Origin: Streptomyces sp. NBC_00442
Lineage (GTDB): Bacteria > Actinomycetota > Actinomycetes > Streptomycetales > Streptomycetaceae
Direction: 5' to 3'
DNA length: 64,000 nucleotides
Assembly (NCBI RefSeq): GCF_036014195.1
Contig: NZ_CP107918.1
Span: 2,480,001 to 2,544,000 of the forward strand
In this document: positions 1-64,000 of the stretch, in pieces
Layout of the letters: each line of letters starts with the position of its first letter
Numbering within the stretch: the stretch's first letter is position 1
The notes under the pieces: generated by a model
Told to the model about the DNA's origin: nothing
What the model saw: only the letters and a program-made list of their open reading frames with translations
Databases searched by the model: none
Translations under genes and position numbers: made by a program

Positions 1-206
1 CAGGAGGCCGGCCAGGTATCGGAGGGAAGAGCGAGGATCAGCGCTTCGGCAGCATCGGCGAGGTTCAGCCCCGCAACGTGCTCGTCTTCCCAGGACCAGC
101 TACGGCCGTCATCGGGCTCTTGGCGCATCGTGTCGATGGCCGCGTTCAGCTCGCTAACGAGGTGCTTGAAGCGCTCGCTGGTCCGGATGTCTCGCTCAGT
201 TGACAT
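1..206 (-). CDS. Hypothetical phage protein, 5' part only (runs off left edge)
   Basis: The reading frame starts at ATG 204-206 and stays open to base 1, giving at least 68 residues beginning MSTERDIRTSERFKHLV. Its start overlaps the last 11 bases of the upstream gene (196-414), which suggests translational coupling in the leftward early operon. The visible part is a predicted helical, soluble segment with no motif I recognise. The gene continues outside the window. Confidence 0.6.
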   Translation of the reverse strand, partial: MSTERDIRTSERFKHLVSELNAAIDTMRQEPDDGRSWSWEDEHVAGLNLADAAEALILALPSDTWPAS

Positions 207-414
207 CGACGAGCCTCACGACTTCAGAGATCTGGATCTCCTCGTAGATGGGGTTGAGTTCGTCCACCGATTCGTTGTCGTTGATCCAGTCGCACAGGCC
301 GGCGTCGTCGAAGACTGCGCCGTCGTCGTCGAGGAACTCCTCCGGGACGTCTATCTCCAGCTCAACGTCTCCGTGGGTGGTGCGAGCGAGGGTGAACTTC
401 ACGAGCTTCTTCAC
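196..414 (-). CDS. Small acidic hypothetical protein, paralogue of the next gene
   Basis: This 72-residue, strongly acidic protein shares a layout with the 78-residue product of the gene at 411-647: a beta-like first third, then an E(I/V)(D/E)VP motif, a D-rich stretch and a DW(I/L) motif followed by NE. The two look like tandem duplicates. Its start overlaps the stop of the upstream gene by 4 bases. Acidic small early proteins of phages are sometimes DNA mimics or inhibitors of host enzymes, but nothing here assigns a function. Confidence 0.6.
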   Translation of the reverse strand: MKKLVKFTLARTTHGDVELEIDVPEEFLDDDGAVFDDAGLCDWINDNESVDELNPIYEEIQISEVVRLVDVN

Positions 415-647
415 AGGTCCGTGCCGTACACGTCAGTCACGTCGCGAGTGATGTCGTGGGCGTCGTCCGTGTCAAGCTCCTCGATCCAGGCGTCCTCGTT
501 CAGATCGAGCCAGTCCTGAAGGGCCTCGTCGTCGTAGGCGATATCGGCGGGCACCTCAACTTCGGCCTCCACGTCGGTAATCGTCGTCTCGCTTACCTCG
601 AAGCGGATGGTCAGGCTGATCATTTCGGGCTCGGCTATGGTCGTCAT
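411..647 (-). CDS. Small acidic hypothetical protein, paralogue of the gene at 196-414
   Basis: A 78-residue, very acidic protein with about one quarter Asp and Glu. The central VEVPADIAYDDEALQDWL segment matches the equivalent part of its downstream neighbour. It overlaps the end of the zinc-ribbon gene at 644-754 by 4 bases, so four or more genes here form one coupled leftward unit. No known domain is recognisable. Confidence 0.6.
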   Translation of the reverse strand: MTTIAEPEMISLTIRFEVSETTITDVEAEVEVPADIAYDDEALQDWLDLNEDAWIEELDTDDAHDITRDVTDVYGTDL

Positions 648-754
648 CTCGCGGTCTCCAGTCGGATTCGGATACGGCAGGAAGTGCAGGTGAGGTCTTC
701 ATCGAGCAGCTCGGGCACATGGCCGCACTCGACACATGGCTCCGCGTTCAGCAC
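644..754 (-). CDS. Mini zinc-ribbon protein, 36 residues
   Basis: The frame contains two CxxC pairs, CVEC and CTSC, about 15 residues apart, the layout of a minimal zinc ribbon. The likely start is GTG 752-754, which overlaps the end of the ardA-like gene (748-1290). A longer frame exists upstream but runs through ardA in another frame and has an arginine-rich shadow composition. No clear ribosome binding site is seen, so translation probably depends on coupling to ardA. Possible role: a small DNA- or RNA-binding or protein-adaptor ribbon. Confidence 0.45.
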   Translation of the reverse strand: MLNAEPCVECGHVPELLDEDLTCTSCRIRIRLETAR

Positions 755-1290
755 GCGTGGAAGACGTAGATGCCGCCGGGCGCCCGCTTGGCGAGGAAGC
801 CGCCCGTGAACAGCTCGTGCGAGGCGCTGTCCCAGTCGATGTCGCGGAAGGGCCACTCGGTGAGTCGGGCCACCTCCGCAGTGTCGGAGGTCTCCTCGAA
901 CCACTCGCGGGCGAAGTCGGCCTCACTGTCGTGGAATCCGCGGTAGTCGTCCCTGAACTTCTCGACCCACTGGGCCCGGCCGGACTGCTGGCCGAACATC
1001 TCAACCCAGGACGCGAAGGCCCCGGTCTCGTCCTCGGACAGGTCGGCGAGGGCCTCGGCGATCTCGGCTGCCTCATGCGGCGAGCACTCGCCTTCCAGCG
1101 CGCCGCAGAAGTTCTCGTGGTCGAAGACCCACAGTTCCTCGTGACTGGTCGTGCGACCGTGGAGGTCTTCGGGGGTGACGAGGTTCGCTATATCGGCGTC
1201 GTACCAATCCCCGGTCAGGCGACCGCCGTTGTAGCAGGACAGGCAGCCGATCCAGACGCGCGGCCGGATGGCGGTGGGCAGGGTGAACAT
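748..1290 (-). CDS. ardA: ArdA-family antirestriction protein
   Basis: This 180-residue acidic protein has the ArdA layout: an N-terminal beta segment with WIGCLSCYNGG and GDWYDA, a middle part with the HENF and FASWVEMFG segments, a conserved-type FRDDYRGFHDSEADFAREW stretch, and a C-terminal GGIYVFHAC end equivalent to the usual GGVHVF. ArdA proteins mimic bent B-form DNA and block type I restriction enzymes. Length is close to the family norm of about 165-180. ATG 1288-1290 is preceded by AAGGAGCAAC. It lies in the leftward early operon, fitting expression soon after DNA entry. Activity is inferred from family, not shown. Confidence 0.88.
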   Translation of the reverse strand: MFTLPTAIRPRVWIGCLSCYNGGRLTGDWYDADIANLVTPEDLHGRTTSHEELWVFDHENFCGALEGECSPHEAAEIAEALADLSEDETGAFASWVEMFGQQSGRAQWVEKFRDDYRGFHDSEADFAREWFEETSDTAEVARLTEWPFRDIDWDSASHELFTGGFLAKRAPGGIYVFHAC

Positions 1291-1352
1291 GTTGCTCCTT
1301 GCTGAGGATCGGGGGCCGCCGGACCGTTCGCCCGGCCCGGCGACGAGACGAA

Positions 1353-1541
1353 TTAGCGCTCGTCGGTGCGCCGGTCGACGTACTGACGCAGCGACCGGAC
1401 CGCCTCCAGGACGAGGAACGCGCCGACAGTCGAAGCCGCGAACTGCACGGTGCTCGGGTCCTCGCCGACCAGGACCCAGAAGGCGCTGGTGAGGGCGACG
1501 ACCATCAAGGCGTCGAGGGCCACAGGGCCGATTCGCGTCAT
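1353..1541 (-). CDS. Small membrane protein, 62 residues
   Basis: The product has two hydrophobic stretches, around residues 8-27 and 33-46, followed by a basic tail (RSLRQYVDRRTDER), so the C-terminus is probably cytoplasmic. AAGGAGTAACACC precedes ATG 1539-1541. It sits between the ardA-like gene and the 115-residue gene at 1637-1984. No family is recognised. Confidence 0.6.
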   Translation of the reverse strand: MTRIGPVALDALMVVALTSAFWVLVGEDPSTVQFAASTVGAFLVLEAVRSLRQYVDRRTDER

Positions 1542-1636
1542 GGTGTTACTCCTTGTGCGCGATGCGGGCTGGCATCGTCAGGGGGGAGGGGCCACCTCCC
1601 GCCGACCTCCTTCCGGAGGTTTCGCCTTTGCGTCGG

Positions 1637-1984
1637 TCAGGAGTGGGCGGCGAGGTGGTTGGCGAGGTCGCGTCGTACGCCCTCCCATGCCGCGATGGCG
1701 AACTCTGCGGTGGACACGTCCAGCAGTGCCATGTGGCGTCGGGTGGTGGTCCTGGCGGTCGCCTGACGCTGCTTGGCCTCGGCGAGAGCGGCTTCGAGGT
1801 CGGCGGTGATGGTCGCCTCGGGCTTGCCCTTGATACGGGCCTCGGCGAAGCCGTTCAGGATGATCGGCAGGCCGTCGCGCATGATCCGATTGGCGTCGGC
1901 TCGGCGCATGTCGCCCTGGCGGACGTAGCGGTTGACGACCTCGCGGGCAGCCTTCTCCGCCTCCGGCGTCTTGATCTTGCTCAT
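1637..1984 (-). CDS. Hypothetical helical protein, 115 residues
   Basis: ATG 1982-1984 is chosen because AGGAGCGCAAC precedes it. The upstream extension of the frame has only shadow-like composition. The protein is mostly predicted helix, with the start MSKIKTPEAEKAAREVVNRY, a Lys/Arg-rich middle and a hydrophobic end (AEFAIAAWEGVRRDLANHLAAH). It has no recognisable domain. It begins about 60 bases downstream of the TTGTAATAGTGTAAC element at 2043-2057 and is probably controlled from there. Confidence 0.6.
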   Translation of the reverse strand: MSKIKTPEAEKAAREVVNRYVRQGDMRRADANRIMRDGLPIILNGFAEARIKGKPEATITADLEAALAEAKQRQATARTTTRRHMALLDVSTAEFAIAAWEGVRRDLANHLAAHS

Positions 1985-2042
1985 GTTGCGCTCCTGTTTT
2001 CGGGGCGCGGCCCTCTCGGCTCCAGCGCAGGAAGGGCCGCTA

Positions 2043-2057
2043 GTTACACTATTACAA
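2043..2057 (-). promoter_or_regulatory. Stoperator-like 15-mer, copy 1
   Basis: On the minus strand this reads TTGTAATAGTGTAAC, identical to copy 2 at 4073-4087. It lies in the short gap between two leftward genes and points in the direction of transcription. The TAGTGT part could also act as a -10 box. Confidence 0.65.
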
Positions 2058-2064
2058 TGGGCTG

Positions 2065-2379
2065 TTAGAGAGGCTTCTTGCGTGTGCCGTCGAGCATCAG
2101 CGGCGTGTACTTCCCAATCAGCAGGGCATGCCACAGCGGCTCGTCGGCGAAGGAAACTCCAGCCCTGCGGGCCCCGGTGATGATGTGGTTGAGCAGGGCG
2201 CCCACGTCCCGCCCGTCCACGAAGGGGGCGCAGATGAAGCAGGCGTTCCACAGTCCGTCGTCCACGGGCAGCGGCGCAGCGATGCCGTCGCCTGCGGCCA
2301 CCAGGAGCGGGATGTTCTCCTCGGGCACCTCGTAGAGCCAGGAGGCGGCCACGGTGCCGCAGAAGTCGCAGGGTGTCAT
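2065..2379 (-). CDS. Hypothetical protein with two CxxC pairs
   Basis: The 104-residue product starts at ATG 2377-2379 behind GGGGGAGAGCC. It begins MTPCDFCG and has a second pair, CFIC, near residue 47, so a bound zinc is plausible. The remainder contains a mixed alpha/beta segment (FVDGRDVGALLNHIITGARRAG) and ends with a basic tail (DGTRKKPL). A longer upstream frame is serine- and arginine-rich and looks like a shadow. I do not recognise the family. Confidence 0.6.
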   Translation of the reverse strand: MTPCDFCGTVAASWLYEVPEENIPLLVAAGDGIAAPLPVDDGLWNACFICAPFVDGRDVGALLNHIITGARRAGVSFADEPLWHALLIGKYTPLMLDGTRKKPL

Positions 2380-2392
2380 GGCTCTCCCCCGG

Positions 2393-2827
2393 TCAGGACG
2401 CGAGGGCGAGCTCGACAGGCTCGGACCGCTCACCCTGGTAGTGCAGGTCGTCTTCGTCGTCGTCGCCCTCGGCGTGGCACTCCAGCCAGAGATCGGCGAC
2501 ATCGGGGTGGTCTACAGCGCGGAAGAACGTGGCGATCCCCTCTGCCTCTGAGCAGGTGAAGCGCTCCGCGACATGACTCGCCAACATGCCGTCGTTGAAC
2601 AGGGAGGCGAACTCGCAGGCCGCATTTCGGTACTGATCGAGTCGCGACTCGATGATGTCGACCGTGTCGGCGGCATACGTCAGATACAGAGTCATTGCCT
2701 CCCGCTCCGCCCGAAGGGCACCCCACGGATTCAGGGCACAGCTCAGCCGTGACCAGACGGCCGGCATGTGGCTGAGCAGAGACTTGGTGGTCGCGAAGAC
2801 CGTGTTGAGACGCTCGAAGGCACGCAT
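2393..2827 (-). CDS. Hypothetical helical protein, 144 residues
   Basis: ATG 2825-2827 follows CAGGAGCAACACATC. The protein is predicted mostly helical and ends in an acidic segment (HAEGDDDEDDLHYQGERSE). The N-terminal part, MRAFERLNTVFATTKSLLSH, is amphipathic. No motif identifies it. It belongs to the row of leftward early genes. Confidence 0.55.
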   Translation of the reverse strand: MRAFERLNTVFATTKSLLSHMPAVWSRLSCALNPWGALRAEREAMTLYLTYAADTVDIIESRLDQYRNAACEFASLFNDGMLASHVAERFTCSEAEGIATFFRAVDHPDVADLWLECHAEGDDDEDDLHYQGERSEPVELALAS

Positions 2828-2853
2828 GATGTGTTGCTCCTGGTGGTGGGTGT

Positions 2854-3171
2854 CTACAGGCAGAGCAGGGGCGGGGTGATCAGGGAGAGCTCTCCCGCGA
2901 CCTCTTGGACCGAGATGCCGTGGGGCTCCCAGACGCCGCATTCGGGGTCGTCCTCGCACGGGCAGTCGCGGCGGGAAGTCTCGACGAGGGCCTCGGCGCC
3001 GAGCCGAGCGAACGACAAGGCGTCACCTTCGGTCTCGAAGCGGGTCTCATCGCGGTTGTCGTGGGTGACGACGAACTCGCCGCCCTGGTCCTGCTGGATC
3101 TCCCACAGGCCAAGCAGGTCGGCGATCTCGTTCCAGACACGCACCTCGTAGGGGCGGGTGGCGGTACGCAT
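2854..3171 (-). CDS. Hypothetical protein with Cys-pair segment
   Basis: ATG 3169-3171 is preferred to the upstream ATG at 3187-3189 because it has GAGGACAC directly upstream. The protein has about 105 residues with a mixed alpha/beta start (YEVRVWNEIADLLGLWEIQ), a strand-rich middle, and a C-P-C then D-x-E-C-G-V-W segment that could bind metal. No family is recognised. Confidence 0.55.
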   Translation of the reverse strand: MRTATRPYEVRVWNEIADLLGLWEIQQDQGGEFVVTHDNRDETRFETEGDALSFARLGAEALVETSRRDCPCEDDPECGVWEPHGISVQEVAGELSLITPPLLCL

Positions 3172-3196
3172 GTGTCCTCGCATTCGCATGAGGAGC

Positions 3197-3233
3197 CACC
3201 CCTCCCCGAGAGGGGAAGGCAGGGAGGGGTGGC
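3197..3233 (-). terminator. Strong hairpin between leftward genes
   Basis: CCACCCCTCCC and GGGAGGGGTGG form an 11-bp perfect stem around a 15-base loop, downstream of the 3249-4055 gene. There is no T-run on either side, so it is either a T-less terminator or an RNA-stabilising hairpin. Confidence 0.45.
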
Positions 3234-3248
3234 GGTTCGGGGGAAGGG

Positions 3249-4055
3249 TCAGGCCGGCATGAGGGCGAGCTGACCGGGGATCTCGTTGCGCATGAACTCG
3301 CGCCCGAGATTCAGGAAGTGCTCACCGCGGCCGCAGTCGTACGCGTCACGGACGTCGTCCCAGTCCGCGTAGCCGTCCGGCTCGTTGTCGGACAGGTCCC
3401 AGAGCTGCTCGGAGGCGTGCTCGACGATGCTCTGGTGGTCGGCGTCGGTGTCGTACGGGTAGTGCAGCGCGACGTCTTCGAGGGCCTCATCGAGGTTCTT
3501 CTCGAACACATCGCGGCGCTGGTCGTAGTAGTCGTCCTCGTCGAGGAACGGGTGATCGTTCTTGACGAACTCCGCCAGGGCAACGGCCTCACGGAACGCT
3601 GCGGTGTACGTGCGGCGCCCGTTGCAGTTGCCTTCGCACTCGGCGCCGTAGCACTCGTCCTCATACGGGTCGCAATCCGGCTTGCAGCCGTGGGCGTGGG
3701 TGCCGAGACAGTCGAGCGGACAGATTTCCTCGTAGACCTGGACGAAGAGCTGGGCGGTGTCCCAGGCGCTCGCCCCTCCCCCGCACTCGTAGACGTGCTC
3801 ATCGGAGACCTCGGTGTCCTCGCGGCCCGTGTCGGCGGCGGTACGTATCAGGTCGCGAGCCACCTCGAAGTTGCTCTTGTCGCCGATCCACCCGGCGGCA
3901 TCCTGGCGCCACCAGAACATCTCTACGTGCGTCGGGAAGTCATCGCGGGAAGACCGGCCGGTGCACCAGGAGGGCCAGGCATGGCAGTCGTCTTCGAGCC
4001 GGGCGGCGTATGCCGCCAGCGTCTCGTCGGATGGTGTGTCGAGTCCGTGTTGCAT
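3249..4055 (-). CDS. Cysteine-rich hypothetical protein, 268 residues
   Basis: The start is taken as ATG 4053-4055 with GCAAGG eight bases upstream. GTG 4059-4061 is the alternative. The acidic protein has a central cysteine cluster of about eight Cys within 45 residues (CPLDCLGTHAHGCKPDCDPY, followed by more Cys before NGRRTYTAAF). That arrangement suggests one or two structural metal sites. The flanks are predicted helical, and an EFVKNDHPFLDEDDYYDQ segment follows. No enzymatic motif is recognised. It is preceded by copy 2 of the phage 15-mer, 18 bases before the start. Confidence 0.6.
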   Translation of the reverse strand: MQHGLDTPSDETLAAYAARLEDDCHAWPSWCTGRSSRDDFPTHVEMFWWRQDAAGWIGDKSNFEVARDLIRTAADTGREDTEVSDEHVYECGGGASAWDTAQLFVQVYEEICPLDCLGTHAHGCKPDCDPYEDECYGAECEGNCNGRRTYTAAFREAVALAEFVKNDHPFLDEDDYYDQRRDVFEKNLDEALEDVALHYPYDTDADHQSIVEHASEQLWDLSDNEPDGYADWDDVRDAYDCGRGEHFLNLGREFMRNEIPGQLALMPA

Positions 4056-4072
4056 GAGCACCCTTGCAGCTA

Positions 4073-4087
4073 GTTACACTATTACAA
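4073..4087 (-). promoter_or_regulatory. Stoperator-like 15-mer, copy 2
   Basis: Reads TTGTAATAGTGTAAC on the minus strand, immediately upstream of the gene at 3249-4055. An 18-base block, CTAGTTACACTATTACAA on the plus strand, is identical to that around copy 1. Confidence 0.7.
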
Positions 4088-4098
4088 ACGGACGGGCG

Positions 4099-4371
4099 TC
4101 AGGCGTGGAGCGTCAGCCCGAGCTCCAGACGGAGGCCCACCGACAGCGCCTCCACCGTGTCGCGCAGCACCTCGTTCTCGACCGCCGTCTCGAACGACAG
4201 GCGGACCAGCTCCAATTCGAGGTCCCTGCGGACAGCGAGCTCCGCGTTCACCGCGTCGAGCTCTCGCGCCAGAATCCAGACGCGCTCCTGGAGGTTCTGG
4301 AGCTGAGCCTCCATGGACACGCCTGCCGTCAGGTCGGACACCTTCGCCAGGGACACACCAGAAACGTTCAT
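4099..4371 (-). CDS. Coiled-coil hypothetical protein, 90 residues
   Basis: ATG 4369-4371 follows GGAGAAAAC. Residues 20-80 form a long predicted helix with heptad spacing of Leu and Val (AQLQNLQERVWILARELDAV and beyond), so a dimeric coiled coil is likely. It is the first gene of the leftward cluster after the long control region 4,372-5,628. Function unknown. Confidence 0.6.
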   Translation of the reverse strand: MNVSGVSLAKVSDLTAGVSMEAQLQNLQERVWILARELDAVNAELAVRRDLELELVRLSFETAVENEVLRDTVEALSVGLRLELGLTLHA

Positions 4372-4460
4372 GTTTTCTCCATTCGGGTTGCGGCGGACAC
4401 GACCCGCCTTGCAGACCGCCTCACCGATCAGCGAGGCGATAGATCACGATCGCAAGTGCA

Positions 4461-4475
4461 GTTCAACTATTTCAA
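4461..4475 (-). promoter_or_regulatory. Stoperator-like 15-mer, copy 3
   Basis: Reads TTGAAATAGTTGAAC on the minus strand, 90 bases upstream of the coiled-coil gene at 4099-4371. Confidence 0.65.
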
Positions 4476-5111
4476 ACACATCGCAATCATGGCGCCCCCC
4501 GGCGGCTTTGCACCTACGCCCTACGGCGTCCGGGAGGCCCGGCCCGTAGGCCGGATGTTCATGGTTCGAGTGATTGGGGTGGGGCTCACTCGCGGCCCCG
4601 TTCGCCGTCTATCGTTCCGCCGTACCGCGTTCCGTTTGCCTCGCTTCCGAGGTTCCCGGTCCGTTTCCGGCCGCCCGATGGACGGTGAGCCCTGACACAC
4701 TCCAGTCACATTCCTGCCGACCGATCCATCTGACCTCCTGTCCACCGCACCACAGGGCATCCTGCGGGACGGCACAGCGAGTTACGCCAGTTGAATGCGG
4801 TGCCCGACTGCTACCGGCTGGATTGACCGGTACGGGCAGCGTTCCTTACACCTGGGTGGCTGTACCCGACGGGGTTCTCGGTGCCGTCCGATCGCGCTCC
4901 CATCAAGCGGCAGGATGCCCTGCCTACGTTCGCGCTCACTTCCGGGCCGTGGTCGCCCTTCCTTCACCCCCAATGCCTGCCTCACGGCGGTAGAGGGACG
5001 GTGGTCGTGCTGTCCGCGCTGCGGCATGTAGGCCAACAGGCGGGGAGTTCGAGTGCCTGCCCGGCGGACCGGGCGGCTATGGCTCCGACCCTAGCGGATC
5101 TTCGCCGTTCG

Positions 5112-5126
5112 GTTCAACTCTATCAA
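5112..5126 (-). promoter_or_regulatory. Stoperator-like 15-mer, copy 4, with possible promoter
   Basis: Reads TTGATAGAGTTGAAC on the minus strand. Its last six bases TTGAAC are followed after 18 bases by TAGGGT, so they could form -35 and -10 boxes of a leftward promoter. The surrounding block is a near duplicate of that around copy 5. Confidence 0.65.
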
Positions 5127-5235
5127 TCGCGGCTGAACTCTCCGCCTCCCCCGCCGTCCGGCGGCGCCGCTCATGCGGCCCGTTCTCAGTGGCTGGTGTG
5201 GCGTTGGCTCCGACTCTAGCGAGTCCAAGCCGTTG

Positions 5236-5250
5236 GTTCAACTCTTGCAA
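5236..5250 (-). promoter_or_regulatory. Stoperator-like 15-mer, copy 5, with possible promoter
   Basis: Reads TTGCAAGAGTTGAAC on the minus strand. TTGAAC is followed after 17 bases by TAGAGT, a good -35/-10 pair for a leftward promoter. If so, a protein bound to the 15-mer would cover the -35 box. Confidence 0.7.
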
Positions 5251-5337
5251 TCGCTTCGAGTGACCGTCCCCGCTCTGGTCTGCCTGCCTTGCGGCTGGCG
5301 TCCCGTTGCGGCGACAGGCAGAAAGCTAGCCCATCTG

Positions 5338-5352
5338 GTTCAACTCTTGCAA
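5338..5352 (-). promoter_or_regulatory. Stoperator-like 15-mer, copy 6
   Basis: Reads TTGCAAGAGTTGAAC on the minus strand, identical to copy 5 and 102 bases from it. No good -10 box is seen at the matching distance. Confidence 0.65.
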
Positions 5353-5628
5353 ACGCGGGCTCGAAAGCGCAGGTCAGAGGCTGTTTGGTGGGGGCTCCGG
5401 GATACTGCCTTGGGGGGTGCGGGGGGTGTGCGTGGTGCAGGCATACGCGTGCGTGCGCGACCCCCCGGCGCAGGGGTGGGGGATGACCCCCGGTACACAC
5501 GCGCGCGGACCGCCCTGTCATAGCAGCTCGGATTCCGCCACGGTTCCAGGGCCGCCCAGACGGCCACACCCCGCCTACCGTCTGGGCAAGCGGGGTGAGC
5601 GGAGTGCTCGACTCTAGGCTGGCCTAGG

Positions 5629-6333
5629 TCACTCTGCGGCGCCGAAGCGGTTGATCCCGGCGTCGGGATTCTCGATCAGCAGCTCCAGAAGGTGCCGACC
5701 GTCCACCGCGGCCGGCAACGCGACGGGGTGCCTGGCCTCGCAGACGACGCGGACTTCTCCTGCCGGTGAGCCGAAGACCGTGTGGTTCTCCTTCGCGCCG
5801 CACGTCGGGCAGGTGACCACCTCCGTGCGGTCCGGCCCTATGGCGTACGTGATCTCGCCCCGCACCGTGAGGTCGTAGCTCTCGTCGGCGGGCCAGACCC
5901 CCTTGAGCTGCTTGAGGGCGGTTGGGCGGGACATGACGCGCCCCACTCGATCGGCGATCTTGTTCTTCGACAGGCCGCCCCACCTACATGCGTCCCGCAT
6001 GGCTTCCGTCAGCTCGTCCCCGGTCCGGTCGGAAGCGAGGTCGGCGACGAGCTTCGCCTCGACCGCCGTTTCGAGGGCCTGCTCTACGGGCCCGGCTGGG
6101 GTGCTGTCGTCTATGGCGGCCCAGGCGCCGTGATCGCTCGACACCTCCACGACCGCCCGCGCGTCGGCATAGCGCTCCTCGGGTGGCGCTGCCTGCCAGC
6201 GCCTCAAGATGTCGCGGCCGAGGTCGTGGGCGGTACCGGTCCAGTCGGCAACGGTGCCGCGTTGCGCCGGAGAGCCCCATCCGTCCAGGTCGGGCACAAG
6301 GATCTCGTACTCAAAGACTGGTGAGTCCGTCAT
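5629..6333 (-). CDS. Hypothetical protein with possible helix-turn-helix and zinc ribbon
   Basis: The 234-residue protein is taken from ATG 6331-6333. TTG 6352-6354 would extend it by seven residues. It has an N-terminal alpha/beta part, a central GGLSKNKIADRVGRVMSRPT segment that looks like a helix-turn-helix, and a C-terminal CPTCG motif with a later lone Cys (VCEARH). Three TTGAC/GTCAA elements lie directly upstream (6359-6394), so it could be an autoregulated DNA-binding protein. It faces the long control region at 4,372-5,628. The name cannot be taken further. Confidence 0.55.
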   Translation of the reverse strand: MTDSPVFEYEILVPDLDGWGSPAQRGTVADWTGTAHDLGRDILRRWQAAPPEERYADARAVVEVSSDHGAWAAIDDSTPAGPVEQALETAVEAKLVADLASDRTGDELTEAMRDACRWGGLSKNKIADRVGRVMSRPTALKQLKGVWPADESYDLTVRGEITYAIGPDRTEVVTCPTCGAKENHTVFGSPAGEVRVVCEARHPVALPAAVDGRHLLELLIENPDAGINRFGAAE

Positions 6334-6358
6334 GGCATCCACTGTGGCAGTCAACGGC

Positions 6359-6394
6359 TTGACCAGTCAAGCGCTTTACCAGTCAAACCATTGA
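6359..6394. promoter_or_regulatory. TTGAC/GTCAA operator-like repeats
   Basis: TTGACCAGTCAA (6359-6370) is a palindrome with a 2-base centre. TTTACCAGTCAA (6375-6386) repeats it 16 bases on, and TTGAC recurs at 6390. The cluster lies between the genes at 5629-6333 and 6405-7217, about 25 bases upstream of the first one's start. Confidence 0.5.
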
Positions 6395-6404
6395 CTACCG
6401 ACTC

Positions 6405-7217
6405 CTAGGCGGCCTGCTGTACCTCACTCAGGTACCGGTACCCCGAGCGTGGGGAGCAGCCGAGCCGTTCCGCCAGGGTCGATCCGGTGATCTTCTCCCC
6501 TGCCACCTGCATGGCGGCGACGGTGTTTTTGACGACTGCCAGCGGGACGGCCTTCCTGGCAGCGCTTTTCCGCCGGGGCTCCTGCTCCGCCTTCTCGGCT
6601 TCTACCAGGTCGCTGGTCAGCTCGTCCGCGATCTCGTCCGCTTCGGCGGCCAGCTCGTCGGCGGCGGCTGACAGCTCCTCATACGCGTTGACGATGCCGT
6701 GGCTCTTGGCGACGAGCTCGCGGCCTGCCAGGTCGAGGACTTCTGCCAGCTCGCCCGCGAGGTAGGTGGCTGCCCCCTCCAGCTCTCGCATCTGCTCGGC
6801 GGCTGTGACTTCGGCGGTCGGCATGGCTGCCATGTGGAGCATGTGCGCCACGACGAGTGGCGGCACGGCCGAGACGGCTGCCACCAGGATCGCCGACGTT
6901 GCCATGTAGCCGCGATCAATCAGGTGTGCCACCACCTGAGCTGACAGTGCCAGGCCGAGGGCGGCGCCTGCGCCGATGGTGGCAGTGACGTGGCCGGGTG
7001 CCTTGGCACGGCGGCGAATGTCGGAGATGACAGCCGCGCAAGCGGCGTAGGCGGAGACGCACACCGGCATGAGCCATGTCGTCCATCCGTGCCAGCCTGC
7101 CAGTTCTGCCATGCGGATCTCGCCAGGGACGGACATGACGAGGGCGGCGACGAGTACGAGGGGCCTGCCAGCGGTGAAGACGACACGCGCGTACCAGGGC
7201 ATGTGGATCGAAGACAT
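6405..7217 (-). CDS. DUF2637-like membrane protein with C-terminal helix-turn-helix
   Basis: The 270-residue protein has four predicted membrane helices, at about residues 12-30, 40-62, 76-95 and 102-125. A long Ala/Glu-rich helix follows at about 130-215, then a C-terminal segment, EKITGSTLAERLGCSPRSGY, that reads as a helix-turn-helix. This layout matches the DUF2637 proteins common in Streptomyces plasmids, integrative elements and phages, which are sometimes called spread-like proteins. ATG 7215-7217 follows AAAGGCAAGAC. A membrane-tethered DNA-binding role is a guess from architecture. Confidence 0.65.
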   Translation of the reverse strand: MSSIHMPWYARVVFTAGRPLVLVAALVMSVPGEIRMAELAGWHGWTTWLMPVCVSAYAACAAVISDIRRRAKAPGHVTATIGAGAALGLALSAQVVAHLIDRGYMATSAILVAAVSAVPPLVVAHMLHMAAMPTAEVTAAEQMRELEGAATYLAGELAEVLDLAGRELVAKSHGIVNAYEELSAAADELAAEADEIADELTSDLVEAEKAEQEPRRKSAARKAVPLAVVKNTVAAMQVAGEKITGSTLAERLGCSPRSGYRYLSEVQQAA

Positions 7218-7241
7218 GTCTTGCCTTTCAGGTACGTGGGG

Positions 7242-8180
7242 TCAGGCGGCGATGGCGGCGCGGCAGAGCGCGCGGCCTCGGCGGGCGGTGTCAAGGTCAT
7301 CGGCCTGGTCCTCGTTGGCGGTGGTGCCAGACAGGAAGGCGGCGGCTCGGTCGAGTTCCTCTCGGCAGGCTCCGCAGACGTCACCTCGGCGGCCCTGGGG
7401 GAAGGGGGCTCGACAGACGTCGCAGCGGTCGCGGGTGTCCGGTGCCGGGGGAGCCTTGGGCGTGGGCTTGGCCGGCATCTGGTTGCGCAGGCGGTAGGTG
7501 ACCAGGGCCGCAGCGGAGTCGACTCGTTCGGGGAGGCGCGTGCTGAGGACGGCGGTGATCTTCATGGTGCTGTGGCCCTCGGCGAGCCACTCGGCGGCAA
7601 GGGGCGCGAGGCGGAGTACCTCGTTCGTGCTGAGCTTGAGGCGGCTGTCGATGGCGCCGAGGTGGGCGAGGGTTGTAGCTGCCTGGCCGGTCTCGGCGTC
7701 AGCCGGGGCGGTCGGGGCGTTCTTCTCGCCGGAGGCTTCATCCTCCTCCGCGTCGACCTTGGGGGCCTTGTCGGCCTGGACCTCGGTGGAGGGGTCGGGG
7801 AGGAGGTTCTTTTTCTGGTTCTTATCCCCCTTGGGGAGATCGCCGACGTTCCGAAGCCTCGGTGCACCGACCGCCGGAATGCGGCTCATCGGCAGGTCGG
7901 AGACGTGGGTCTGCGTGCCCCACAGGCCCGTCTCGGGGTCCTGGCCGCGCTCCCGGCGCAGATAGCCCGCGTCCTCCAGGGCGCTGAACGCCTTGGCTAC
8001 GGCTCGCCGGCCTTCGGAGACCTGCTCCGTGACGGTGTCGATAGTGGCCTTGGCGCCGTCCGGCATGGACAGCAGCCGGACCAGAAGGCCCACGGCGGTG
8101 AGCGACAGCCGCTCGTGTCTGGCTGCGGCGTTGGGCACGACCACGAAGGCGCGGTCGTGCCGGTTACGATGCACTCGCAT
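7242..8180 (-). CDS. Winged-helix DNA-binding protein with zinc-ribbon C-terminus
   Basis: The 312-residue protein starts like a family found on actinobacterial phages and plasmids: a basic N-terminus, then LTAVGLLVRLLSMPDG and an ALEDAGYLRRERG segment typical of a MarR- or DnaD-type winged helix. The middle (residues 110-165) is low complexity and charged. The C-terminal third has CDVC and CGAC pairs about 16 residues apart, a zinc ribbon. Such proteins are often replication initiators or regulators. It is the first gene of the leftward arm and starts 23 bases from the large hairpin at 8203-8245. Confidence 0.65.
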   Translation of the reverse strand: MRVHRNRHDRAFVVVPNAAARHERLSLTAVGLLVRLLSMPDGAKATIDTVTEQVSEGRRAVAKAFSALEDAGYLRRERGQDPETGLWGTQTHVSDLPMSRIPAVGAPRLRNVGDLPKGDKNQKKNLLPDPSTEVQADKAPKVDAEEDEASGEKNAPTAPADAETGQAATTLAHLGAIDSRLKLSTNEVLRLAPLAAEWLAEGHSTMKITAVLSTRLPERVDSAAALVTYRLRNQMPAKPTPKAPPAPDTRDRCDVCRAPFPQGRRGDVCGACREELDRAAAFLSGTTANEDQADDLDTARRGRALCRAAIAA

Positions 8181-8202
8181 CGAGAGCCAACCCCTCTCGG
8201 TG

Positions 8203-8245
8203 ACGGCCCCGGGTAGGTGTTAGCGCACCTGCGACCCGGGGCCGT
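8203..8245. terminator. Large 12-bp hairpin at the divergent boundary
   Basis: ACGGCCCCGGGT (8203-8214) pairs perfectly with ACCCGGGGCCGT (8234-8245), and an inner AGGTG/CACCT pair extends the structure. It lies just upstream of the leftward gene start at 8180, so it could be an attenuator, a transcription block or a packaging-protein site. Confidence 0.5.
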
Positions 8246-8287
8246 TTACGTTCTGTCCTGCGCAACGTACGACATAGTGTCACTCGT

Positions 8288-8302
8288 TTGCAAGACTTGA
8301 AC
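8288..8302 (+). promoter_or_regulatory. Stoperator-like 15-mer, copy 7
   Basis: Reads TTGCAAGACTTGAAC on the plus strand, upstream of the rightward late operon. It differs from copies 5 and 6 only at position 9. Confidence 0.65.
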
Positions 8303-8513
8303 CTAGAGCTCGGGAGATGACCCCTGTGTGACCGGCGTCACGCCGAGGAGTCTTTCCGGATCGCTCCGCCGTCTCCGTATATATAAGTAGAAGGCGCTGC
8401 CGCTAAGGCTTTCCGCTTTCTTAATTGGGCCCCTCCGGGGCCCACAGATTGAAGTCTCCAATCCCTTTCCGCCGCTGCTACCACCTGCTTTTTGGTCAGC
8501 GATTGGAGGGCTT

Positions 8514-8825
8514 ATGGCTTGGTCTACCTCAGACCGAAGGGCTCGCCTTCCAGCGAATTGGCCCCAGATCAGGATTCGCATCCTCCGGCGTGACGGACAC
8601 AGGTGCACAGCCAGAGATCAGTACGGTGTGCGATGTTCCGAGCCCGCTACGGATGTCGACCACATACAACCCGGTGACGACCATCGAGAGGCCAACCTGA
8701 CATCCCTTTGCGGGTGGCATCACCGGGTTAAGAGCTCAAGGGAAGGGGCCGCGGCTCAAGCTGCCGCGCGCCGCCATGCCAGACGCAGGTTCCGCCGGAC
8801 AGAAAAACACCCGGGCCTGCTTTGA
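8514..8825 (+). CDS. HNH endonuclease
   Basis: The 103-residue protein has the HNH fold signature: a basic N-terminus, RILRRDGHRC, then VDHI (first His) and NLTSLCGWHHRVKSS with the Asn and last His. ATG 8514 follows TTGGAGGGCTT. Small HNH nucleases next to terminases are needed together with the large terminase for cos cleavage in several siphoviruses, and this gene sits directly before the small terminase. It is the first gene of the late operon. Confidence 0.88.
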   Translation: MAWSTSDRRARLPANWPQIRIRILRRDGHRCTARDQYGVRCSEPATDVDHIQPGDDHREANLTSLCGWHHRVKSSREGAAAQAAARRHARRRFRRTEKHPGLL

Positions 8826-8864
8826 CCGCGCAGAGCTCCAGGCCCACGCCTGTTGAGCCGCGCC

Positions 8865-8894
8865 GGCCCCCGAGGACCCCTTCCCTCGGGGGCC
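8865..8894 (+). terminator. Hairpin between HNH and terS
   Basis: GGCCCCCGAGG and CCTCGGGGGCC form an 11-bp perfect stem with an 8-base loop, followed by TTCTG. There is no long T-run, so read-through into the terminase genes is likely. Confidence 0.5.
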
Positions 8895-8916
8895 TTCTGA
8901 CTTGTGGAGGTGTGAG

Positions 8917-9345
8917 ATCCCGGGCCCCGTACCAAACCGCGAGGCGGATCTTGCCCGCCCGCGCTCCCGAAAGGGAGCCGACGTCCAGCCCGTGGCCAAG
9001 GGCCTCATGCGCGACGTGAAAGTCCCGAATGCCGACCGGAACTGGCATCCCATCGCCAAGCGCCTCTGGGACGCCCTGAAGTCCTCGGGCCAGTCGGACT
9101 TCTACCAGAACAGCGACTGGGCCTTCGCCTACTCACTGTGCGAAGACCTGTCGTATTACAAGACGGCCGGCAAGCGAAGCGGCCAGATGCTTCAGACAAT
9201 TTACTCCGCCTTCGAGCGTCTCCTCGTCACCGAAGGCGACAGACGCCGCGTGCGCATCGAACTCCACGAGCCCGAGCCGGAGGAGCAGTCCGCGGCCGTG
9301 CTCGCCATCGCCGACTACAAGAAGGATCTCGGACTCGCCGAGTAG
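8917..9345 (+). CDS. terS: Terminase small subunit, probable ATC start
   Basis: The reading frame encodes a small terminase-type protein: an N-terminal GPVPNREADLARPRSRKG basic stretch, a region with PNADRNWHPIAKRLWDALKS, and a YYKTAGKRSGQMLQTIYSAF segment. In phages it binds DNA and recruits the large subunit. The start is unusual. GGAGG (8906-8910) is followed six bases later by the in-frame codon ATC (8917), exactly where related proteins begin (M)PGPVPNR. The only canonical in-frame start nearby, TTG 8902, lies upstream of that GGAGG. I annotate from ATC 8917, about 142 residues. Confidence 0.8.
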   Translation: MPGPVPNREADLARPRSRKGADVQPVAKGLMRDVKVPNADRNWHPIAKRLWDALKSSGQSDFYQNSDWAFAYSLCEDLSYYKTAGKRSGQMLQTIYSAFERLLVTEGDRRRVRIELHEPEPEEQSAAVLAIADYKKDLGLAE

Positions 9346-9368
9346 CTCCGGGGAGGTGAGCCCACAAC

Positions 9369-11019
9369 ATGAAGGCTCCCCCGCAGCTCACCAAGGAGGA
9401 GATCGACGCCCTCGAACCGAGCTTCCTCGGGCCCACGTGGCTACGCGGGCCGGACGGCTCGTGGAAGCTCCCCGAGCACACGCTCGGGTGGCAGATCGCA
9501 GGCTGGTGCGCCGAGTTTTTGCGGGCCGACGACGGCGGGCCCTGGCGCTTCACGCGCGAGCAGCTCCGCTGGGTGCTCTGGTGGTACGCCGTCGACGAGA
9601 ACGGCCGCTTCACCTACCGCAAGGGCGTCTTGCAGCGCCTCAAGGGCTGGGGCAAGGACCCGCTCTTGGCCGTGGTCTCCCTGGTCGAGTTCGTCGGCCC
9701 CTCCCGCTTCTCGCACTGGCAGAACGGGCAGCCGGTCGGCATCCCCCACCCCCAGGCGTGGGTCCAGATCGCGGCCGTCTCGCGCGACCAAACGCGCAAC
9801 ACCATGACCGTGATGCCGGGCCTCATGAGCGACAAGCTCATTGAGACGTACGGCATCAAGGCCGGAGCCGAGCTAATCCGTGCAAACGGCGGCCGACAGC
9901 GCCTTGAGGCGGTGACAAGTAGTTATCGCGCCCTGGAAGGGGCGCGGTCTTTAGCGATCCACGTTCGTTGTTCTTAACGAAACGCATCACTGGGTCGAGG
10001 GTAATAACGGCGACAAGATGTACGCCACCATCGACGGTAATGCTACGAAAAAGGATTCGCGCTACCTAGCGATCACCAACGCATATCTGCCCGGCGAGGA
10101 CAGCGTCGCCGAGCGAATGCGTGAGGCTTTCGAGAAGATTCTCGAAGGCCGGGCTGCCGACATCGGCTTCATGTACGACAGCGTAGAGGCGCATCCCGCG
10201 ACTCCGCTGACGCCGGAAGCGATTCGGATTGTTCTCCCGAAGATTCGCGGCGACGCCATTTGGCTGCGAGTCGAGACAATCCTTCAGTCGATTCTCGATA
10301 CGACGATCGCGCCGAGTCGCAGCCGTCGAATGTGGCTGAACCAGATCGTCGCGTCCGAGGACGCGGTGTACTCCCCCGCCGACTGGGACGTTCTGCGGGA
10401 CGACTCGAAGGTCCTCCAGCCCGGTGACGAAGTCGTATTGGGCTTCGACGGCGGCCTCCGCGACGACTCGACTGCTTTGTGCGCACTCCGCGTCAGCGAT
10501 GGATTCGCCTGCGTGTTGGGCCTCTGGGAGAAGCCGGACGGCCCGGCCGGCAAGGAGTGGGAAGTCCCGCGTGATCGGGTAGACAGCGCAGTTCACGAGG
10601 CGTTCTCCACCTTCAGCGTGCAGGGCTTCTACGCGGACGTGGCTCTCTGGGAGTCGTACATCTCCGAATGGTCCGCGACGTACGGCGAGGGCCTGGCCGT
10701 CAAGGCTCCGGGAAAGGACTCAATCGGCTGGGACATGAGGACCAGCCTGAAGGCGTCGACCATGGCGCACGAGCGCCTGCTCCGTTCAATCCTCGACCGG
10801 AAAATCGTCCACGATGGCGACCGAAAGTTGCGCCGCCATGTTTTGAATGCGCGACGTCGTACCAACAATTACGGCCTGAGCTTTGGCAAGGAATCACGCG
10901 AGTCTCCGCGGAAGGTCGATGCCTACGCGGCTTTGATGCTTGCCCACGAAGCCCTTTTCGACCTTCGAGCCCGAGGCCGGAAGACCCGTATGCGCACCGG
11001 GCGAGGCTATTTCCTTTAA
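9369..11019 (+). pseudogene. terL: Terminase large subunit, interrupted by a 10-base insertion
   Basis: The first frame (from ATG 9369 behind GGGGAGGTGAG) runs to a stop at 9975-9977. It encodes the N-terminal ATPase half including KGWGKDP, a Walker A-like element, up to SYRALEGARS. The second frame, open from about 9955 to 11019, continues exactly with STFVVLNETHHW (Walker B plus catalytic Glu) and the nuclease half with FDGGLRDDSTAL and RKVDAYAALMLAH. Joining them needs removal of 10 bases (9947-9956, GTCTTTAGCG, or an equivalent alignment). The ATPase is therefore split just before Walker B and packaging should fail, unless the bases are a sequence artefact or are bypassed. Codon use also shifts near 9870. 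Confidence 0.85.
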
Positions 11020-11023
11020 TTGA

Positions 11024-11038
11024 TTGACATAGTTTATC
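11024..11038 (+). promoter_or_regulatory. Stoperator-like 15-mer, copy 8
   Basis: Reads TTGACATAGTTTATC on the plus strand in the 34-base gap between terL and the portal gene, ending 15 bases before the portal start. Confidence 0.6.
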
Positions 11039-11053
11039 TGAGGCGGTGATGTT

Positions 11054-12478
11054 GTGGTCTTCGCTGCCTCGCCCCTCGCGCTCGCACGAGAACTTCTGGC
11101 CATCCTGCATCGAGACGGCGACCGTCTGCGTCACATCGATGACTACCTGCACGGTCGGCACTCGGACCCCTACATGCCGCCCCAGGCCGATGACGAGTAC
11201 AGGCTCCTGGCGCGGCGCGCGGTCTCGAACTGGATGCCCCTGCTTGTCTCGACCCCGGCCCAGGCCCTCTACGTGGATGGCTATCGTCCAGGTTCGGGAA
11301 CCTCGACTTCGTCCGAGCCGGACTCGGAGACTCCCGAGTGGGAGCACTGGCAAAGGTCCCGTCTCGACGGCCGCCAGGCCGCCGTCTACCGGGGCGCGCT
11401 GACGTATGGGCACGCCTTCACCGTGACGGAGCGAGGCCGCTCCGGGGACGTGGTCACCAAGGGGCTCTCCGCCCTCAAGACGAGCGCTCTCTATGAGGAC
11501 CCGGCCAACGACCACACACCCCATGCGGCATTGACCGTGACGACGTGGCCGCAGGGCGACCAGCCGGGCACCGCCCGGCTGTGGGATGCCAAGCGGGAGT
11601 ATGTGGTCACCTTCCGGTCGCTGAGCGATGAGAAGTCGGTGCGCCTCCAGGGCGGCACCCTTCACGGTTCTTCGGAGTGCCCGGTCACGCGCTTCGCCGC
11701 CTGGGTCGACCTGGAGGGAAGGACCCTCGGCGTCATCGAGCCGATGATCTGTGTCCAGGACCGCATCAACCAGACGGTGTTCGACCTCTTGCTGGCCCAG
11801 TCCTACGGCAGCACGAAGGTGCGGACGGTCACGGGCATGGCCCCTCCGGTCCAGCGCGATCCGGAGACGGGCGAGCCGGTGCTCGACTCCCAGGGCAACC
11901 CGATCCCGGTGCGGATCAATCACAACAGTCGCCGATTCCTCTTTGCCGAGGACCCCGACGTCAAGTTCGGCTCGCTGGACGAAACCCCGCTCGGGGGCTT
12001 CATCGACAGCATCGAGATGAGCATCCGGCACCTTAGCGCCCTTGCCCAGGTGCCCCCGCAGACGATCTTGGGACAGATCGCCAACCTGTCTGCGGAGGCC
12101 CTTCAAGCCGCCGAGGTGTCCCTCAGCCGGATGATCTCCGAGGTCCGCACGGGCTTCGGCGAGTCCTGGGAGAGGGTCTTCAGGCTCGCGGGCGAACTGG
12201 CCGGCAACGCGTCCTCCGCCGAGGACTTCCGCGGCGAGGTCGTCTGGCGCGACATGGAGTCGCGCAGTCTCGCCCAGTCGGCAGACGCCCTTGGCAAGCT
12301 CCGCACTCAGCTCGGCATCCCCGAGCGCGGCCTGTGGCGGCGCGTCCCGGGCGTCACGCAAACCGAGCTGGAGGACTGGGAGCAGATGCGCGAGGACGAC
12401 GACTCGGTGGGCCAGCTCGCGGGTGCCCTCAACCGCGCAACCCCCGATGAGGCGGCGCCGATCGAGACGGCGGCGTGA
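11054..12478 (+). CDS. Portal protein (SPP1 gp6-like)
   Basis: The 474-residue protein has the SPP1 gp6/actinophage portal layout: an N-terminal clip-stem part with DDYLHGRHSDPYMPPQADDEY, a central beta-rich part with GALTYGHAFTVT, and a C-terminal helical part with QVPPQTILGQIANLSAEALQ, the typical crown-proximal motif. GTG 11054 follows GAGG ten bases upstream. Portals form the dodecameric ring for DNA entry and exit. Its stop overlaps the GTG of the next gene. Confidence 0.9.
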   Translation: MVFAASPLALARELLAILHRDGDRLRHIDDYLHGRHSDPYMPPQADDEYRLLARRAVSNWMPLLVSTPAQALYVDGYRPGSGTSTSSEPDSETPEWEHWQRSRLDGRQAAVYRGALTYGHAFTVTERGRSGDVVTKGLSALKTSALYEDPANDHTPHAALTVTTWPQGDQPGTARLWDAKREYVVTFRSLSDEKSVRLQGGTLHGSSECPVTRFAAWVDLEGRTLGVIEPMICVQDRINQTVFDLLLAQSYGSTKVRTVTGMAPPVQRDPETGEPVLDSQGNPIPVRINHNSRRFLFAEDPDVKFGSLDETPLGGFIDSIEMSIRHLSALAQVPPQTILGQIANLSAEALQAAEVSLSRMISEVRTGFGESWERVFRLAGELAGNASSAEDFRGEVVWRDMESRSLAQSADALGKLRTQLGIPERGLWRRVPGVTQTELEDWEQMREDDDSVGQLAGALNRATPDEAAPIETAA

Positions 12479-13599
12479 CGCGCCCCGTCAGGCAGGCCGA
12501 GACGGACGAGGTGGCGGCGGCGTTCCACGTGGCGCTGACGCAGATCGGCGTGCAGACCACGGCCGAGGCGCTGACCCTGTGGGCGGATGTGCCGACCGAT
12601 CTGCGGGCCGCCACCGCTGGGGGCTGGCTGCGGCGGGCGATCTCTCTGGTCATGGGCCGCAGGCGCCAAGCGCGGGATCTGGCTCGCGCCTACTTTCGGC
12701 TTGCCCGTGCCCTTCAGACCGGTACGACGGTCGCCGACCCGTACCACCCGGAACCGGAGCACGTCACGCTCGGCGATCTGCGCCGCGAGTTCGCTGCGCT
12801 GGCCGGCACCTCCACCCCTTCCACCCCGCGTGCGAACGAGGGCGCGACCGGCAAGTCCGGGGAAGCCTCGCAATCGCGCGGGAAGAGTCCACACCCTGTG
12901 GAGGAGGACGTCCCGGCGGCCTCGGAGAAGGACGAGCACCAGGAGCTCGACGACGGTGACGACGACTGGGAGAAGATCCTCGTCGAGGAGCTGGAGGGAC
13001 TCCGGGAAGAAGAGGAGCGCATCGAGCGCGCGGCCGAAGATGAGCTGCGCACGGTGCTCGATGCCCTCGGCACGCAGAACCTGAACAGGCGACTCGCCGA
13101 GGTCGACGACCAGCAGTCAGCTAAGGCCGCCGATGCCGCTCGCGCGGAAGCACACCGGCAGGCAGGAGCCCGGCAGGCAGCCGCGGCCTCACGGGTGGCG
13201 ATGAACGGCGCCCGGTCCTCGAACTGGATGCACATGCGCCGTGACCGGCGAGCCCTCGGGTACGTCCGCCTGTCGCGTACCGGCACCCCGTGCGGATGGT
13301 GCGCCATGCTCATCAGCCGAGGCCCGGTCTACAAGAGCGAGTCGGCCGCCACTTTTGCGGACGGCGACAAGTTTCACGACAACTGCCACTGCTACGCGAT
13401 GCCGGTCTGGAATCGGGATCAGTACCAGTCGAGCGAGCTGACCGCGCTGTCGCGGCAGTACGAGGCCCTGTGGCCAAAGGTCACGAGGGGCCACACCGGT
13501 AAGGACGCGATCAGCGTCTGGCGCCGGTTCATCCGCCAAAAGCAACGAGCCGCAGCCCAGGAGGCGCGGCAGACCACGAACACGACCCAGGAGGCGTGA
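12475..13599 (+). CDS. MuF-like / minor capsid protein with metal-binding C-terminus
   Basis: The 374-residue protein follows the portal gene with a GTGA overlap. It has a helical N-terminus, a charged coiled-coil middle (residues 120-220), and a C-terminal domain with CGWC, YKSESAATFADGDKFHDNCH and a final CHC. This Cys/His pattern is typical of the capsid-inside MuF and VG15 families, which bind zinc and are delivered with DNA or help portal incorporation. A full-length member with the Cys ligands intact. Confidence 0.82.
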   Translation: MTRPVRQAETDEVAAAFHVALTQIGVQTTAEALTLWADVPTDLRAATAGGWLRRAISLVMGRRRQARDLARAYFRLARALQTGTTVADPYHPEPEHVTLGDLRREFAALAGTSTPSTPRANEGATGKSGEASQSRGKSPHPVEEDVPAASEKDEHQELDDGDDDWEKILVEELEGLREEEERIERAAEDELRTVLDALGTQNLNRRLAEVDDQQSAKAADAARAEAHRQAGARQAAAASRVAMNGARSSNWMHMRRDRRALGYVRLSRTGTPCGWCAMLISRGPVYKSESAATFADGDKFHDNCHCYAMPVWNRDQYQSSELTALSRQYEALWPKVTRGHTGKDAISVWRRFIRQKQRAAAQEARQTTNTTQEA

Positions 13600-13602
13600 C
13601 CC

Positions 13603-14100
13603 GTGACCGAAGAGACCAGCACCCAGGCCGAGGCGACCACGCCCGAGCAGGAACAGACCCCGGCGGCCGAGCAGCCCGTATCTACCGAGACGGCCGAACC
13701 GTCCGGCGAAGACGCCCTCCCCGAGTGGGCGCGCAAGGAACTGGCCAAGGTTCGCGGCGAAGCCGCGAACTACCGCACTCGCCTGCGGGACGCCGAGACC
13801 AAGCTCGGCGAGGCCAAGGACCCAGCGGAGATCGAAGCGGCCGTCGCCGAGCTCAAGGCGCAGAACGCCGAGCTGGAGCGCTCCATTCTGCGGTCCAGCG
13901 TCGCCCGCCGGCATGAGCTCCCCGATGATCTCGCGGACGCGCTGCGCGGCGAGGACGAAGCTGCGCTCGAAGCGCATGCGAAGGTGCTAGCCAAGTACGT
14001 CTCGGCCCCGCTTCCCCCGTCGCTCGGTGGCGGCCTGACGCCCGACGACGGAGACGGAGAGATGGACCCGCGCAAGCTCGCGCGTCTCACCCGTCGCTGA
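13603..14100 (+). CDS. Scaffolding protein
   Basis: The 165-residue acidic, helical protein from GTG 13603 has a disordered Glu/Thr/Ala N-terminus, a coiled coil at about residues 40-100 (EWARKELAKVRGEAANYRTR onward) and a basic C-terminal tail (DPRKLARLTRR). This is the standard layout of small siphovirus scaffolds, whose basic tail binds the coat protein. Position directly before the capsid gene supports the call. Confidence 0.82.
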   Translation: MTEETSTQAEATTPEQEQTPAAEQPVSTETAEPSGEDALPEWARKELAKVRGEAANYRTRLRDAETKLGEAKDPAEIEAAVAELKAQNAELERSILRSSVARRHELPDDLADALRGEDEAALEAHAKVLAKYVSAPLPPSLGGGLTPDDGDGEMDPRKLARLTRR

Positions 14101-14112
14101 TCTGAGTCCTCA

Positions 14113-14151
14113 CCCCCATTAGCTACGCCTCCGGTTCCCGGGGGCTTTTTT
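14113..14151 (+). terminator. Weak intrinsic terminator before the capsid gene
   Basis: CCCCC (14113-14117) and GGGGG (14140-14144) can pair, followed by C and six T. The stem is short and the loop long, so it probably only tunes transcription between scaffold and capsid. Confidence 0.4.
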
Positions 14152-14168
14152 ATGCCCCAGGAGGCTTA

Positions 14169-15251
14169 GTGACAGCGGAACATCAGGTAGTCAAGCCTGA
14201 GAAGCTGATCAACACCGCTATCGGGATGCTGGAGCAGGAGCTCCTCGTGCCGAACCTCTTCACCAAGGAGGGCGTGGACCGCTTCAAGGGCGCCAAGAAC
14301 GACACGATCAACGTCACGGTCGAAGGCGTCCTGCCCTTCCACGACTACGAGTGGCGTTCCGGTTCTGCGGGCAGCTCCACGCCGGGCACCCGTCAGCGTG
14401 TCGTGTTCGACGAGTACGCCGAGCGGACCATCCCCGTGACCTTCGGCGGCAACGTCTACAACGGTGTGAAGCTCACGGACGAGCAGGCCGACTTCGACAT
14501 CCACCAGTGGGGCAAGCTCCTGCGCCCGCAGGTGAAGGCAATTGCGCGCGGCCTGGCCCGCCGAGCGGTGAAGACCCTGGTCGAGCAGCCCTACGCGGTG
14601 ACGGTTGGCAACGCCGAGAAGTCCATGCGCAAGGCGATCATTGAAGCCCGGCGCGTGATGAACAAGTTCAACGTGCCCGAGGGCAACCGTTACATGGTCG
14701 TCGGATCGGACTTCGAGACCGTACTGCTGTCCGACCCTGACCTGAACCTTGCCTCCAACGTTGGTGACGGGCAGGCGGAATCCGCCCTGGTGAACGCCAC
14801 GCTCGGCAACCGCTACGGATTCCGGTTCATCGTGGATCAGACCATCCCGGCCGACTCGGCATTCGCCTTCTCCCAGTCCGGCTTCATCTTCGCCTCGGCG
14901 GCCCCCTCGGTGCCGCAGTCTGTTCCGTTCGGCGCCACCACGAGCTTCGAGGGCCTGGCCCTGCGCTGGCTGCGGGACTACGACAGCGAGTACTTCCAGG
15001 ACCGCAGCATCGTCAACTGCTACCAGGGCTTCCGCTCGGTCAAGGACGTGCTCGTCGGCTGGGACCCGGCCAAGGAGAAGGAAGTCATCTCCACGCAGGA
15101 GCACTTCGTGCGAGGTATCCGGCTGACTCTCGACGGCAAGAGCGACTACCCCGAAGTGGGCTCCGAGCTCGCGACCATCACCGGCGTCTCCGCCGCGAAG
15201 GTCTTCACCCCGACCGGCCCGGCGGCCGAGACCGACCCGGCCAACGCCTGA
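14169..15251 (+). CDS. Major capsid protein
   Basis: The 360-residue protein starts at GTG 14169 behind AGGAGGCTTA. It resembles the P22 coat/actinophage capsid group: an N-terminal arm (KPEKLINTAIGMLEQELLVP), the FKGAKNDTINVTV strand region, and a central GNAEKSMRKAIIEARRVMNK segment followed by a strand with YMVVGSDFETVLL. The C-terminal about 50 residues are rich in Thr and Ala. Position after the scaffold fits. About 400 copies would form the shell. Confidence 0.88.
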   Translation: MTAEHQVVKPEKLINTAIGMLEQELLVPNLFTKEGVDRFKGAKNDTINVTVEGVLPFHDYEWRSGSAGSSTPGTRQRVVFDEYAERTIPVTFGGNVYNGVKLTDEQADFDIHQWGKLLRPQVKAIARGLARRAVKTLVEQPYAVTVGNAEKSMRKAIIEARRVMNKFNVPEGNRYMVVGSDFETVLLSDPDLNLASNVGDGQAESALVNATLGNRYGFRFIVDQTIPADSAFAFSQSGFIFASAAPSVPQSVPFGATTSFEGLALRWLRDYDSEYFQDRSIVNCYQGFRSVKDVLVGWDPAKEKEVISTQEHFVRGIRLTLDGKSDYPEVGSELATITGVSAAKVFTPTGPAAETDPANA

Positions 15252-15261
15252 TCGCGACACA

Positions 15262-15300
15262 GCGGGCCGCGTGACCTGGAAAACCAGGCGCGCGGCCCGC
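15262..15300 (+). terminator. Hairpin after the capsid gene
   Basis: GCGGGCCGCG and CGCGGCCCGC pair perfectly over 10 bp, with an inner CCTGG/CCAGG. There is no T-run. Hairpins after capsid genes often protect the abundant capsid message or reduce read-through. Confidence 0.55.
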
Positions 15301-15326
15301 CGGCCTTTGCGAAAGGAGGTCGTCGG

Positions 15327-15785
15327 TTGGCGTACGCCACCCTCGACGAGCTCAAGACTCGTCTCGACTGGGAGCTCGACGACGATGAGCTCCGCATCGC
15401 GGCCGGTGCCCTGGAGGATGCCTCCGACCTGGCCGCCGCCCACGGCCGCGACTGGCCCGAGGAGCACCCGCCCCGGCTGGTACGCACCCTCGTCCTCAAA
15501 GCCGCAGGGCGCTACCTACGCAACCCGCATGGCTATACGCAGAGCCGGGCCGGTGACGAGACGCTCGCCTGGAGCGATGCCCACGGTCGCGACGCCGGGT
15601 CCGTGTACTTCACCCGCGAGGAGATCAAACTCCTCGAAGGGCTGGCCGGCACTCGCCCGACCCTCACGAGCGTGATCGTCTCTGCCTGGGACTCACGCGA
15701 CCGGCCCAGCCGCGCGGGGCTCGTGCCCGTCGACTACGACGGAGCCCCCTTCCCCCTGTTCCCCAACGACAGGGGGCCGTGGTGA
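15327..15785 (+). CDS. Head-tail connector (adaptor) protein
   Basis: The 152-residue protein from TTG 15327 (AAGGAGGTCGTCGG upstream) has the mostly helical head-completion layout: MAYATLDELKTRLDWELDDD, then RLVRTLVLKAAGRYLRNP and GDETLAWSDAHG, which match gp15/HK97 gp6-like adaptors. It is the first of four small head-tail joining genes before the major tail gene. Confidence 0.75.
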   Translation: MAYATLDELKTRLDWELDDDELRIAAGALEDASDLAAAHGRDWPEEHPPRLVRTLVLKAAGRYLRNPHGYTQSRAGDETLAWSDAHGRDAGSVYFTREEIKLLEGLAGTRPTLTSVIVSAWDSRDRPSRAGLVPVDYDGAPFPLFPNDRGPW

Positions 15786-16117
15786 GCATCCAGCGACGGC
15801 GCGGCCAGAAGGCCCGCGTCTGGCGAACCGTCGAGGTCACCGACTCACGCGGCAACACGGTCACCATGGCCGACCCGCACGGTCCTATCGAGGTACGAGC
15901 GGCGTTCGTCCCTCAGCGCTCGGCCCGCGCCGAAGTTCCTGGCCAGCAGGAGATCAACGTGACGCGGATGATCGTGGACGCACATCTAGAAGGCGTCTCT
16001 CTATGGTCTCGCGTCGAGTACGCGGGCCGCCAGTGGGACATCGTCTCGCCGCCCGCGTATCACCACGGCGACCGCCGCACTCGGCATTGGTCGATCGACA
16101 TCCGGGAGCGGCCCTGA
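15782..16117 (+). CDS. Head-tail stopper-like protein
   Basis: The 111-residue protein starts at GTG 15782 with a GTGA overlap, and GTG 15779 would add one residue. It is a small beta-barrel candidate with strands such as VWRTVEVTDSRGNTVTM, ALFVP-like FVPQRSAR and WSRVEYAGRQWDIVSPPAYHHG. That pattern is typical of stopper proteins that cap the connector. Assigned mainly by gene order. Confidence 0.65.
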   Translation: MSIQRRRGQKARVWRTVEVTDSRGNTVTMADPHGPIEVRAAFVPQRSARAEVPGQQEINVTRMIVDAHLEGVSLWSRVEYAGRQWDIVSPPAYHHGDRRTRHWSIDIRERP

Positions 16118-16500
16118 TGGCGAAGGTCTACCAGAGCGTCAATGGTCGGAAGATCGAAAAGTACATCGCCGTGAACGAGGGCGTGCAGGCCGAGTTGACG
16201 GCCCGTGCCTTCGAGATCGCCGTGCGCGCCGAGGAGATCCTCGTGCAGCACCGTGCGGACGGCCACGCCGAAATCGACGTCGAGGCAGGCGACAACAACC
16301 GGTACGTAATTCTCTCGGATGATCGCGGCCAGAAGGCTGCCCTGTCCATTGAGTACGGCCGCGCGGAATCCGTCATCGTCCGCAAGGACAAGAACGGCGG
16401 GAAGTACCTGGACGTGCTCCCGGCGATGGACGGCCTCTACATCCTTGCTACCGCCTCGAATTTGCCCAAGAAGCGGAAGGGCAAGGTGAAGCTCGACTAA
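16117..16500 (+). CDS. DUF5403-like tail-completion protein
   Basis: The 127-residue protein starts at ATG 16117, overlapping the previous stop by one base. It begins MAKVYQSVNGRKIEKYIAV, has a helical AEEILVQHRADGHAEI segment, then RYVILSDDRGQKAALSIEYG, the pattern of actinophage proteins named DUF5403 and of HK97 gp10-like head-tail proteins. The C-terminus is basic (KKRKGKVKLD). Confidence 0.65.
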   Translation: MAKVYQSVNGRKIEKYIAVNEGVQAELTARAFEIAVRAEEILVQHRADGHAEIDVEAGDNNRYVILSDDRGQKAALSIEYGRAESVIVRKDKNGGKYLDVLPAMDGLYILATASNLPKKRKGKVKLD

Positions 16501-16998
16501 GTGGCCGGCATACCCGATCACATCAAGGCCCTGGCCGAACTGTCGCCCGTCGAAGACCTGCTCCTTGCGATCCTCCGCAAGGGCCTGCCGAGCATCCGAG
16601 TGAAGTCCCTCATCGACCGCCACGAACAGTTCCCGCTGGTACTGGTGCGCCGTGACCCCACGTTTGGCCAGTGGGCGGCCGACACGCGTTTCACGGACGC
16701 GGCCCGCGTAGTCGTGAACTGCTTCGCCGAGGACCCGGACGGCGACTCCGACGCCGCGATTCTGTCCGAGGCCGTGCGCGTGGTCCTGCGGGACTCCTGG
16801 CTCAACCATGAAGTCGTTCCCGGCCGAGGCCACATCACCCGGGTCGACATGAACTCCTCCCCTCGTCGGGCGAGTGACTGGGCCACGGCAACCGGGCCCG
16901 TGCAGTACGCGGACCTACCCACGGGCGTGTGGCGCTACGAGTCGGTGTACGACATCCAGATCCGCAAGCCGCGGACGCGCCCTTTCCCCCTCCCGTAA
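16501..16998 (+). CDS. Tail terminator protein
   Basis: The 165-residue protein from GTG 16501 follows the previous stop without a gap. It has the gpU-like alpha/beta pattern: an early helix (SPVEDLLLAILRKGLPS), a strand with FPLVLVRRDP, and a FTDAARVVVNCFAEDPDGDS segment. Such proteins form the ring ending the tail tube and joining it to the head. Position directly before the major tail gene agrees. Confidence 0.7.
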   Translation: MAGIPDHIKALAELSPVEDLLLAILRKGLPSIRVKSLIDRHEQFPLVLVRRDPTFGQWAADTRFTDAARVVVNCFAEDPDGDSDAAILSEAVRVVLRDSWLNHEVVPGRGHITRVDMNSSPRRASDWATATGPVQYADLPTGVWRYESVYDIQIRKPRTRPFPLP

Positions 16999-17075
16999 TC
17001 CATCCCGCACGCACCCCAACACGCATATGGCGATGGGGGTTTCTGGCGTGCGCGAACTAGGAGAAACGTTCCTCT

Positions 17076-17816
17076 TTGGCGCTCAACGACAATGCAACCC
17101 TCGTCGTTGGGAATGGCAACTATCTGACCGCCCCGGTCGGAACCGCCATGCCCGGCGACCTTCTCGTGCCCACCTCCCCCTGGCAGAACGTCGGACACAC
17201 CTCGCTTGAGGATGTCTTCGGCATCACCTCCGAGGGCGGCGAGGCGACCACGATCGGCACGCTTCAGAACAAGTCCCTGCGCACGAAGTACAGCGCGCGG
17301 ACCGAGTCCATCACGTTCACCCTGAACCAGTTCGACACGGCCGCACTGCGCCTGTACTTCGGCGCCAACGCCCCGCTTCTGCCTGACGGTTCCATCGGCG
17401 TTCCTGCCGACCCGCAGCCGACTCAGGCCGCATTCATGGCGATCTTCATTGACGGCGAATCGCACTTCGCCGTCTATGCCCCGAAGGCCGAGATCTACCG
17501 GGCCGACGACATGGCGATTGGCGACACCGAGTCGCTCGCCGGTCTCCCCCTGGGCGTCAAGCCGATGGTCTACGGCGCCAACTCCTGGACCTACGCCGTG
17601 ACCCCGCTCGGCGGCACCGTCGCCACGGGCGCCTCGGCCGGCACGCCCGGCTCCTTCATCCCGACCGGAGCTGTCGCCCCGGCCGACCTCGCCGCTTTGG
17701 CGTCTGTGATCGCCACGCCCACCGCGAAGTGGGCCACCGGCCAGTACGTGAGCCTCGGCGACTCCTCGAAGGCGTTCTGGGACGGCTCCAAGTGGGTTGC
17801 CGGCTCGGCCTCCTGA
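17076..17816 (+). CDS. Major tail tube protein
   Basis: The 246-residue protein starts at TTG 17076 behind AGGAGAAACGTTCCTC. It shows a tube-protein pattern: N-terminal GTAMPGDLLVPTSPWQNVGH, a strand-rich middle with SITFTLNQFDTAALRLYFGA, then an FMAIFIDGESHFAVYAPKAE strand pair. The C-terminal about 70 residues (after VTPLG) are Ala/Thr/Gly rich and look like a small separate domain on the tail surface. Confidence 0.82.
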   Translation: MALNDNATLVVGNGNYLTAPVGTAMPGDLLVPTSPWQNVGHTSLEDVFGITSEGGEATTIGTLQNKSLRTKYSARTESITFTLNQFDTAALRLYFGANAPLLPDGSIGVPADPQPTQAAFMAIFIDGESHFAVYAPKAEIYRADDMAIGDTESLAGLPLGVKPMVYGANSWTYAVTPLGGTVATGASAGTPGSFIPTGAVAPADLAALASVIATPTAKWATGQYVSLGDSSKAFWDGSKWVAGSAS

Positions 17817-17919
17817 TCTCCCCCTTCGCCCCGGTGTGAGCGCGCGGACCCGTTCACGCCGGGCCCTCCCCTTCGGTCCGCTCCCCTCTTGCATTTCGAC
17901 CCCGGAGGTCCGCACCCCC

Positions 17920-18258
17920 ATGGCATCTTTCTCCCTCGACGACATCCGCAACGCCGCCGAGGCGCGATACGGCTCGACCGACATCGAGCTGGGCGACGAA
18001 ACGGTCCGCCTGCTCAACCCTCTCCGCCTCCCCAGGGACACCCGCACCAAGCTCTCGCAGCTCCAGGACGACATGGGCGGTGAGGACGCGGACCAGGAGG
18101 AGCTGCTGTCCGAGGCGATCCGCCTGGTCGCCGAGCACGCGGCGGCGGCCGACAAGCTCCTCAAGGCTGTAGGCGGCGACCTCGCCGTTCTGGCCGAGAT
18201 CTTCGACCGGTACGGCAAGGGCGCTCAGGTGGGGGAAGCCTCGGCCTCTGCCGCCTGA
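17920..18258 (+). CDS. Tail assembly chaperone, short form
   Basis: The 112-residue acidic helical protein from ATG 17920 (CCGGAGG upstream) is encoded between the major tail and tape-measure genes, where the lambda gpG equivalent always lies. It ends at TGA 18256-18258. Ribosomes that slip back one base at GGGGGAA (18231-18237) instead make the longer form. It binds tape measure during tail assembly. Confidence 0.8.
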   Translation: MASFSLDDIRNAAEARYGSTDIELGDETVRLLNPLRLPRDTRTKLSQLQDDMGGEDADQEELLSEAIRLVAEHAAAADKLLKAVGGDLAVLAEIFDRYGKGAQVGEASASAA

Positions 18259-18632
18259 TCGACGACTACGGCGAGGGCCTGTATGCCGACCTGCGCTTCT
18301 ACTACGGCGTCGACCTCGCCGAGGTAATCGCAGGCCGCGGACCCTCGCCCGCCCTCGTCCTCCTTCTCGTGCAGAGGCTGCCCGACACCTCTCTGACTGT
18401 CGCCCTCGCGTCGGGCGGCAGGGAGCACTTCGGCTGGGGCCAGGACCGACATCTGGCCGCCGATCTCTTCGACGCCATCAACTCCAACACGCGGGCCACC
18501 GGCCAGTGGAGCAAGGGCAAGGCTCCGAAGATCCCGCCGTTTCCCCGCCCGCAGGCAAAGGCCAAGGCGAAGAAGCCCAGCAAGCGGCCCGCCACCGTGG
18601 CCCAGCTCTATCAGCACTTCTCTCGGAGGTAG
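17920..18632 (+). CDS. Tail assembly chaperone, long form made by -1 frameshift
   Basis: The second part (18,234-18,632) is open in the -1 frame with no stop from the slip site on, and has no ribosome binding site of its own. It gives a domain with DDYGEGLYADLRFYYGVDL and a basic tail (KAKAKKPSKRPATVAQ). This is the gpG-gpT arrangement conserved in long-tailed phages. Total length is about 237 residues. Confidence 0.78.
18231..18237 (+). promoter_or_regulatory. Probable -1 ribosomal slip site GGGGGAA
   Basis: The site is read GTG GGG GAA in the short frame, 21 bases before its stop codon. A slip of one base back keeps Gly pairing on the G-run and enters the long open frame. The exact slip position within the five G is not resolved. 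Confidence 0.65.
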
Positions 18633-18635
18633 CCC

Positions 18636-21600
18636 TTGTCAGCGGGCCAGATCATCGGCCGCGTCGCCGTCAAGGTCTCCCCCGACACCCGTGAATTCAA
18701 GCGGGATGCGGAGAAGCAGCTCGACCGTATCGAGCAGCAGCTCGACAAGCTCAAGGTGTCGACGACGATCGACATGAGCAGCGCGTCGAAGGAGTTCGTC
18801 GAAGAGCTCCGGAAGATCAACAAGCGCAACAAGCAGTCCGACGCTCGCAAGATCCGCTTCTACACGACCATCTCCACCGATGGCATGGCGACGGCCGTAC
18901 GGAACGCCGCCAAGGAGCTACAGCGTCGGGCGAACAGCCAGAAGGTTGACTTCAAGGTCAACGACCTCAAAGCCACGGGCAAGGTCGAGCTGGAGCTCGA
19001 CCAGCAGTCGGCCGACCGCGTCAAGCACAAGCTCAAGGACTGGGCCGATGACCTCAGCCCGCTGAAGATCAAGGTCGAGCCGGATCTCGCCAATGGGTTC
19101 GGCGCGCGGATCTCGGCCCGGCTTCAGGTGCTGACCCGTCCGCGCACGGTGCCGATCGTCCCTGATCTGGACAACACGGCCGTGGCGAAGGTCGGCACTG
19201 CGCTCGCCGCGCTGTCCGGCGCGCGGGTGCTGAACAACATCTTCGAGCGGCTCGGTCGGACGCTGCGCAACCTCGACAAGAGCGTGCCGATCATCGGCTC
19301 GCTTTCCCTCGCGATTGCTGGCCTCGCTGGGTGGGGCCTGTCTGCCGCGAGCAACCTCGCTGCCCTGTCGAGCTCTCTCGCCTCGATCGGCGCCACGAGC
19401 CTTCTCCTGCCCGGCCTGTTCGGCGGCATGGCGGTCGGCCTCGGTGTGAGCGTCGCGGCCTTCCGCGACTTCAACAAGGTTCTACCCGAGGTCAAGGGTG
19501 CCCTGTCCGGTCTTCAGGACGCGATCTCGGCGAACTTCTGGGAGCAGGCCAAGAGGCCCATCCAGGAACTCGTCGACGGGCTTCTCCCAAAGTTCACGGC
19601 GGGCGTCCGGCAGACGGCCACCGAGCTCGGCCAGTTCTTCGGCGCCTTCGCCAAGGGCCTCCAGGGCGCCCTGGACCCCGCGCTGAACCAGATGTTCGTC
19701 GACCTTTCCAAGTCGATCGACATCGCCACCAACGGTACGGGCGCCTTCGCGAACATCATCGCCGTCCTCGGCAAGGTCGGCACGAGCTACCTGCCGTCGC
19801 TGGCTCAGTGGTTCGTCGACATCTCGGAGCGCTTCTCCGCCTTCCTCACCAAGAGCGAGGGGAACGGCAAGCTCAAGGGCTGGATCGATGAGGGAATCCA
19901 ATCCCTCAAGGATCTGGGGTCGGTCCTCTACAACGTCGGCGGGATTTTCGCCGGCATCAGTCGCGCAGCCGAAGCTGCGGGCGGCTCCTCGCTCGGCATG
20001 ATGGCCGACACCCTCGAAAAGATCCACGCGACCGTGGACAGCGAGGGCTTCCAGACCGGCCTGACCAACGTCTTTGCCGCAGCCCACACGGCGATGAACG
20101 CCATCGCTACCCAGTCGGGCCCGGCGGTCAAGAACCTCTTCTCGGAGCTTGGGCAGCTCCTGACCGAGCTCCTGCCGCAGGTCGGCGAGGTCATCGGCAC
20201 CGCCCTGGACGCGGTCGCCTCGGCACTGGCGCAGCCAGCTGTGACCGAGGGCGTCAAGGCGATGTTCAGCGGCATCCAGGCCGCTGTCGAAGCGCTCGCC
20301 CCGGCGATGGCCCCGCTCGGCCAGGCACTCGGCGCGCTGATGCAGGTGATCGGCGCGTTCGCCACAATGCTCGGTCCGCTGATCGCAGCCGCACTGGTCC
20401 CGCTGGCGAACGCGTTCACGGCGCTCGCCCCCTCGATCACCCCGATCATCCAGCTCCTCGGCGGTGCGCTGACGCAGGCGATCCAGACCCTCGCGCCCGT
20501 CCTCACGCAGCTCGTTCCAGTGATCGGTCAGGCGCTCAACAGTGCCTTCCAGACACTGAGCGGCGTCCTGCCGACCATCGCGGAAGCGTTCGGGCAGATC
20601 GTTACGGCGATGGCTCCGGTCATCGCCCAGCTCGTGAGCGCGCTCGCGCCGATCCTGCCGATCATCGCGCAGCTCTTCGCGCAGATCTTCGCCGCGCTCG
20701 CACCGCTCGTCTCGACCCTGGCATCCGTACTGGCACCGATCCTGCCCGTGCTGTCGGCGGCCCTTCAGCAGGTGCTCACGGCACTCCAGCCGATCATCGC
20801 TACCGCGCTTCAGATCATCACGGCGGTCATCCAGCCGCTCCTGCCGATGCTGAGCGAGGTCATCCAGTCGGTTCTTCCGCCGCTGGCTGACGCGATTCAG
20901 CGCCTGCTCGAAGCACTCCAGCCGGTGTTCGACGCCCTGCTCAAGGTCGTCAACATCTTGATGCCCGTCCTCGTGCCGGTCATCCAGTTCATCGTCGAGC
21001 TGCTGGCCAAGAGCCTGGTAGACGCCGTCAACGGCGTCGCACTCGTCTTCGAGGGACTCGTCGAGATCGTCAAGGGCGTGTGGGACACCATCGTCGGCGT
21101 CCTGAAGATCGCGTGGGGCCTGATCGAAGGGCTCTTCACCGGGAACTTCGACACCCTGAAGGAGGGCTGGTCGCAGTTCTGGTCCGGTATCTGGAGCTTC
21201 GTCAAGGGCATCTGGGACACGATCCTCGGAGCCTTCGAGACGTTCCTGAGCATCGGCATCCTCGGCGCGGCCGGCAAGGGCCTCAAAGCCATCGGCGCAG
21301 CCTTCAAGTCCGGCTGGCAGGCCGTCAAGGGATTCGGCGAGGCCGCGTGGAGCGCGATCAAGTCGGGCTTCAGTTCCTTTGGTTCGTTCCTCGCCGACCT
21401 TGGCCGCTCGATGATGTCCGGGCTCGGCAGCCTGTTCTCGGCCGGATGGTCAGCGATCAGGGACGTCGCCAGTAGGGCGATGTCCGCCCTCGGCCGCGCC
21501 ATCTCGACCGGCATCACCGAGACGATCGGCTTCGTCAAGGAACTGCCCGGCAAGGCCAAGGACGCGCTGAGCGGCCTCGGCTCCACGCTTGTTGACGCCG

Positions 21601-22733
21601 GTAAGTCGCTCATCCGCGGCCTGATCAGCGGCATCTCGTCGATGTTCGGCGCGGTGAAGGACAAGCTCGGCGATCTGACCAGCAAGCTCACGGACTGGAA
21701 GGGCCCGGCCCCCAAGGACGCGGTGCTGCTGTACGACGCCGGACGGCTCATCATCCAGGGCCTCGTCAAGGGTCTGGAATCGGAGTTCTCCAGCGTCAAG
21801 GAGGCCCTCAACGAGCTGACGGACAAGATCCCGAAGGACGCCTCCCAGGGCCTGAAGGATCGGATCAACGCCGACCGGACCGCCATGCTCAAGCTGGCTG
21901 CCCAGTGGGACACCGGGGCCGACCGGCTCAAGGTCGCCCGCGACAAGCTCGACAAGATGCGCGAGGAAGCAGCCTCCTACGCGCAGCGGGTCACGGATCG
22001 GATCATCGACACCGGCGATGTGACCAAGGCGAAGAGCTCCTCCTTCAACGGGATCACGAGCGCCCTTCAGGCGGCCATCGACAAGGCGAAACGGTTCGCC
22101 ACCGCGCTCAAGAAGCTGAAGGACATGGGCCTTGGCCAGACGGCCATGGACCAGATCGCTTCGGCCGGGCCCGATGCGGGCCTGGCTGCGGCGGAGTCGA
22201 TCGCGGCGGCCGGCAAGAACGGCATCGCCGAGGTCAACCGTCTTCAGGCCGAGCTCGCCAAGTACGCCAGTCAGGCCGGCGCGACCGCCTCGGATGCGAT
22301 GTACGCCAACGGCGTCCATATCGCCGAGGGCATCGTGAAGGGCCTCCAGAGCCAGCAAGCGGCGATCGAGAAGCAGATGCTCCAGATCGCCGACTCGATG
22401 GTGGCCGCCATCAAGAAGAGCCTCGGCATCCACTCGCCGAGCCGCGTCTTCGCCCAGCTCGGCAGCTACGTCGGCCAGGGCTTCGCCCAGGGCATCGAGG
22501 GCGAATCCGGGCGGGTGGCCAAGGCGGTCGACGCCATCACCGCTCGCCCCAGCTCCGCCGACTACGCCAACGCGGCGCGGTCGGTGTCCGCCGCCATCGC
22601 AGGCGGTCTCAGCCCCACTGGAGGCGGCGGCGTGACCAAGGTTCTCAACTACTACGCAGCGGCGGGAAGTTCGCTCAGCTCCCAGGAGGAGCTGTTCGCG
22701 GCGTCCCACCGCGCACGAATGGTGGGGTGGTGA
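18636..22733 (+). CDS. Tape measure protein
   Basis: At 1,365 residues, this is the largest gene of the phage and sets a tail of roughly 200 nm if the usual 0.15 nm per residue holds. It starts at TTG 18636 behind GGAGGTAGCCC. The N-terminal 200 residues are charged helices, followed by hydrophobic segments (ISATLLLPGLFGG-like near residue 250). Residues 520-770 hold many 11-residue-type repeats built on APxLxxL and IxPxL, and Trp-rich helices then lie near 830-900. The C-terminal KSLGIHSPSRVFAQLG motif is typical of actinophage tape measures. Confidence 0.92.
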   Translation: MSAGQIIGRVAVKVSPDTREFKRDAEKQLDRIEQQLDKLKVSTTIDMSSASKEFVEELRKINKRNKQSDARKIRFYTTISTDGMATAVRNAAKELQRRANSQKVDFKVNDLKATGKVELELDQQSADRVKHKLKDWADDLSPLKIKVEPDLANGFGARISARLQVLTRPRTVPIVPDLDNTAVAKVGTALAALSGARVLNNIFERLGRTLRNLDKSVPIIGSLSLAIAGLAGWGLSAASNLAALSSSLASIGATSLLLPGLFGGMAVGLGVSVAAFRDFNKVLPEVKGALSGLQDAISANFWEQAKRPIQELVDGLLPKFTAGVRQTATELGQFFGAFAKGLQGALDPALNQMFVDLSKSIDIATNGTGAFANIIAVLGKVGTSYLPSLAQWFVDISERFSAFLTKSEGNGKLKGWIDEGIQSLKDLGSVLYNVGGIFAGISRAAEAAGGSSLGMMADTLEKIHATVDSEGFQTGLTNVFAAAHTAMNAIATQSGPAVKNLFSELGQLLTELLPQVGEVIGTALDAVASALAQPAVTEGVKAMFSGIQAAVEALAPAMAPLGQALGALMQVIGAFATMLGPLIAAALVPLANAFTALAPSITPIIQLLGGALTQAIQTLAPVLTQLVPVIGQALNSAFQTLSGVLPTIAEAFGQIVTAMAPVIAQLVSALAPILPIIAQLFAQIFAALAPLVSTLASVLAPILPVLSAALQQVLTALQPIIATALQIITAVIQPLLPMLSEVIQSVLPPLADAIQRLLEALQPVFDALLKVVNILMPVLVPVIQFIVELLAKSLVDAVNGVALVFEGLVEIVKGVWDTIVGVLKIAWGLIEGLFTGNFDTLKEGWSQFWSGIWSFVKGIWDTILGAFETFLSIGILGAAGKGLKAIGAAFKSGWQAVKGFGEAAWSAIKSGFSSFGSFLADLGRSMMSGLGSLFSAGWSAIRDVASRAMSALGRAISTGITETIGFVKELPGKAKDALSGLGSTLVDAGKSLIRGLISGISSMFGAVKDKLGDLTSKLTDWKGPAPKDAVLLYDAGRLIIQGLVKGLESEFSSVKEALNELTDKIPKDASQGLKDRINADRTAMLKLAAQWDTGADRLKVARDKLDKMREEAASYAQRVTDRIIDTGDVTKAKSSSFNGITSALQAAIDKAKRFATALKKLKDMGLGQTAMDQIASAGPDAGLAAAESIAAAGKNGIAEVNRLQAELAKYASQAGATASDAMYANGVHIAEGIVKGLQSQQAAIEKQMLQIADSMVAAIKKSLGIHSPSRVFAQLGSYVGQGFAQGIEGESGRVAKAVDAITARPSSADYANAARSVSAAIAGGLSPTGGGGVTKVLNYYAAAGSSLSSQEELFAASHRARMVGW

Positions 22734-23579
22734 GTGACTGCACTCCTGCTGGAGACCGAGCGCGATGCGCTCGACCTCAACGGGCAGGCGATGACAGGTT
22801 TTGGGTTTCAGGCCACGGCTGGCATGACCGGCCGTGGCCTGCCGGCCGTAGACGTCCAGTGGCTCACCGGGGCTGGAGACGGCGCCCGGTGGCGCGGTCA
22901 ACGCGTTCAGCCCCGAGACTTGGACATCCCGCTCGACATCCTCGGCCGCGACCGCAGCCATCTGTCCGAGCTGGTATCCCGGCTCGCCCAAGCGGTCGCA
23001 GGCGAATGCCAACTCGTCCTCGTTGACGATCAGGGGGTCCGGTGGTCCACGTCGGTCTACCGCACGGGCGGCGGCGACATCACCGACGACGGCACCAGCA
23101 GCCTTCAGACCGTGATCACCTTCCGCGCCCCGGACCCGTACTTCGTGGCATCGAGCGTCTCGACCCAGTCGGTCGGGGGCGATCCCGGCAGGAGGCCCTT
23201 CCTGTCCAGCCTGGCATCACTGCCTCTCGCGGCCTCGCAGGCGATCGGTGATGTGCAGCTCGACAACACGGGCGACGTGTCGGCCTACCCGGTCTGGGAG
23301 GTGTACGGGCCGGGCCGGGACCTTACGGTCACGGCGCCGACTGGCGAGACCTTGCGCTGGCAGGGAACTCTCGCAACAGACGAGCGCCTGATCGTCGATA
23401 CCCGCAATGGTTCGGTGCGGGACGGTAAGAACGTCAACCGGTACGCCGACCTCGCGGCGGCTCCGCGCTTCTGGACGGTGCCGCCAGGCACCTCGACCGC
23501 AAGCGTCAGGATGCTCGACACCACCGCGGATTCCCGCATCGTGTGTTCCTGGCGCCCCCGTAAATGGATGGTGATCTAA
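22734..23579 (+). CDS. Distal tail (Dit-like) protein
   Basis: The 281-residue protein from GTG 22734 follows the tape measure directly. It has the Dit N-terminal beta-barrel pattern (DALDLNGQAMTGFGFQATAG, DVQWLTGAGDG, QPRDLDIPLDILGRDRSHLS) and a second barrel with YPVWEVYGPGRDLTVT. It forms the hub that joins the tail tube to the tip. After this gene the rightward tail operon is broken by three leftward genes. Confidence 0.78.
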   Translation: MTALLLETERDALDLNGQAMTGFGFQATAGMTGRGLPAVDVQWLTGAGDGARWRGQRVQPRDLDIPLDILGRDRSHLSELVSRLAQAVAGECQLVLVDDQGVRWSTSVYRTGGGDITDDGTSSLQTVITFRAPDPYFVASSVSTQSVGGDPGRRPFLSSLASLPLAASQAIGDVQLDNTGDVSAYPVWEVYGPGRDLTVTAPTGETLRWQGTLATDERLIVDTRNGSVRDGKNVNRYADLAAAPRFWTVPPGTSTASVRMLDTTADSRIVCSWRPRKWMVI

Positions 23580-23638
23580 CCAGCCCTGCGGCGATCCCAG
23601 TGGTGGCGGGCTCGAACGGGTCGATGCCGCCCCTACAT

Positions 23639-23667
23639 GGCTCCGCCCCGGCACAGTGTCGGCGCAT
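23639..23667. repeat. Imperfect direct repeat A flanking the inverted tail cassette
   Basis: A 29-base segment starting GGCTCCGCCC and containing GTGTCG matches repeat B at 25,090-25,118 at 24 of 29 positions in the same orientation. The two copies lie just outside the leftward gene trio. A hairpin with GCCCCGG and CCGGGGC arms (23645-23677) overlaps this copy and may act as a terminator for both convergent directions. Confidence 0.5.
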
Positions 23668-23724
23668 GTACCGGGGCGAGGTGGATGCGTACAAGTCCTA
23701 CTTCACTTGTTGAAGTCCGCTTGG

Positions 23725-24093
23725 TCAGCGACTCGTGCGCTCGTCCGTGAGCTGGTCTACTTCGATTTGCATTGCCGACCGATCCTCCTCGGAGTAGGTC
23801 CCGTTCGCACTCTGAATGGAGAGCACACGTCCGTGCGGTGTCTCTCCTGAGTAAGTTGCCCGAATTCCAGCCGGGGCGGAGCCGCTGGCCACCAGGGCAA
23901 ACGCGCGGGCAAGGGTCTCAAGTCCCTCGGATGCTTGTCCGGCTCGCTGGTCGGCAAGGAATACGGCTTCGCGGCCGATGGCTTCCACGAGCCGTTCGCG
24001 GGCTACGGCGACGGTGGGCGATTCCGTCGCGGTGGTCTGCGCGGGGATCGCACCCAAGCCGTCGGCTTCGGGCGTTGCTTCGTTCTCAGACAT
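23725..24093 (-). CDS. Unknown protein of the inverted tail cassette, paralogue 1
   Basis: The 122-residue protein starts at ATG 24091-24093 behind GAGGATCACGC. Residues 10-65 match its neighbour (24103-24465): GLGAIPAQ, then TESPTVAVARERLVEAIGRE, then FLADQRAGQAS and LARAFALVAS. The C-terminal part differs, with strand-like GIRATYSGETPHGRVLSIQS. It lies in reverse orientation between the distal tail and tail tip genes and has no recognised family. The conserved helix suggests a shared binding interface with a variable end. Confidence 0.65.
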   Translation of the reverse strand: MSENEATPEADGLGAIPAQTTATESPTVAVARERLVEAIGREAVFLADQRAGQASEGLETLARAFALVASGSAPAGIRATYSGETPHGRVLSIQSANGTYSEEDRSAMQIEVDQLTDERTSR

Positions 24094-24102
24094 GCGTGAT
24101 CC

Positions 24103-24465
24103 TCATCCCTCTGTCGGCGGCTTGGCGGTCTTACTAATGGCCGCCGACGTGTTTCCGGCGACGAAGTCCTTAGCGAACGCAACCGGGTCCGCCAAAGCCC
24201 GACCGCTGATTGCCAGATGGGGAGACGCCGGCGAGGCAGCCAGCGCCGTGGCAGGGCTGGCCACCAGGGCGAAAGCCCGCGCGAGGCTTTCGAGCCCTGC
24301 GGACGCCTGTCCGGCGCGCTGGTCGGCGAGGAAAGCGGCTTCGCGGCCGATGGCTTCAACGAGCCGTTCGCGGGCTACGGCGACGGTGGGTGACTCGGTT
24401 ACGGTGACCTGAGCCGGGATGCCGCCCAAGTCGGTTACCTCCAGTGTTCCTGCGTCCTCTGACAC
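24103..24465 (-). CDS. Unknown protein of the inverted tail cassette, paralogue 2
   Basis: GTG 24463-24465 is chosen because AAGGAGGAG lies six bases upstream. ATG 24487-24489 would include that site in the coding part. The roughly 120-residue protein shares the LGGIPAQ start and the long TESPTVAVARERLVEAIGRE helix with its neighbour. Its own end is Ala/Pro-rich with DPVAFAKDFVAGNTSAAISK. Function unknown. Confidence 0.62.
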   Translation of the reverse strand: MSEDAGTLEVTDLGGIPAQVTVTESPTVAVARERLVEAIGREAAFLADQRAGQASAGLESLARAFALVASPATALAASPASPHLAISGRALADPVAFAKDFVAGNTSAAISKTAKPPTEG

Positions 24466-24542
24466 GTCTGTCTCCTCCTTGGCCGACATGGCGTCGACCT
24501 GTGGTGTTTGTTCGGGGTCTGTACGGGGCCAGCCAATTAGGG

Positions 24543-24938
24543 CTAGCGCCCAAGGCTGATGGGTTTGCAGTCGGGTGTGGCACAGACGAGGTCATTCTGG
24601 TCTTCGGGGAGCAGTCGGCTGGTGATCCGCTTGGGTGCGGGGCGTGCCTCGTATTCGGCGAGGATGTTCCCGGAGCCGTCGACGACCGTGATGAGGGACG
24701 GGACGATCGTTCCGCCGGTGAGGACGAGGGTGGGTACGGACCCCTTGTACCGCACGCTGAACATGCCGATGTCTTCTTTCTTGACGTCGGCAGGTGCGAC
24801 CTCGGTCAGGCCGCTCTCGCTCTCCGGATGGATCTCGGTCACCGGGATCGAGCCCAGCTCCGGCAACGCAGGGCCGTCACCGCTTCCCTGGATCGCGCCC
24901 AAGTCGAAGTTCTCGGGTGCTGCTTGCTCGTCTGCCAT
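24543..24938 (-). CDS. Unknown protein of the inverted tail cassette, third member
   Basis: The 131-residue protein from ATG 24936-24938 (AGGACACCAGGAC upstream) begins with FDLGAIQG, echoing the LGAIPAQ and LGGIPAQ starts of the two downstream genes, and has a second LGSIP. The remainder differs. It is strand-rich, with FSVRYKGSVPTLVLTGG and VPSLITVVDGSGNILAEYEA, like a small beta-sandwich, and ends with C-x4-C. It is probably the first gene of the leftward trio. No family is recognised. Confidence 0.62.
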   Translation of the reverse strand: MADEQAAPENFDLGAIQGSGDGPALPELGSIPVTEIHPESESGLTEVAPADVKKEDIGMFSVRYKGSVPTLVLTGGTIVPSLITVVDGSGNILAEYEARPAPKRITSRLLPEDQNDLVCATPDCKPISLGR

Positions 24939-25089
24939 GTCCTGGTGTCCTTTCCTGGCCGGCACGCTGCCGCCCTGGTCAGAGCGTCTCAGGACGCAGC
25001 GTTACCGATCAATGACTCTCGGCGGAACGGCCGGTAATCGCCAGGGTGGCGCAAAGGCGCTTCCGTGAACCCTGTCCAAGCCCCGACGC

Positions 25090-25118
25090 GGCTCCGCCCT
25101 GGCCCCGTGTCGTCACAT
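25090..25118. repeat. Imperfect direct repeat B flanking the inverted tail cassette
   Basis: Matches repeat A (23639-23667) at 24 of 29 positions. It lies in the non-coding stretch 24,939-25,157 between the leftward trio and the tail tip gene. This stretch should also hold the trio's promoter, which I cannot pinpoint. Confidence 0.5.
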
Positions 25119-25157
25119 ACGCCCAGACCCACTCTTCATGACACGAGGTGCCCAACA

Positions 25158-27350
25158 CTGAAACTCGAAGATCTCACTGTCGAAGTGCGGGACAAGCAGC
25201 TCACCCGGCTCGGCCTGATCCGCCCCGAGGACCTGACCTTGGAGCTGACCGACACCTTCAACAACGTCGGCACCTGGAAACTCACCCTCGCCAGCGAACA
25301 CCCGCTTGCCGACACCCTGCGTACCCCCGGCGCAGGCGTGATCATCACGGGGCCGGACGACGTGCTGATGTCTGGCCCTGTCACCTCCTCCGAGTACGCG
25401 GCCACCCCCGAGGACCGGCGCGGCAGCATCGCGTTCGAGGGCGTATCCGACACGGTCATCCTGTCCGACATGCTCGCGTGGCCCGAGCCCACCAATCCCG
25501 ACGTGGGCAAGCAGACGACCGGGCACGACGAGCGCAGTGGGGCGGCCGAGACCGTGATGCACGGCTACGTCAACGCCAACTGTGGTCCGGCTGCCCCGGC
25601 CGCCCGGCGTCGGGCAAACCTGGTGATGGGACCGAACCCGGGCCGGGGCCCAATGGTCAAGAAGAGCGCGAGATTCCCCACGTTGGGCGAGCTGCTCACC
25701 GAAATCGCGAGCGTGGCAGGGCTCGGCTTCCGCATCGTCCAGCGTGCCAGCCAGCTCGTGTTCGAGACGTACGCGGTCGCCGACCGTACGCGGGAGGTAC
25801 GCCTCGACGTCCTAGCCGGCACACTCGCTGGACAGCGCGTCTCGGTGTCCACTCCCGGTGCCACCCGGGTCATCGTCGCGGGCCAAGGCGAACAGGAAGA
25901 CCGGACGCTCATCCCTGTCGACAACACCACGTCCATCAGCGCCGAGACGGACTGGGGACGCCGCATCGAGAGGTTCGTCGACCAGCGCAACACCGACGAC
26001 GAGAAGGAACTCACTCAGGCTGGCAACGAGGTCTTGGCCGACGCGGGCAAGACTGCAACCGCCGTACAAGCCATCCCCGTTGAAGACTCCCCAATGGAGT
26101 TCGGCGTCGACTGGCGACTCGGCGACCGCGTGACGATCGTCGCCGGGGGCCAAGAGCTGACCGCGCCCGTTACGGGCCTGGTCATCAAGGCCGGGGAAGA
26201 CGGCTTCCGCGTCGGCACTCTGCTCGGCGATCCCAGCCCGTTCGACCCGAACGCGGCAGCCACCGCGCAGGCGGCTACCACCCAGTCGCGCGTCTCCGCC
26301 CTGGAACGGACGGCCGAGGCGTCTCCGCCCGGCCCCAGGGAGGTGTGGCCAGAGTCCTTCACGCAGGCCAGCCCGCCCACCGCCTATCCCGACGGCGCGA
26401 GCATCATGATCCTGTCCGCCGAGCAGGCCACGGCAGGTGGCTGGGACTTCGGGGGAAAGTACGGGCACATCACCACGCGCAAAGAGCCGTGGGGCGACGC
26501 CTCCCAGACGTGGAGTCGCGTCCACGCCGCCACGACCCCGCACGAGGAGTGGGTGCGGGGTGGCAACGCCAGAACCGGCTGGGGTCCCTGGCGCATGATC
26601 ACGTACAAGCAGATCCTCTCGACCGACACAATCAACCAAGCCACCGACCCGACTGCCTACCCGTACGAGGACTCGCGCCTGTACCTCGACTCGGCCGCAT
26701 CGAAGGCCGGGGGCTGGAGCTTCGCTCCGATGGGCGGCTACGTATGGACCACCGGCACCAGTACGGGTTACACCACGCAGCGCTGGTCCCGAACCCACGG
26801 CGGCGCCGAACCGCATGAGGAGTGGGTCCGCGGCGGCTCCCCCTCGTCCGGCTGGTCACCCTGGCGACAGACCGCCTTCCGCGACAACACAGCGCGCGGC
26901 CTGGTTGCCCTCGCACCCCTGAGCGCCTCGGGCTACGTGGGCGACACCCCCACCTTGATCTACTACTGGACTTTCCCGGCCGAAGCCCGCCGCATGTACC
27001 GCTTCGGGCTGCGCATCAGCTCGGTCGACACGGATGGCACGGGCGACTCGGGGTCGGGCACCCGGTATGCGAAGCAGTCCGGCTATACAGCTGTGCGCTG
27101 GGCCTCTGGAAACTCGGTGACTGCGTCCAGCGCGATCCTCGGCGACATGCTGACCACGACCTTCAACGACGACTCGGACTCGTCCAGCGGCCTGTACGCC
27201 GCCTTCCACCTCAACGGAGCACCGCCCGGTCCGACCACCATCGGCGTCTTCTTGAACGCCCGACGCGCGGCGGCTACCTACGGGCAGGTCCGCTACCTCA
27301 CCGGAGCCGGGTCGGAGCTGTGGATCGAGGACGTGGGTCCGGCCCTCTGA
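25158..27350 (+). CDS. Tail tip / minor tail protein with two pyocin-knob-like repeats
   Basis: The protein begins KLEDLTVEVRDKQLTRLGLI, the start typical of ReqiPepy6 gp37-like tail proteins, at in-frame CTG 25158 with GAGG ten bases upstream. ATG or GTG starts are found only much farther upstream (25065). It has about 731 residues. Residues 1-400 are the tail-hub part. Then two repeats follow, each ending HEEWVRGG, then GW and PWR, which resemble the knob domain of pyocin fibres. A C-terminal beta domain contains YYWTFPAEARRMYRFGLRIS and probably contacts the host surface. Confidence 0.8.
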   Translation: MKLEDLTVEVRDKQLTRLGLIRPEDLTLELTDTFNNVGTWKLTLASEHPLADTLRTPGAGVIITGPDDVLMSGPVTSSEYAATPEDRRGSIAFEGVSDTVILSDMLAWPEPTNPDVGKQTTGHDERSGAAETVMHGYVNANCGPAAPAARRRANLVMGPNPGRGPMVKKSARFPTLGELLTEIASVAGLGFRIVQRASQLVFETYAVADRTREVRLDVLAGTLAGQRVSVSTPGATRVIVAGQGEQEDRTLIPVDNTTSISAETDWGRRIERFVDQRNTDDEKELTQAGNEVLADAGKTATAVQAIPVEDSPMEFGVDWRLGDRVTIVAGGQELTAPVTGLVIKAGEDGFRVGTLLGDPSPFDPNAAATAQAATTQSRVSALERTAEASPPGPREVWPESFTQASPPTAYPDGASIMILSAEQATAGGWDFGGKYGHITTRKEPWGDASQTWSRVHAATTPHEEWVRGGNARTGWGPWRMITYKQILSTDTINQATDPTAYPYEDSRLYLDSAASKAGGWSFAPMGGYVWTTGTSTGYTTQRWSRTHGGAEPHEEWVRGGSPSSGWSPWRQTAFRDNTARGLVALAPLSASGYVGDTPTLIYYWTFPAEARRMYRFGLRISSVDTDGTGDSGSGTRYAKQSGYTAVRWASGNSVTASSAILGDMLTTTFNDDSDSSSGLYAAFHLNGAPPGPTTIGVFLNARRAAATYGQVRYLTGAGSELWIEDVGPAL

Positions 27351-27366
27351 CACAAAGGAACACCTC

Positions 27367-28623
27367 TTGGCAATCACGTCCTTCCCCTTCGACTCCCAGG
27401 TCGTCACAGAGAGCCAATACGGCTACCTCTTCCGGGAGTTCCAGGACTCCGGTGTCGTCGCCGCGTACGACAGTCCCGGCTTCCAGGTCAGCGCGGGCAA
27501 CGGCATGGTCGTGAACGTGCAGCCCGGTCTCGCGATCCTGCGCGGTCACATGGTGCAGTCCACTGCGGCCGAGGCGCTGACCATTCCAGCGGCCGGCACG
27601 AGCACCCGGGTCGACCGGGTGGTCCTGCGGCTCGACCCTGCCTCCAACTCGATCACACTGGCGGTTAAGGCGGGCTCGGTGGGATCGTCCGCTCCCCCGG
27701 CCCTCAGCCAGACCGACACCGGCATCTACGAGATGGCGCTCGCCAACGTCACCGTGTCCGCCAACGTCACGACGATCACGAGTGCAGATGTCTCGGCGAC
27801 TCGGTCGGTGGTCGGCCACCGAGTCGGCGTCTGGGCCACGGCCACACGCCCGCCCTCCCCGCGCAAGGGGCAGCTCGGCTTCAACAACACCCTGGCCCGG
27901 TGGGAGTGGTGGGATGGCTCGACCTGGGCCGATCTAGCCCCGACCGTTTCGTGGGCGTCCCTCACAGGCAAGCCCTCTTCCTTCGCGCCGTCTGCTCACT
28001 CGCACGCATGGGGGGACATCACCGAGAAGCCGACAACCTTCCCGGCGGCTGAGCACTCCCACAACTGGGACAGCGTCGTCGGCAAGCCGTCGTACTTCCC
28101 CCCGACATCCCACGGCCATTCATGGGGACAGATCTCCGACAAGCCCGGGTCATACCCGCCGTCAGGGCATTCGCACGGCGAGTACCTCACCTCCGGCAGC
28201 ACGATCTCCTGGGCCAACGGGTCGAAGATGCCGCACAACAACAGCGCGAGCGGTTCCGGCACTTGGTATGCGGTGTGGGTCGAGGGCGACGGGACGTTCT
28301 GCCGGAACACGTCCTCCATCCGCTACAAGGAAAACGTCCGGGACATCGAGGTCGATCCTGCCGCCGTCCTCGCCTTGCGGCCCCGCATCTACGACCGGAA
28401 GCCGACCGAGGGCAAGCCGCAGTCACGCAAGGACGAGTACGGCCTCATCGCCGAAGAGGTCGCAGCGACACTTCCCGAAATCGTCACGTACGACGAGGAG
28501 GGACGCATCGACGCCCTCCGCTACGACCTGCTCGGCGTCGCCCTGCTGCCGGTCGTGCAGGACCAGGCCAAGCGAATCGAGCGCCTGGAGGCCCTCGTCG
28601 AGGAGCTTGCCCGTGCAGCTTGA
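27367..28623 (+). CDS. Tail fibre with HxH repeats and S74-type C-terminal chaperone
   Basis: The 418-residue protein starts at TTG 27367 behind AAAGGAACACCTC. Residues 1-150 form an N-terminal attachment part. Residues 190-285 contain four repeats of the type SWxxLxxKPxxF followed by an HSH or HGH motif, each pair suited to bind metal along a trimer axis. The C-terminal 100 residues are an intramolecular chaperone of the peptidase S74 family (SSIRYKENVRDIEV, then EYGLIAEEVAATLPEIV and a final coiled coil) that self-cleaves after folding. The Ser and Lys needed for cleavage are present. Confidence 0.85.
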   Translation: MAITSFPFDSQVVTESQYGYLFREFQDSGVVAAYDSPGFQVSAGNGMVVNVQPGLAILRGHMVQSTAAEALTIPAAGTSTRVDRVVLRLDPASNSITLAVKAGSVGSSAPPALSQTDTGIYEMALANVTVSANVTTITSADVSATRSVVGHRVGVWATATRPPSPRKGQLGFNNTLARWEWWDGSTWADLAPTVSWASLTGKPSSFAPSAHSHAWGDITEKPTTFPAAEHSHNWDSVVGKPSYFPPTSHGHSWGQISDKPGSYPPSGHSHGEYLTSGSTISWANGSKMPHNNSASGSGTWYAVWVEGDGTFCRNTSSIRYKENVRDIEVDPAAVLALRPRIYDRKPTEGKPQSRKDEYGLIAEEVAATLPEIVTYDEEGRIDALRYDLLGVALLPVVQDQAKRIERLEALVEELARAA

Positions 28624-28966
28624 GCCCTCCGTGCAGGTGGCTCTCGTCTCGGCTGCCGGCGCCGTCGTCGCGGCCCTCGTCGGCGTCCTCGTCGAGCTCG
28701 TACGGAGACAGGGCACTGCGCTGGCCGAGGTGCGCGAGCACGCCCAGGAGGCGCGCGAGCAGGTCTCCAACGACCACACCACGAATCTCCGTGATGACGT
28801 GGACCGCGTGATTCAGGGACTCGATCGCGTCCTCGACGGCCAGGCCCAACACAGCCGGGACATCACTGCCCTGCGCACAGACCTTGCCCACGAGAGGGCA
28901 GAACGCCTCGCAGTCGCCGAGCGACTCGATTCGCACATAACGGCTTCTGTCCCCGACCCCAACTAA
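28613..28966 (+). CDS. DUF2746-like membrane-anchored coiled-coil protein
   Basis: The 117-residue protein starts at GTG 28613 inside the end of the fibre gene, with GAGGAG upstream. It has one membrane helix (residues 9-29, VALVSAAGAVVAALVGVLVE) and a long coiled coil. Proteins of this type (DUF2746) lie beside lysis genes of many actinophages and may be holin partners or spanin-like. The role is inferred from position. Confidence 0.65.
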   Translation: MQLEPSVQVALVSAAGAVVAALVGVLVELVRRQGTALAEVREHAQEAREQVSNDHTTNLRDDVDRVIQGLDRVLDGQAQHSRDITALRTDLAHERAERLAVAERLDSHITASVPDPN

Positions 28967-28985
28967 GCCAAATCCGCTGCCTATT

Positions 28986-29014
28986 GGCCCCGTTCCGGTC
29001 CTCCGGACGGGGCC
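28986..29014 (+). terminator. Hairpin upstream of the endolysin gene
   Basis: GGCCCCGT and ACGGGGCC pair, with an inner TCCGG/CCGGA, followed by TTCGCC. It is probably a partial terminator that separates tail and lysis genes. Confidence 0.45.
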
Positions 29015-29042
29015 TTCGCCATGTCTCGAAGGAGCAAGTCAC

Positions 29043-29810
29043 TTGGGCAACGCCCAGACCATCATCAACATCGCCAAGGCCGAGGTCGGCTACCACGAGG
29101 GCCGATCCAACGGGCACTGGACCAACTGGCAGAAGTACAGTCCGGCCGTCCCCGGCCTGGAGTGGAGCCAGAATCAGGCGTGGTGCGCCGTGTTCGCCTC
29201 CTGGGTCGCCATGAAGGCCGGACTCGCCAGCCTCTACCCGCGTACCGCGTCGTGCGCGACGGGGGTCGAGTGGTTCAAGAGCCGTAACCGCTGGAGTGCC
29301 TATCCGGCAGTTGGCGCCCAGGTCTTCTACGGATCGGGCGGCGGCACCCACACCGGCATCGTGTACGCCTACGACTCCACGTACATCTACACCGTCGAGG
29401 GCAACACCAACGCGGACGGCTCGGCCGAGGGCGATGGTGTGTACCTGAAGAAGCGCGAGCGCCGCAGCTCGTACGTGTATGGCTACGGCTACCCGGCCTT
29501 CGCCGAGGGCATCGACTCTGCGGACCCGGCATGGAAGAGCAGCAAGGACAGGGGAGACAGCACCCCGTTCCCGGGCCGGCAGGCATTCCGTCTCGGCCAG
29601 TCCCACCCCGCCGTGACCGTCCTGGGCAAGCGACTCGTCGCGCACGGCTTCGGCCGCTTCTACTCCGAGGGTCCGGACCCCCGCTTCACGGAAGCAGACC
29701 GCAAGGCAACCGAGGCGTTCCAGCGGGCGCAGGGCTGGAGCGGTGCGGACGCGGACGGCTACCCGGGTCCGTCGACCTGGTCCCGCCTGATGGCGCCGGC
29801 AGGTCGCTGA
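29043..29810 (+). CDS. Endolysin: CHAP-type amidase/peptidase plus peptidoglycan-binding domain
   Basis: The 255-residue protein starts at TTG 29043 behind AAGGAGCAAGTCAC. The N-terminal CHAP-like domain has the catalytic Cys in NQAWCAVFASW (about residue 48), the His in GGGTHTGIVYAYDS and the following ENTN-like EGNTN. A C-terminal peptidoglycan-binding type domain follows (QAFRLGQSHPAVTVLGKRLV, ATEAFQRAQGW). It would cut the host wall at the end of the lytic cycle. The next gene overlaps its stop. Confidence 0.9.
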   Translation: MGNAQTIINIAKAEVGYHEGRSNGHWTNWQKYSPAVPGLEWSQNQAWCAVFASWVAMKAGLASLYPRTASCATGVEWFKSRNRWSAYPAVGAQVFYGSGGGTHTGIVYAYDSTYIYTVEGNTNADGSAEGDGVYLKKRERRSSYVYGYGYPAFAEGIDSADPAWKSSKDRGDSTPFPGRQAFRLGQSHPAVTVLGKRLVAHGFGRFYSEGPDPRFTEADRKATEAFQRAQGWSGADADGYPGPSTWSRLMAPAGR

Positions 29811-30037
29811 TGAGCAAGATGCTGATGCCCGGTTCCAAGCCCATCTCGCTGGTGAGCCTGCTGCCTGTCCGCTACCGCACGCGCGTCGGTGCGGTGCTTT
29901 CCGCGGTGGGTGTGGCGGTGTCCATCGCCGCCATCGTCTACGCCGACAGTCCGGAGGTGGCCGTCATCGTGCAGATCCTCACGGCGCTCGGCGTGGTTGC
30001 CCCGAGCGAGGACGACTCCCTGGAGGAGTCGCAGTAA
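29810..30037 (+). CDS. Holin-like membrane protein
   Basis: The 75-residue protein from ATG 29810 overlaps the endolysin stop. It has two hydrophobic segments (AVLSAVGVAVSIAAIVYAD and EVAVIVQILTALGVVAP) and an acidic C-terminal tail (SEDDSLEESQ). Size, two helices and place after the endolysin fit a class II holin. A strong terminator follows. Confidence 0.78.
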   Translation: MSKMLMPGSKPISLVSLLPVRYRTRVGAVLSAVGVAVSIAAIVYADSPEVAVIVQILTALGVVAPSEDDSLEESQ

Positions 30038-30043
30038 CCCCAT

Positions 30044-30074
30044 CCCCCCGCCGGCCCATGTGGTCGGCGGGGGG
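30044..30074. terminator. Strong terminator ending the late operon
   Basis: CCCCCCGCCG and CGGCGGGGGG form a 10-bp stem with an 11-base loop between the convergent holin gene and the leftward gene at 30087-30449. Confidence 0.75.
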
Positions 30075-30086
30075 CTTCACTGCGTT

Positions 30087-30449
30087 TCACGCCTTGTCGG
30101 CTTCCTTGGAGCGGTTGATCTCCTCGACGGTCGTCACCGTGGTACGCCTGCGCTTGCGGGAACCGCTGTCGGACGCCTGGGGCTGCGGCGCGGGTGCCGA
30201 CTTGGACGCCTTCGCCCTGTTGATCTCCTCGACGGTCGTCACCGTGGTACGCCTGCGGGCCCGGTTCGTCGAGCGCCGATCGTGCTGGGTCAGTGCGGTC
30301 TCGAAAGGTTCGGCGTGATCGGCGCAGCGGTCGGCCTCACCCTTGCGGCCGTCCTCCGCTGTAATGGTGTACCTGACTACTGGTAGACCGGGACGGCGAC
30401 AAACACCACAGACAGTAGTTGTTCCATCTCCCACAACCATTGCCTCCAC
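30087..30449 (-). CDS. Zinc-ribbon protein with a duplicated TTVTTVEEINR peptide
   Basis: The 120-residue protein starts at ATG 30447-30449 (GTGGAGGCA follows it in-frame, so ATG 30438-30440 is an alternative). The N-terminal part has CGVC and a later C-x2-H (RCADHAEPF), the metal-site pattern of a small zinc finger seen in actinobacterial regulators. The rest is basic and contains RRRTTVTTVEEINR twice, 35 residues apart, encoded by an exact 39-base DNA repeat. It is preceded by copy 9 of the 15-mer on the same strand. DNA or RNA binding is likely. Confidence 0.65.
   Translation of the reverse strand: MEAMVVGDGTTTVCGVCRRPGLPVVRYTITAEDGRKGEADRCADHAEPFETALTQHDRRSTNRARRRTTVTTVEEINRAKASKSAPAPQPQASDSGSRKRRRTTVTTVEEINRSKEADKA
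30114..30152. repeat. 39-base direct repeat, first copy
   Basis: Identical to 30219-30257, 105 bases (35 codons) apart and in phase with the reading frame, so it duplicates a peptide without shifting the frame. Confidence 0.9.
30219..30257. repeat. 39-base direct repeat, second copy
   Basis: Exact second copy of 30114-30152. The identical third-codon positions show that the duplication is recent or is kept by gene conversion. Confidence 0.9.
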
Positions 30450-30465
30450 TCGATCGTCTTGACTG

Positions 30466-30480
30466 GTTCAACTCTTACAT
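30466..30480 (-). promoter_or_regulatory. Stoperator-like 15-mer, copy 9
   Basis: Reads ATGTAAGAGTTGAAC on the minus strand, 16 bases upstream of the leftward gene at 30087-30449. It also lies 76 bases upstream of the rightward gene at 30557, so a bound protein could affect both. Confidence 0.65.
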
Positions 30481-30556
30481 GTCACTGTTGGGCTGTGCGC
30501 CTTGCGACCACAGGGTGTCACGCATAAGGGAGGACGAACGCGAGGAAGGGCCACAC

Positions 30557-31030
30557 ATGCCGCCGAGGAGCAAAGTACAGAATCACGACGAAGCCAAGCG
30601 CTGGCTCCTTGAAGGCAAGTCGTACGCCTGGATGGTCAAGACGTACCGGGAGAAATACAACATCGAGACCTCTCCCGGGTACTGGGCCACGTATGCCAAT
30701 CGAGCGGACCTCCCGCTCCGGCTTGTTCGCGATACCGCGCTCATTCCGTGGAAGGTCGCGAAGCAGCACCGCTGGAACTACAACCTCGTCATGCTGCGCT
30801 GTGAAGCCCGCGAGCGAGCCGGGGAAAAGCTGAACGACGAGGAAGCCTCCAAGTTGGCGAGCTGGAAGAAGTGGCTCGAAGAGGACAAGCTCGTCATCTA
30901 CTACGACCCCGAGACGAAGGACGGCTTCTACGCCGTCCCCCGAGAAGACCGGGATACGGATCTCATTCGAGTACCGGACAATCCCGCACTCCTGCGCAGT
31001 AAGTCGACGCGCACTAAGAGCGCTACCTAG
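30557..31030 (+). CDS. Putative DNA-binding phage regulator, 157 residues
   Basis: ATG 30557 follows AGGAAGGGCCACAC. The N-terminal 60 residues (DEAKRWLLEGKSYAWMVKTY onward, then YWATYANRADLP) look like a helix-turn-helix, and the middle is basic and rich in Trp. The gene stands alone: a divergent gene on one side, a 13-bp terminator on the other. This is a layout typical of a phage repressor with its own promoter. It may be the protein that reads the 15-mers, but this is inference. I do not recognise the family. Confidence 0.55.
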   Translation: MPPRSKVQNHDEAKRWLLEGKSYAWMVKTYREKYNIETSPGYWATYANRADLPLRLVRDTALIPWKVAKQHRWNYNLVMLRCEARERAGEKLNDEEASKLASWKKWLEEDKLVIYYDPETKDGFYAVPREDRDTDLIRVPDNPALLRSKSTRTKSAT

Positions 31031-31067
31031 CCCGCCTTTACCGTTTCTTGGCATGCAATAACGGCTA

Positions 31068-31103
31068 CGAGCCGCTTCCCTCTACGCGAAGGGAAGCGGC
31101 TCG
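31068..31103. terminator. Perfect 13-bp bidirectional terminator
   Basis: CGAGCCGCTTCCC and GGGAAGCGGCTCG pair around a 10-base loop between convergent genes (30557-31030 and the IclR gene). Confidence 0.8.
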
Positions 31104-31109
31104 TGCGCG

Positions 31110-31898
31110 TTAGGCCACGGACTCCGGCGCCCACGGCATCGAAGCCAAGCGGCTCAGCATTTCGGCAGCGGTCATCGTTGCGGCTACAAGCCGGCTCGGG
31201 TCCTCGGGCATTTTGTCGACGTGCACCCACAGCAGGAGGGAGCCATGAATGGTGTCCCCCCACATGACGGGGACGGCCACCGAATCCCAGCCGGCCATGC
31301 ACTCCTGTCGTCCGATGGCGAATCCCATGGCCCGGATGTCCTTCAGGGACTCGATGAGGGCCTCGTTGTCCCGGATCACTCCCGGGCCGACGCCTTCAGG
31401 CACGGATTCGGCGAGAACCTTCTCCTGGATGGGCGGCGGCATGTGGGCCAGGATGACCCTGCCCGACGCTCCGGTACGCAGGGAACGGCTGTACTTGACC
31501 AGCTCGAAGGGGTCGATGCCGATGCTGCGCGGGTCGAAGTCGCCGATCGCATAGTCGGTGCAGATACGTCGGGCGCCGACGACGGCGTAGTAGGCGACCA
31601 GGCCGCCAGTCACCCGCTGGAGCTTGTCGAGAACCGCCTGCGTGGCCTCGGGGTCGGGCGTCTGCGACAGGGCCTGCATCGAGAGCCGGAAGGCTCCCGG
31701 CCCCAGTCGGTACCGTCCCCCGGCCTCCTGCACGAAGGTGCCGTCCGCCAAACCGTCTTGGAGGATGCGGTACACGGTCGCCGCATCAAGATCCGTTTGT
31801 TTGGCGATGGCTGTGGGGCCGTGACTGTCTCCTTCGAGATCAGCGAATGCACGCTGAACCAGGAAGACTTTCTTTCCGTGTGCTGTTCCTTTGCCCAT
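31110..31898 (-). CDS. IclR-family transcription regulator
   Basis: ATG 31896-31898 is chosen with AGGGAAGTC upstream. The 262-residue protein has an N-terminal winged helix (FADLEGDSHGPTAIAKQTDL, then AATVYRILQDGLADGTFVQ) and a C-terminal effector domain (residues 90-260) with the usual KYSRSLRTGASGRVILAHMP and IRAMGFAIGRQECMAGWDSV. IclR proteins sense small aromatic or organic acids. It is in the same orientation as, and downstream of, the oxidoreductase gene. Direct GTTACTACC repeats lie about 100 bases upstream of its start. Confidence 0.85.
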   Translation of the reverse strand: MGKGTAHGKKVFLVQRAFADLEGDSHGPTAIAKQTDLDAATVYRILQDGLADGTFVQEAGGRYRLGPGAFRLSMQALSQTPDPEATQAVLDKLQRVTGGLVAYYAVVGARRICTDYAIGDFDPRSIGIDPFELVKYSRSLRTGASGRVILAHMPPPIQEKVLAESVPEGVGPGVIRDNEALIESLKDIRAMGFAIGRQECMAGWDSVAVPVMWGDTIHGSLLLWVHVDKMPEDPSRLVAATMTAAEMLSRLASMPWAPESVA

Positions 31899-31998
31899 GA
31901 CTTCCCTGAACGTCCGCCGCACGCGCACACGGCGGCACGACGAGAGCCTGATTTAACCGGTTCACGCCCTCTTCCCCGTAGGCGGACCGAACAGAGAG

Positions 31999-32032
31999 GT
32001 TACTACCCGAGTCGGACTTGTTACTACCGAGT
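31999..32032. promoter_or_regulatory. Direct GTTACTACC(C)GAGT repeats, candidate IclR operator
   Basis: GTTACTACCCGAGT (31999-32012) and GTTACTACCGAGT (32020-32032) are 21 bases apart, two helical turns. They lie upstream of the IclR gene and at the very end of the oxidoreductase gene. Confidence 0.45.
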
Positions 32033-32971
32033 TGTCTTGATCGTCACTTTACCCGTGGTCTTGCGGCTTTCGAGATCAGAGTGGGCCTGGGCCGCGTTGC
32101 TGAGTGCGTAGCACGGACCGATGACCGGGCGAAGATCACCGCGAGCGGTTGCCTCGAACAGGGCCTTGATCGAGTCCCGCAGTGCGTACCGGACGCCGTA
32201 GAGGTTCGGGAGCCAGAAGCCTGAGACGGTCTTGGATGCCTGCATGAGTTGGGCAACAGGGGCTTCGCGCTGGTCGCCCGAGACGCAGCCGTAGACGGCC
32301 ATGTGGCCCCGGGGCGCGAGTGCGGCGAGCGTGGCGTCGAACACCTCGCCGCCAGTCATCTCCAGCGCGCGCGTGACAGGGCCCTCGTTCGCGTCGAGGA
32401 TGCGGGCCGTCAGGTCCTGATGCGTGGATGAGTCAAGGACAGCGTCCGCGCCCAGGCCGCGGACAAGGTCTGCCTTCTCGGAGCTGCCGGCCAGCGCGAT
32501 CACGCGGGCACCAGCGGCTTTGGCGAGCTGGACGGCGAGGGAACCGACACCGCCGGCCGCCGCAGGGATGAGAACTGAGTCTCCCTTGCCGACCTGGAGC
32601 ACCGTGTGCAGCAGGTGCCAGGCGGACTGGCCCTGGAGAGCGAGGGCTACGGCCTGCTCATCGCTGATTTCGTCGGGCACCTCCCACGTAACTGCGCGAT
32701 GCACCAGGGCCTGTTCGGCATATCCGCCACCACGGCTTAGTGCAACCACCCTGCGGCCATCGGCGAGAGTTCCCATGACTTCATTGCCGGGCGTGACGGG
32801 GTATTCGACCGGTGCCAAGTAGCCGTTTTCTCGCAGGTGAATGTCTGCGTAGTTCACTCCAGCCCGTGAGACCTTCACCACATGATGCCCGGCGATGGGC
32901 GCAGGTGCGGGCACTTCCTGGACCTGAAGCACCTCCGGCCCGCCGGGTCTGGCTATGACAATTGCGCGCAT
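32024..32971 (-). CDS. Zinc-independent quinone oxidoreductase (MDR superfamily)
   Basis: The 315-residue enzyme starts at ATG 32969-32971, six bases behind AAGGA. ATG 32975-32977 lies too close to that site. It has the catalytic fold with MRAIVIARPGGPEVLQVQEV, AGVNYADIHLRENGY, and the NADPH-binding AAAGGVGSLAVQLAKAAGAR (about residues 138-157). It lacks the Cys/His zinc ligands of alcohol dehydrogenases. It would reduce quinones or enones with NADPH. A metabolic enzyme like this inside a phage is an accessory (moron) gene, probably controlled by the neighbouring IclR protein. Confidence 0.87.
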   Translation of the reverse strand: MRAIVIARPGGPEVLQVQEVPAPAPIAGHHVVKVSRAGVNYADIHLRENGYLAPVEYPVTPGNEVMGTLADGRRVVALSRGGGYAEQALVHRAVTWEVPDEISDEQAVALALQGQSAWHLLHTVLQVGKGDSVLIPAAAGGVGSLAVQLAKAAGARVIALAGSSEKADLVRGLGADAVLDSSTHQDLTARILDANEGPVTRALEMTGGEVFDATLAALAPRGHMAVYGCVSGDQREAPVAQLMQASKTVSGFWLPNLYGVRYALRDSIKALFEATARGDLRPVIGPCYALSNAAQAHSDLESRKTTGKVTIKTTR

Positions 32972-33040
32972 GATCATTCCTTGTGGGTGTCGCTGGAGCG
33001 ATCAACTCTAGGGTGCTGAGCGCACCCCTCCGCACCTCTT

Positions 33041-33123
33041 TTCACCTCACGAAATGATCATGCCCGGGTTGACGGAAACCGCAGATCAGCGCCGTGTTGG
33101 GGCTCATTTCGCGTCGTGAAATC
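33041..33123. promoter_or_regulatory. Pair of inverted TTTC-N7-GAAA operator-like sites
   Basis: TTTCACCTCACGAAATGA (33041-33058) and TCATTTCGCGTCGTGAAA (33105-33122) match as inverted copies at 14 of 18 positions. Each is itself a TTTC-N7-GAAA near-palindrome. They lie 70-150 bases upstream of the oxidoreductase start. Confidence 0.5.
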
Positions 33124-33266
33124 CGATCACGTGGACGCTGTGACTCCGGATACGGTTTGAAAGGGTTGACCCGATGTTGACCACCAGGCAAGATCCTGGA
33201 GGTGTCGCACGCATGTTCGATCGACTGGCGCGGAGGATGCCAGTCCGGGGAGAGGGGAGCTAGCGC

Positions 33267-33533
33267 ATGACACACGACTGGCCGGTGGCCGCCACTGAGG
33301 ACGAGGCGATCAGGACGGTCGAGCTCGTCTCCCTTCCTGGGGTCACGCTTCACGTAGACCACGACGACTGGGACTACCACATCACCGTGAGCCCTGACCA
33401 CGCTCCCGGCCACCTGCGACGCATCATTGCGGCTGCCCAGAGCCGCGGCCTCGACCTGCTGGACCAGGACGCCTGCGTTCCCGTCCTCCTTGCCGACGAC
33501 TCGGTCCGCCTCTACCTACAGTCCACATCCTGA
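33267..33533 (+). CDS. Hypothetical protein, 88 residues
   Basis: Starts at ATG 33267 with GGGGAGCTAGCGC upstream. The acidic protein has a strand-rich half (TLHVDHDDWDYHITVSPDHA) and a helix (GHLRRIIAAAQSRGLDLLD). It heads the rightward replication and recombination row. No family is recognised. Confidence 0.55.
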   Translation: MTHDWPVAATEDEAIRTVELVSLPGVTLHVDHDDWDYHITVSPDHAPGHLRRIIAAAQSRGLDLLDQDACVPVLLADDSVRLYLQSTS

Positions 33534-33546
33534 TCTTGGAGCTCGC

Positions 33547-34470
33547 TTGCCCATCACTCTCGTCGATCTCCCCGCACGAGCCCTTGGCGTGCCCCGTGAC
33601 CGCTGGGGGCGCCCGCTCGTCATCCCGAGGGGTGGCGGTAGGCCGCGCGGGCTCACGCGGGTCACCACCTTCATCGATGCCATCGAAGACAAGAGCGCGC
33701 TGACCGCCTGGGGCAAGCGCATGACGCTCCTCGGCGCGGCCCGCGAGCCCGCTCTGCTGGCCGCTTTGCAATACTTGAACCCCGAGACTCGCGAGGGGAA
33801 GGCGGCCCTCGACCAGCTCGCCGAGCGGGCGGTCACCGCCGCCGGAGCCAACGCGAAGCGGGAGCGGGGTACCCACCTGCACAGCCTGTCCGAGCTGGTG
33901 GACCAGGAAAGAGCGCTGCCGCCTGGCACGTCCGCTTCGGATGCCGCAGACATGGCGGCATACAAGGCCGCCACCGCGATGTTCGATGTGGTGGCGATGG
34001 AACAGTTCGTCGTGGTCGACGAGCTGGGCACCGGAGGGACCTTCGACCGCCTGCTCCGATACACCGGCCCCGGCCCTGACGGGCGCCTCATCGACGGACT
34101 GATCATCGGCGACCTGAAGACCGGCAGCGTCCAGTACGGGGCCCTGAAGATGTCCTCGCAGCTCGCGGTCTACTCGCGGGGCGAGCTGTACGACCACACG
34201 GCGTTTCCCGTGGATGCCGAAGATGCCGGAGAGCTGGCGGCATGGAAGAAGCGTGAAGTGCCGGCGAACGTCGCCGCGACGGCCTACTCACGCATCCCCG
34301 ACGTGAATCAGGACTGGGGCGTGATCATCCACCTTCCTGCGGGCGAGGAGTGCTGCACGCTCTACTGGGCAGACCTGCGAGTCGGTTGGGACGCCGCGCG
34401 CCTGGCGCTGGATGTCCGCCGCGCGAGGGTGACCAAGAATGCGCTGGTTCCATTCAGCCCGATCGATTGA
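33547..34470 (+). CDS. Cas4/RecB-like PD-(D/E)XK nuclease
   Basis: The 307-residue protein is taken from TTG 33547 (GGAGCTCGC upstream). Residues 170-230 contain GTGGTFDRLLR, then IIGDLKTGS with the catalytic Asp and Lys, and QLAVYS, the QxxxY motif of RecB and Cas4 nucleases. A His upstream (KRERGTHLHSLSEL) completes the usual H-D-D/E-K set. It probably processes DNA ends in phage recombination. Confidence 0.82.
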   Translation: MPITLVDLPARALGVPRDRWGRPLVIPRGGGRPRGLTRVTTFIDAIEDKSALTAWGKRMTLLGAAREPALLAALQYLNPETREGKAALDQLAERAVTAAGANAKRERGTHLHSLSELVDQERALPPGTSASDAADMAAYKAATAMFDVVAMEQFVVVDELGTGGTFDRLLRYTGPGPDGRLIDGLIIGDLKTGSVQYGALKMSSQLAVYSRGELYDHTAFPVDAEDAGELAAWKKREVPANVAATAYSRIPDVNQDWGVIIHLPAGEECCTLYWADLRVGWDAARLALDVRRARVTKNALVPFSPID

Positions 34471-34481
34471 TATAGTGTATC
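34467..34481 (+). promoter_or_regulatory. Stoperator-like 15-mer, copy 10
   Basis: Reads TTGATATAGTGTATC on the plus strand. It overlaps the stop of the Cas4-like gene and lies 48 bases before the GTG of the next gene. Confidence 0.6.
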
Positions 34482-34529
34482 CAGAGCGAGGGGCGGTTCA
34501 CCTCTCGCATCGAAGGAAGGGGTTCACTA

Positions 34530-34976
34530 GTGACCGGCGAAGGCCGATCCGTCACCGTCACCATCAAGTGCGGAGCAGCACAGGAAGACCCGCAGCTCTC
34601 GTTTCGAGGGCCGGGCGCCGAGGTCCAAGAAGACATCGCCGCCTGTTTCGGCTTCGATCGTAAGAGTGTATCTGGATTGACTCTCCATGAGCTCGTCGCA
34701 GAGGCGAACCAGCTCGCGCAGGGCGCCTCGACTGTCATGCGGGGCTTCCCTGGCGCCCGCGTCGTCCCGCAGGGCGATAAGCGGAGCGAGAGCGCCCAGA
34801 GCAACACGCCCCCGGCAGGCCACCAGGAGACGGAGAACCCGCTCCTCGAACAGATCACAGCTTGTGCCACCGCCGACGACCTCCGTCGCCTGTGGGCCAC
34901 CAACCAGCACGCCTTTACCGACCCGGCGGTGATGGACGCGTGGAAGGCCCGAGGCCGGGCCCTAGCGGGTTCGTGA
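34530..34976 (+). CDS. Hypothetical protein, 148 residues
   Basis: Starts at GTG 34530 behind AAGGGGTTCACTA. It has a strand-rich start (VTVTIKCGAAQEDPQLSFRG), a low-complexity linker and a small C-terminal helical part (TADDLRRLWATNQHAF). Similar C-terminal segments occur in phage proteins next to single-strand-binding genes, but the family is not clear. Its stop overlaps the next start. Confidence 0.55.
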   Translation: MTGEGRSVTVTIKCGAAQEDPQLSFRGPGAEVQEDIAACFGFDRKSVSGLTLHELVAEANQLAQGASTVMRGFPGARVVPQGDKRSESAQSNTPPAGHQETENPLLEQITACATADDLRRLWATNQHAFTDPAVMDAWKARGRALAGS

Positions 34977-35095
34977 TGAAGAACCGCCTTCTCGGCGCGG
35001 CCATCGCCGTAGCCATCGCAGCGGGCACCCTCAAGGGCCGCGCCCCAGTCCGCCGCACCCCCTACCCCGTTCACCGACAGAGTGGAGATCAGTAG
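34976..35095 (+). CDS. 39-residue peptide with signal-like membrane segment
   Basis: ATG 34976 overlaps the previous stop (ATGA), and its TAG shares a base with the GTG of the next gene, so it is coupled on both sides. The product begins MKNRLLGAAIAVAIAAGTLK, a membrane or signal segment, and ends in a basic tail. It is too short for a domain call. Confidence 0.55.
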   Translation: MKNRLLGAAIAVAIAAGTLKGRAPVRRTPYPVHRQSGDQ

Positions 35096-35532
35096 TGCCG
35101 CTGAACCTGAAGGACATCCCTACCGCCAACGGCGGATGGTTCAAGCCGAAGGAAGCCGCAGAGGCCATGGCCATCCTCGTAGAGGTCAAGGACTACGAAC
35201 GCCAGCGCCCCACGCCCAATGGGCCGAAGGACAGCGCACTGTGCGATGTGACCGTCTTCAAGACCCCGGAGCAGCTCGACCGGCTCGCGCCCGAGGTCTC
35301 GAAGGGGCAGCGCATCGAACAGACGGTCCTCGCCCGAGACCTGGCGACGCTCATCGGCAGCGCCGTCCTCGTCACCGTCACCCAGGTCCCCGCAACCAAG
35401 CCCGGCGCCCACCCGGCATGGGTCTGGAAGCAGATCACCGACATGGGCATCCGCAACAAGGTCATCGCGTACGCCGAGCAGCGTGACGCGGCAGTCGACG
35501 CGGCCGTGGCCGCCGCCCCGTCCTTCGACTGA
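35095..35532 (+). CDS. Probable single-strand DNA-binding (OB-fold-like) phage protein
   Basis: The 145-residue protein from GTG 35095 has strands separated by loops (AMAILVEVKDYERQRPTPNG, ALCDVTVFKTPEQLDRL, then AVLVTVTQVPATK) and an acidic tail ending SFD, as in phage single-strand-binding proteins. It lies directly before the DnaB-like ATPase. This is a pattern-based call. Confidence 0.5.
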   Translation: MPLNLKDIPTANGGWFKPKEAAEAMAILVEVKDYERQRPTPNGPKDSALCDVTVFKTPEQLDRLAPEVSKGQRIEQTVLARDLATLIGSAVLVTVTQVPATKPGAHPAWVWKQITDMGIRNKVIAYAEQRDAAVDAAVAAAPSFD

Positions 35533-35609
35533 CCGCACCCGACCTCCGCTGGGCAGGGGCGGCTTTCATGGCCGCCCCTGCCTGGCGGGTGATGAGGAGG
35601 AGCTCACGC

Positions 35610-36479
35610 TTGCTCAGCCCTGCACGATCCCTGACCCTGCACGCCGAGTCCGGCAAGGAGCTGCCGCGGATCGACGCCTTCGAGCCGCTCTACAACATCG
35701 GTTGCCGTCCACGTCACGGCGAGGTCGTGATGATCGCCGGTCGGTCCGGCACCCAGAAGTCCGGCCTGGCGCTCTTCTGGGCCGCCCAGATGAACTTGCC
35801 GACGCTCTACTTCAGCGCGGACATGAGCGCATTCACGGCGTCGTCCCGGCTGACCAGCATGATGACCGGCGACACCACGACGATGGTCGAGGCCGGCATG
35901 GCCGCTGGCGGCCGGTACCGCGAGGAGTACCTCGCCGCGCTGGCGCACCTGAACATCACCTTCAGCTTCGGCAGCCCGATCACCTGGAAGGCGGTGGACG
36001 AGGAGCTGGAGGCGTACGTCGAACTGTGGGACGCCTATCCGGCCGTGATGGTGTTCGACAACCTCATGGACTTCGACTCGGCGGAATCCGACTACACCGA
36101 ACAGATGGCTGTGATGTCGGGCCTGACCGAACTCTCCCGCGCGACCGGCGCGACGGTGATCGTCCTCCACCACGCCAGCGACAAAAGCTGGGAGGCGAAG
36201 AGCGACCCGTGGGCTCCGCCCTCCCGAGACCAGGTCAAGGGCGGGTTGAGCGAGAAGCCCGAGCTGTCGCTGTCCGTGGCCCTGGACCCCACGTCGATGG
36301 AGTTCCGGATCGCGGTGATCAAGCAACGAATGGGGGCCTGCGATCCAACCGCGAAGCGGTACGCGACCTTGCGGTGCCAGCCCGAGTACACCCGCTTCAC
36401 CAAGCCTGAACCTCGCATCTCCCCCCTTCCCCCGGCCGCACCACGACAGTGGTCGCCGCTCGACGCCCTGAAGCAGTGA
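35610..36479 (+). CDS. DnaB/RecA-like replicative ATPase
   Basis: TTG 35610 is chosen because AGGAGGAG lies eight bases upstream. The 289-residue protein has a RecA core: GEVVMIAGRSGTQKSGLALF holds a Walker A in which the Gly before Lys is Gln, PTLYFSADMSA follows, and AVMVFDNLMDF is Walker B. A VIVLHHASD segment matches the DnaB motif 3 His. It lacks the N-terminal DnaB collar domain. It probably unwinds DNA or loads onto it together with the CHC2/TOPRIM primase pair encoded downstream. Confidence 0.78.
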   Translation: MLSPARSLTLHAESGKELPRIDAFEPLYNIGCRPRHGEVVMIAGRSGTQKSGLALFWAAQMNLPTLYFSADMSAFTASSRLTSMMTGDTTTMVEAGMAAGGRYREEYLAALAHLNITFSFGSPITWKAVDEELEAYVELWDAYPAVMVFDNLMDFDSAESDYTEQMAVMSGLTELSRATGATVIVLHHASDKSWEAKSDPWAPPSRDQVKGGLSEKPELSLSVALDPTSMEFRIAVIKQRMGACDPTAKRYATLRCQPEYTRFTKPEPRISPLPPAAPRQWSPLDALKQ

Positions 36480-36482
36480 GGA

Positions 36483-36497
36483 TTGTAAGAGTTGAAC
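36483..36497 (+). promoter_or_regulatory. Stoperator-like 15-mer, copy 11, overlapping a start codon
   Basis: Reads TTGTAAGAGTTGAAC on the plus strand. It contains the TTG start codon (36492-36494) of the next gene, so it cannot be that gene's promoter. It fits better as a roadblock-type site. Confidence 0.65.
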
Positions 36498-36884
36498 GAC
36501 ATTACGGCGCGGAACCGCCGGAACAAGCGAGCAGGGGCACGGTGGGAGACCGAGTTCCGCGATCAGCTCCGCCAGGCTGGGTTCGACATCGAGCGGCTAC
36601 GGCTCACCGGAGTCGAGGATGAGGGCGACCACGTCATTCGCCGACAGCCCGTGCGGCACCGCCCCTTCCTGATCACCGAGACCAAGAACGCCAAGTTCGA
36701 GCCCGGGACCTTCATCAAGGAAGCCCTCCGCGAGCGCGACAACTACGCGAAGCACCGGGGCCTCGATCCGCGGGACGTAGACGTGGCTGTGATCGTCCGG
36801 CGCAGGGGTGCAAGTTGGCGCCAGGCGTACGTGCTGAGCACGGTCGAGGAATTCTTCGACCTCCCGCCGGAGACGGACTCGTGA
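36492..36884 (+). CDS. PD-(D/E)XK nuclease, Holliday-junction-resolvase-like
   Basis: The 130-residue protein starts at TTG 36492. It has GARWETEFRDQLRQAGFDIE, an E-D-E-G-D segment and ITETKNAK, giving the E, D and ExK catalytic set of small archaeal-type resolvases. Size fits this family (110-140). It would resolve recombination or replication branches. Confidence 0.72.
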   Translation: MNDITARNRRNKRAGARWETEFRDQLRQAGFDIERLRLTGVEDEGDHVIRRQPVRHRPFLITETKNAKFEPGTFIKEALRERDNYAKHRGLDPRDVDVAVIVRRRGASWRQAYVLSTVEEFFDLPPETDS

Positions 36885-37027
36885 GGCAGTACGAGGAGAT
36901 GGAAGAGCAGGCCCGCATCTGTCGCGAACTCGGCGAGCTGATGGACGACTTCACCACTCCCCAGGGACTTCGCGAGATCGGCTATGACCCGTACGCCCGC
37001 TTCTTCCGGGGGGAGCGCGTCGCGTGA
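36881..37027 (+). CDS. Hypothetical protein, 48 residues
   Basis: GTG 36881 overlaps the previous stop (GTGA), and its own TGA shares its last base with the next ATG. The short acidic protein is mostly one helix (EEMEEQARICRELGELMDDF) followed by IGYDPYARFFRGE. Coupling supports a real gene. Confidence 0.5.
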   Translation: MRQYEEMEEQARICRELGELMDDFTTPQGLREIGYDPYARFFRGERVA

Positions 37028-37167
37028 TGCCGGCCGAGGAGGTCTGCGGGTTCGAGGCGTTCCTCGACTGCCTCAACGATCCCGACTTCGACGGCCAACT
37101 CCTCATGGAGTTGGAGGAGTTCTTCGAGATCCCTGTACATGACCTCGACGAATGGATGCTGCCGTGA
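37027..37167 (+). CDS. Hypothetical acidic protein, 46 residues
   Basis: ATG 37027 is coupled to the previous stop, and the stop overlaps the GTG of the primase gene. The product is strongly acidic with PDFDGQLLMELEEFFEIPVH. No known motif. Confidence 0.5.
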   Translation: MPAEEVCGFEAFLDCLNDPDFDGQLLMELEEFFEIPVHDLDEWMLP

Positions 37168-37583
37168 ACCTGGCGCGTCTCCGGAACGACTTCGAGGACC
37201 AGGAGCACGAGAAGCCCACCCTGGCGGCCGTCCTCGATCACTACGAAATCGACTACAACCCCGAGCGCACGTCGGGCATGGCCCCGTGCCCCCTCCACGA
37301 GGACAACACACCGTCGTTCTCGTACCACCTGGACCGTGGCCTGTGGAAGTGCCACTCCTGCGGCGAGGGAGGGGACAGCTACACGCTGATCATGAAGAAG
37401 GAGAAGACCACCTTTGCCGGAGCACGAACCCTTGCGGCCTCTCTCGCCCTCGCAACGGGCGATGCTGGAGGAGGCGACCGCCACCTATCAGGCAGCGCTT
37501 ACGGCGGACGCCGCTCAGTACCTTCTCGGGCGCGGGATCACCGAGGACGAGGCGGCTACGTACCGGCTTGGCGTCGTAGCTAA
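37164..37583 (+). CDS. Primase zinc-finger protein (CHC2)
   Basis: The 139-residue protein starts at GTG 37164 (GTGA overlap). ATG 37152 is possible. It has the CHC2 zinc motif of DnaG-type primases: CPLHEDNTPSFSYHL, then WKCHSCGEGGDSYTL. The C-terminal 60 residues are basic and low complexity, and are read in a different frame over the first 170 bases of the TOPRIM gene. It would read template during primer synthesis together with the TOPRIM subunit. Confidence 0.8.
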   Translation: MNLARLRNDFEDQEHEKPTLAAVLDHYEIDYNPERTSGMAPCPLHEDNTPSFSYHLDRGLWKCHSCGEGGDSYTLIMKKEKTTFAGARTLAASLALATGDAGGGDRHLSGSAYGGRRSVPSRARDHRGRGGYVPAWRRS

Positions 37584-38082
37584 CCCCCTCCCTGGACACG
37601 AGCGCCAGGCCGGGCGGCTCGCCATTCCCTACCTCGGGCACGACGGACGCGTCCTGACCATGCGGTTCAGGTGCCTCGAAACGCACAGCCACCGCGACTT
37701 CGGGCACGGCAAGTACAACTCGCTCAAGGACGATCCGCCACGCCTGTACGGCATTGACGCGATCCATGCAGCGGGCGATGAGATCCACGTGACGGAGGGC
37801 GAGCTCGACGCCATCACCCTGCGGCGGGTCGGCCTCCACGCAGTGGCGGTTCCCGGGGCAGCCCTTTGGCGTCCGCGCCATCGCCGGATGCTCGCAGGCT
37901 TCTCGCGAGTGTGGGTGTGGGCCGACCCGGACGAGGCCGGCGCCGAACTTACGACCCGCGTCTGCCGCTCTTTGCGATCAGCCCGAGGGGTCCGCCTGCG
38001 CGACGGCGATGTGACCGAGACCTACATGAAGGAGGGCGCGCAGGCCCTTCTCGACCTGATCGGCGAGGGGGGTCAGCAGTGA
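37414..38082 (+). CDS. TOPRIM-domain primase subunit
   Basis: The 222-residue protein is open from TTG 37414, inside the CHC2 gene. It has an LLGRGITEDEAATYRLGVV segment, RLAIPYLGHDGRVLTMRFRC, then the TOPRIM core: VTEGELDAITLRRVG with the catalytic Glu and VWVWADPDEAGAE with the DxD-type pair. Together with the CHC2 protein it makes a complete DnaG-like primase split in two overlapping genes. Confidence 0.8.
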   Translation: MPEHEPLRPLSPSQRAMLEEATATYQAALTADAAQYLLGRGITEDEAATYRLGVVANPLPGHERQAGRLAIPYLGHDGRVLTMRFRCLETHSHRDFGHGKYNSLKDDPPRLYGIDAIHAAGDEIHVTEGELDAITLRRVGLHAVAVPGAALWRPRHRRMLAGFSRVWVWADPDEAGAELTTRVCRSLRSARGVRLRDGDVTETYMKEGAQALLDLIGEGGQQ

Positions 38083-38432
38083 CCGAGGGCAAGATGACGC
38101 GGCGGCCGGCAGGCCGAAGGCCCGACCCCGCAACGGCGATCTTCACTGAGGTGAGGGCGGCTCGCAAGCTCCTCGGGGACAAGCCCATGCCCCTCGCCGG
38201 AGGCCAGCGCCCCACCAAGGGACGAGCCCACCACCAGCGCGAGGCGAATCGATGGCGGTCGATCGAGACGAGCCGCCAACTCGCTAGCACCCCCGGCTGG
38301 GACTCCACGCTCCTGGCGGCCTGCTTTGAAGCCTTCGCCGAGCAGGACACCCAGCACTCTCGTGACCGGCTCGTCCGCCTGGCCGCCCTCGCCGTGGCAG
38401 CCGTGGAGTCCATCGACCGGGAGGCCGCGTGA
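38079..38432 (+). CDS. Hypothetical basic protein, 117 residues
   Basis: GTG 38079 overlaps the TOPRIM stop. The first 75 residues are basic and probably disordered. The rest is helical with LLAACFEAFAEQDTQHSRDR. It is placed between primase and a small helix-turn-helix gene. Function unknown. Confidence 0.55.
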   Translation: MTEGKMTRRPAGRRPDPATAIFTEVRAARKLLGDKPMPLAGGQRPTKGRAHHQREANRWRSIETSRQLASTPGWDSTLLAACFEAFAEQDTQHSRDRLVRLAALAVAAVESIDREAA

Positions 38433-38635
38433 GCGAAGGACTGCCCGGCAACCCCGGCCCCACCCTCCAGCGCATCTACGACGAACTGGAGCCCGACGAG
38501 CGCGAGTCCGTAATGATCCGCCTCCTCGACGGCTCCTCCGCCGAGCGCCTTGCCCTCGTCCTGCGCAGACATGGGCACGCCGTCTCCGCGTCCACCATCC
38601 GCACGTACCGTCGATCCCTTCAGGAGACCGCGTAA
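38429..38635 (+). CDS. Small helix-turn-helix protein, 68 residues
   Basis: GTG 38429 overlaps the previous stop. The C-terminal half (SAERLALVLRRHGHAVSAST, then IRTYRRSL) reads as a helix-turn-helix similar to those of phage small regulators. It could regulate the downstream genes or act as a replication accessory factor. Confidence 0.6.
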   Translation: MSEGLPGNPGPTLQRIYDELEPDERESVMIRLLDGSSAERLALVLRRHGHAVSASTIRTYRRSLQETA

Positions 38636-38639
38636 GCCC

Positions 38640-39833
38640 GTGACTACCTCTCTACTGACTGACCTTCTGGCCACACCCACCCCTCCACCCATACCTGCCC
38701 GCCAGACCGACCCTGACCGCGACTACACGAGGCAGATCGAGGTCTCCGGCAACGCGGCCGAGGTCACCGTGCGCGGCCCAGTTGAGATGGACCCGGACTC
38801 CTCGGCCGTCGAGGTGCTGCGCGCCCATCAGCTCGACCCGGCCGACTGGGACGTCAAGGCGTTCCGCAGCTCCGAGTGGACTCTGCCGAACGGTGAGCTC
38901 GGGGTGTCCGCACGCTTCACCTTCGCCCGGCGGCAGGACGCCGAGGCCGAGCGCCCGAACCTCGACGAGCTCCTGGCCCTCGTCGACCGCTACGACCCGC
39001 CCCGCCTCTCGACCGCCCAGCGTCAGGGCGACCACACCCTGATCGTCGCGCTCGGAGACATGCAGTTCGGCAAGGCAGACGGCGACGGGGTGGCCGGCAC
39101 CCTCCAGCGGACGATCGCCTGCATCGACAAGGCCGCGGCTCTCCTGCCCGAATACCGGAAGCGGTTTGCGATCGGACATGTCCACCTTGCATGGCTCGGG
39201 GACCATATCGAGGGCTACCAGTCCCAGGGCGGCGCAAACGCCTGGCGGACCTCGCTGACGCTGACGGAGCAGATTCGCCTCACCCGCCGCGTGATGGCCC
39301 ATGCCGTCCTGCGACTCGCCCCACTGGTCGAGCGCCTCACCGTGGCGGCCGTCCCCGGCAATCATGGCGAGGCCGTCCGGTTCAACGGCAAGGGCGTCAC
39401 GCGGTACGACGACTCCCACGACACCGACGCCCTCGTTGCCGTGCAGGAGGCAGTCTCGCTGGCCCCGGAGGAGTTCGGGCACGTGGAGTTCTTCGTGCCT
39501 GATACCGACGAGCTGACCGTCGTGGTCGAGTGCTCGGGGAGCGTGATCGCCCATGCCCACGGCCACCAGTGGAGGTCGGGCAAGCACTTCGAGTGGTGGA
39601 AGGGCCAGAGCTTCAACAAGGCCAGCGCCATGCACCAGGCGGACGTGCTGCTGGCCGGCCACCTGCACCACGAGTTCGTGGACACCGACGGCCCGAGGAC
39701 GTTCATCCAGGTGCCGGCCATGGAGTCCGAGTCGACGTGGTGGCGCCACCGCACGGGCACCCGAGGAGCCCCCGGCCTGATGATCATGATCACGAAGGAC
39801 GGCGAGGTCCCGGTGAAGGAGGTCGTTCGATGA
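38640..39833 (+). CDS. Calcineurin-like metallophosphoesterase
   Basis: The 397-residue protein starts at GTG 38640. Its second half has all metal-site motifs of the family in order: ALGDMQFGK, WLGDHIEGYQ, VPGNHGE, AHGHQWRSG and AGHLHH. The N-terminal 120 residues form a separate domain with an ADWDVKAFRSSEWT segment. Actinophage versions of this size lie in replication modules and may act as an SbcD/Mre11-like nuclease. Confidence 0.82.
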   Translation: MTTSLLTDLLATPTPPPIPARQTDPDRDYTRQIEVSGNAAEVTVRGPVEMDPDSSAVEVLRAHQLDPADWDVKAFRSSEWTLPNGELGVSARFTFARRQDAEAERPNLDELLALVDRYDPPRLSTAQRQGDHTLIVALGDMQFGKADGDGVAGTLQRTIACIDKAAALLPEYRKRFAIGHVHLAWLGDHIEGYQSQGGANAWRTSLTLTEQIRLTRRVMAHAVLRLAPLVERLTVAAVPGNHGEAVRFNGKGVTRYDDSHDTDALVAVQEAVSLAPEEFGHVEFFVPDTDELTVVVECSGSVIAHAHGHQWRSGKHFEWWKGQSFNKASAMHQADVLLAGHLHHEFVDTDGPRTFIQVPAMESESTWWRHRTGTRGAPGLMIMITKDGEVPVKEVVR

Positions 39834-40177
39834 CCATCACGCTCCAGGACATCGAGCATCCACCGCAGACCGCCACAGCCGACTGGGCTGTCTTGGCCGA
39901 GCCGCAGGTGGACAGCGTCTGCCGCGCCGTGGCGCGAGGCTTCTCACGCGACTACGGGCTGACGTTGGAGTACGAGGACGCCTTGCAGGAGTCGGTCATC
40001 ATCGCCGCCGAGCGCGCCGCTTACGTGCGCCAGCTCGTCGCCGAGGGCGGGGCCGGGCTGCTGCACCGCTGGCTCTCGCAGAGGCTCCGCGACCGCTGGC
40101 TGACCGAGGCGAAGCGCCGGTCCGCACACGTGTCGTACGAGGTCGCACGCACCGTCGCCGAAAGCGGGGGCCGGTGA
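39830..40177 (+). CDS. Sigma-region-2-like protein, first half of a possible split sigma factor
   Basis: The 115-residue protein starts at ATG 39830 (ATGA overlap). The segment SRDYGLTLEYEDALQESVII, then AAERAAYVRQL, resembles region 2 of sigma-70 factors, where an ED-x-Q-E helix binds the polymerase clamp. It overlaps the next gene, whose product looks like region 4, by 4 bases. The match is short and not proven. Confidence 0.5.
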   Translation: MTITLQDIEHPPQTATADWAVLAEPQVDSVCRAVARGFSRDYGLTLEYEDALQESVIIAAERAAYVRQLVAEGGAGLLHRWLSQRLRDRWLTEAKRRSAHVSYEVARTVAESGGR

Positions 40178-40557
40178 CCGGATATGACCGGGCCCTGGTC
40201 GAGCATCTGCTTCCGGCGGTATGGGATGACGAGGCGGCCTACGGCATCCGCAACTTGCAGGCCCCGGACGCCGACATGCCCAAGGGCAGCGTCGATCCGA
40301 AGGCGGCGAGCCTGTTGTTCGCCCACCTCGCCGACATCCGGCGGGGTTGGGTAACTGCACCGCTCACCCCCGGCGAGCGCCAAGCCATCGTCCTGCGGTA
40401 CGGCGCCGATCTCCCCGACGCGGAGGCCGCCACCCTCCAGGGCGTGACGGACCGAGCCGTCCGATACCGGCTCGAACGTGGGGTCGGAAAGATCGCCGCG
40501 CACCTGAACGGCAGGCCCTACGTGGACGGCTACGACGGCTTGGCGGAGGCGGCATAG
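40174..40557 (+). CDS. Sigma-region-4-like protein, second half of a possible split sigma factor
   Basis: The 127-residue protein from GTG 40174 has a C-terminal sigma-70 region-4 pattern: PLTPGERQAIVLRYGADLPD, then AEAATLQGVTDRAVRYRLER with the recognition helix. Region 2 is missing here but could be given by the upstream coupled gene. A phage factor of this sort would direct late or middle transcription. Confidence 0.6.
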   Translation: MTGYDRALVEHLLPAVWDDEAAYGIRNLQAPDADMPKGSVDPKAASLLFAHLADIRRGWVTAPLTPGERQAIVLRYGADLPDAEAATLQGVTDRAVRYRLERGVGKIAAHLNGRPYVDGYDGLAEAA

Positions 40558-40757
40558 CCCTGGACGCGAAGTCGATCAGTCCAATTCGGCCAATCCAGCG
40601 CTCCGCGAACGGCTGATCGACTTCTCGTCCCCCGCTCGTCTGCGCGCCTACAGTCACCCGTGAAGTGCTGGCAAGTTCGGGCAAGTTCCTCGCGTTCCAA
40701 CGGGGGCGGGGGCAAGCTCTGGCATGGGAAGCATCACCCGCATCCGAGGAGGACATC
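40558..40757. promoter_or_regulatory. Boundary region with Scr1-type double half-site
   Basis: This gap marks the switch from phage replication genes to the accessory island. GGCAAGTTCGGGCAAGTTCC at 40670-40689 is the same element found three times and more at 42393-42565. The rest shows no reading frame or other element I can support. Confidence 0.6.
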
Positions 40758-41027
40758 ATGGCCCTGCGCATGCTCGGTAAGGACCCCAACAGCCCTGACG
40801 GCAACTCGCCTACGATCTACGTGGACGACGAGACCGACAGGTACCTCGTCCAGGGGTTCAAGGTCCTGGACGAGGAGCGGCTCAAGCAGCTGAACCTCCC
40901 CCCGCACGAGGGGGCGGTGGAGATTCCCCGCTATATGGCGCAGTTCTTCCTGGCAGAGGACAGGGAGGCCGCTACCAAGGACACCGAGCCGGAGGTGGAG
41001 AAGGGTGTCGAATCCCCCGACGTTTAA
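40758..41027 (+). CDS. Hypothetical acidic protein of the island, 89 residues
   Basis: ATG 40758 follows GAGGAGGACATC. The protein begins MALRMLGKDPNSPDGNSPTI and has a strand-rich YVDDETDRYLVQGFKVLDEE segment. It overlaps the DUF6879 gene by 23 bases. Such small proteins commonly lie beside Scr1-type regulators in Streptomyces and may be partners of the regulator. Function unknown. Confidence 0.6.
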   Translation: MALRMLGKDPNSPDGNSPTIYVDDETDRYLVQGFKVLDEERLKQLNLPPHEGAVEIPRYMAQFFLAEDREAATKDTEPEVEKGVESPDV

Positions 41028-41517
41028 AGAGCTGTTCCGCGACTGCCAGCGGACAGCCGTCCACCTGGAAGCCCGCGACGCCTACAGCAAGACGCACTCG
41101 ACCTTCGTCGACTGGAAGGCCGGCAGGCAGATCGACCCGGCCGAGCGCTGGTCCGCATGGCACTCGATCGTCTCGGAGGCGGTCTCGCGAGGTGTCGAGG
41201 TGCGTCGAGCCCGCATCGTCTCGACGCCTGTGAGCGAGTACATCCGCTTCGAGCACGAGGTGACCGAGGGGCTCAACATCGCGGCGGGCGAGCAGGTGCG
41301 GTGGCTCCCTCGGCGGAACGCTTCGGATCTACTCGTGCCGGGCAACGACTTCTGGCTGTTCGACTCCCGGCTGCTGTACCTGAACCACTTCGACGGGGAA
41401 GGCGAACCCACAGAGCCCGAGATCACCGAAGACCCGGAGATCGCGAAGCTCTGCGAGTCGGCCTTCGATGCCATCTGGAGCAGGGCGATCCCGCATGCCG
41501 AGTTCGAAGCCCGCTAG
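41005..41517 (+). CDS. DUF6879 family protein
   Basis: The 170-residue protein from GTG 41005 (GGAGGTGGAGAAG upstream) matches the DUF6879 pattern: FKELFRDCQRTAVHLEARDA, WSAWHSIVSEAVSRGVEVRR, a FEHEVTEGLNIAAGEQVRWL segment, and a C-terminal FWLFDSRLLYLNHFDGEG. This family is widespread in actinobacteria and nearly always sits next to a helix-turn-helix/DUF5753 regulator, as here. Biochemical role unknown. It may be a signalling or toxin-like partner. Confidence 0.8.
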   Translation: MSNPPTFKELFRDCQRTAVHLEARDAYSKTHSTFVDWKAGRQIDPAERWSAWHSIVSEAVSRGVEVRRARIVSTPVSEYIRFEHEVTEGLNIAAGEQVRWLPRRNASDLLVPGNDFWLFDSRLLYLNHFDGEGEPTEPEITEDPEIAKLCESAFDAIWSRAIPHAEFEAR

Positions 41518-41543
41518 GCACCACGCATAGGACCGTCACTCCC

Positions 41544-42386
41544 ATGGAATCGGCATCTTCGAGCGCCCAGGAAGCACGCAAGGCGCTCGGGAAACGCCTC
41601 GCAGAGATCCGGGTTGCGGCCGGACTCACCAAGCGAGCCCTTTCTGAAAAACTGGAGTGGCACGAATCGAAAGCATCGCGCTTCGAGAGCGCCAAACGCG
41701 CGCCCTCGGAGCGCGATCTTCGCGAATGGTGCAGCGCATGCGGTGCTGACGACCAAGCGGACCTTCTCGTCCAGACTGCCCGCCGCATCGAGGGCATGTA
41801 CGTCCAGTGGCAACAGTTGGAGAGCGGCGGGCTCAAGCAGGCCCAACAATCAGCCCTTCCCCTTTGGGATCGGACTCAGCAGTTCCGCTTTTACTCGCCG
41901 TGGCTGATCCCTGGACCGGTGCAGACGGCCTCCTACATCAAGGCGTTGCTGACCTCCATCCGCGACCGTCGCAACACGATCGACGATGTTGACGCGGCTG
42001 TTGAGGTCCGCCTTGAAAAACAGAAGATCGTATACACGCAGCGCACATTCGCCATCCTCTTGGAGGAGAGCGCCCTCTACAACCGGATGGGCGGCACCGA
42101 TGTGATGGTGGGCCAACTCGGCTACCTGCTCAGTGCCATGGCCCTCCCCAGAGTGGCTATCGGGATCATTCCCCGCCACATCGAGCGACCGCTCATGCCC
42201 GTCGAAGGCTTTTTCATGTTCGACGACCACACAGTCAAAGTCGAACTCGTCTCAGCCCACCTTACGGTCGAGCAGGAGCCTGAACTCCGCATGTATGCAC
42301 AGACCTTCGCCGAGCTTTACGAGATGGCCGTGTTCGGCTCGGCTGCTCGGGAAATAATCACTACTGCCATCGAATCGTTCGGGTGA
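41544..42386 (+). CDS. Scr1-type regulator: helix-turn-helix plus DUF5753
   Basis: The 280-residue protein starts at ATG 41544. Residues 10-75 are an XRE helix-turn-helix (KALGKRLAEIRVAAGLTKRA, then LEWHESKASRFESAKRAPSE). Residues 90-275 are the DUF5753 domain (FRFYSPWLIPGPVQTASYIK, AILLEESALYNRMGG). Regulators of this group control adjacent DUF397 or DUF6879 genes and are linked to morphological differentiation and antibiotic production. GGCAAGT double repeats flank its operon on both sides and are the obvious operator candidate. Confidence 0.87.
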   Translation: MESASSSAQEARKALGKRLAEIRVAAGLTKRALSEKLEWHESKASRFESAKRAPSERDLREWCSACGADDQADLLVQTARRIEGMYVQWQQLESGGLKQAQQSALPLWDRTQQFRFYSPWLIPGPVQTASYIKALLTSIRDRRNTIDDVDAAVEVRLEKQKIVYTQRTFAILLEESALYNRMGGTDVMVGQLGYLLSAMALPRVAIGIIPRHIERPLMPVEGFFMFDDHTVKVELVSAHLTVEQEPELRMYAQTFAELYEMAVFGSAAREIITTAIESFG

Positions 42387-42392
42387 CCGACT

Positions 42393-42565
42393 GGCAAGTC
42401 CGGGCAAGTTCCGCTTGAGCGCGGCAAGTTCCGGCACGTTTCACTACCTCCTGGCAAGTGCGGGCAATTTCCTGGTGCTCCGGATATCTCCATCCGTAGC
42501 TTGATGCCACGGCTCCAGAACTTGCCCGGAGGAGGCTGGGATGGCTTTGGCAAGTACCGGCAAGG
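42393..42565. promoter_or_regulatory. Cluster of GGCAAGT double half-sites
   Basis: Copies: GGCAAGTCCGGGCAAGTTCC (42393-42412), GGCAAGTTCCGGCACGTTTC (42423-42442), GGCAAGTGCGGGCAATTTCC (42453-42472), an inverted half GAACTTGCCCGG (42518-42529), and GGCAAGTACCGGCAAGG (42549-42565), the last inside the start of the next gene. Half-sites are 10 bases apart, one helical turn, so proteins would bind side by side on one face. Confidence 0.75.
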
Positions 42566-42924
42566 CGTTGGGGGCGGCCGAGGAATCGGCCGAGAATCCC
42601 CCCGTCGACACCGAAGGAATTTCCTTACGCACGGATTCGATCCTCGCGATGCGGATGGGGTCCACGACCCGCGAGGACATCGACGAGGTCACGCCGGCAG
42701 TCGTCCAACACCTGAACCTCCTGCTCGACCAGGACCTGGGGGCGGACGAGGACGCCGAGGTTCAGCAGCTCGTCCGCAAGGGTCTTACCCTGATCGACTC
42801 CAAGGAGCGCCCGACCGCGGAGACGCCGACCTTCGGGGCGTGGCTCTACGCCCGGGACGTCGCTACGCTCACGCGGCGGCTGCTCTGGGTCTACACCGAG
42901 CGCAACGGGCTGGGCGCGCCATGA
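42541..42924 (+). CDS. Unknown protein heading the cell-wall gene row
   Basis: The 127-residue protein starts at ATG 42541 behind CGGAGGAGGCTGGG. Its first codons contain an operator-like repeat. It is acidic and helical (TREDIDEVTPAVVQHLNLLL, then RDVATLTRRLLWVYTERNG). Codon 29 is TTA (42625-42627), rare in Streptomyces and read by the bldA tRNA, so translation may depend on development. No family is recognised. Confidence 0.65.
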   Translation: MALASTGKALGAAEESAENPPVDTEGISLRTDSILAMRMGSTTREDIDEVTPAVVQHLNLLLDQDLGADEDAEVQQLVRKGLTLIDSKERPTAETPTFGAWLYARDVATLTRRLLWVYTERNGLGAP

Positions 42925-43460
42925 GCGTCAAGGAAGACCAGATCATCCGGGAGCTCTCCCACTATCTCCACGAACACCCCGGCGACCAGATGGCGTTGAT
43001 GCCGGTGTACGACGCCGCCCTCGACCACTCGCGGCGCCAAGCCTGCACGCACGACCAGCGCTGTCCGCTCGTGATGACGGCGGCCGTCGTCGTCGACGAG
43101 CGGGACCGCGTCCTGTGCCTGCGGCACCAGGGCGGCTACGCCCTCGCGGAGGCCGAGCCGGAGGATCAGGACGACTCACTCAGCGAGGCGGCCCTCCGCC
43201 TGCTGGTCGAGGAGGTCGGCATCCGGGACGTGTGGACGCAACCCGGAAACGAAGGCCCCTTCCTGGTCGACGTGACGCCCGCGAGTCAGCACGCGTATGG
43301 CCCCCGCCTCCGGGTCGGCATTCGTTACCTCTTCCGGGCACACGCAAGCGCCGTGCACTCGTCGGTGCTGGAAGCGGGCGCGGCGGCCTGGGTGCCGCTG
43401 TCCGAAGTCAGCATGCCGCCGCTCCGCGGCCGTCTGGAGAGCCTCCTGATCGGAACCTGA
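42921..43460 (+). CDS. Nudix-fold protein with degenerate Nudix box
   Basis: The 179-residue protein starts at ATG 42921 (ATGA overlap). It has a Nudix core with RCPLVMTAAVVVDERDRVLC, then EAALRLLVEEVGI where the standard box would read REL-x-EE-x-G. The Arg and the EE pair are kept, but the first Glu of REx2EE is Leu and the usual Gly-Gly before the box is not found in place. It may bind a nucleotide-like compound rather than cut it, or act on an unusual substrate. It is coupled to the following small genes. Confidence 0.72.
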   Translation: MSVKEDQIIRELSHYLHEHPGDQMALMPVYDAALDHSRRQACTHDQRCPLVMTAAVVVDERDRVLCLRHQGGYALAEAEPEDQDDSLSEAALRLLVEEVGIRDVWTQPGNEGPFLVDVTPASQHAYGPRLRVGIRYLFRAHASAVHSSVLEAGAAAWVPLSEVSMPPLRGRLESLLIGT

Positions 43461-43546
43461 TGAGCCCCCGAAACGAACAACTCGCCTACCTTGCCAGCCT
43501 TGTGATGCTCGGCGGCACCCTCCTCTACGCCATCTGGAGGGGCTGA
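43460..43546 (+). CDS. 28-residue single-pass membrane peptide
   Basis: ATG 43460 overlaps the previous stop, and its TGA 43544-43546 overlaps the next ATG, so translation is coupled at both ends. The peptide has one hydrophobic helix (LAYLASLVMLGGTLLYAIW) and charged ends. It is too short for similarity calls, but the double coupling and clean composition support a real gene that could anchor other island proteins to the membrane. Confidence 0.6.
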   Translation: MSPRNEQLAYLASLVMLGGTLLYAIWRG

Positions 43547-43794
43547 TGCACAAGCGCAAGGCTGCGGAATTGCAAGCCAAGCCGACTCCCCCTGTCGGGA
43601 CAGTCGAGCAGCGGAACAGGCCGCCGGGCGATGTGCGCATAGGCGACTTCCTGTACCTCGATGGAGCGTTCCAGCGAGTCCGGGACATGAGGGCCGCCGG
43701 CACATCAGCCCACCGCGTCTTGCACTTCACCGGGCGCGCCCCGGTGATCATGCGCGAGCCCCGGACTATCTACCGGCCCCTCGAACTTCTCTGA
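43546..43794 (+). CDS. Hypothetical protein, 82 residues
   Basis: Starts at ATG 43546 by coupling. A basic N-terminus (MHKRKAAELQAKPTPPVGTV) is followed by a small beta-rich part (IGDFLYLDGAFQRVRDMRAA, HRVLHFTGRAPVIMREP). It could be a small SH3-like or DNA-binding fold. A 60-base gap with GAGGAGCTTCGCC separates it from the epimerase gene. Confidence 0.6.
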   Translation: MHKRKAAELQAKPTPPVGTVEQRNRPPGDVRIGDFLYLDGAFQRVRDMRAAGTSAHRVLHFTGRAPVIMREPRTIYRPLELL

Positions 43795-43854
43795 CCCAAA
43801 ACCCATCCGATTATCTCTCGACCCTTCTCACCTCACGCCGCGAGGAGCTTCGCC

Positions 43855-44655
43855 ATGCGCTTCCGCAAGATTCACGGGGCCGGCAACGACTTCGTCCTGC
43901 TTACCGACCTCGGCCCGGCCGACAAAAGGGAGTGGCCGAAGGAGGCCGAACGCCTCTGCGCCAGACGTACTGGCATCGGTGCGGACGGCCTTGTCATCAG
44001 CAGCCGGGTCAGCGATGAGCCGACCGTTCTCGAAGTCGACTGCTTCAACGCGGACGGCTCGGTCGCCACGATGTGCGGCAACGCGCTGCGCTGTGCGGCG
44101 TGGGCAGCCCAGTGCGATCAGGGCTTCCGGACGATGCAGCTTCGCATGGCAGGTGTCCTGCACGAGGCAACCGTCGACACCGACTCCGTATGGGTCACAG
44201 CCGAAGTGGGTGCCATCCAGCCCCGCGTCTTACAGACGATCATCAACGGCAGGCCAACGTGGTTCGACAGCGCGCACACCGGCACGGAACACGTCGTCGC
44301 CGTCGTGGACGACGTGGACGCCATCCACGCGGAAGTGGTCGGCCGAGTCGTTCGGCACCACAAGAACGTGGCGCCGATCGGCACGAACGTCAACTTCGTC
44401 CAGCGCCTCGGCCGTCAGGCGCTCAAGATCCGCACCTACGAACGCGGTGTCGAAGCCGAGACGCTCTCCTGCGGCAGCGGGGCCGTCGCAGCCGTTGTCG
44501 TCGCCACCATGCGCGGCCTCGTCGCCAAGCGCGAAGTCACCGTTCACAACCGGGCCGGTGAACCGCTCACCGTCCGTCCGCACCACGACCGCCCGGAACG
44601 GGCCGCCTGGGTTGGCGGACCGGTCACCCAGACCTTCGAAGGGGTATTCGCATGA
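43855..44655 (+). CDS. dapF: Diaminopimelate epimerase-family protein
   Basis: The 266-residue enzyme has all family landmarks: FRKIHGAGNDFV at the start, NADGS then MCGNALRC with catalytic Cys 74, TNVNFVQ, and YERGVEAETLSCGSGA with catalytic Cys 206. Both acid/base Cys are intact, so it should be an active racemase or epimerase of the DapF fold, turning LL- into meso-diaminopimelate or acting on a related amino acid. Codon 126 is TTA (44230-44232). It overlaps the ligase gene by 4 bases. A second copy inside a mobile element is not expected for housekeeping use. Confidence 0.88.
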   Translation: MRFRKIHGAGNDFVLLTDLGPADKREWPKEAERLCARRTGIGADGLVISSRVSDEPTVLEVDCFNADGSVATMCGNALRCAAWAAQCDQGFRTMQLRMAGVLHEATVDTDSVWVTAEVGAIQPRVLQTIINGRPTWFDSAHTGTEHVVAVVDDVDAIHAEVVGRVVRHHKNVAPIGTNVNFVQRLGRQALKIRTYERGVEAETLSCGSGAVAAVVVATMRGLVAKREVTVHNRAGEPLTVRPHHDRPERAAWVGGPVTQTFEGVFA

Positions 44656-45743
44656 CCGTCTTTCTCGACTCGACCTCGAAGCAAGCGGCGCAGAACGCCG
44701 CCGAGAAACTCCGCGAGTGGGGGCGAGGCCGGCAGGGCCTCGGCGTCGCCCTCATTTACGGACCGGTGTCCGCCGAAGACAGGCTCTACCACTCCGAGTG
44801 CCCAGTCGAGCAGCGATCCGTGACCGCGCTGGGCAAGGCCCTCGAAGAGATCGGCGCGCGGTGGAACGTGCTGGACCCCACCCAGCCCGACTTCATCAGG
44901 GAGCTGGTCTCGTACGACGTGGCCCTCTCGAACCTGCACGGCCCCTACGGTGAGGACGGTCGTCTTCAGGGCCTGCTCGACTACCTTCGCGTGCCCTACT
45001 GCGGCAGCGGGGTGCAGGCATCCGCGGTGGCCGCTGACAAGATCCTCTGCAAGCGGGTCATGCTGACCCTCGGCGTCCCGACGCCCGGTTGGCGCGTCTG
45101 GTCCGGCGGACCGGTGAACTGGGGCACCCGGGACGTCATGGTGAAGCCGCCCTTCGGCGGGTCCAGCGTGGGCATGAGTCTCGTCCGTGACGCAGCCAAC
45201 CTGCCCCGCGCCCTGTCGGAGGCCGCTGGCGAAAGCGGCGACGAGGTGCTCGTCGAGGACTACGTCGTCGGTACCCCCGTGACCGTGGGAATGCTGGAGC
45301 TTCCGGGCGGCTCGGTGATCGTCTTCCCGCCGCTGACCACCGAGGCGACCGATGCCGAGTTCTACGACGCCGACACCAAACTCGACGTGGACTCGAAGGG
45401 CGCCGTCACCGTCCGGGCCGCCGAGCTGGAGCCCGTAGCGATGAACCGGATCGCCAGGGATGCCCGGACCCTGTGGGATGGGATCGGACTACGCGGCTCG
45501 GCCCGCATCGACTTCATCGTCACCGAGAAGGACGACGCGTACGTGCTGGAGGTCAACAGCACGCCGGGCATGTCCCGTGACAGCAACTTCGCGGTCGGGG
45601 CGGCGATGGTCGGGCTCACGCACACGGATGTCGTGCTGGCGATGCTTCATGAGGCCCTGGCCCGGTCGCCGTACGATGTCCCCCTGCCCACTCCCGTGTT
45701 CTCCAGCACCACGGTGACGCGGGAGGCTGCCGTCTCCCTGTAG
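44652..45743 (+). CDS. D-alanine-D-alanine ligase-like ATP-grasp enzyme
   Basis: The 363-residue protein has the Ddl pattern: HGPYGEDGRLQGLLD (residues 96-110), GSGVQASAVAADK, VKPPFGGSSVGMSLV (164-178), RIDFIVTE and EVNSTPGMSRDSNF with the Mg-binding Glu and Asn. All ATP-grasp residues I can check are present. The N-terminal substrate loop differs from common Ddl (VALIYGPVSAED), so specificity could be D-Ala-D-Ala or another D-amino acid pair. Directly coupled to the epimerase, it would join amino acids made or changed by it. Confidence 0.85.
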   Translation: MTVFLDSTSKQAAQNAAEKLREWGRGRQGLGVALIYGPVSAEDRLYHSECPVEQRSVTALGKALEEIGARWNVLDPTQPDFIRELVSYDVALSNLHGPYGEDGRLQGLLDYLRVPYCGSGVQASAVAADKILCKRVMLTLGVPTPGWRVWSGGPVNWGTRDVMVKPPFGGSSVGMSLVRDAANLPRALSEAAGESGDEVLVEDYVVGTPVTVGMLELPGGSVIVFPPLTTEATDAEFYDADTKLDVDSKGAVTVRAAELEPVAMNRIARDARTLWDGIGLRGSARIDFIVTEKDDAYVLEVNSTPGMSRDSNFAVGAAMVGLTHTDVVLAMLHEALARSPYDVPLPTPVFSSTTVTREAAVSL

Positions 45744-45756
45744 GAGCAATGCCACT

Positions 45757-46302
45757 GTGCCGCGCGCCCACGAAGTCCCCATGTGCCGACAGCTCATCAC
45801 CCCCGCCGAATGGGATCTCCACGGAGGATGGGCACTGGGAGACAGGATCGAGTGGTCCAACCGGGCGTGCGGCCTGGCGTCACTGAGAATGATTTTGCTG
45901 GCCTACGGGTGCGAGGCACCAACGGTGACGGAACTCCTGAAGCTCGCCGTAAAGCACGAGGTTTTGACCCCGCGTGGAGCGCTTCACGCGGGGATCGCGA
46001 ACCTGGCGACCGAGCTCGGAGTTCACTCCCAGGCGGAAGCCGTCCCCGTTGAAGGTCTGCTCGGCCGCCTCGACGACGCTCCGCTCATCGTGTCCGTGAC
46101 CGAGCAATTCCCCGAGGACGGCCGCAAGGGCGGGCACCTCGTCATCCTTCGCGGCTACGAGAGCGGCCCGGACCCAACCATCCACTTCCGCGACCCATCG
46201 GCCTGGGGCCAGGAGAACGACCAGGTACCGCTCAGTCGCCTCTCCCACTCATACACCGGACGCGCGATCACCTTCGCGCCCCTAAACAACGGAGACTCTT
46301 GA
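45757..46302 (+). CDS. C39-like cysteine peptidase
   Basis: The 181-residue protein is taken from GTG 45757 (GGAG nine bases upstream). ATG 45781 is an alternative. It has the papain-like triad of C39 peptidases: Cys 38 in SNRACGLASLRMIL, His 127 in KGGHLVILRGYE and Asp 146 in IHFRDPSAWG. There is no membrane or ABC part, so it is a free cytoplasmic peptidase or transpeptidase. It could trim or transfer a peptide made by the neighbouring ligase. Confidence 0.78.
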   Translation: MPRAHEVPMCRQLITPAEWDLHGGWALGDRIEWSNRACGLASLRMILLAYGCEAPTVTELLKLAVKHEVLTPRGALHAGIANLATELGVHSQAEAVPVEGLLGRLDDAPLIVSVTEQFPEDGRKGGHLVILRGYESGPDPTIHFRDPSAWGQENDQVPLSRLSHSYTGRAITFAPLNNGDS

Positions 46303-46676
46303 TGACCGAGGCAGACGGCGGAACGCGCCCGGCCGAGGGCGGCCGGACGATCGCCGTACTCGGAGAGATGCTCGAACTGGGCGACGACTCACTTGAGGCC
46401 CATCGCGAGATCGGGCGCTACGCAGCCGAGCAAGGAGTCGAGATCCTGCTCGGTGTCGGCAACAGCCCCAACGTGAAGCAACTCGTCCTCCACGCGGGCG
46501 CGGCCGGCGTACCCAACCTTGCCCTCGTTGCTGACAACGAGACCGCCGCCGACTTCCTGGAAAAGATCCTCGTGCCCGGCGACAAGGTGCTCATGAAAGC
46601 CTCACGAGGCGGCATGCTCTGGCAGATCGCCCAGCGACTCACCGGACAGCCCGTCACAGGGCTCGGGGACCACTAG
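46302..46676 (+). CDS. Free-standing MurF C-terminal domain
   Basis: The 124-residue protein begins at ATG 46302, coupled to the peptidase stop and with GGAG 7 bases upstream. It matches only the C-terminal third of MurF: GRTIAVLGEMLELGDDSLEA, HREIGRYAAEQGVEILLGVG and PGDKVLMKASRGG. MurF normally has about 450 residues and joins D-Ala-D-Ala to UDP-MurNAc-tripeptide. The ATPase core and the N-terminal UDP-binding domain are missing. The clean own start and ribosome binding site argue that it is a designed single-domain protein and not decay. Confidence 0.82.
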   Translation: MTEADGGTRPAEGGRTIAVLGEMLELGDDSLEAHREIGRYAAEQGVEILLGVGNSPNVKQLVLHAGAAGVPNLALVADNETAADFLEKILVPGDKVLMKASRGGMLWQIAQRLTGQPVTGLGDH

Positions 46677-46685
46677 GTTGGCAGG

Positions 46686-46979
46686 ATGAACGACGAGCCA
46701 CTGGAGGAGTGGGCGGAGCGCCGCGAAGCGAAGATCGGCCGACTTCGCGCTGTCCCCATCGTCACCGGCGACGGCCCCAGAGGGGCGCACCTGAACCCCG
46801 ACGCACCGCGCGCCATCGAGCGATGGAACGGCTACTTCTGGGAGCCGTACGCCTTCGCGGCCAGCCTCGCAGAGGCGAAGCGCATCCTGTACCCCGAGGC
46901 CAATACTCCCGCCGTTAGCCCGCCCGGCCTCGCGGGGCAGCCACTCGCCCCGGGCAGGGGCAGACACCGAAAGCCGTAG
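46686..46979 (+). CDS. DUF6087 family protein
   Basis: The 97-residue protein from ATG 46686 follows the family pattern: MNDEPLEEWAERREAKIGRL, GAHLNPDAPRAIERWNGYFW, and an end of GRGRHRKP. DUF6087 proteins are small Streptomyces proteins of unknown role, often next to Scr1-type regulators and accessory genes. Last gene of the island row before a terminator. Confidence 0.78.
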   Translation: MNDEPLEEWAERREAKIGRLRAVPIVTGDGPRGAHLNPDAPRAIERWNGYFWEPYAFAASLAEAKRILYPEANTPAVSPPGLAGQPLAPGRGRHRKP

Positions 46980-46990
46980 GCACCTCAAGG

Positions 46991-47029
46991 CCCCGGCTCG
47001 TTCCCTCACCCGAGGTGGATGAGCCGGGG
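46991..47029 (+). terminator. Terminator at the end of the island
   Basis: CCCCGGCTC and GAGCCGGGG pair over 9 bp with an inner CCTC/GAGG, followed by CTCTCTC. It closes the rightward gene row. Confidence 0.7.
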
Positions 47030-47057
47030 CTCTCTCATGCGGTGGAGGCCCCTGAGA

Positions 47058-47143
47058 ATCCAGCACGAATCCAGCACGGTGCGGATGACGAGGGGTGATG
47101 ACAGGTGACGAGCCGTCAGATTATCCAGCACCGATCCAGCACG
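47058..47143. repeat. Four ATCCAGCAC repeats, candidate integrase arm sites
   Basis: ATCCAGCACG starts at 47058, 47069 and 47134, and ATCCAGCACC at 47123. They form two pairs with 11-base spacing, 65 bases apart. Paired direct repeats near a prophage end are the usual arrangement of arm-type sites for a tyrosine integrase, which suggests the right attachment site lies within 47,144-47,260. Confidence 0.6.
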
Positions 47144-47145
47144 GG

Positions 47146-47184
47146 AAAAACTAAGGGGCCCGTCTCAAGAGAGTCGGACCCCTT
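47146..47184 (-). terminator. ychF transcription terminator
   Basis: On the minus strand, AAGGGGTCCG and CGGGCCCCTT pair with an inner CTC/GAG, and AG then TTTTT follow. It lies 48 bases after the ychF stop. It may overlap the att region. Confidence 0.75.
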
Positions 47185-47231
47185 CTGACCTGCATGTTTG
47201 CCAGATCAGCGAAGTGGTGGTATGTCACCCA

Positions 47232-48320
<1,089 letters not shown>

Positions 48321-48539
48321 GTGGCGACTTCCCGGTACGAGGGCGGTGGACGGTCCGGAGGGTGGACCGCCCACCAGTTTACGGGCGCGCGATCCGGGCG
48401 GTGACGGCCCCGGCCACCACCCTCGATCCCGCCCGTCCCGCCTCGCGACCGGGCCCACGCCCTCGAACGTGTGGGCAAGCTCGGCCAAAGGGCGTGTCCA
48501 ATGGTCGGTTACTCCCCCGCGGCGACCTACGTTGGTGCG

Positions 48540-49148
48540 GTGGAGCAATACAGGACACGCACCCCGCAGCGCGGACAGCGACCCCGGACACCGGGGCCGG
48601 CGGCTTCCCGGGCGCCCATCGGCGGAGCCGCCGGGGCCGCCGGGGCGGCGGTGAGCGGTGAGAGCGCCGCCGTCTACCGGGCGGCCGGCCGCACCAGGCC
48701 GGTGCCCCCCGTCGTCCTCGCGCTGCGCAGACTGCCCTCCCCCCGCCTCACCGGGCTCGGCGGCGGCCTGCTCGCCGCGGCGCTGATGTTCGCGCTCGGC
48801 GGCCTGGACTGGCTGCTCCTCGACGGCTCACCCGCGGTGTACGGGGTGCTGTTCCTGCTGGTCAGTGCGGTCACCGCGTTCTGGGTACGGCCCGCCGACC
48901 TCGTCACGGCGCCGATCTGCGTACCGATCGCCTTCGCCGTCGGGATCGTTCCCATCGCGGGCGGCGCCGGCGGCTTCGGCGGGCAGACGATGGCCGTGGT
49001 GACGGCGCTCGCCCTGCACGCGGGCTGGCTCTACGCCGGGACGCTGGTGGCCGGCGTCATCGCGACCGTAAGGAGGGTCCGGCTGATGAGGAGCCGGCGC
49101 ACCCTCAAGAAGTCCGGAAGCGGCAGCGGGCCCGGCGGCCGGCGCTAG
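48540..49148 (+). CDS. DUF6542-type membrane protein
   Basis: The 202-residue protein is taken from GTG 48540 (VEQYRTRTPQRGQR). ATG 48501 is possible. A disordered N-terminus of about 70 residues is followed by four predicted membrane helices (LGGGLLAAALMFALGGLDWL, AVYGVLFLLVSAVTAFWV, CVPIAFAVGIVPIAGGAG, ALALHAGWLYAGTLVAGVIA) and a basic tail. Widely conserved in Streptomyces, function unknown. Confidence 0.75.
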   Translation: MEQYRTRTPQRGQRPRTPGPAASRAPIGGAAGAAGAAVSGESAAVYRAAGRTRPVPPVVLALRRLPSPRLTGLGGGLLAAALMFALGGLDWLLLDGSPAVYGVLFLLVSAVTAFWVRPADLVTAPICVPIAFAVGIVPIAGGAGGFGGQTMAVVTALALHAGWLYAGTLVAGVIATVRRVRLMRSRRTLKKSGSGSGPGGRR

Positions 49149-49168
49149 TCGGGTACGGCACGCGAGAC

Positions 49169-49275
49169 CGGCCCGGTCCACTCCGGCCCGGTCCGCTCCG
49201 GCCCGGTCCACTCCGGTCCGGCCCGCTCCGGCCCGGTCCGGTCCAGTCGGGTCCGGCCCGCTCCGGTCCGCTCCG
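49169..49275. repeat. Short tandem repeats of about 15 bases
   Basis: Degenerate copies of CTCCGGCCCGGTCC follow one another for about 107 bases between convergent genes. Another small repeat family (CCACAAGCC-like) follows to 49,370. Typical unstable intergenic DNA. No gene is seen in 49,149-49,395. Confidence 0.8.
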
Positions 49276-49395
49276 AGTACGCGTACGGGAGCAAGGCGGC
49301 GCCCCGGGCGGAAGCCCACAAGCCACGCACCCACAAGCCGTGCACTCGCAAGCCACGCCCCCACCCACCGCCGGCCCCGGCCCCGCGCCCGCCCC

Positions 49396-50154
49396 CTACC
49401 GTTCCGCCGCGGCCGCCACCATCGCCGCCCCCACGATCCCCGCGTTGTTCTGGAGCTCCGCCGGGACGATCTCGGCCGTGATGCCCTCGATCAGCGGGAT
49501 GAACTTGTCGGCCTTGCGGCTGACGCCGCCGCCGATGATGAACAGCTCGGGCGAGAACAGCATCTCCACGTGGGCCAGGTACTTCTGGACCCGGCGCGCC
49601 CAGTGCGGCCAGCTCAGGTCCTTGTCCTCCTTGACCTTGGTCGACGCGCGCTTCTCCGCCTCGTGGCCGTTGAGTTCCAGGTGGCCGAGCTCGGTGTTGG
49701 GGACGAGACGGCCGTCCACGAAGAGCGCGCTGCCGATCCCCGTACCGAAGGTCAGCAGGATCACCGTGCCGTTGCGGCCGCGGCCCGCGCCGAAGTTCAT
49801 CTCGGCCACACCCGCCGCGTCCGCGTCGTTCACGACCGTGACCGGCAGGCCGCCGAGGCGGTCGGCGACCAGGCGGGCCGCGTCGACGCCCACCCACTTC
49901 TCCGCCACGTTCGCGGCGGTCCGCACGGTGTTCGCGGTGACCACCCCGGGGAACGTCATGCCGACGGGGCCCGACCAGCCGAAGTGGCCGACCACCTCCG
50001 CGATGCCGTCCACGACCGCCTCCGGGGTCGCCGGATGCGGAGTCAGCACCTTGTGGCGCTCCTGCGCCACGTCCCCGCGGGCCAGATCGACCGGGGCACC
50101 TTTGATGCCGGTTCCGCCGACGTCCACTCCGAACACGTTCCTCATGGCGTTCAT
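49396..50154 (-). CDS. ppgK: Polyphosphate glucokinase (ROK family)
   Basis: The 252-residue enzyme has the ROK glucokinase pattern: FGVDVGGTGIKGAPVDL, a catalytic NDADAAG segment, ILLTFGTGIGSALF, and ELGHLELNGHEAEKRAS typical of actinobacterial polyphosphate-dependent forms. It phosphorylates glucose using polyphosphate or ATP. The start is taken at ATG 50152-50154. ATG 50143-50145 is possible. Confidence 0.9.
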   Translation of the reverse strand: MNAMRNVFGVDVGGTGIKGAPVDLARGDVAQERHKVLTPHPATPEAVVDGIAEVVGHFGWSGPVGMTFPGVVTANTVRTAANVAEKWVGVDAARLVADRLGGLPVTVVNDADAAGVAEMNFGAGRGRNGTVILLTFGTGIGSALFVDGRLVPNTELGHLELNGHEAEKRASTKVKEDKDLSWPHWARRVQKYLAHVEMLFSPELFIIGGGVSRKADKFIPLIEGITAEIVPAELQNNAGIVGAAMVAAAAER

Positions 50155-50192
50155 GAGATCCACGGTACGGGTGGACGGGCGGACCGGCGGGG

Positions 50193-51173
50193 CTACTCGC
50201 CCGAGAGCCCGGCCGCTTCGGCGCGCAGGTCGCGGCGGAGTTCCTTGGGGAGCGAGAAGGTGATCGACTCGTCGGCCGTCTTCACCGTCTCGACGTCGCC
50301 GTAACCGCGCTGGGCCAGCCATTCCAGGACGCCGTCCACCAGCACGTCCGGTACGGAGGCGCCCGAGGTCAGGCCGACCGTGGTGACGCCCTCGAGCCAG
50401 GCCTCGTCGATCTCGTCGGCGAAGTCCACCAGGTGGGCGGCGGGGGCGCCCGCGTCCAGGGCGACCTCGACCATGCGGATCGAGTTCGAGGAGTTCTTGG
50501 AGCCGACGACGATGACGAGCTGCGCGTCCTCGGCGAGCTTCTTCACGGCCACCTGGCGGTTCTGCGTGGCGTAGCAGATGTCGTCGCTGGGCGGCGAGAG
50601 CAGGTTGGGGAACTTGTTCTTGAGCGCGTCGACCGTCTCCATCGTCTCGTCGACGGAGAGCGTGGTCTGGGAGAGCCAGACGACCTTCGACTCGTCGCGG
50701 ACCTCGACGTTCGCCACGTCGTCCGGGCCGTCGACCAGGGTGATGTGGTCCGGGGCCTCGCCCGAGGTGCCGATGACCTCTTCGTGGCCCTCGTGGCCGA
50801 TCAGGAGGATGTCGTAGTCCTCCTTCGCGTACCGCACGGCTTCCTTGTGGACCTTGGTGACCAGCGGGCACGTGGCGTCGATGGTGGCGAGCTTGCGCTC
50901 GGCGGCCTCCGCGTGGACGGTCGGGGCGACACCGTGCGCGGAGAACATCACGATGGAGCCCTCGGGCACCTCCGCGGTCCGCTCGACGAAGATCGCGCCC
51001 TTCTTCTCCAGGGTCTGCACGACGTACTTGTTGTGGACGATCTCGTGCCGGACGTAGATGGGCGCCCCGTACTGCTCCAGGGCCTTCTCCACGGCGATCA
51101 CGGCACGGTCCACGCCCGCGCAGTAGCCGCGGGGAGCGGCGAGCAGGACCCGGCGGGCAGCTGTAGCAGTCAT
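50193..51173 (-). CDS. ispH: 4-hydroxy-3-methylbut-2-enyl diphosphate reductase
   Basis: The 326-residue iron-sulfur enzyme of the MEP isoprenoid pathway. The three cluster Cys are visible in [24 protein letters not shown] and [11 protein letters not shown], along with [10 protein letters not shown] and the EIVHNKYVV His motif. It catalyses the last step to IPP and DMAPP. Start at ATG 51171-51173. Confidence 0.94.
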
Positions 51174-51383
51174 GCCGTCCATGGTAGGGGCACGCGCCGA
51201 CAGCCCCGCCGCACCCGTCGACCGCCCGGCCCGGCGACCGCCGGGTCCGTCAACCGTCCGACCCGGCAGGTCAAGCGTCCGACCCGCCGATGAAGCGACC
51301 CTTCGCACCGGCCCGGGTGCGCCCCTGCGCCCGACTGGCTTGCCCGGCGGGCCAAAGGGCGCCCGGCCGGTGAGACTGGCCGC

Positions 51384-52814
51384 ATGAGTGGCGTACGAGG
51401 GGAACGCGAGCAGCACGCGGACGACGTGGCCGAGGAGGCCGGGCAGCTGCGGCGGAGCCTCGGGTTCCGGGACCTGGTGGTCTACGGGCTGCTCTTCATC
51501 GCGCCCATGGCCCCGGTCGGCATCTTCGGCACCCTGGACGCCAAGTCGCACGGCGCGGTCGCCCTGGTCTACCTGGTGGCGACCGTCGCCATGGGGTTCA
51601 CCGCGTACAGCTACGCGCAGATGGTGCGGGTCGTGCCGCTGGCCGGATCGGTGTTCGCGTACGCGCGCAAGGCGCTCGGCGAGGGGCCGGGATTCATCGC
51701 CGGGTGGATGGCGATGCTCGACTACCTGCTCATCCCGGCCGTCGCCTACCTCTTCTCCGGCATCGCGATGAACTCCCTGGTCCCGTCGGTCTCGCGCTGG
51801 GTGTGGACGGCGCTCGCCGTGGTGCTCACCACCCTCCTGAACCTGTGGGGCGTGCGGGCCGCGGCCCGGGTCGGCTTCGCGGTGCTGGCCATGGAGATCG
51901 TGGTGCTGCTCGTCTTCGTCGTGTCCGCGGTGGTCGTGCTCGTACGGGACGGGGCGCAGCGCGGCTGGCTCTCGCCGCTGAGCGGGGACGCCGGGTTCAC
52001 GCTCGGCGCGGTCCTCGGCGCGGTGTCCGTCGCCGTCCTGTCGTACCTGGGCTTCGACGCGATCGCGACGTTCGCCGAGGAGGTGACCGGGGGTTCGGCG
52101 AAGGTGGCGCGGGCCGTGCTGTTCTGCCTGGTCCTCGCCGGGTCCCTGTTCATCGTGCAGTCCTATCTGGCGGCGCTGCTCGAACCGATGTCGTCGGCGC
52201 AGCTGGCGGCCGATCCGGTCAAGCAGGGTTCGGCCTTCTACGACACCGTGGAGACCTCGGTCGGCGGCTGGCTGCACACCCTGGTGGCGGTCAGCAAGGC
52301 GATCGGTGCGGCGTTCGCCGCGCTCGCCGGGCAGGCCGCGGCGGGCCGGCTCGTCTTCGCGATGGCCCGCGACCGGCGGCTGCCCCGCGTCCTGTCGCAC
52401 ACCGGCTCCGGGGTGCCGCGGCCCGCGCTGCTGCTCGCCGCGGTGGTCACGCTGGTCGCCGCGGTGTGGGCGGCCCGGCGCGACGACGGCATGGACCACC
52501 TCGTCTCGGTCGTCGACATGGGCGCGCTGACCGCGTTCTTCCTGCTGCACGTCTCGGTGATCGCCTGGTACGCGGTGCGCCGCATGGAGGGCGCCTTCAG
52601 CTGGCTGAGCCATGTGGTGGTGCCGGTGCTCGGCGCGGCCGTCATCGTCGCGGTGGTCTGGGAGGCGACGGCCACCGCCCAGCTGGTCGGTCTCGGCTGG
52701 CTCGCGGTGGGCCTGGTGGTGCTCGCCATGCAGTGGGGCCGCCGCTCGGGCCCCGGCCCCGGCCCGGACTCCGAGCCGCCCGCGCGGGGCGGAAGTGTCG
52801 GTGGCGCGGGCTAG
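51384..52814 (+). CDS. APC-family amino acid permease
   Basis: The 476-residue protein has about 12 membrane helices. It contains [19 protein letters not shown] (first helix with the substrate-binding break), a [20 protein letters not shown] segment, and [14 protein letters not shown] typical of helix 6 of APC transporters. The substrate cannot be read. ATG 51384. Confidence 0.9.
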
Positions 52815-52823
52815 CCTGCGTAC

Positions 52824-54038
52824 ATGGCTCTGAATACGAGTGCGGACGCGCCGCTCCCGGTCGGCGAGGTGTCGCGCCTCATCGGGGGGTGGATCAACCG
52901 TCTCGGGGCGGTCTGGGTGGAGGGGCAGATCACCCAGCTCTCGCGGCGGCCCGGCGCGGGCGTGGTCTTCCTGACCCTGCGCGATCCCTCGCACGACATC
53001 TCGGTGGGCGTCACCTGCTACCGCCAGGTCTTCGACGCGGTCGCCGACGTGGTGTCCGAGGGTGCGCGCGTCGTCGTCCACGCGAAGCCCGAGTGGTACG
53101 CGCCGCGCGGCCAGCTCTCGCTGCGGGCGGTGGAGATAAAGCCGGTCGGCATCGGTGAACTGCTCGCCAGACTGGAGCAGTTGAAGCGGAGCCTGGCGGC
53201 GGAGGGGCTGTTCGCCCTGGACCGCAAGCGTCCGCTGCCCTTCCTGCCGCAGCTGGTCGGGCTCGTCGTGGGCCGCGCCTCCGCGGCCGAGCGCGACGTC
53301 CTGGAGAACGCGCGGCGGCGCTGGCCCGCGGTCCGTTTCGAGGTGCGCAACGTGGCGGTGCAGGGGGTGCACGCGGTGCCGCAGGTCGTCCGGGCGGTGC
53401 AGGAGCTCGACGAGCTGCCGGAGGTGGACGTGATCATCGTGGCGCGGGGCGGCGGCAGCGTGGAGGACCTGCTCCCGTTCTCGGACGAGGAGCTCGTGCG
53501 GGCGGTCGGCCGGTGTCGTACGCCGGTGGTGTCGGCGATCGGGCACGAGCCGGACGCCCCGCTCCTCGACCTGGTCGCGGACGTGCGGGCATCCACGCCG
53601 ACGGACGCGGCGAAGAAGGTCGTACCGGACGTCGGCGAGGAGCTGGACCGGGTCCGGCTGCTGCGGGACCGCGCGCGGCGCCATGTCGTGGGCCTCGTCG
53701 ACCGCGAGGAGCGGGGGCTTGCGGGGGTGCTCGGGAGGCCCTGGATGGAGCGGCCCCAGCGGATGGTGGACGACCGGGCGGACGAGGTGGACGCGCTGCT
53801 GCACCGCTCGCGCCGGGTGCTCGGCCACCTCCTGGACCGGGCCGACTCCGAGCTCTCGCACACCCACGCCCGGGTGGTGGGGCTCTCCCCCGCGGCGACG
53901 CTGGAGCGGGGGTACGCGGTGCTCCAGCGGGCGGGCGGCGAGGTGGTCCGCTCCTCCGGGGAGGTCGAGCCCGGGGAGGAGCTGCGGGCGCGGGTCGCCG
54001 AGGGCGAGCTGCATGTCACTGTCGTACCGCGGACATAG
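52824..54038 (+). CDS. xseA: Exodeoxyribonuclease VII large subunit
   Basis: The 404-residue protein has an N-terminal OB fold ([20 protein letters not shown]), [41 protein letters not shown] and [20 protein letters not shown], the catalytic-core motifs. It degrades single-stranded DNA with the small subunit. ATG 52824. Confidence 0.93.
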
Positions 54039-54048
54039 GGTGGAGCGC

Positions 54049-54279
54049 ATGGCCAAGACGGACGAGGCGGCGTCGGGTGACGCGGCACTGGGGTACGAGC
54101 AGGCGCGGGACGAGCTGATCGAGGTCGTACGGCGCCTTGAGGCGGGGGGTACGACGCTGGAGGAGTCCCTTGCGCTCTGGGAGCGGGGGGAGGAGCTGGC
54201 CAAGGTGTGCCGGCGCTGGCTGGAGGGCGCCCGCGCCCGCCTCGACGCCGCCCTGACCGCCCCCTCCGACGAAGCCTGA
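54049..54279 (+). CDS. xseB: Exodeoxyribonuclease VII small subunit
   Basis: The 76-residue helical protein starts at ATG 54049, 11 bases after xseA. It has the typical [20 protein letters not shown], then [18 protein letters not shown]. It caps the large subunit. Confidence 0.92.
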
Positions 54280-54420
54280 CCCCCTCAACCCCCTGGGGCT
54301 CCGCCCCAGACTCCGTAGCGCGTCGTAGGGCGCTCGTCCTCGATCTCCCCCAATGCCTCAAGGGCCCCGGGGGGACCCATGACGGGCTGAAGATGCCCAT
54401 GCCGCCCGGCACCGAGTAGT

Positions 54421-54545
54421 TGCGGCGCGCGGGGAACTGCGCGGGAGGCGGGGCACGGTCCGCGGGCAAAAGGGGGTTTGGGGGCGCGGGGAACTGCGCG
54501 GGGAACTGCGCGAGCAGCCACGCACGGCCCGCATCCGAAGGCGCA
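54421..54545. repeat. Intergenic GGGGAACTGCGCG repeats
   Basis: GGGGAACTGCGCG occurs three times (near 54430, 54490 and 54502) with a GCAGCCACGC-like tail. This is a common Streptomyces intergenic element. The gap 54,280-54,652 also has a hairpin with GGGGCTCCGCCCC-type arms and an AT-rich promoter zone near 54,585. No gene. Confidence 0.65.
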
Positions 54546-54652
54546 CCCCCTGTGACCCTGATCACCCACTGCCGCATTTAGTTGAAAGTTAACCTAAACC
54601 TGCCGTACCGTCGGAGACATCGGTTGATCAGTAGCCCGGAAGGTAATTCCAG

Positions 54653-55243
54653 ATGTCTCTCGTTCTTGACCCCGCCGCGCAGGACCTCCTCTTCCGCGAG
54701 GCCCGCACCGCCAACACGTTCACCGACGAGCCGGTGACCGACGAGCAGGTCCAGGCGATCTACGACTTGGTCAAGTACGGCCCGACCGCCTTCAACCAGT
54801 CGCCCCTGCGCGTCACCCTGGTCCGCTCCCCCGAGGCCCGCGAGCGCCTGGTCAAGCACATGGCCGAGGGTAACCGCCCGAAGACCGCCGCGGCCCCGCT
54901 TGTCGCGATCCTCTCCGCCGACAACGAGTTCCACGAGGAACTGCCGACCCTCTTCCCCCACTTCCCCGCCGCCAAGGACGCCTTCTTCTCGGAGCGCCCG
55001 GTCCGCGAGGGTGCGGCCCTGTTCAACTCCGCGCTGCAGGCCGCGTACTTCATCGTCGGCGTCCGCGCCGCCGGCCTGGCCGCCGGCCCGATGACGGGTT
55101 ACGACGCCGCCGGCGTCCAGAAGGAGTTCCTGGACGACGACCACACCCCGCTGATGGTCGTCAACATCGGCAAGCCCGGCGACGACGCGTGGTTCCCGCG
55201 CAGCCCGCGCCTCGCTTACGAGGACGTCGTGACCACGGTCTGA
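54653..55243 (+). CDS. Malonic semialdehyde reductase-like nitroreductase
   Basis: The 196-residue flavoprotein has the RutE-type pattern: LLFREARTANTFTDEPVTDE, YGPTAFNQSPLRVTLV and HTPLMVVNIGKPG. It would reduce a semialdehyde or similar substrate with NAD(P)H. ATG 54653 follows GGAAGGTAATTCCAG. Confidence 0.88.
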   Translation: MSLVLDPAAQDLLFREARTANTFTDEPVTDEQVQAIYDLVKYGPTAFNQSPLRVTLVRSPEARERLVKHMAEGNRPKTAAAPLVAILSADNEFHEELPTLFPHFPAAKDAFFSERPVREGAALFNSALQAAYFIVGVRAAGLAAGPMTGYDAAGVQKEFLDDDHTPLMVVNIGKPGDDAWFPRSPRLAYEDVVTTV

Positions 55244-55297
55244 GCGACGCCTGAGCGGCGTCTGAGCGGCGACTGAGCCACGGACCGCTCACAGACG

Positions 55298-55344
55298 TAC
55301 GGCGAGGGCCGCCGCACCCACCCGGTGCGGCGGCCCTCGCCGTA
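55298..55344. terminator. Perfect 21-bp bidirectional terminator
   Basis: TACGGCGAGGGCCGCC and the complementary GGCGGCCCTCGCCGTA continue to 21 paired bases around a 5-base loop, between convergent genes. Confidence 0.85.
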
Positions 55345-55359
55345 TGTGTCCTGCCCGCG

Positions 55360-55902
55360 TCAGACCGTCGTCTTCTTCGACTCCAGCGCCCCCGCCATCA
55401 CCACCAGCTGCTCGTACGGCGCCGTGCCCGTGACCACCGTGGTGGAGGCCTTGTCCTGGCGGACCAGCGCGTCGTACTTGGGGCCGTCCCAGAACGTCCA
55501 GGTCGCTCCGGCGATCTGCTGCGTCTTCTCGGTCCTCTTCGCCCTCTTGCTGACCTCGGTCACGAACTTCTCCGAGGGCGCGGTCGACTGCTCGACGGCG
55601 ATGTACTGCTCCTCGGGGTCGAGGAAGCCCAGGTGCCAGGCGTTGTCCTTGGTTCCGTCGTACGAGACCGAGGTCGCCTTCCACTTGTCCTGGTCGGGCA
55701 GGCCGACCGGGGCCGCCACCGGATAGGGCGCGGCCCGGCGCACGGTCGTGAGCTCGACCGTGTAGTTGACCGCCTTGAGCGGGGGAGCGTCCGATTCGTC
55801 GTGCGGGATGAACACATAGATCACAGCCGCCGCGATGCCGATCACCGCCAGCGACTGCAGCATGTTCCGGACTGTCTGCTTGCTGCTGCGCGTTCCTGCC
55901 AC
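55360..55902 (-). CDS. DUF4245 membrane-anchored protein
   Basis: The 180-residue protein from GTG 55900-55902 has one membrane helix (LAVIGIAAAVIYVFIPH) and a secreted domain with TWTFWDGPKYDALVRQD typical of DUF4245. Function unknown. Conserved beside glpX in actinobacteria. Confidence 0.82.
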   Translation of the reverse strand: MAGTRSSKQTVRNMLQSLAVIGIAAAVIYVFIPHDESDAPPLKAVNYTVELTTVRRAAPYPVAAPVGLPDQDKWKATSVSYDGTKDNAWHLGFLDPEEQYIAVEQSTAPSEKFVTEVSKRAKRTEKTQQIAGATWTFWDGPKYDALVRQDKASTTVVTGTAPYEQLVVMAGALESKKTTV

Positions 55903-56028
55903 GACCCTATGTTCTCAGGTCATGTCGGCGCTCATACGTGGGCCCCTCTGCTCAATTTGTCGACGTGCCGATAGAGTCCTAGCACCCTCTTACCTTGCGG
56001 CCGTCGCCGTACAGAAAGGTGCGCTCCG

Positions 56029-57060
56029 ATGACCGAGCATCATCTGCCGTCCGAACTCGAGGTCTCCCCCGAGGCTCCCGACCGCAACCTGGCCCTTGAA
56101 CTGGTCCGGGTCACCGAGGCCGCCGCCATGGCCGCCGGCCGCTGGGTCGGCCGCGGGGACAAGATCGGCGCGGACGGCGCCGCGGTCAACGCCATGCGGA
56201 CCCTCGTCTCCACCGTCTCGATGAACGGCATCGTCGTCATCGGTGAGGGCGAGAAGGACGAGGCCCCCATGCTCTACAACGGGGAGCGCATCGGCGACGG
56301 CACCGGCGCGGAGGTCGACATCGCCGTCGACCCCATCGACGGCACCACCCTGAACGCCAAGGGCATGCCGAACGCGATCGCCGTGCTCGCCGCCGCCGAC
56401 CGCGGCGCCATGTTCGACCCGTCCGCGGTGTTCTACATGGACAAGCTGGTCACCGGCCCCGAGGCCGCCGACTTCGTCGACATCAACGCCCCGGTATCGG
56501 TGAACATCCGCCGGGTCGCCAAGGCCAAGAACTCCTCGCCCGAGGACGTCACCGTGGTCATCCTGGACCGCCCCCGCCACGAGGGCATCGTCAAGGAGAT
56601 CCGCGAGACCGGCGCGCGCATCAAGTTCATCTCGGACGGCGACGTCGCCGGTTCGATCATGGCCGTGCGCGAAGGCACCGGCGTCGACCTGCTCATGGGC
56701 ATCGGCGGCACCCCCGAGGGCATCATCTCGGCGTGCGCGATCAAGTGCCTGGGCGGTGTGATCCAGGGCAAGCTGTGGCCCAAGGACGAGGCCGAGCGTC
56801 AGCGGGCGATCGACGCCGGGCACGACCTGGACCGTACGCTCTCCACGGACGACCTGGTCAGCGGCGACAACGTGTTCTTCGTGGCCACGGGCATCACCGA
56901 CGGCGAGCTCCTGCGCGGGGTGCGCTACCGCGGGGAGACCGCTACCACCCAGTCGCTCGTCATGCGCTCCAAGTCGGGCACCATCCGCCAGATCGACTCC
57001 ACGCACCGCCTGTCCAAGCTGCGCGCGTACAGCGCGATCGACTTCGACCGGGCCAAGTAG
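56029..57060 (+). CDS. glpX: Fructose-1,6-bisphosphatase class II
   Basis: The 343-residue enzyme has [29 protein letters not shown] with the metal-binding Asp residues, and [10 protein letters not shown] and [15 protein letters not shown]. It makes fructose 6-phosphate for gluconeogenesis. ATG 56029 follows AAAGGTGCGCTCCG. Confidence 0.94.
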
Positions 57061-57124
57061 CCCCGGAAGCACGGCAGTTGAGCAGTTCGGCAGTTCAGTA
57101 GTTTGACAGTTCGACAGCTCGTAC

Positions 57125-57174
57125 GTGAATGAAGGGGCGTCCCCGTTGTGCGGCGGGGGCACCCCTTCACTCAC
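57125..57174. terminator. Terminator between glpX and the WhiB-like gene
   Basis: GTGAATGAAGGGG and CCCCTTCACTCAC pair with one mismatch. The preceding 57,072-57,121 holds six or more short CAGTT repeats. Confidence 0.7.
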
Positions 57175-57180
57175 GCAGAG

Positions 57181-57534
57181 CTACGCGGCGGACGCGGACT
57201 TCTTCAGGTCGACCTCGCGCCGCCGGCGGCGGGCGATCACGACGCGGCGCTCGGCCGCCGTCAGGCCGCCCCAGACCCCGTACGGCTCGGGCATGAGCAG
57301 GGCGTGCTCGCGGCACTCCACCATGACCGGACAGCGGGCACAGACGCGCTTGGCCGCTTCCTCGCGGGAGAGCCGCGCGGCCGTCGGTTCCTTCGAGGGG
57401 GCGAAGAACAGGCCCGCCTCGTCCCGGCGGCAGACCGCCTCGGCGTGCCACGGACCCGCCTGGTCCTCCCTGGCTTGACCACGCTGCGGCGGAACGGCGG
57501 CGACCTGCAGGGGATGATGCGGCGGATGCAGCAC
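57181..57534 (-). CDS. WhiB-family iron-sulfur regulator
   Basis: The 117-residue protein has the four Cys of WhiB proteins (AVCRRDEAGLFF, then VCARCPVMVEC), the PYGVWGGLTAAER turn and a basic C-terminus (VIARRRRREVDLKK) for DNA binding. The position beside glpX fits the WblI group, inferred from neighbourhood only. Start ATG 57532-57534. Confidence 0.9.
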   Translation of the reverse strand: MLHPPHHPLQVAAVPPQRGQAREDQAGPWHAEAVCRRDEAGLFFAPSKEPTAARLSREEAAKRVCARCPVMVECREHALLMPEPYGVWGGLTAAERRVVIARRRRREVDLKKSASAA

Positions 57535-57685
57535 GGTCTACTCCTGACGACGGCTTCGCGAGCGAGCGACGATGGCACAGTCCCTACCCGCTGTACGCGG
57601 GCCTATGCACTGAGTTCCGACAAGCGGAACTCCGCTCGGGCGCCCGATGGCCTGAACCCGCCGTCGCCTCAGGCCGGTTCCGCGG

Positions 57686-58384
57686 TCAGGATTCGAGCCG
57701 CTTGCGCAGCCGCTGATGCAGGTCGGCGATGAGCTTGCCCCGCTTCGGCTTGGCCTCGATGTTGCCGAAGACCGAATATCCATGGACGACGACGACCGGC
57801 GCCTCGGGATCGTCGGACTCCAGGGTGTGCACCTCGAAGTTGCCGAAAATTCCGGTGCCGCTGCCGCGCAGGCTCAGATTTTCCGGGACCCGCACCTCCA
57901 CATTGCCGAAAATCGCGGTCGCGTTGATGACGGTCAGGCGCTGCTCGAAGAGCGCCTCGGTGAGGTCGATCTCCACGCTGCCGAAGAGGGAGAAGACGTT
58001 GGTGCGCCGGCCGACGCGCCAGCGACCCTTGCGGGTGGAGGCGGAGAACACGGCGACGAGGTTCTCGGCGTCGACCGGCGCGTCCGTCTCCGCCGTCTCG
58101 CGCGGGGCGGGGGCGGCCGCCGCGCGGGGGCGGGCGCCGCTCGCGGGCAAGTCCTTGACCAGCGGCTCCAGTTCGGCCACGGTCTTGGCGCGGTAGACCG
58201 CGTCGATCCGCTCGGAGTGCTCGGCCGCGTCCAGGCGCCCCTCGGCCAGCGCGTCGCGCAGGATGTCGGCGATCCGGTCCCGGTCGGCGTCGGAGGCCCG
58301 CAGCGCCGGGGGCTCGGCGTGCTGGGTGAGGTCGGCCTTCACGGGCTTGGCGGGCTCCGCCTTGGCGTGCTTTTCGAGGTCCAC
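57686..58384 (-). CDS. DUF1707 / LiaF-like cell-envelope response protein
   Basis: The 232-residue protein begins with a DUF1707 domain (RASDADRDRIADILRDALAE, then GRLDAAEHSERIDAV), an Ala/Pro linker, and a C-terminal LiaF-like beta domain (NVFSLFGSVEIDLTEA, ATAIFGNVEVRVPENL). GTG 58382-58384. Related proteins are linked to cell-wall stress signalling. Confidence 0.85.
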   Translation of the reverse strand: MDLEKHAKAEPAKPVKADLTQHAEPPALRASDADRDRIADILRDALAEGRLDAAEHSERIDAVYRAKTVAELEPLVKDLPASGARPRAAAAPAPRETAETDAPVDAENLVAVFSASTRKGRWRVGRRTNVFSLFGSVEIDLTEALFEQRLTVINATAIFGNVEVRVPENLSLRGSGTGIFGNFEVHTLESDDPEAPVVVVHGYSVFGNIEAKPKRGKLIADLHQRLRKRLES

Positions 58385-58618
58385 GGAGGCAGCGTACCCA
58401 AACGCGATAGATCGCGACTAGTCGCGGGAGGGTGCGAGCTCGGCCACCGAGCCGTCCCGGCCACGGACCCGCCCCGGCCAAGGGCCGGCCATCGGCCACG
58501 GGCCCGCCCCGCAACTGAGCCTTACCTCACAGGAACGGCGCCCACGGCGCGGCATACGCTGGAGGGCGCTGTGCCAATGGAGGTCCAGCAGCTGTCTGCC
58601 GAGTGAGGAATGGCCGCA

Positions 58619-60283
<1,665 letters not shown>

Positions 60284-60451
60284 TCCGACACCGGCCCGGT
60301 CCGGCACCGGCCCCCCGCAAACCGGTGGGCGAATAGGGTCCAAAGGCCCTAAGGGCCTGGTGAATTGGCCGCCTATCCTGGCATGTGTCCGCAATCGCAC
60401 CGGCCGCCGCGATCGGCCGGTGCGGTTCAACCACCAGGAGGGGTGGCTCAG

Positions 60452-60757
60452 TTGGGGTGGTTCAGCGAGCCCGGCGGGTTACTCGCGGGGCTCGAACGGT
60501 CCTTGCTCCGGCGGCGCCGCGCGAAGGCCTCGCCGACGGCCGCCGCGATGATCGGCGCGGCCGGGCGCGTGGTCACCCCGATTCCCCGGGGCGGCTACGG
60601 CGAGGTCGTCTTCTGTGTCCACGGCCGGCCGCTCAAGTACGCGGCGCGGGCCCGCGTCCCGCTCGACTCCGGCGCGCGTGTGCGGGTGTCGGCGGCCCTG
60701 TCCCCCTCCGCCATCGAGGTGGCGCGCCTCGGCCCCGCCGCGGACGCGTGTCCGTGA
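60452..60757 (+). CDS. Small protein with NfeD-like OB part
   Basis: The roughly 101-residue protein from TTG 60452 (AGGAGGGGTGG upstream) starts with GWFSEPGGLLAGLERSLLRR and ends with a small beta domain (AAGRVVTPIPRGGYGEVVFC, ARVPLDSGARVRVSAALSPS) like NfeD C-terminal domains. GTG 60443 is an alternative start. Conserved next to fumarase in Streptomyces. Function unknown. Confidence 0.65.
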   Translation: MGWFSEPGGLLAGLERSLLRRRRAKASPTAAAMIGAAGRVVTPIPRGGYGEVVFCVHGRPLKYAARARVPLDSGARVRVSAALSPSAIEVARLGPAADACP

Positions 60758-60779
60758 CGGGGCCGGGTTTCCGTGCCGG

Positions 60780-62303
60780 TCAGGCGAAGCGCTGGCTCGC
60801 GGTGCCGTCACAGGCGCGCAGGGTGAGCGGGTCCTTGGCGGCGCCCAGGGTGGCGCACAGACTGGTGGCCGCGGCCGGGCGCAGGGTGCCCGAGGCGCGC
60901 ACCCACTCCTGGTTGGCCGAGCCCGAGCAGTTCCAGATGATCAGTTTGGCGCCGGCGGTGTAGTTCGCCCCCGGCACGTCCAGGCAGCGGTCCTGGGTGA
61001 GCTGGGTGTGGACGGACTTGCGGCCGGCGTCGTACCACCAGCCCTGATTGCGTCCGCCGTGGCAGTCCCAGCCGATGACGGCCGTGCCGTCGGCGCTGGT
61101 GGAGGCGGTGACGTCGAGGCAGCTGCCGGTCGCCTCGTTCTTCAGCGGCCGGTAGGCGTCGTCCCAGGCGAGCGGGTAGAGCGCCGGGGTGCCGGTGGAG
61201 GCGGGGTCCGCGCAACTTCCTTCCTGAACACCGGAGTTGTAGAGCTGGGTGAGGCAGGAGGCGAAGGCGCCGTGGCCCCGGTAGTTGGGGTGGAAGGACT
61301 GGCGGACCGAGTTCTCGTCCGGCAGTCCGGGCTTGGAGAGGTCGATGTAGAGGCCGCGTGCCCAGGTGTCCTCCATGCACACCTCGTGGCCGTTGAAGAG
61401 GCGCGAGTCGTCGAGGTAGGTCGCGCCGGTGGCCTCGGCGGCCTTGCGCATGCCGATCTCGAAGGCGGGCACCGCGGTGTTGCGGCCCCACACGGTGTCG
61501 GAGTCGTAGCCGAGCCCGCCGCAGACGAGCTTGCCGGGGAAGTCGGGGTTGTCGTGGAAGTCGGGGCCGATCGGGCTCGGGTAGCCCATCACGACGAGCT
61601 TGTACGAGCCGTCGGCGTACCCCGCGTCGCGCATCACGGTCTTGAGGTCGCTCACGGTCTGCTCGACCTTGGGCACGAGCGCGTCGACCCGGGCCTGCCA
61701 GCCGGGCTCGTACTTGGACTGGCACGGGCCCTGGAGCAGCAGGTAGCGCTCGACGCAGTCGGTCATGACCGGGCCGAACTGGAGGTCGTCGTTGGCGCCC
61801 GCGACCAGGAGCACCATCTTGATGCGGGTGTTGCGCGCCTTGATGGCGAGGCTGTCGCTCTGCACGAGTTCGTCGGCGTACTGCTTGGTGCCGCCGATCC
61901 TGATGTTGCCGGTGTACGCGCCGGAGCAGGCGACGTTGTACGTCTCGTCGGCCGGGATGCCGGTGCGGTGGATCGCGGAGTCGGGCGAGCGGTGGCACCA
62001 GTTGTCGGGGCCGTTGGTGCCCGCCTCGTAGGTGCCGACGCCCTCACCGGAGATCTCGCTGTCCCCCAGCGAGATCAGTCCGGTCCTGCGGTCCGCCATC
62101 GGCCGCTCGGCCGGGTCGCCGTACAGCTGGGTGGCCTCCGACGCCCGGATCTTCTCCAGGTCGGGCGGGAGCGGGGTGGACTGGACGGACGGTGCGGACG
62201 CGGCCTGCGCCGTGGCCGTCCCGGCCGCCATGCCGCCGAACGCCGCCGCGGCGGCCGCCACCGCCGCGAACGTACAGCGGAGTCTGTGCCTGGTGCGCCT
62301 CAT
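60780..62303 (-). CDS. Secreted SGNH hydrolase with ricin-type lectin domain
   Basis: The 507-residue protein starts at ATG 62301-62303 with a signal peptide (FAAVAAAAAAFGGMAAG, cut likely after QAASA). The SGNH part has LISLGDSEISGEG with the catalytic Ser, a VAGANDD block and SFHPNYRGH with Asp/His-type block V. Residues 370-507 form a ricin B beta-trefoil with repeated SCLDV, CLDV and NQEW or NQGW elements. It is probably an extracellular carbohydrate esterase. Confidence 0.88.
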   Translation of the reverse strand: MRRTRHRLRCTFAAVAAAAAAFGGMAAGTATAQAASAPSVQSTPLPPDLEKIRASEATQLYGDPAERPMADRRTGLISLGDSEISGEGVGTYEAGTNGPDNWCHRSPDSAIHRTGIPADETYNVACSGAYTGNIRIGGTKQYADELVQSDSLAIKARNTRIKMVLLVAGANDDLQFGPVMTDCVERYLLLQGPCQSKYEPGWQARVDALVPKVEQTVSDLKTVMRDAGYADGSYKLVVMGYPSPIGPDFHDNPDFPGKLVCGGLGYDSDTVWGRNTAVPAFEIGMRKAAEATGATYLDDSRLFNGHEVCMEDTWARGLYIDLSKPGLPDENSVRQSFHPNYRGHGAFASCLTQLYNSGVQEGSCADPASTGTPALYPLAWDDAYRPLKNEATGSCLDVTASTSADGTAVIGWDCHGGRNQGWWYDAGRKSVHTQLTQDRCLDVPGANYTAGAKLIIWNCSGSANQEWVRASGTLRPAAATSLCATLGAAKDPLTLRACDGTASQRFA

Positions 62304-62444
62304 TACGCCTCCCTGGTGGGCTCCGGGGGTACGGGGGTCGTCCCGCCGGAAGAATGCAGCCCACCGGTATTTACTGGCCGGTAAGGCGTGTTGGGAATAG
62401 GTAGAACAAGACAACTGCTCAACTTTTGCAGGAGGTTCCATCCC

Positions 62445-63836
62445 ATGAACGACAGCGAGTACCGGACCGAGCACGATTCGATGGGCGAGGTGCGGGTCCC
62501 CGCGCACGCCAAGTGGCGGGCCCAGACCCAGCGGGCGGTGGAGAACTTCCCCGTCTCCGGGCAGCGCCTGGAACGCGCCCACATCGAGGCGCTGGCCCGT
62601 ATCAAGGCGGCCGCCGCCAAGGTCAACGCCGAGCTCGGGGTGGTCGACAAGGACATCGCGGGCGCCGTCCAGGAGGCGGCCGGCGAGGTCGCGGAGGGCC
62701 GCTGGGACGAGCACTTTCCGGTCGATGTCTTCCAGACCGGATCCGGCACCTCGTCGAACATGAACATGAACGAGGTCGTGGCCACCCTGGCCACCGAGAA
62801 GCTGGGCCGCGACGTCCACCCCAACGACCACGTGAACGCCTCGCAGTCCTCCAACGACGTCTTCCCCTCCTCCATCCACATCGCCGCGACCGCCGCCGTC
62901 ACGGGCGATCTGATCCCCGCGCTCGACCACCTTGCGACCGCCCTTGAACGCAAGTCGTCCGAGTTCGCGGACGTCGTCAAGTCGGGGCGTACGCATCTGA
63001 TGGACGCCACCCCGGTCACCCTCGGCCAGGAGTTCGGCGGGTACGCGGCGCAGGTGCGCTACGGCGTCGAGCGGCTGCGCTCCGCCCTGCCCCGCCTGGC
63101 CGAACTCCCGCTCGGCGGCACCGCGGTGGGCACCGGCATCAACACCCCGCACGGCTTCTCGGCGGCCGTGATCGCCGAGGTCGCGCGCACCACCGGGCTT
63201 CCGCTCACCGAGGCCCGGGACCACTTCGAGGCGCAGGGCGCGCGCGACGGCCTGGTGGAGACCAGCGGGCAGCTGCGCACCATCGCGGTCTCGCTCACGA
63301 AGATCTCCAACGACCTGCGCTGGATGGCCTCGGGGCCGCGCACAGGATTGGCCGAGATCAGCCTTCCCGACCTCCAGCCGGGCTCGTCGATCATGCCCGG
63401 AAAGGTCAATCCGGTCATTCCGGAGGCCGTTCTCATGGTCGCGGCGCAGGTGATCGGCAACGACGCGACCGTGGCGACGGCGGGCGCGGCAGGCAACTTC
63501 GAGCTCAACGTGATGCTGCCGGTGATCGCCAAGAACCTCCTGGAATCGGTGCGGCTGCTCGCCAACGTCACACGGCTGCTGGCCGACCGCACCGTCGACG
63601 GCATCACCGCACATGTGGAAAGGGCCCGCGAATACGCCGAGTCCTCGCCGTCGGTGGTCACCCCGCTCAACAAGTACATCGGGTACGAGGAGGCCGCCAA
63701 GGTCGCCAAGAAGTCCCTCGCCGAGCGCAGGACGATCCGTGAGGTCGTCCTCGAATCGGGGTACGTCGAGCGCGGCGACCTGACGGTCGAGCAGCTCGAC
63801 GAGGCGCTCGACGTGCTGCGGATGACCCGGCCCTGA
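62445..63836 (+). CDS. fumC: Fumarate hydratase, class II
   Basis: The 463-residue enzyme has [25 protein letters not shown], and [16 protein letters not shown], the superfamily signature. It has no iron-sulfur cluster and converts fumarate to malate in the TCA cycle. ATG 62445 behind GGAGGTTCCATCCC. Confidence 0.95.
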
Positions 63837-63892
63837 GCATGTCGTGATCCACGTCGCAGCGGGGTCTTGACCTCACTCCGTAATATCTGCAC

Positions 63893-64000
63893 ATGGCAGG
63901 CACAGGAGGCGGCACCCCACACTGGGCGCCGGGGGACCAGATCCTCTGGCGCTATCGCGACCATGCCCCCGGCGGGAAGCGGCGGGTGCACATCTGCCGT
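63893..64000 (+). CDS. DUF402 protein, N-terminal part (runs off right edge)
   Basis: The open frame begins MAGTGGGTPHWAPGDQILWR and continues YRDHAPGGKRRVHICR to the edge. The W-x-P-G-D-x-I-x-x-R-Y pattern is typical of the start of DUF402 (ribonuclease/phosphatase-fold) proteins of Streptomyces. Incomplete. Confidence 0.7.
   Translation, partial: MAGTGGGTPHWAPGDQILWRYRDHAPGGKRRVHICR

Follow-up and report, generated by a model that had tools for sequence, protein, structure and literature searches.

A Streptomyces gene row with a lone MurF domain as a candidate van-like cassette for peptidoglycan-precursor reprogramming

Described systems nearest to the row

The vanHAX (+ murF) clusters of actinomycetes unite a substrate maker, a Ddl-family ligase without Tyr216, a peptidase and MurF, and the gene row analysed here, in a window of 64,000 nucleotides from Streptomyces sp. 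NBC_00442 (the whole stretch of DNA under study), shows the same kinds of part. However, the row is without VanH, VanA, VanX and VanRS and carries DapF and C39 proteins in those slots, and row Ddl and row MurF form clades of their own. In Pfam and NCBIfam searches, no VanH dehydrogenase was found among ten row and regulator proteins, no M15 match of the VanX dipeptidase kind was found in the row, where C39 stands instead, and no VanRS was found in the row of the window. The row is not a member of the van family. The D-cycloserine cluster similarly brings together a DapF-like gene (DcsC) and a Ddl-like gene (DcsG). It differs in that the DapF of the row matches ordinary DapF with a higher score than O-ureidoserine racemase, and no other dcs-type genes were recognised in the row by Pfam.

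The pdx operon of Micromonosporales is arranged PALP dehydratase–Ddl–VanX-like and, according to its authors, suggests alternative precursor remodelling (PMC8698665). There, a PALP dehydratase and Ddl replace VanH and VanA, a pair also found in four PLP-type plasmid sets related to the row (L213, L216, L217 and L218), but the pdx operon includes VanRS and a dipeptidase of the VanX-like kind, whereas these sets have C39 and MurF, a MurC-like ligase in three of the four, and HTH-type regulators where seen. The window differs further from pdx, with DapF for the PALP dehydratase and with C39 and XRE proteins for the VanX-like dipeptidase and VanRS. In the van loci of Ktedonobacteria, a tendency to lose vanX accompanies gained M15B and C39 peptidase genes, which likewise places a C39-family gene where vanX tends to be lost, but vanHA and vanRS are retained, and the term diaminopimelate epimerase is absent from that paper (PMC9689679). 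In Streptococcus pneumoniae, a Nudix gene lies beside Ddl and MurF in one operon, as a NUDIX gene does in the row, and its product hydrolyses UDP-MurNAc and UDP-MurNAc-L-Ala; that operon, however, holds the housekeeping Ddl and MurF, and the available part of the source mentions neither an epimerase nor C39 (PMC3655063).

From these sequence comparisons, we lean with moderate confidence towards reading the row as a mobile, van-like cassette for reprogramming peptidoglycan precursors, and the cell-wall remodelling device that an earlier note on this DNA had offered as one option appears supported.

Layout and conservation of the row

Nine co-directional genes had been described in the earlier note; the co-directional row is real, but it counts eight genes (42541..46979), all open, with three more co-directional genes upstream. 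The features are as follows.

40758..41027, + strand: 89-aa protein, family unassigned; first gene of the unit, overlapping the DUF6879 gene
41005..41517, + strand: DUF6879 protein, 170 aa (PF21806, 191.8 bits)
41535..42386 (start 41535 or 41544), + strand: XRE-type regulator, HTH_31 and DUF5753 (PF13560, PF19054), conserved with the row
42541..42924, + strand: 127-aa protein, weak DUF6415 match (PF19979, 16.4 bits, under the cut-off), conserved
42921..43460, + strand: NUDIX hydrolase-like protein (PF00293, 22.4 bits vs. a cut-off of 21.1)
43546..43794, + strand: 82-aa protein of no family, conserved in the row
43855..44655, + strand: DapF-type epimerase with both catalytic Cys (TIGR00652, 190 bits vs. 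a cut-off of 114.65)
44652..45743, + strand: ATP-grasp ligase, Ddl-type, in a clade of its own (PF07478, 99.6 bits vs. a cut-off of 24)
45757..46302, + strand: stand-alone C39-type cysteine peptidase, 181 aa (PF13529, 33 bits; Q12, C38, H127, D146)
46299..46676 (start 46299 or 46302), + strand: free MurF domain 3, MurFc (PF02875, 35.8 bits)
46686..46979, + strand: DUF6087 protein (PF19565, 121.5 bits)
47153..47243, no strand: att-like repeat, possible right prophage end (74% over about 90 bases to G000:C1:2472408-2472503)

Overlaps of 4 bases join the first two row genes (42541-42924 and 42921-43460), DapF and Ddl, and C39 and MurFc. The DapF epimerase with both catalytic Cys and the C39-like peptidase with a Cys-His-Asp triad were confirmed across loci: each DapF Cys was present in 40/40 loci, and in C39, Cys was found in 50/50, His in 53/53, Asp in 52/53 and Gln in 48/49, the row peptidase having both the C39 domain score and the full Gln/Cys/His/Asp set. 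The MurF fragment is indeed the C-terminal domain alone, but it equals about the last quarter of a MurF of about 470 aa (domain 3 only), not the last third. Searches of Pfam, NCBIfam and PHROG with the 82-aa protein returned zero matches. The 89-aa gene was kept in 10 of 15 stretches (14 loci plus the window), while the DUF6087 gene is not core and is present in some phage-borne row copies (matching at 69-89% in L033/L047, L065 and L090 and, over a short length, at 48% in L039/L069).

Among 53 tabulated loci, the window counted, the order DapF–Ddl–C39–MurFc was conserved together with the regulator in 29; two more loci were complete without the regulator, three were complete with a full MurF, and the remaining 19 had missing or broken genes. 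Median dN/dS values were 0.16-0.24 for C39, MurFc, DapF and Ddl, and values of 0.145 for the DUF6879 protein, 0.24 for the NUDIX protein, 0.32 for the 82-aa protein (17 sequences) and 0.40 for the faster evolving weak-DUF6415 protein were obtained. The recurrence of order and regulator, plus the low dN/dS, puts the row beyond chance. Fixation at this chromosomal site and mere housekeeping duplication in no conserved order, which the earlier note had set against its own reading, were not what was found, since the genes around the row vary across the 14 loci read, the order is conserved, and row Ddl forms a separate clade despite second DapF, Ddl and MurF copies in the source genome. Apart from the row genes, any one gene family was shared by at most 4 of the 15 stretches, indicating that there is no conserved exporter or tailoring gene among them.

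Enzymes of the row, their kin and their mobile setting

Parallel gene sets were found in kin. DapF–Ddl–C39–MurF sets with a full MurF, all complete, occur in L078, L079 and L155, preceded in L155 by a MurC-like ligase gene, and the four row MurFs tested (L074, L078, L079 and L155) passed the murF cut-off (420-428 vs. 288.6 bits). On the Streptomyces plasmids L213, L216 and L217, MurC-like, MurF, Ddl and C39 genes accompany a PLP serine/threonine-dehydratase-like enzyme that replaces DapF. These PLP-type sets are distant (C39 and Ddl of L213 are 32% and 35% to those of the window, respectively), and they adjoin an annotated NUDIX gene in L216 and tgmB/tgmC genes in L217. C39 also lies directly after vanX in three vanHAX operons (L107, L201 and L202), an arrangement seen in 1/8 stretches chosen regardless of C39, L105 of these being without vanA or vanX, while L201 and L202 were chosen because C39 was present.

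The window DapF scored above the equivalog cut-off. Across 40/40 loci each, the row DapF keeps the distal-site residues N64, N190, E208 and R209, and could therefore be just a further LL/meso-DAP epimerase; the N157-equivalent is Thr in 40/40 loci, and the distal-carboxylate Asn trio (64, 157, 190; residue roles after PMC8225329) is incomplete. A rival reading, in which the row produces a small diffusible peptide with an epimerised amino acid and trims it, is unlikely; DapF would then epimerise, Ddl ligate and C39 cleave, the MurF parts being borrowed peptide ligases or binding domains. DapF-like racemases outside lysine synthesis do exist (PddB and DcsC; PMC8225329), the window Ddl falls under every curated cut-off listed (see below), and XRE-type regulators and the L217 kin beside tgmB/tgmC would fit secondary metabolism, but such a peptide sits poorly with the missing common exporter, with kin that add a full MurF over the murF cut-off and MurC-like ligases, with C39 kin inside vanHAX operons, and with the PDB search, in which the DapF matched ordinary DapFs at up to 108 bits and O-ureidoserine racemase (7vdy) at 75 bits. 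The same scores and Mur ligases leave the D-cycloserine-like alternative of the earlier note unsupported.

The window Ddl remained under the cut-off of each of the 25 NCBIfam families listed of 43, with 188.3 vs. 243 and 175.1 vs. 245.65 bits for curated Ddls, 99.1 vs. 550 bits for the D-Ala-D-Lac ligase and 114.6 vs. 520 bits for the D-Ala-D-Ser ligase, and row Ddls formed their own clade in the tree. Ddls whose sole product is D-Ala-D-Ala conserve Ser150 and Tyr216 (PMC7691350). The Tyr216 site is Tyr in 11/11 housekeeping Ddls, Leu in 12/12 row Ddls and in the window, His in 3/3 type b and Arg in 5/5 PLP-type Ddls, and never Tyr in 13/13 VanA-type ligases; across more row loci (n = 42), Leu was found in 39 and Ile in 3. 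S150 is unchanged in row Ddls (12/12) and is Gly in the type b and PLP-type ones; E15, R255, D257, E270 and N272 are likewise kept in 12/12 row Ddls, and S281 in 11/12. These kept residues, the second DapF, Ddl and MurF of the source genome, and the PLP-type Ddls of L213 and L217, which exceed the cut-off of one D-Ala-D-Ala ligase subfamily (250.5 and 246.3 vs. 243 bits), would suit spare capacity, in which additional DapF and Ddl would increase flux or evade inhibitors of the housekeeping Ddl (e.g., D-cycloserine) with the wall peptide unchanged. Such a role is nevertheless improbable, as Tyr216 is lost in all 42 row Ddls and kept in all 11 housekeeping ones, and C39, MurFc and the swap from DapF to a PLP enzyme would be left unexplained.

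Prophage genes lie at 10-40 kb of the window (terminase, portal, protease, major head protein, tape measure, endolysin, helicase, primase and exonuclease). The weak att-like repeat, which sits at ychF's 3′ end (47232-48320, - strand), suggests an element of about 55 kb whose right boundary falls directly beyond the row; the 97% match of L090 to the window ends at 47272. At least three related early-phage proteins were found beside the row in 5 of 52 other loci (L047, L048, L065, L070 and L090), the matches of L048 being few and partial, while 47 of 52 had fewer than three in the stretch examined, a count that would miss unrelated phages. Row kin were also found on plasmids, and a relaxase gene was present in 14 of 55 stretches, 3 of these being query loci or their copies; the row is also carried by other DNA, which is in part mobile. 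The prophage around the row, as the earlier note had it, is real in the window, but the row is not tied to this phage. A phage-borne moron that alters the wall, so that other phages are kept out or foreign endolysins fail, is quite improbable: the window row, flanked by early genes of the phage on one side and its probable end on the other, and the five phage-associated loci agree with it, but the 47 other loci and the relaxase genes do not, PADLOC models matched 0/10 proteins, PHROGs matches to core genes were only weak, and C39 was without a match in the phage collection.

The row C39 is stand-alone and not part of a bacteriocin ABC transporter. It is fused in frame to MurFc in L084 (intact ORF) and L087 (damaged ORF), and the structure model of the L084 fusion has a C39 fold and a MurF domain 3. 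In both fusion loci DapF is absent and Ddl broken, indicating that C39–MurFc may act without the ligase. The window MurFc reached 60.4 bits vs. the murF cut-off of 288.6, falls short of a full three-domain ligase and is without an ATP or UDP-MurNAc domain. Free MurFc proteins form one clade, which clusters with domain 3 of van-cluster MurF (95/92), a further likeness to vanHAX beside the C39 genes after vanX, and not with the full MurF of sister rows; MurFc is therefore not simply a shortened row MurF. The missing domains, purifying selection and the C39 fusion together point to the non-ligating role that the earlier note had suggested for the lone domain. That MurFc is a decaying MurF remnant in a broken pathway, as the 19/53 loci with absent or broken genes and the full MurF of distant kin might suggest, is most improbable, because the selection test, with a MurFc median dN/dS of 0.17 (325 pairs, 26 sequences), indicates purifying selection and largely refutes mere decay, and MurFc is a single clade of van affinity fused in frame to C39, with 107 free proteins of 98-139 aa (from a search returning 69-218 aa only, some on short contigs).

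Proposed working of the cassette

Gene content, conservation, part swaps, residue changes, selection, the fusion and the C39 fold of a homologue are observations. For the favoured reading as a van-like cassette, we infer the catalytic steps, the D-substrate, the purpose and the pairing of MurFc with C39 as follows. The DapF-type epimerase would supply a D-configured substrate of presumed nature (VanH/VanT slot), and the Ddl-type ligase, altered at a marker residue of D-Ala-D-Ala-only enzymes, would form a non-standard dipeptide (VanA slot). C39 with MurF domain 3 would remove the normal D-Ala-D-Ala product (VanX slot), MurFc possibly acting as the partner of C39 that recognises dipeptide or stem-peptide ends. 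Joining the altered dipeptide to UDP-MurNAc-tripeptide would then fall, in distant kin, to the MurF carried in the cassette; the window type has no ligase of its own and would depend on a host MurF that accepts the product. For the NUDIX protein, a role may lie in removal of UDP-linked precursors. The purpose could be escape from D-Ala-D-Ala-recognising agents or from wall hydrolases.

More tentatively, it is possible that a plug-in van logic was independently assembled on actinomycete mobile elements, in which a DapF-type, PLP-type or VanH enzyme, a non-Tyr216 Ddl, C39 and cassette Mur ligases yield a new wall-peptide terminus, and that a lone domain 3 of van origin took the place of MurF in the Streptomyces branch, directing C39 to D,D-dipeptide ends as a recognition subunit built from part of a ligase. 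If so, glycopeptide-type wall reprogramming would be a modular principle and not a single operon family, its parts being exchanged on prophages, plasmids and relaxase-bearing DNA of soil actinomycetes in a form that searches for VanH, VanA or VanX would miss, and a first use would be given to the free Mur-ligase C-terminal domain and to transporter-less stand-alone C39 proteins. The wall terminus is unreadable from sequence, and simple enzyme assays could address it.

Most C39 relatives fetched from Streptomyces were without Ddl or MurF in the stretch read. A close short MurFc form was found in 15 of 199 Streptomyces genomes, the source genome counted, and most free MurFc proteins carry the name 'glutamate ligase domain-containing' or that of a Mur ligase.

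The gene row and its prophage setting

The earlier note had described nine co-directional, mostly coupled genes at 42541–46979 of the window; the row was indeed co-directional, but the count was eight, and a 4-base overlap was found at three pairs. Ahead of the row lie genes for an 89-aa protein, a DUF6879 protein and an XRE/DUF5753 regulator. In the Pfam and NCBIfam searches, the NUDIX gene scored 22.4 bits with Pfam, barely over the cut-off, the C39 gene product matched Peptidase_C39_2, and a DUF6087 gene was recognized in the row. The proposed DapF-type epimerase was borne out by an NCBIfam score of 190 bits vs. a cut-off of 114.65 and by the presence of both Cys in 40/40 row DapFs, and the free MurF C-terminal domain (MurFc, 46299–46676) by a Mur_ligase_C score of 35.8 bits, with coverage of the end of murF only. 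The Ddl-type ATP-grasp ligase satisfied the Pfam domains; in NCBIfam, it matched 43 families and reached none of the 25 cut-offs shown.

Searching PHROGs at E 0.1 gave clear matches for the XRE regulator but only weak matches for Ddl and MurFc; DapF, C39, NUDIX and the small genes had none. The best E value of the C39 profile against the PDB was a chance-like 0.12, with Alr0975 at 0.36; for the modelled C39–MurFc fusion of a relative (L084), the Foldseek top 1000 were re-examined with VIA-align, and the model showed a C39 fold joined to MurF domain 3. By database matching, an anti-phage system was rejected: PADLOC models matched none of 10 proteins. Searches of PMC yielded no paper whose title or abstract describes the row.

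Prophage genes for terminase, portal, protease, major head, tape measure, endolysin, DnaB-like helicase, primase and exonuclease occupy 10–40 kb of the window. The segment 47153–47243 is repeated with 74% identity at G000:C1:2472408–2472503 of the same genome, about 7.6 kb ahead of the window; an IMG/VR sequence (L090) shares 97% DNA identity up to 47272 and then ends, and the Streptomyces sp. TBY4 locus (L065) is colinear with the window onward through ychF. Therefore, the row probably travels as cargo close to the right-hand end of a prophage of about 55 kb adjoining the ychF 3′ end, the ends being placed by this weak repeat. Of 52 other loci, five (L047, L048, L065, L070 and L090) have at least three related early-phage proteins next to the row, those of L048 being few and partial matches. 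Between the prophage late and replication genes, 32024–32977 is presumably a quinone-oxidoreductase-like gene.

Recurrence and variants of the row

The MurFc query matched 197 of 199 Streptomyces genomes, with a close short form in 15, that of the window included; short forms scored E 4.4e-29 or better and ordinary MurFs 3.9e-18 or worse, leaving a gap between them. A protein search returning only proteins of 0.55–1.75 times the query length gave 116 proteins, 107 of them of 98–139 aa, and the named organisms were nearly all Streptomyces. For C39, an alignment scan restricted to two short patterns found 43 loci in one genome per species (84,980 species). C39 matches were obtained in 4/394 genomes of a class-wide survey at 1e-15 (own genome included), in 6/200 genomes surveyed around a Streptosporangiaceae-type genome at 1e-20, in 16/72,556 plasmid records (3 at 60–73% identity), and in none of 50,697 phage records.

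The row recurs in other genomes. Among 53 tabulated loci (the window, L047–L090, L034, L037, L041, L042, L091, L092, L155 and L156), DapF, Ddl, C39 and MurFc together with the XRE/DUF6879 pair were found in 29, the same four genes without that pair in two, a complete set with full MurF in three, and a decayed or reduced row in the remaining 19. Neighborhoods varied among the 14 loci read, a non-row family being common to at most 4 of 15 stretches; a MobA-like relaxase gene was present in 14/55 stretches, including three query loci or copies. Genes of unannotated relatives were called by a custom GC-frame script. Median pairwise dN/dS values, excluding rows with stops or <85% coverage, were 0.16 for C39, 0.17 for MurFc, 0.19 for DapF, 0.24 for both Ddl and NUDIX, and, among the small genes, 0.32 (82-aa) and 0.40 (127-aa).

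Full MurF was present in L074 and L091 (both with broken Ddl), L078 (Nocardia miyunensis), L079 and L155, and the first part of MurF only in L080 and L082. The four row MurFs tested passed murF at 420–428 bits, and the Mur motifs were visible in the four aligned. In L155, a MurC-like ligase precedes the row (297.8 bits vs. a cut-off of 335.1). A C39–MurFc fusion is intact in L084 and has a broken C39 front in L087; in both, DapF is missing and Ddl is broken. L043–L045 carry a Ddl–C39–MurFc trio without DapF.

Plasmid sets with a serine/threonine-dehydratase-like enzyme instead of DapF (PLP type; L213, L216 and L217) also encode MurC-like, MurF, Ddl and C39 proteins, with MurF on the opposite strand in L213 and L216 and an annotated NUDIX gene in L216. 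In L218, MurC was not seen within the stretch covered, and some members are broken in L093/L214 and L215/L198. The proteins of L093 recur unchanged on a second plasmid in L214, L198 and L215 come from a single record, and L213 and L095 are near-identical, so these pairs are not independent. The PLP type is far from the window type (32% identity for C39, 35% for Ddl). In L217 (10482–12462), which lies on a plasmid of Streptomyces chartreusis, the set adjoins genes annotated tgmB/tgmC (ATP-grasp ribosomal peptide maturase). In L208 (7710–10558, genome G133), a PLP-type MurF lies beside a MurC-like gene split into two ORFs, and no Ddl or C39 match was found in that stretch.

Residues, phylogeny and proposed function

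Ten row Ddls formed one clade (100/100), with a mean identity of 32% both to housekeeping Ddl and to VanA, and three type-b Ddls formed a separate clade. At the Tyr216 site (E. coli DdlB numbering), Y was found in 11/11 housekeeping Ddls vs. L in 12/12 row, H in 3/3 type-b and R in 5/5 PLP-type Ddls, and Y was absent from 13/13 VanA-type ligases. Ser150 is retained in row Ddls and is G in types b and PLP; E15, R255, D257, E270 and N272 are retained across all groups. In an excerpt of PMC7691350, Ser150 and Tyr216 are described as conserved among Ddls making D-Ala-D-Ala only.

Row DapFs retain N64, N190, E208 and R209 in 40/40, carry T in place of N157 in 40/40, and have a one-residue insertion ahead of the second Cys loop compared with the genome's second DapF; the roles of these residues and of both Cys follow the portion of PMC8225329 consulted. 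Because the distal residues are kept, we favor a DAP-like or carboxylate-bearing amino acid as the predicted D-substrate.

The free MurFc retains the domain 3 start and the K-x-S-R motif, and carries W at a site that is Glu in row and housekeeping MurFs and Asp in van MurFs. In the domain-3 tree, which has a short alignment and long branches, free MurFc grouped with van MurF (95/92; van alone 78/95, free alone 82/87). An origin of MurFc as a truncated row MurF was rejected, since its closest grouping was with domain 3 of van-cluster MurF and not with row MurF. Identity of row MurF with van MurF2 was also rejected (57% to housekeeping vs. 48% to van; three separate clades). L025, a PLP-type relative (L208) and not a housekeeping MurF, was excluded from the Ddl/MurF clade analysis.

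The vanHAX operons use VanH as substrate maker and VanX as peptidase. In the pdx operon, as given in part of PMC8698665, these are a PALP dehydratase and a VanX-like protein. In contrast, the present sets have a DapF-like or PALP-like maker and a C39 peptidase, but the grammar is shared: a substrate maker, a Ddl without Tyr216 and a peptidase, with or without Mur ligases. The row would work in outline like van/pdx-type precursor reprogramming, as a variant of it and not a member. We lean, somewhat, toward the row being a van-like precursor-reprogramming cassette, with predicted catalytic steps and a putative benefit. Against this reading, the window-type row is without its own ligase. C39, aided by MurFc, would remove D-Ala-D-Ala, leaving the altered dipeptide to be used instead. 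Mur ligase C-terminal domains hold the incoming amino acid or dipeptide. A section heading in the Mpl paper (PMC3060825, seen in excerpt) calls the C-terminal domain the 'tripeptide binding region'. Any NUDIX role would be by analogy with a precedent in S. pneumoniae (part of PMC3655063). For Ktedonobacteria van loci, an excerpt of PMC9689679 links a tendency to vanX loss with gain of genes for M15B and C39 peptidases.

That extra DapF and Ddl merely supply spare wall-precursor capacity, with the wall peptide unchanged, seems rather improbable, although the PLP-type Ddls of L213 and L217 exceed one D-Ala-D-Ala ligase subfamily cut-off. A D-cycloserine-type cluster, raised in the earlier note, was not supported by the PDB search, which placed row DapF nearer ordinary DapF than O-ureidoserine racemase.

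C39 genes in van operons and away from Ddl or MurF

C39 follows vanX in the vanHAX operons L107, L201 (overlapping vanX) and L202, where the Van names come from NCBIfam for VanX and VanA of L107 and from BLAST to L104 proteins for L201 and L202. L107 is the one stretch with C39 among eight MurF-paralogue stretches that were chosen irrespective of it; L105, also among the eight, has MurF with no vanA/vanX seen, and was counted in the van MurF set with a VanS-like kinase recognized by eye. Visual inspection likewise identified VanX and VanH in L103, L104, L106, L108, L115 and L116, whose ligases cluster with the L107 ligase.

Against the van-like reading, type-b C39 matched 31/150 Streptomyces genomes at 1e-12. 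Within the parts examined of 18 C39 stretches, a Ddl match lay near C39 in only L191, L198 and L207, also L196, apart from the two van operons; L203 holds a MurF fragment. In 6 of the 18 (L197, L199, L200, L204, L205 and L206), C39 neighbors the same 402–403-aa protein starting MEFRQSSKL, which we take to be an alanine aminotransferase and which hints at a possible tie between C39 proteins and alanine metabolism. The window's genome has a second, type-b C39 protein (G000:C1:2337734–2338333; L109 7705–8361) with 54% identity to that of L044, and no Ddl or MurF match was found in the 16 kb around it. Planomonospora sp. ID82291 carries two row-type C39 copies (L075 and L076), neither with an intact Ddl or MurF; a type-b C39 stands in tandem with one of these copies. 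In L209 (7473–10963; genome G079, 78% completeness), a C39 gene, a MurF start and a presumably MurG-like gene occur together.
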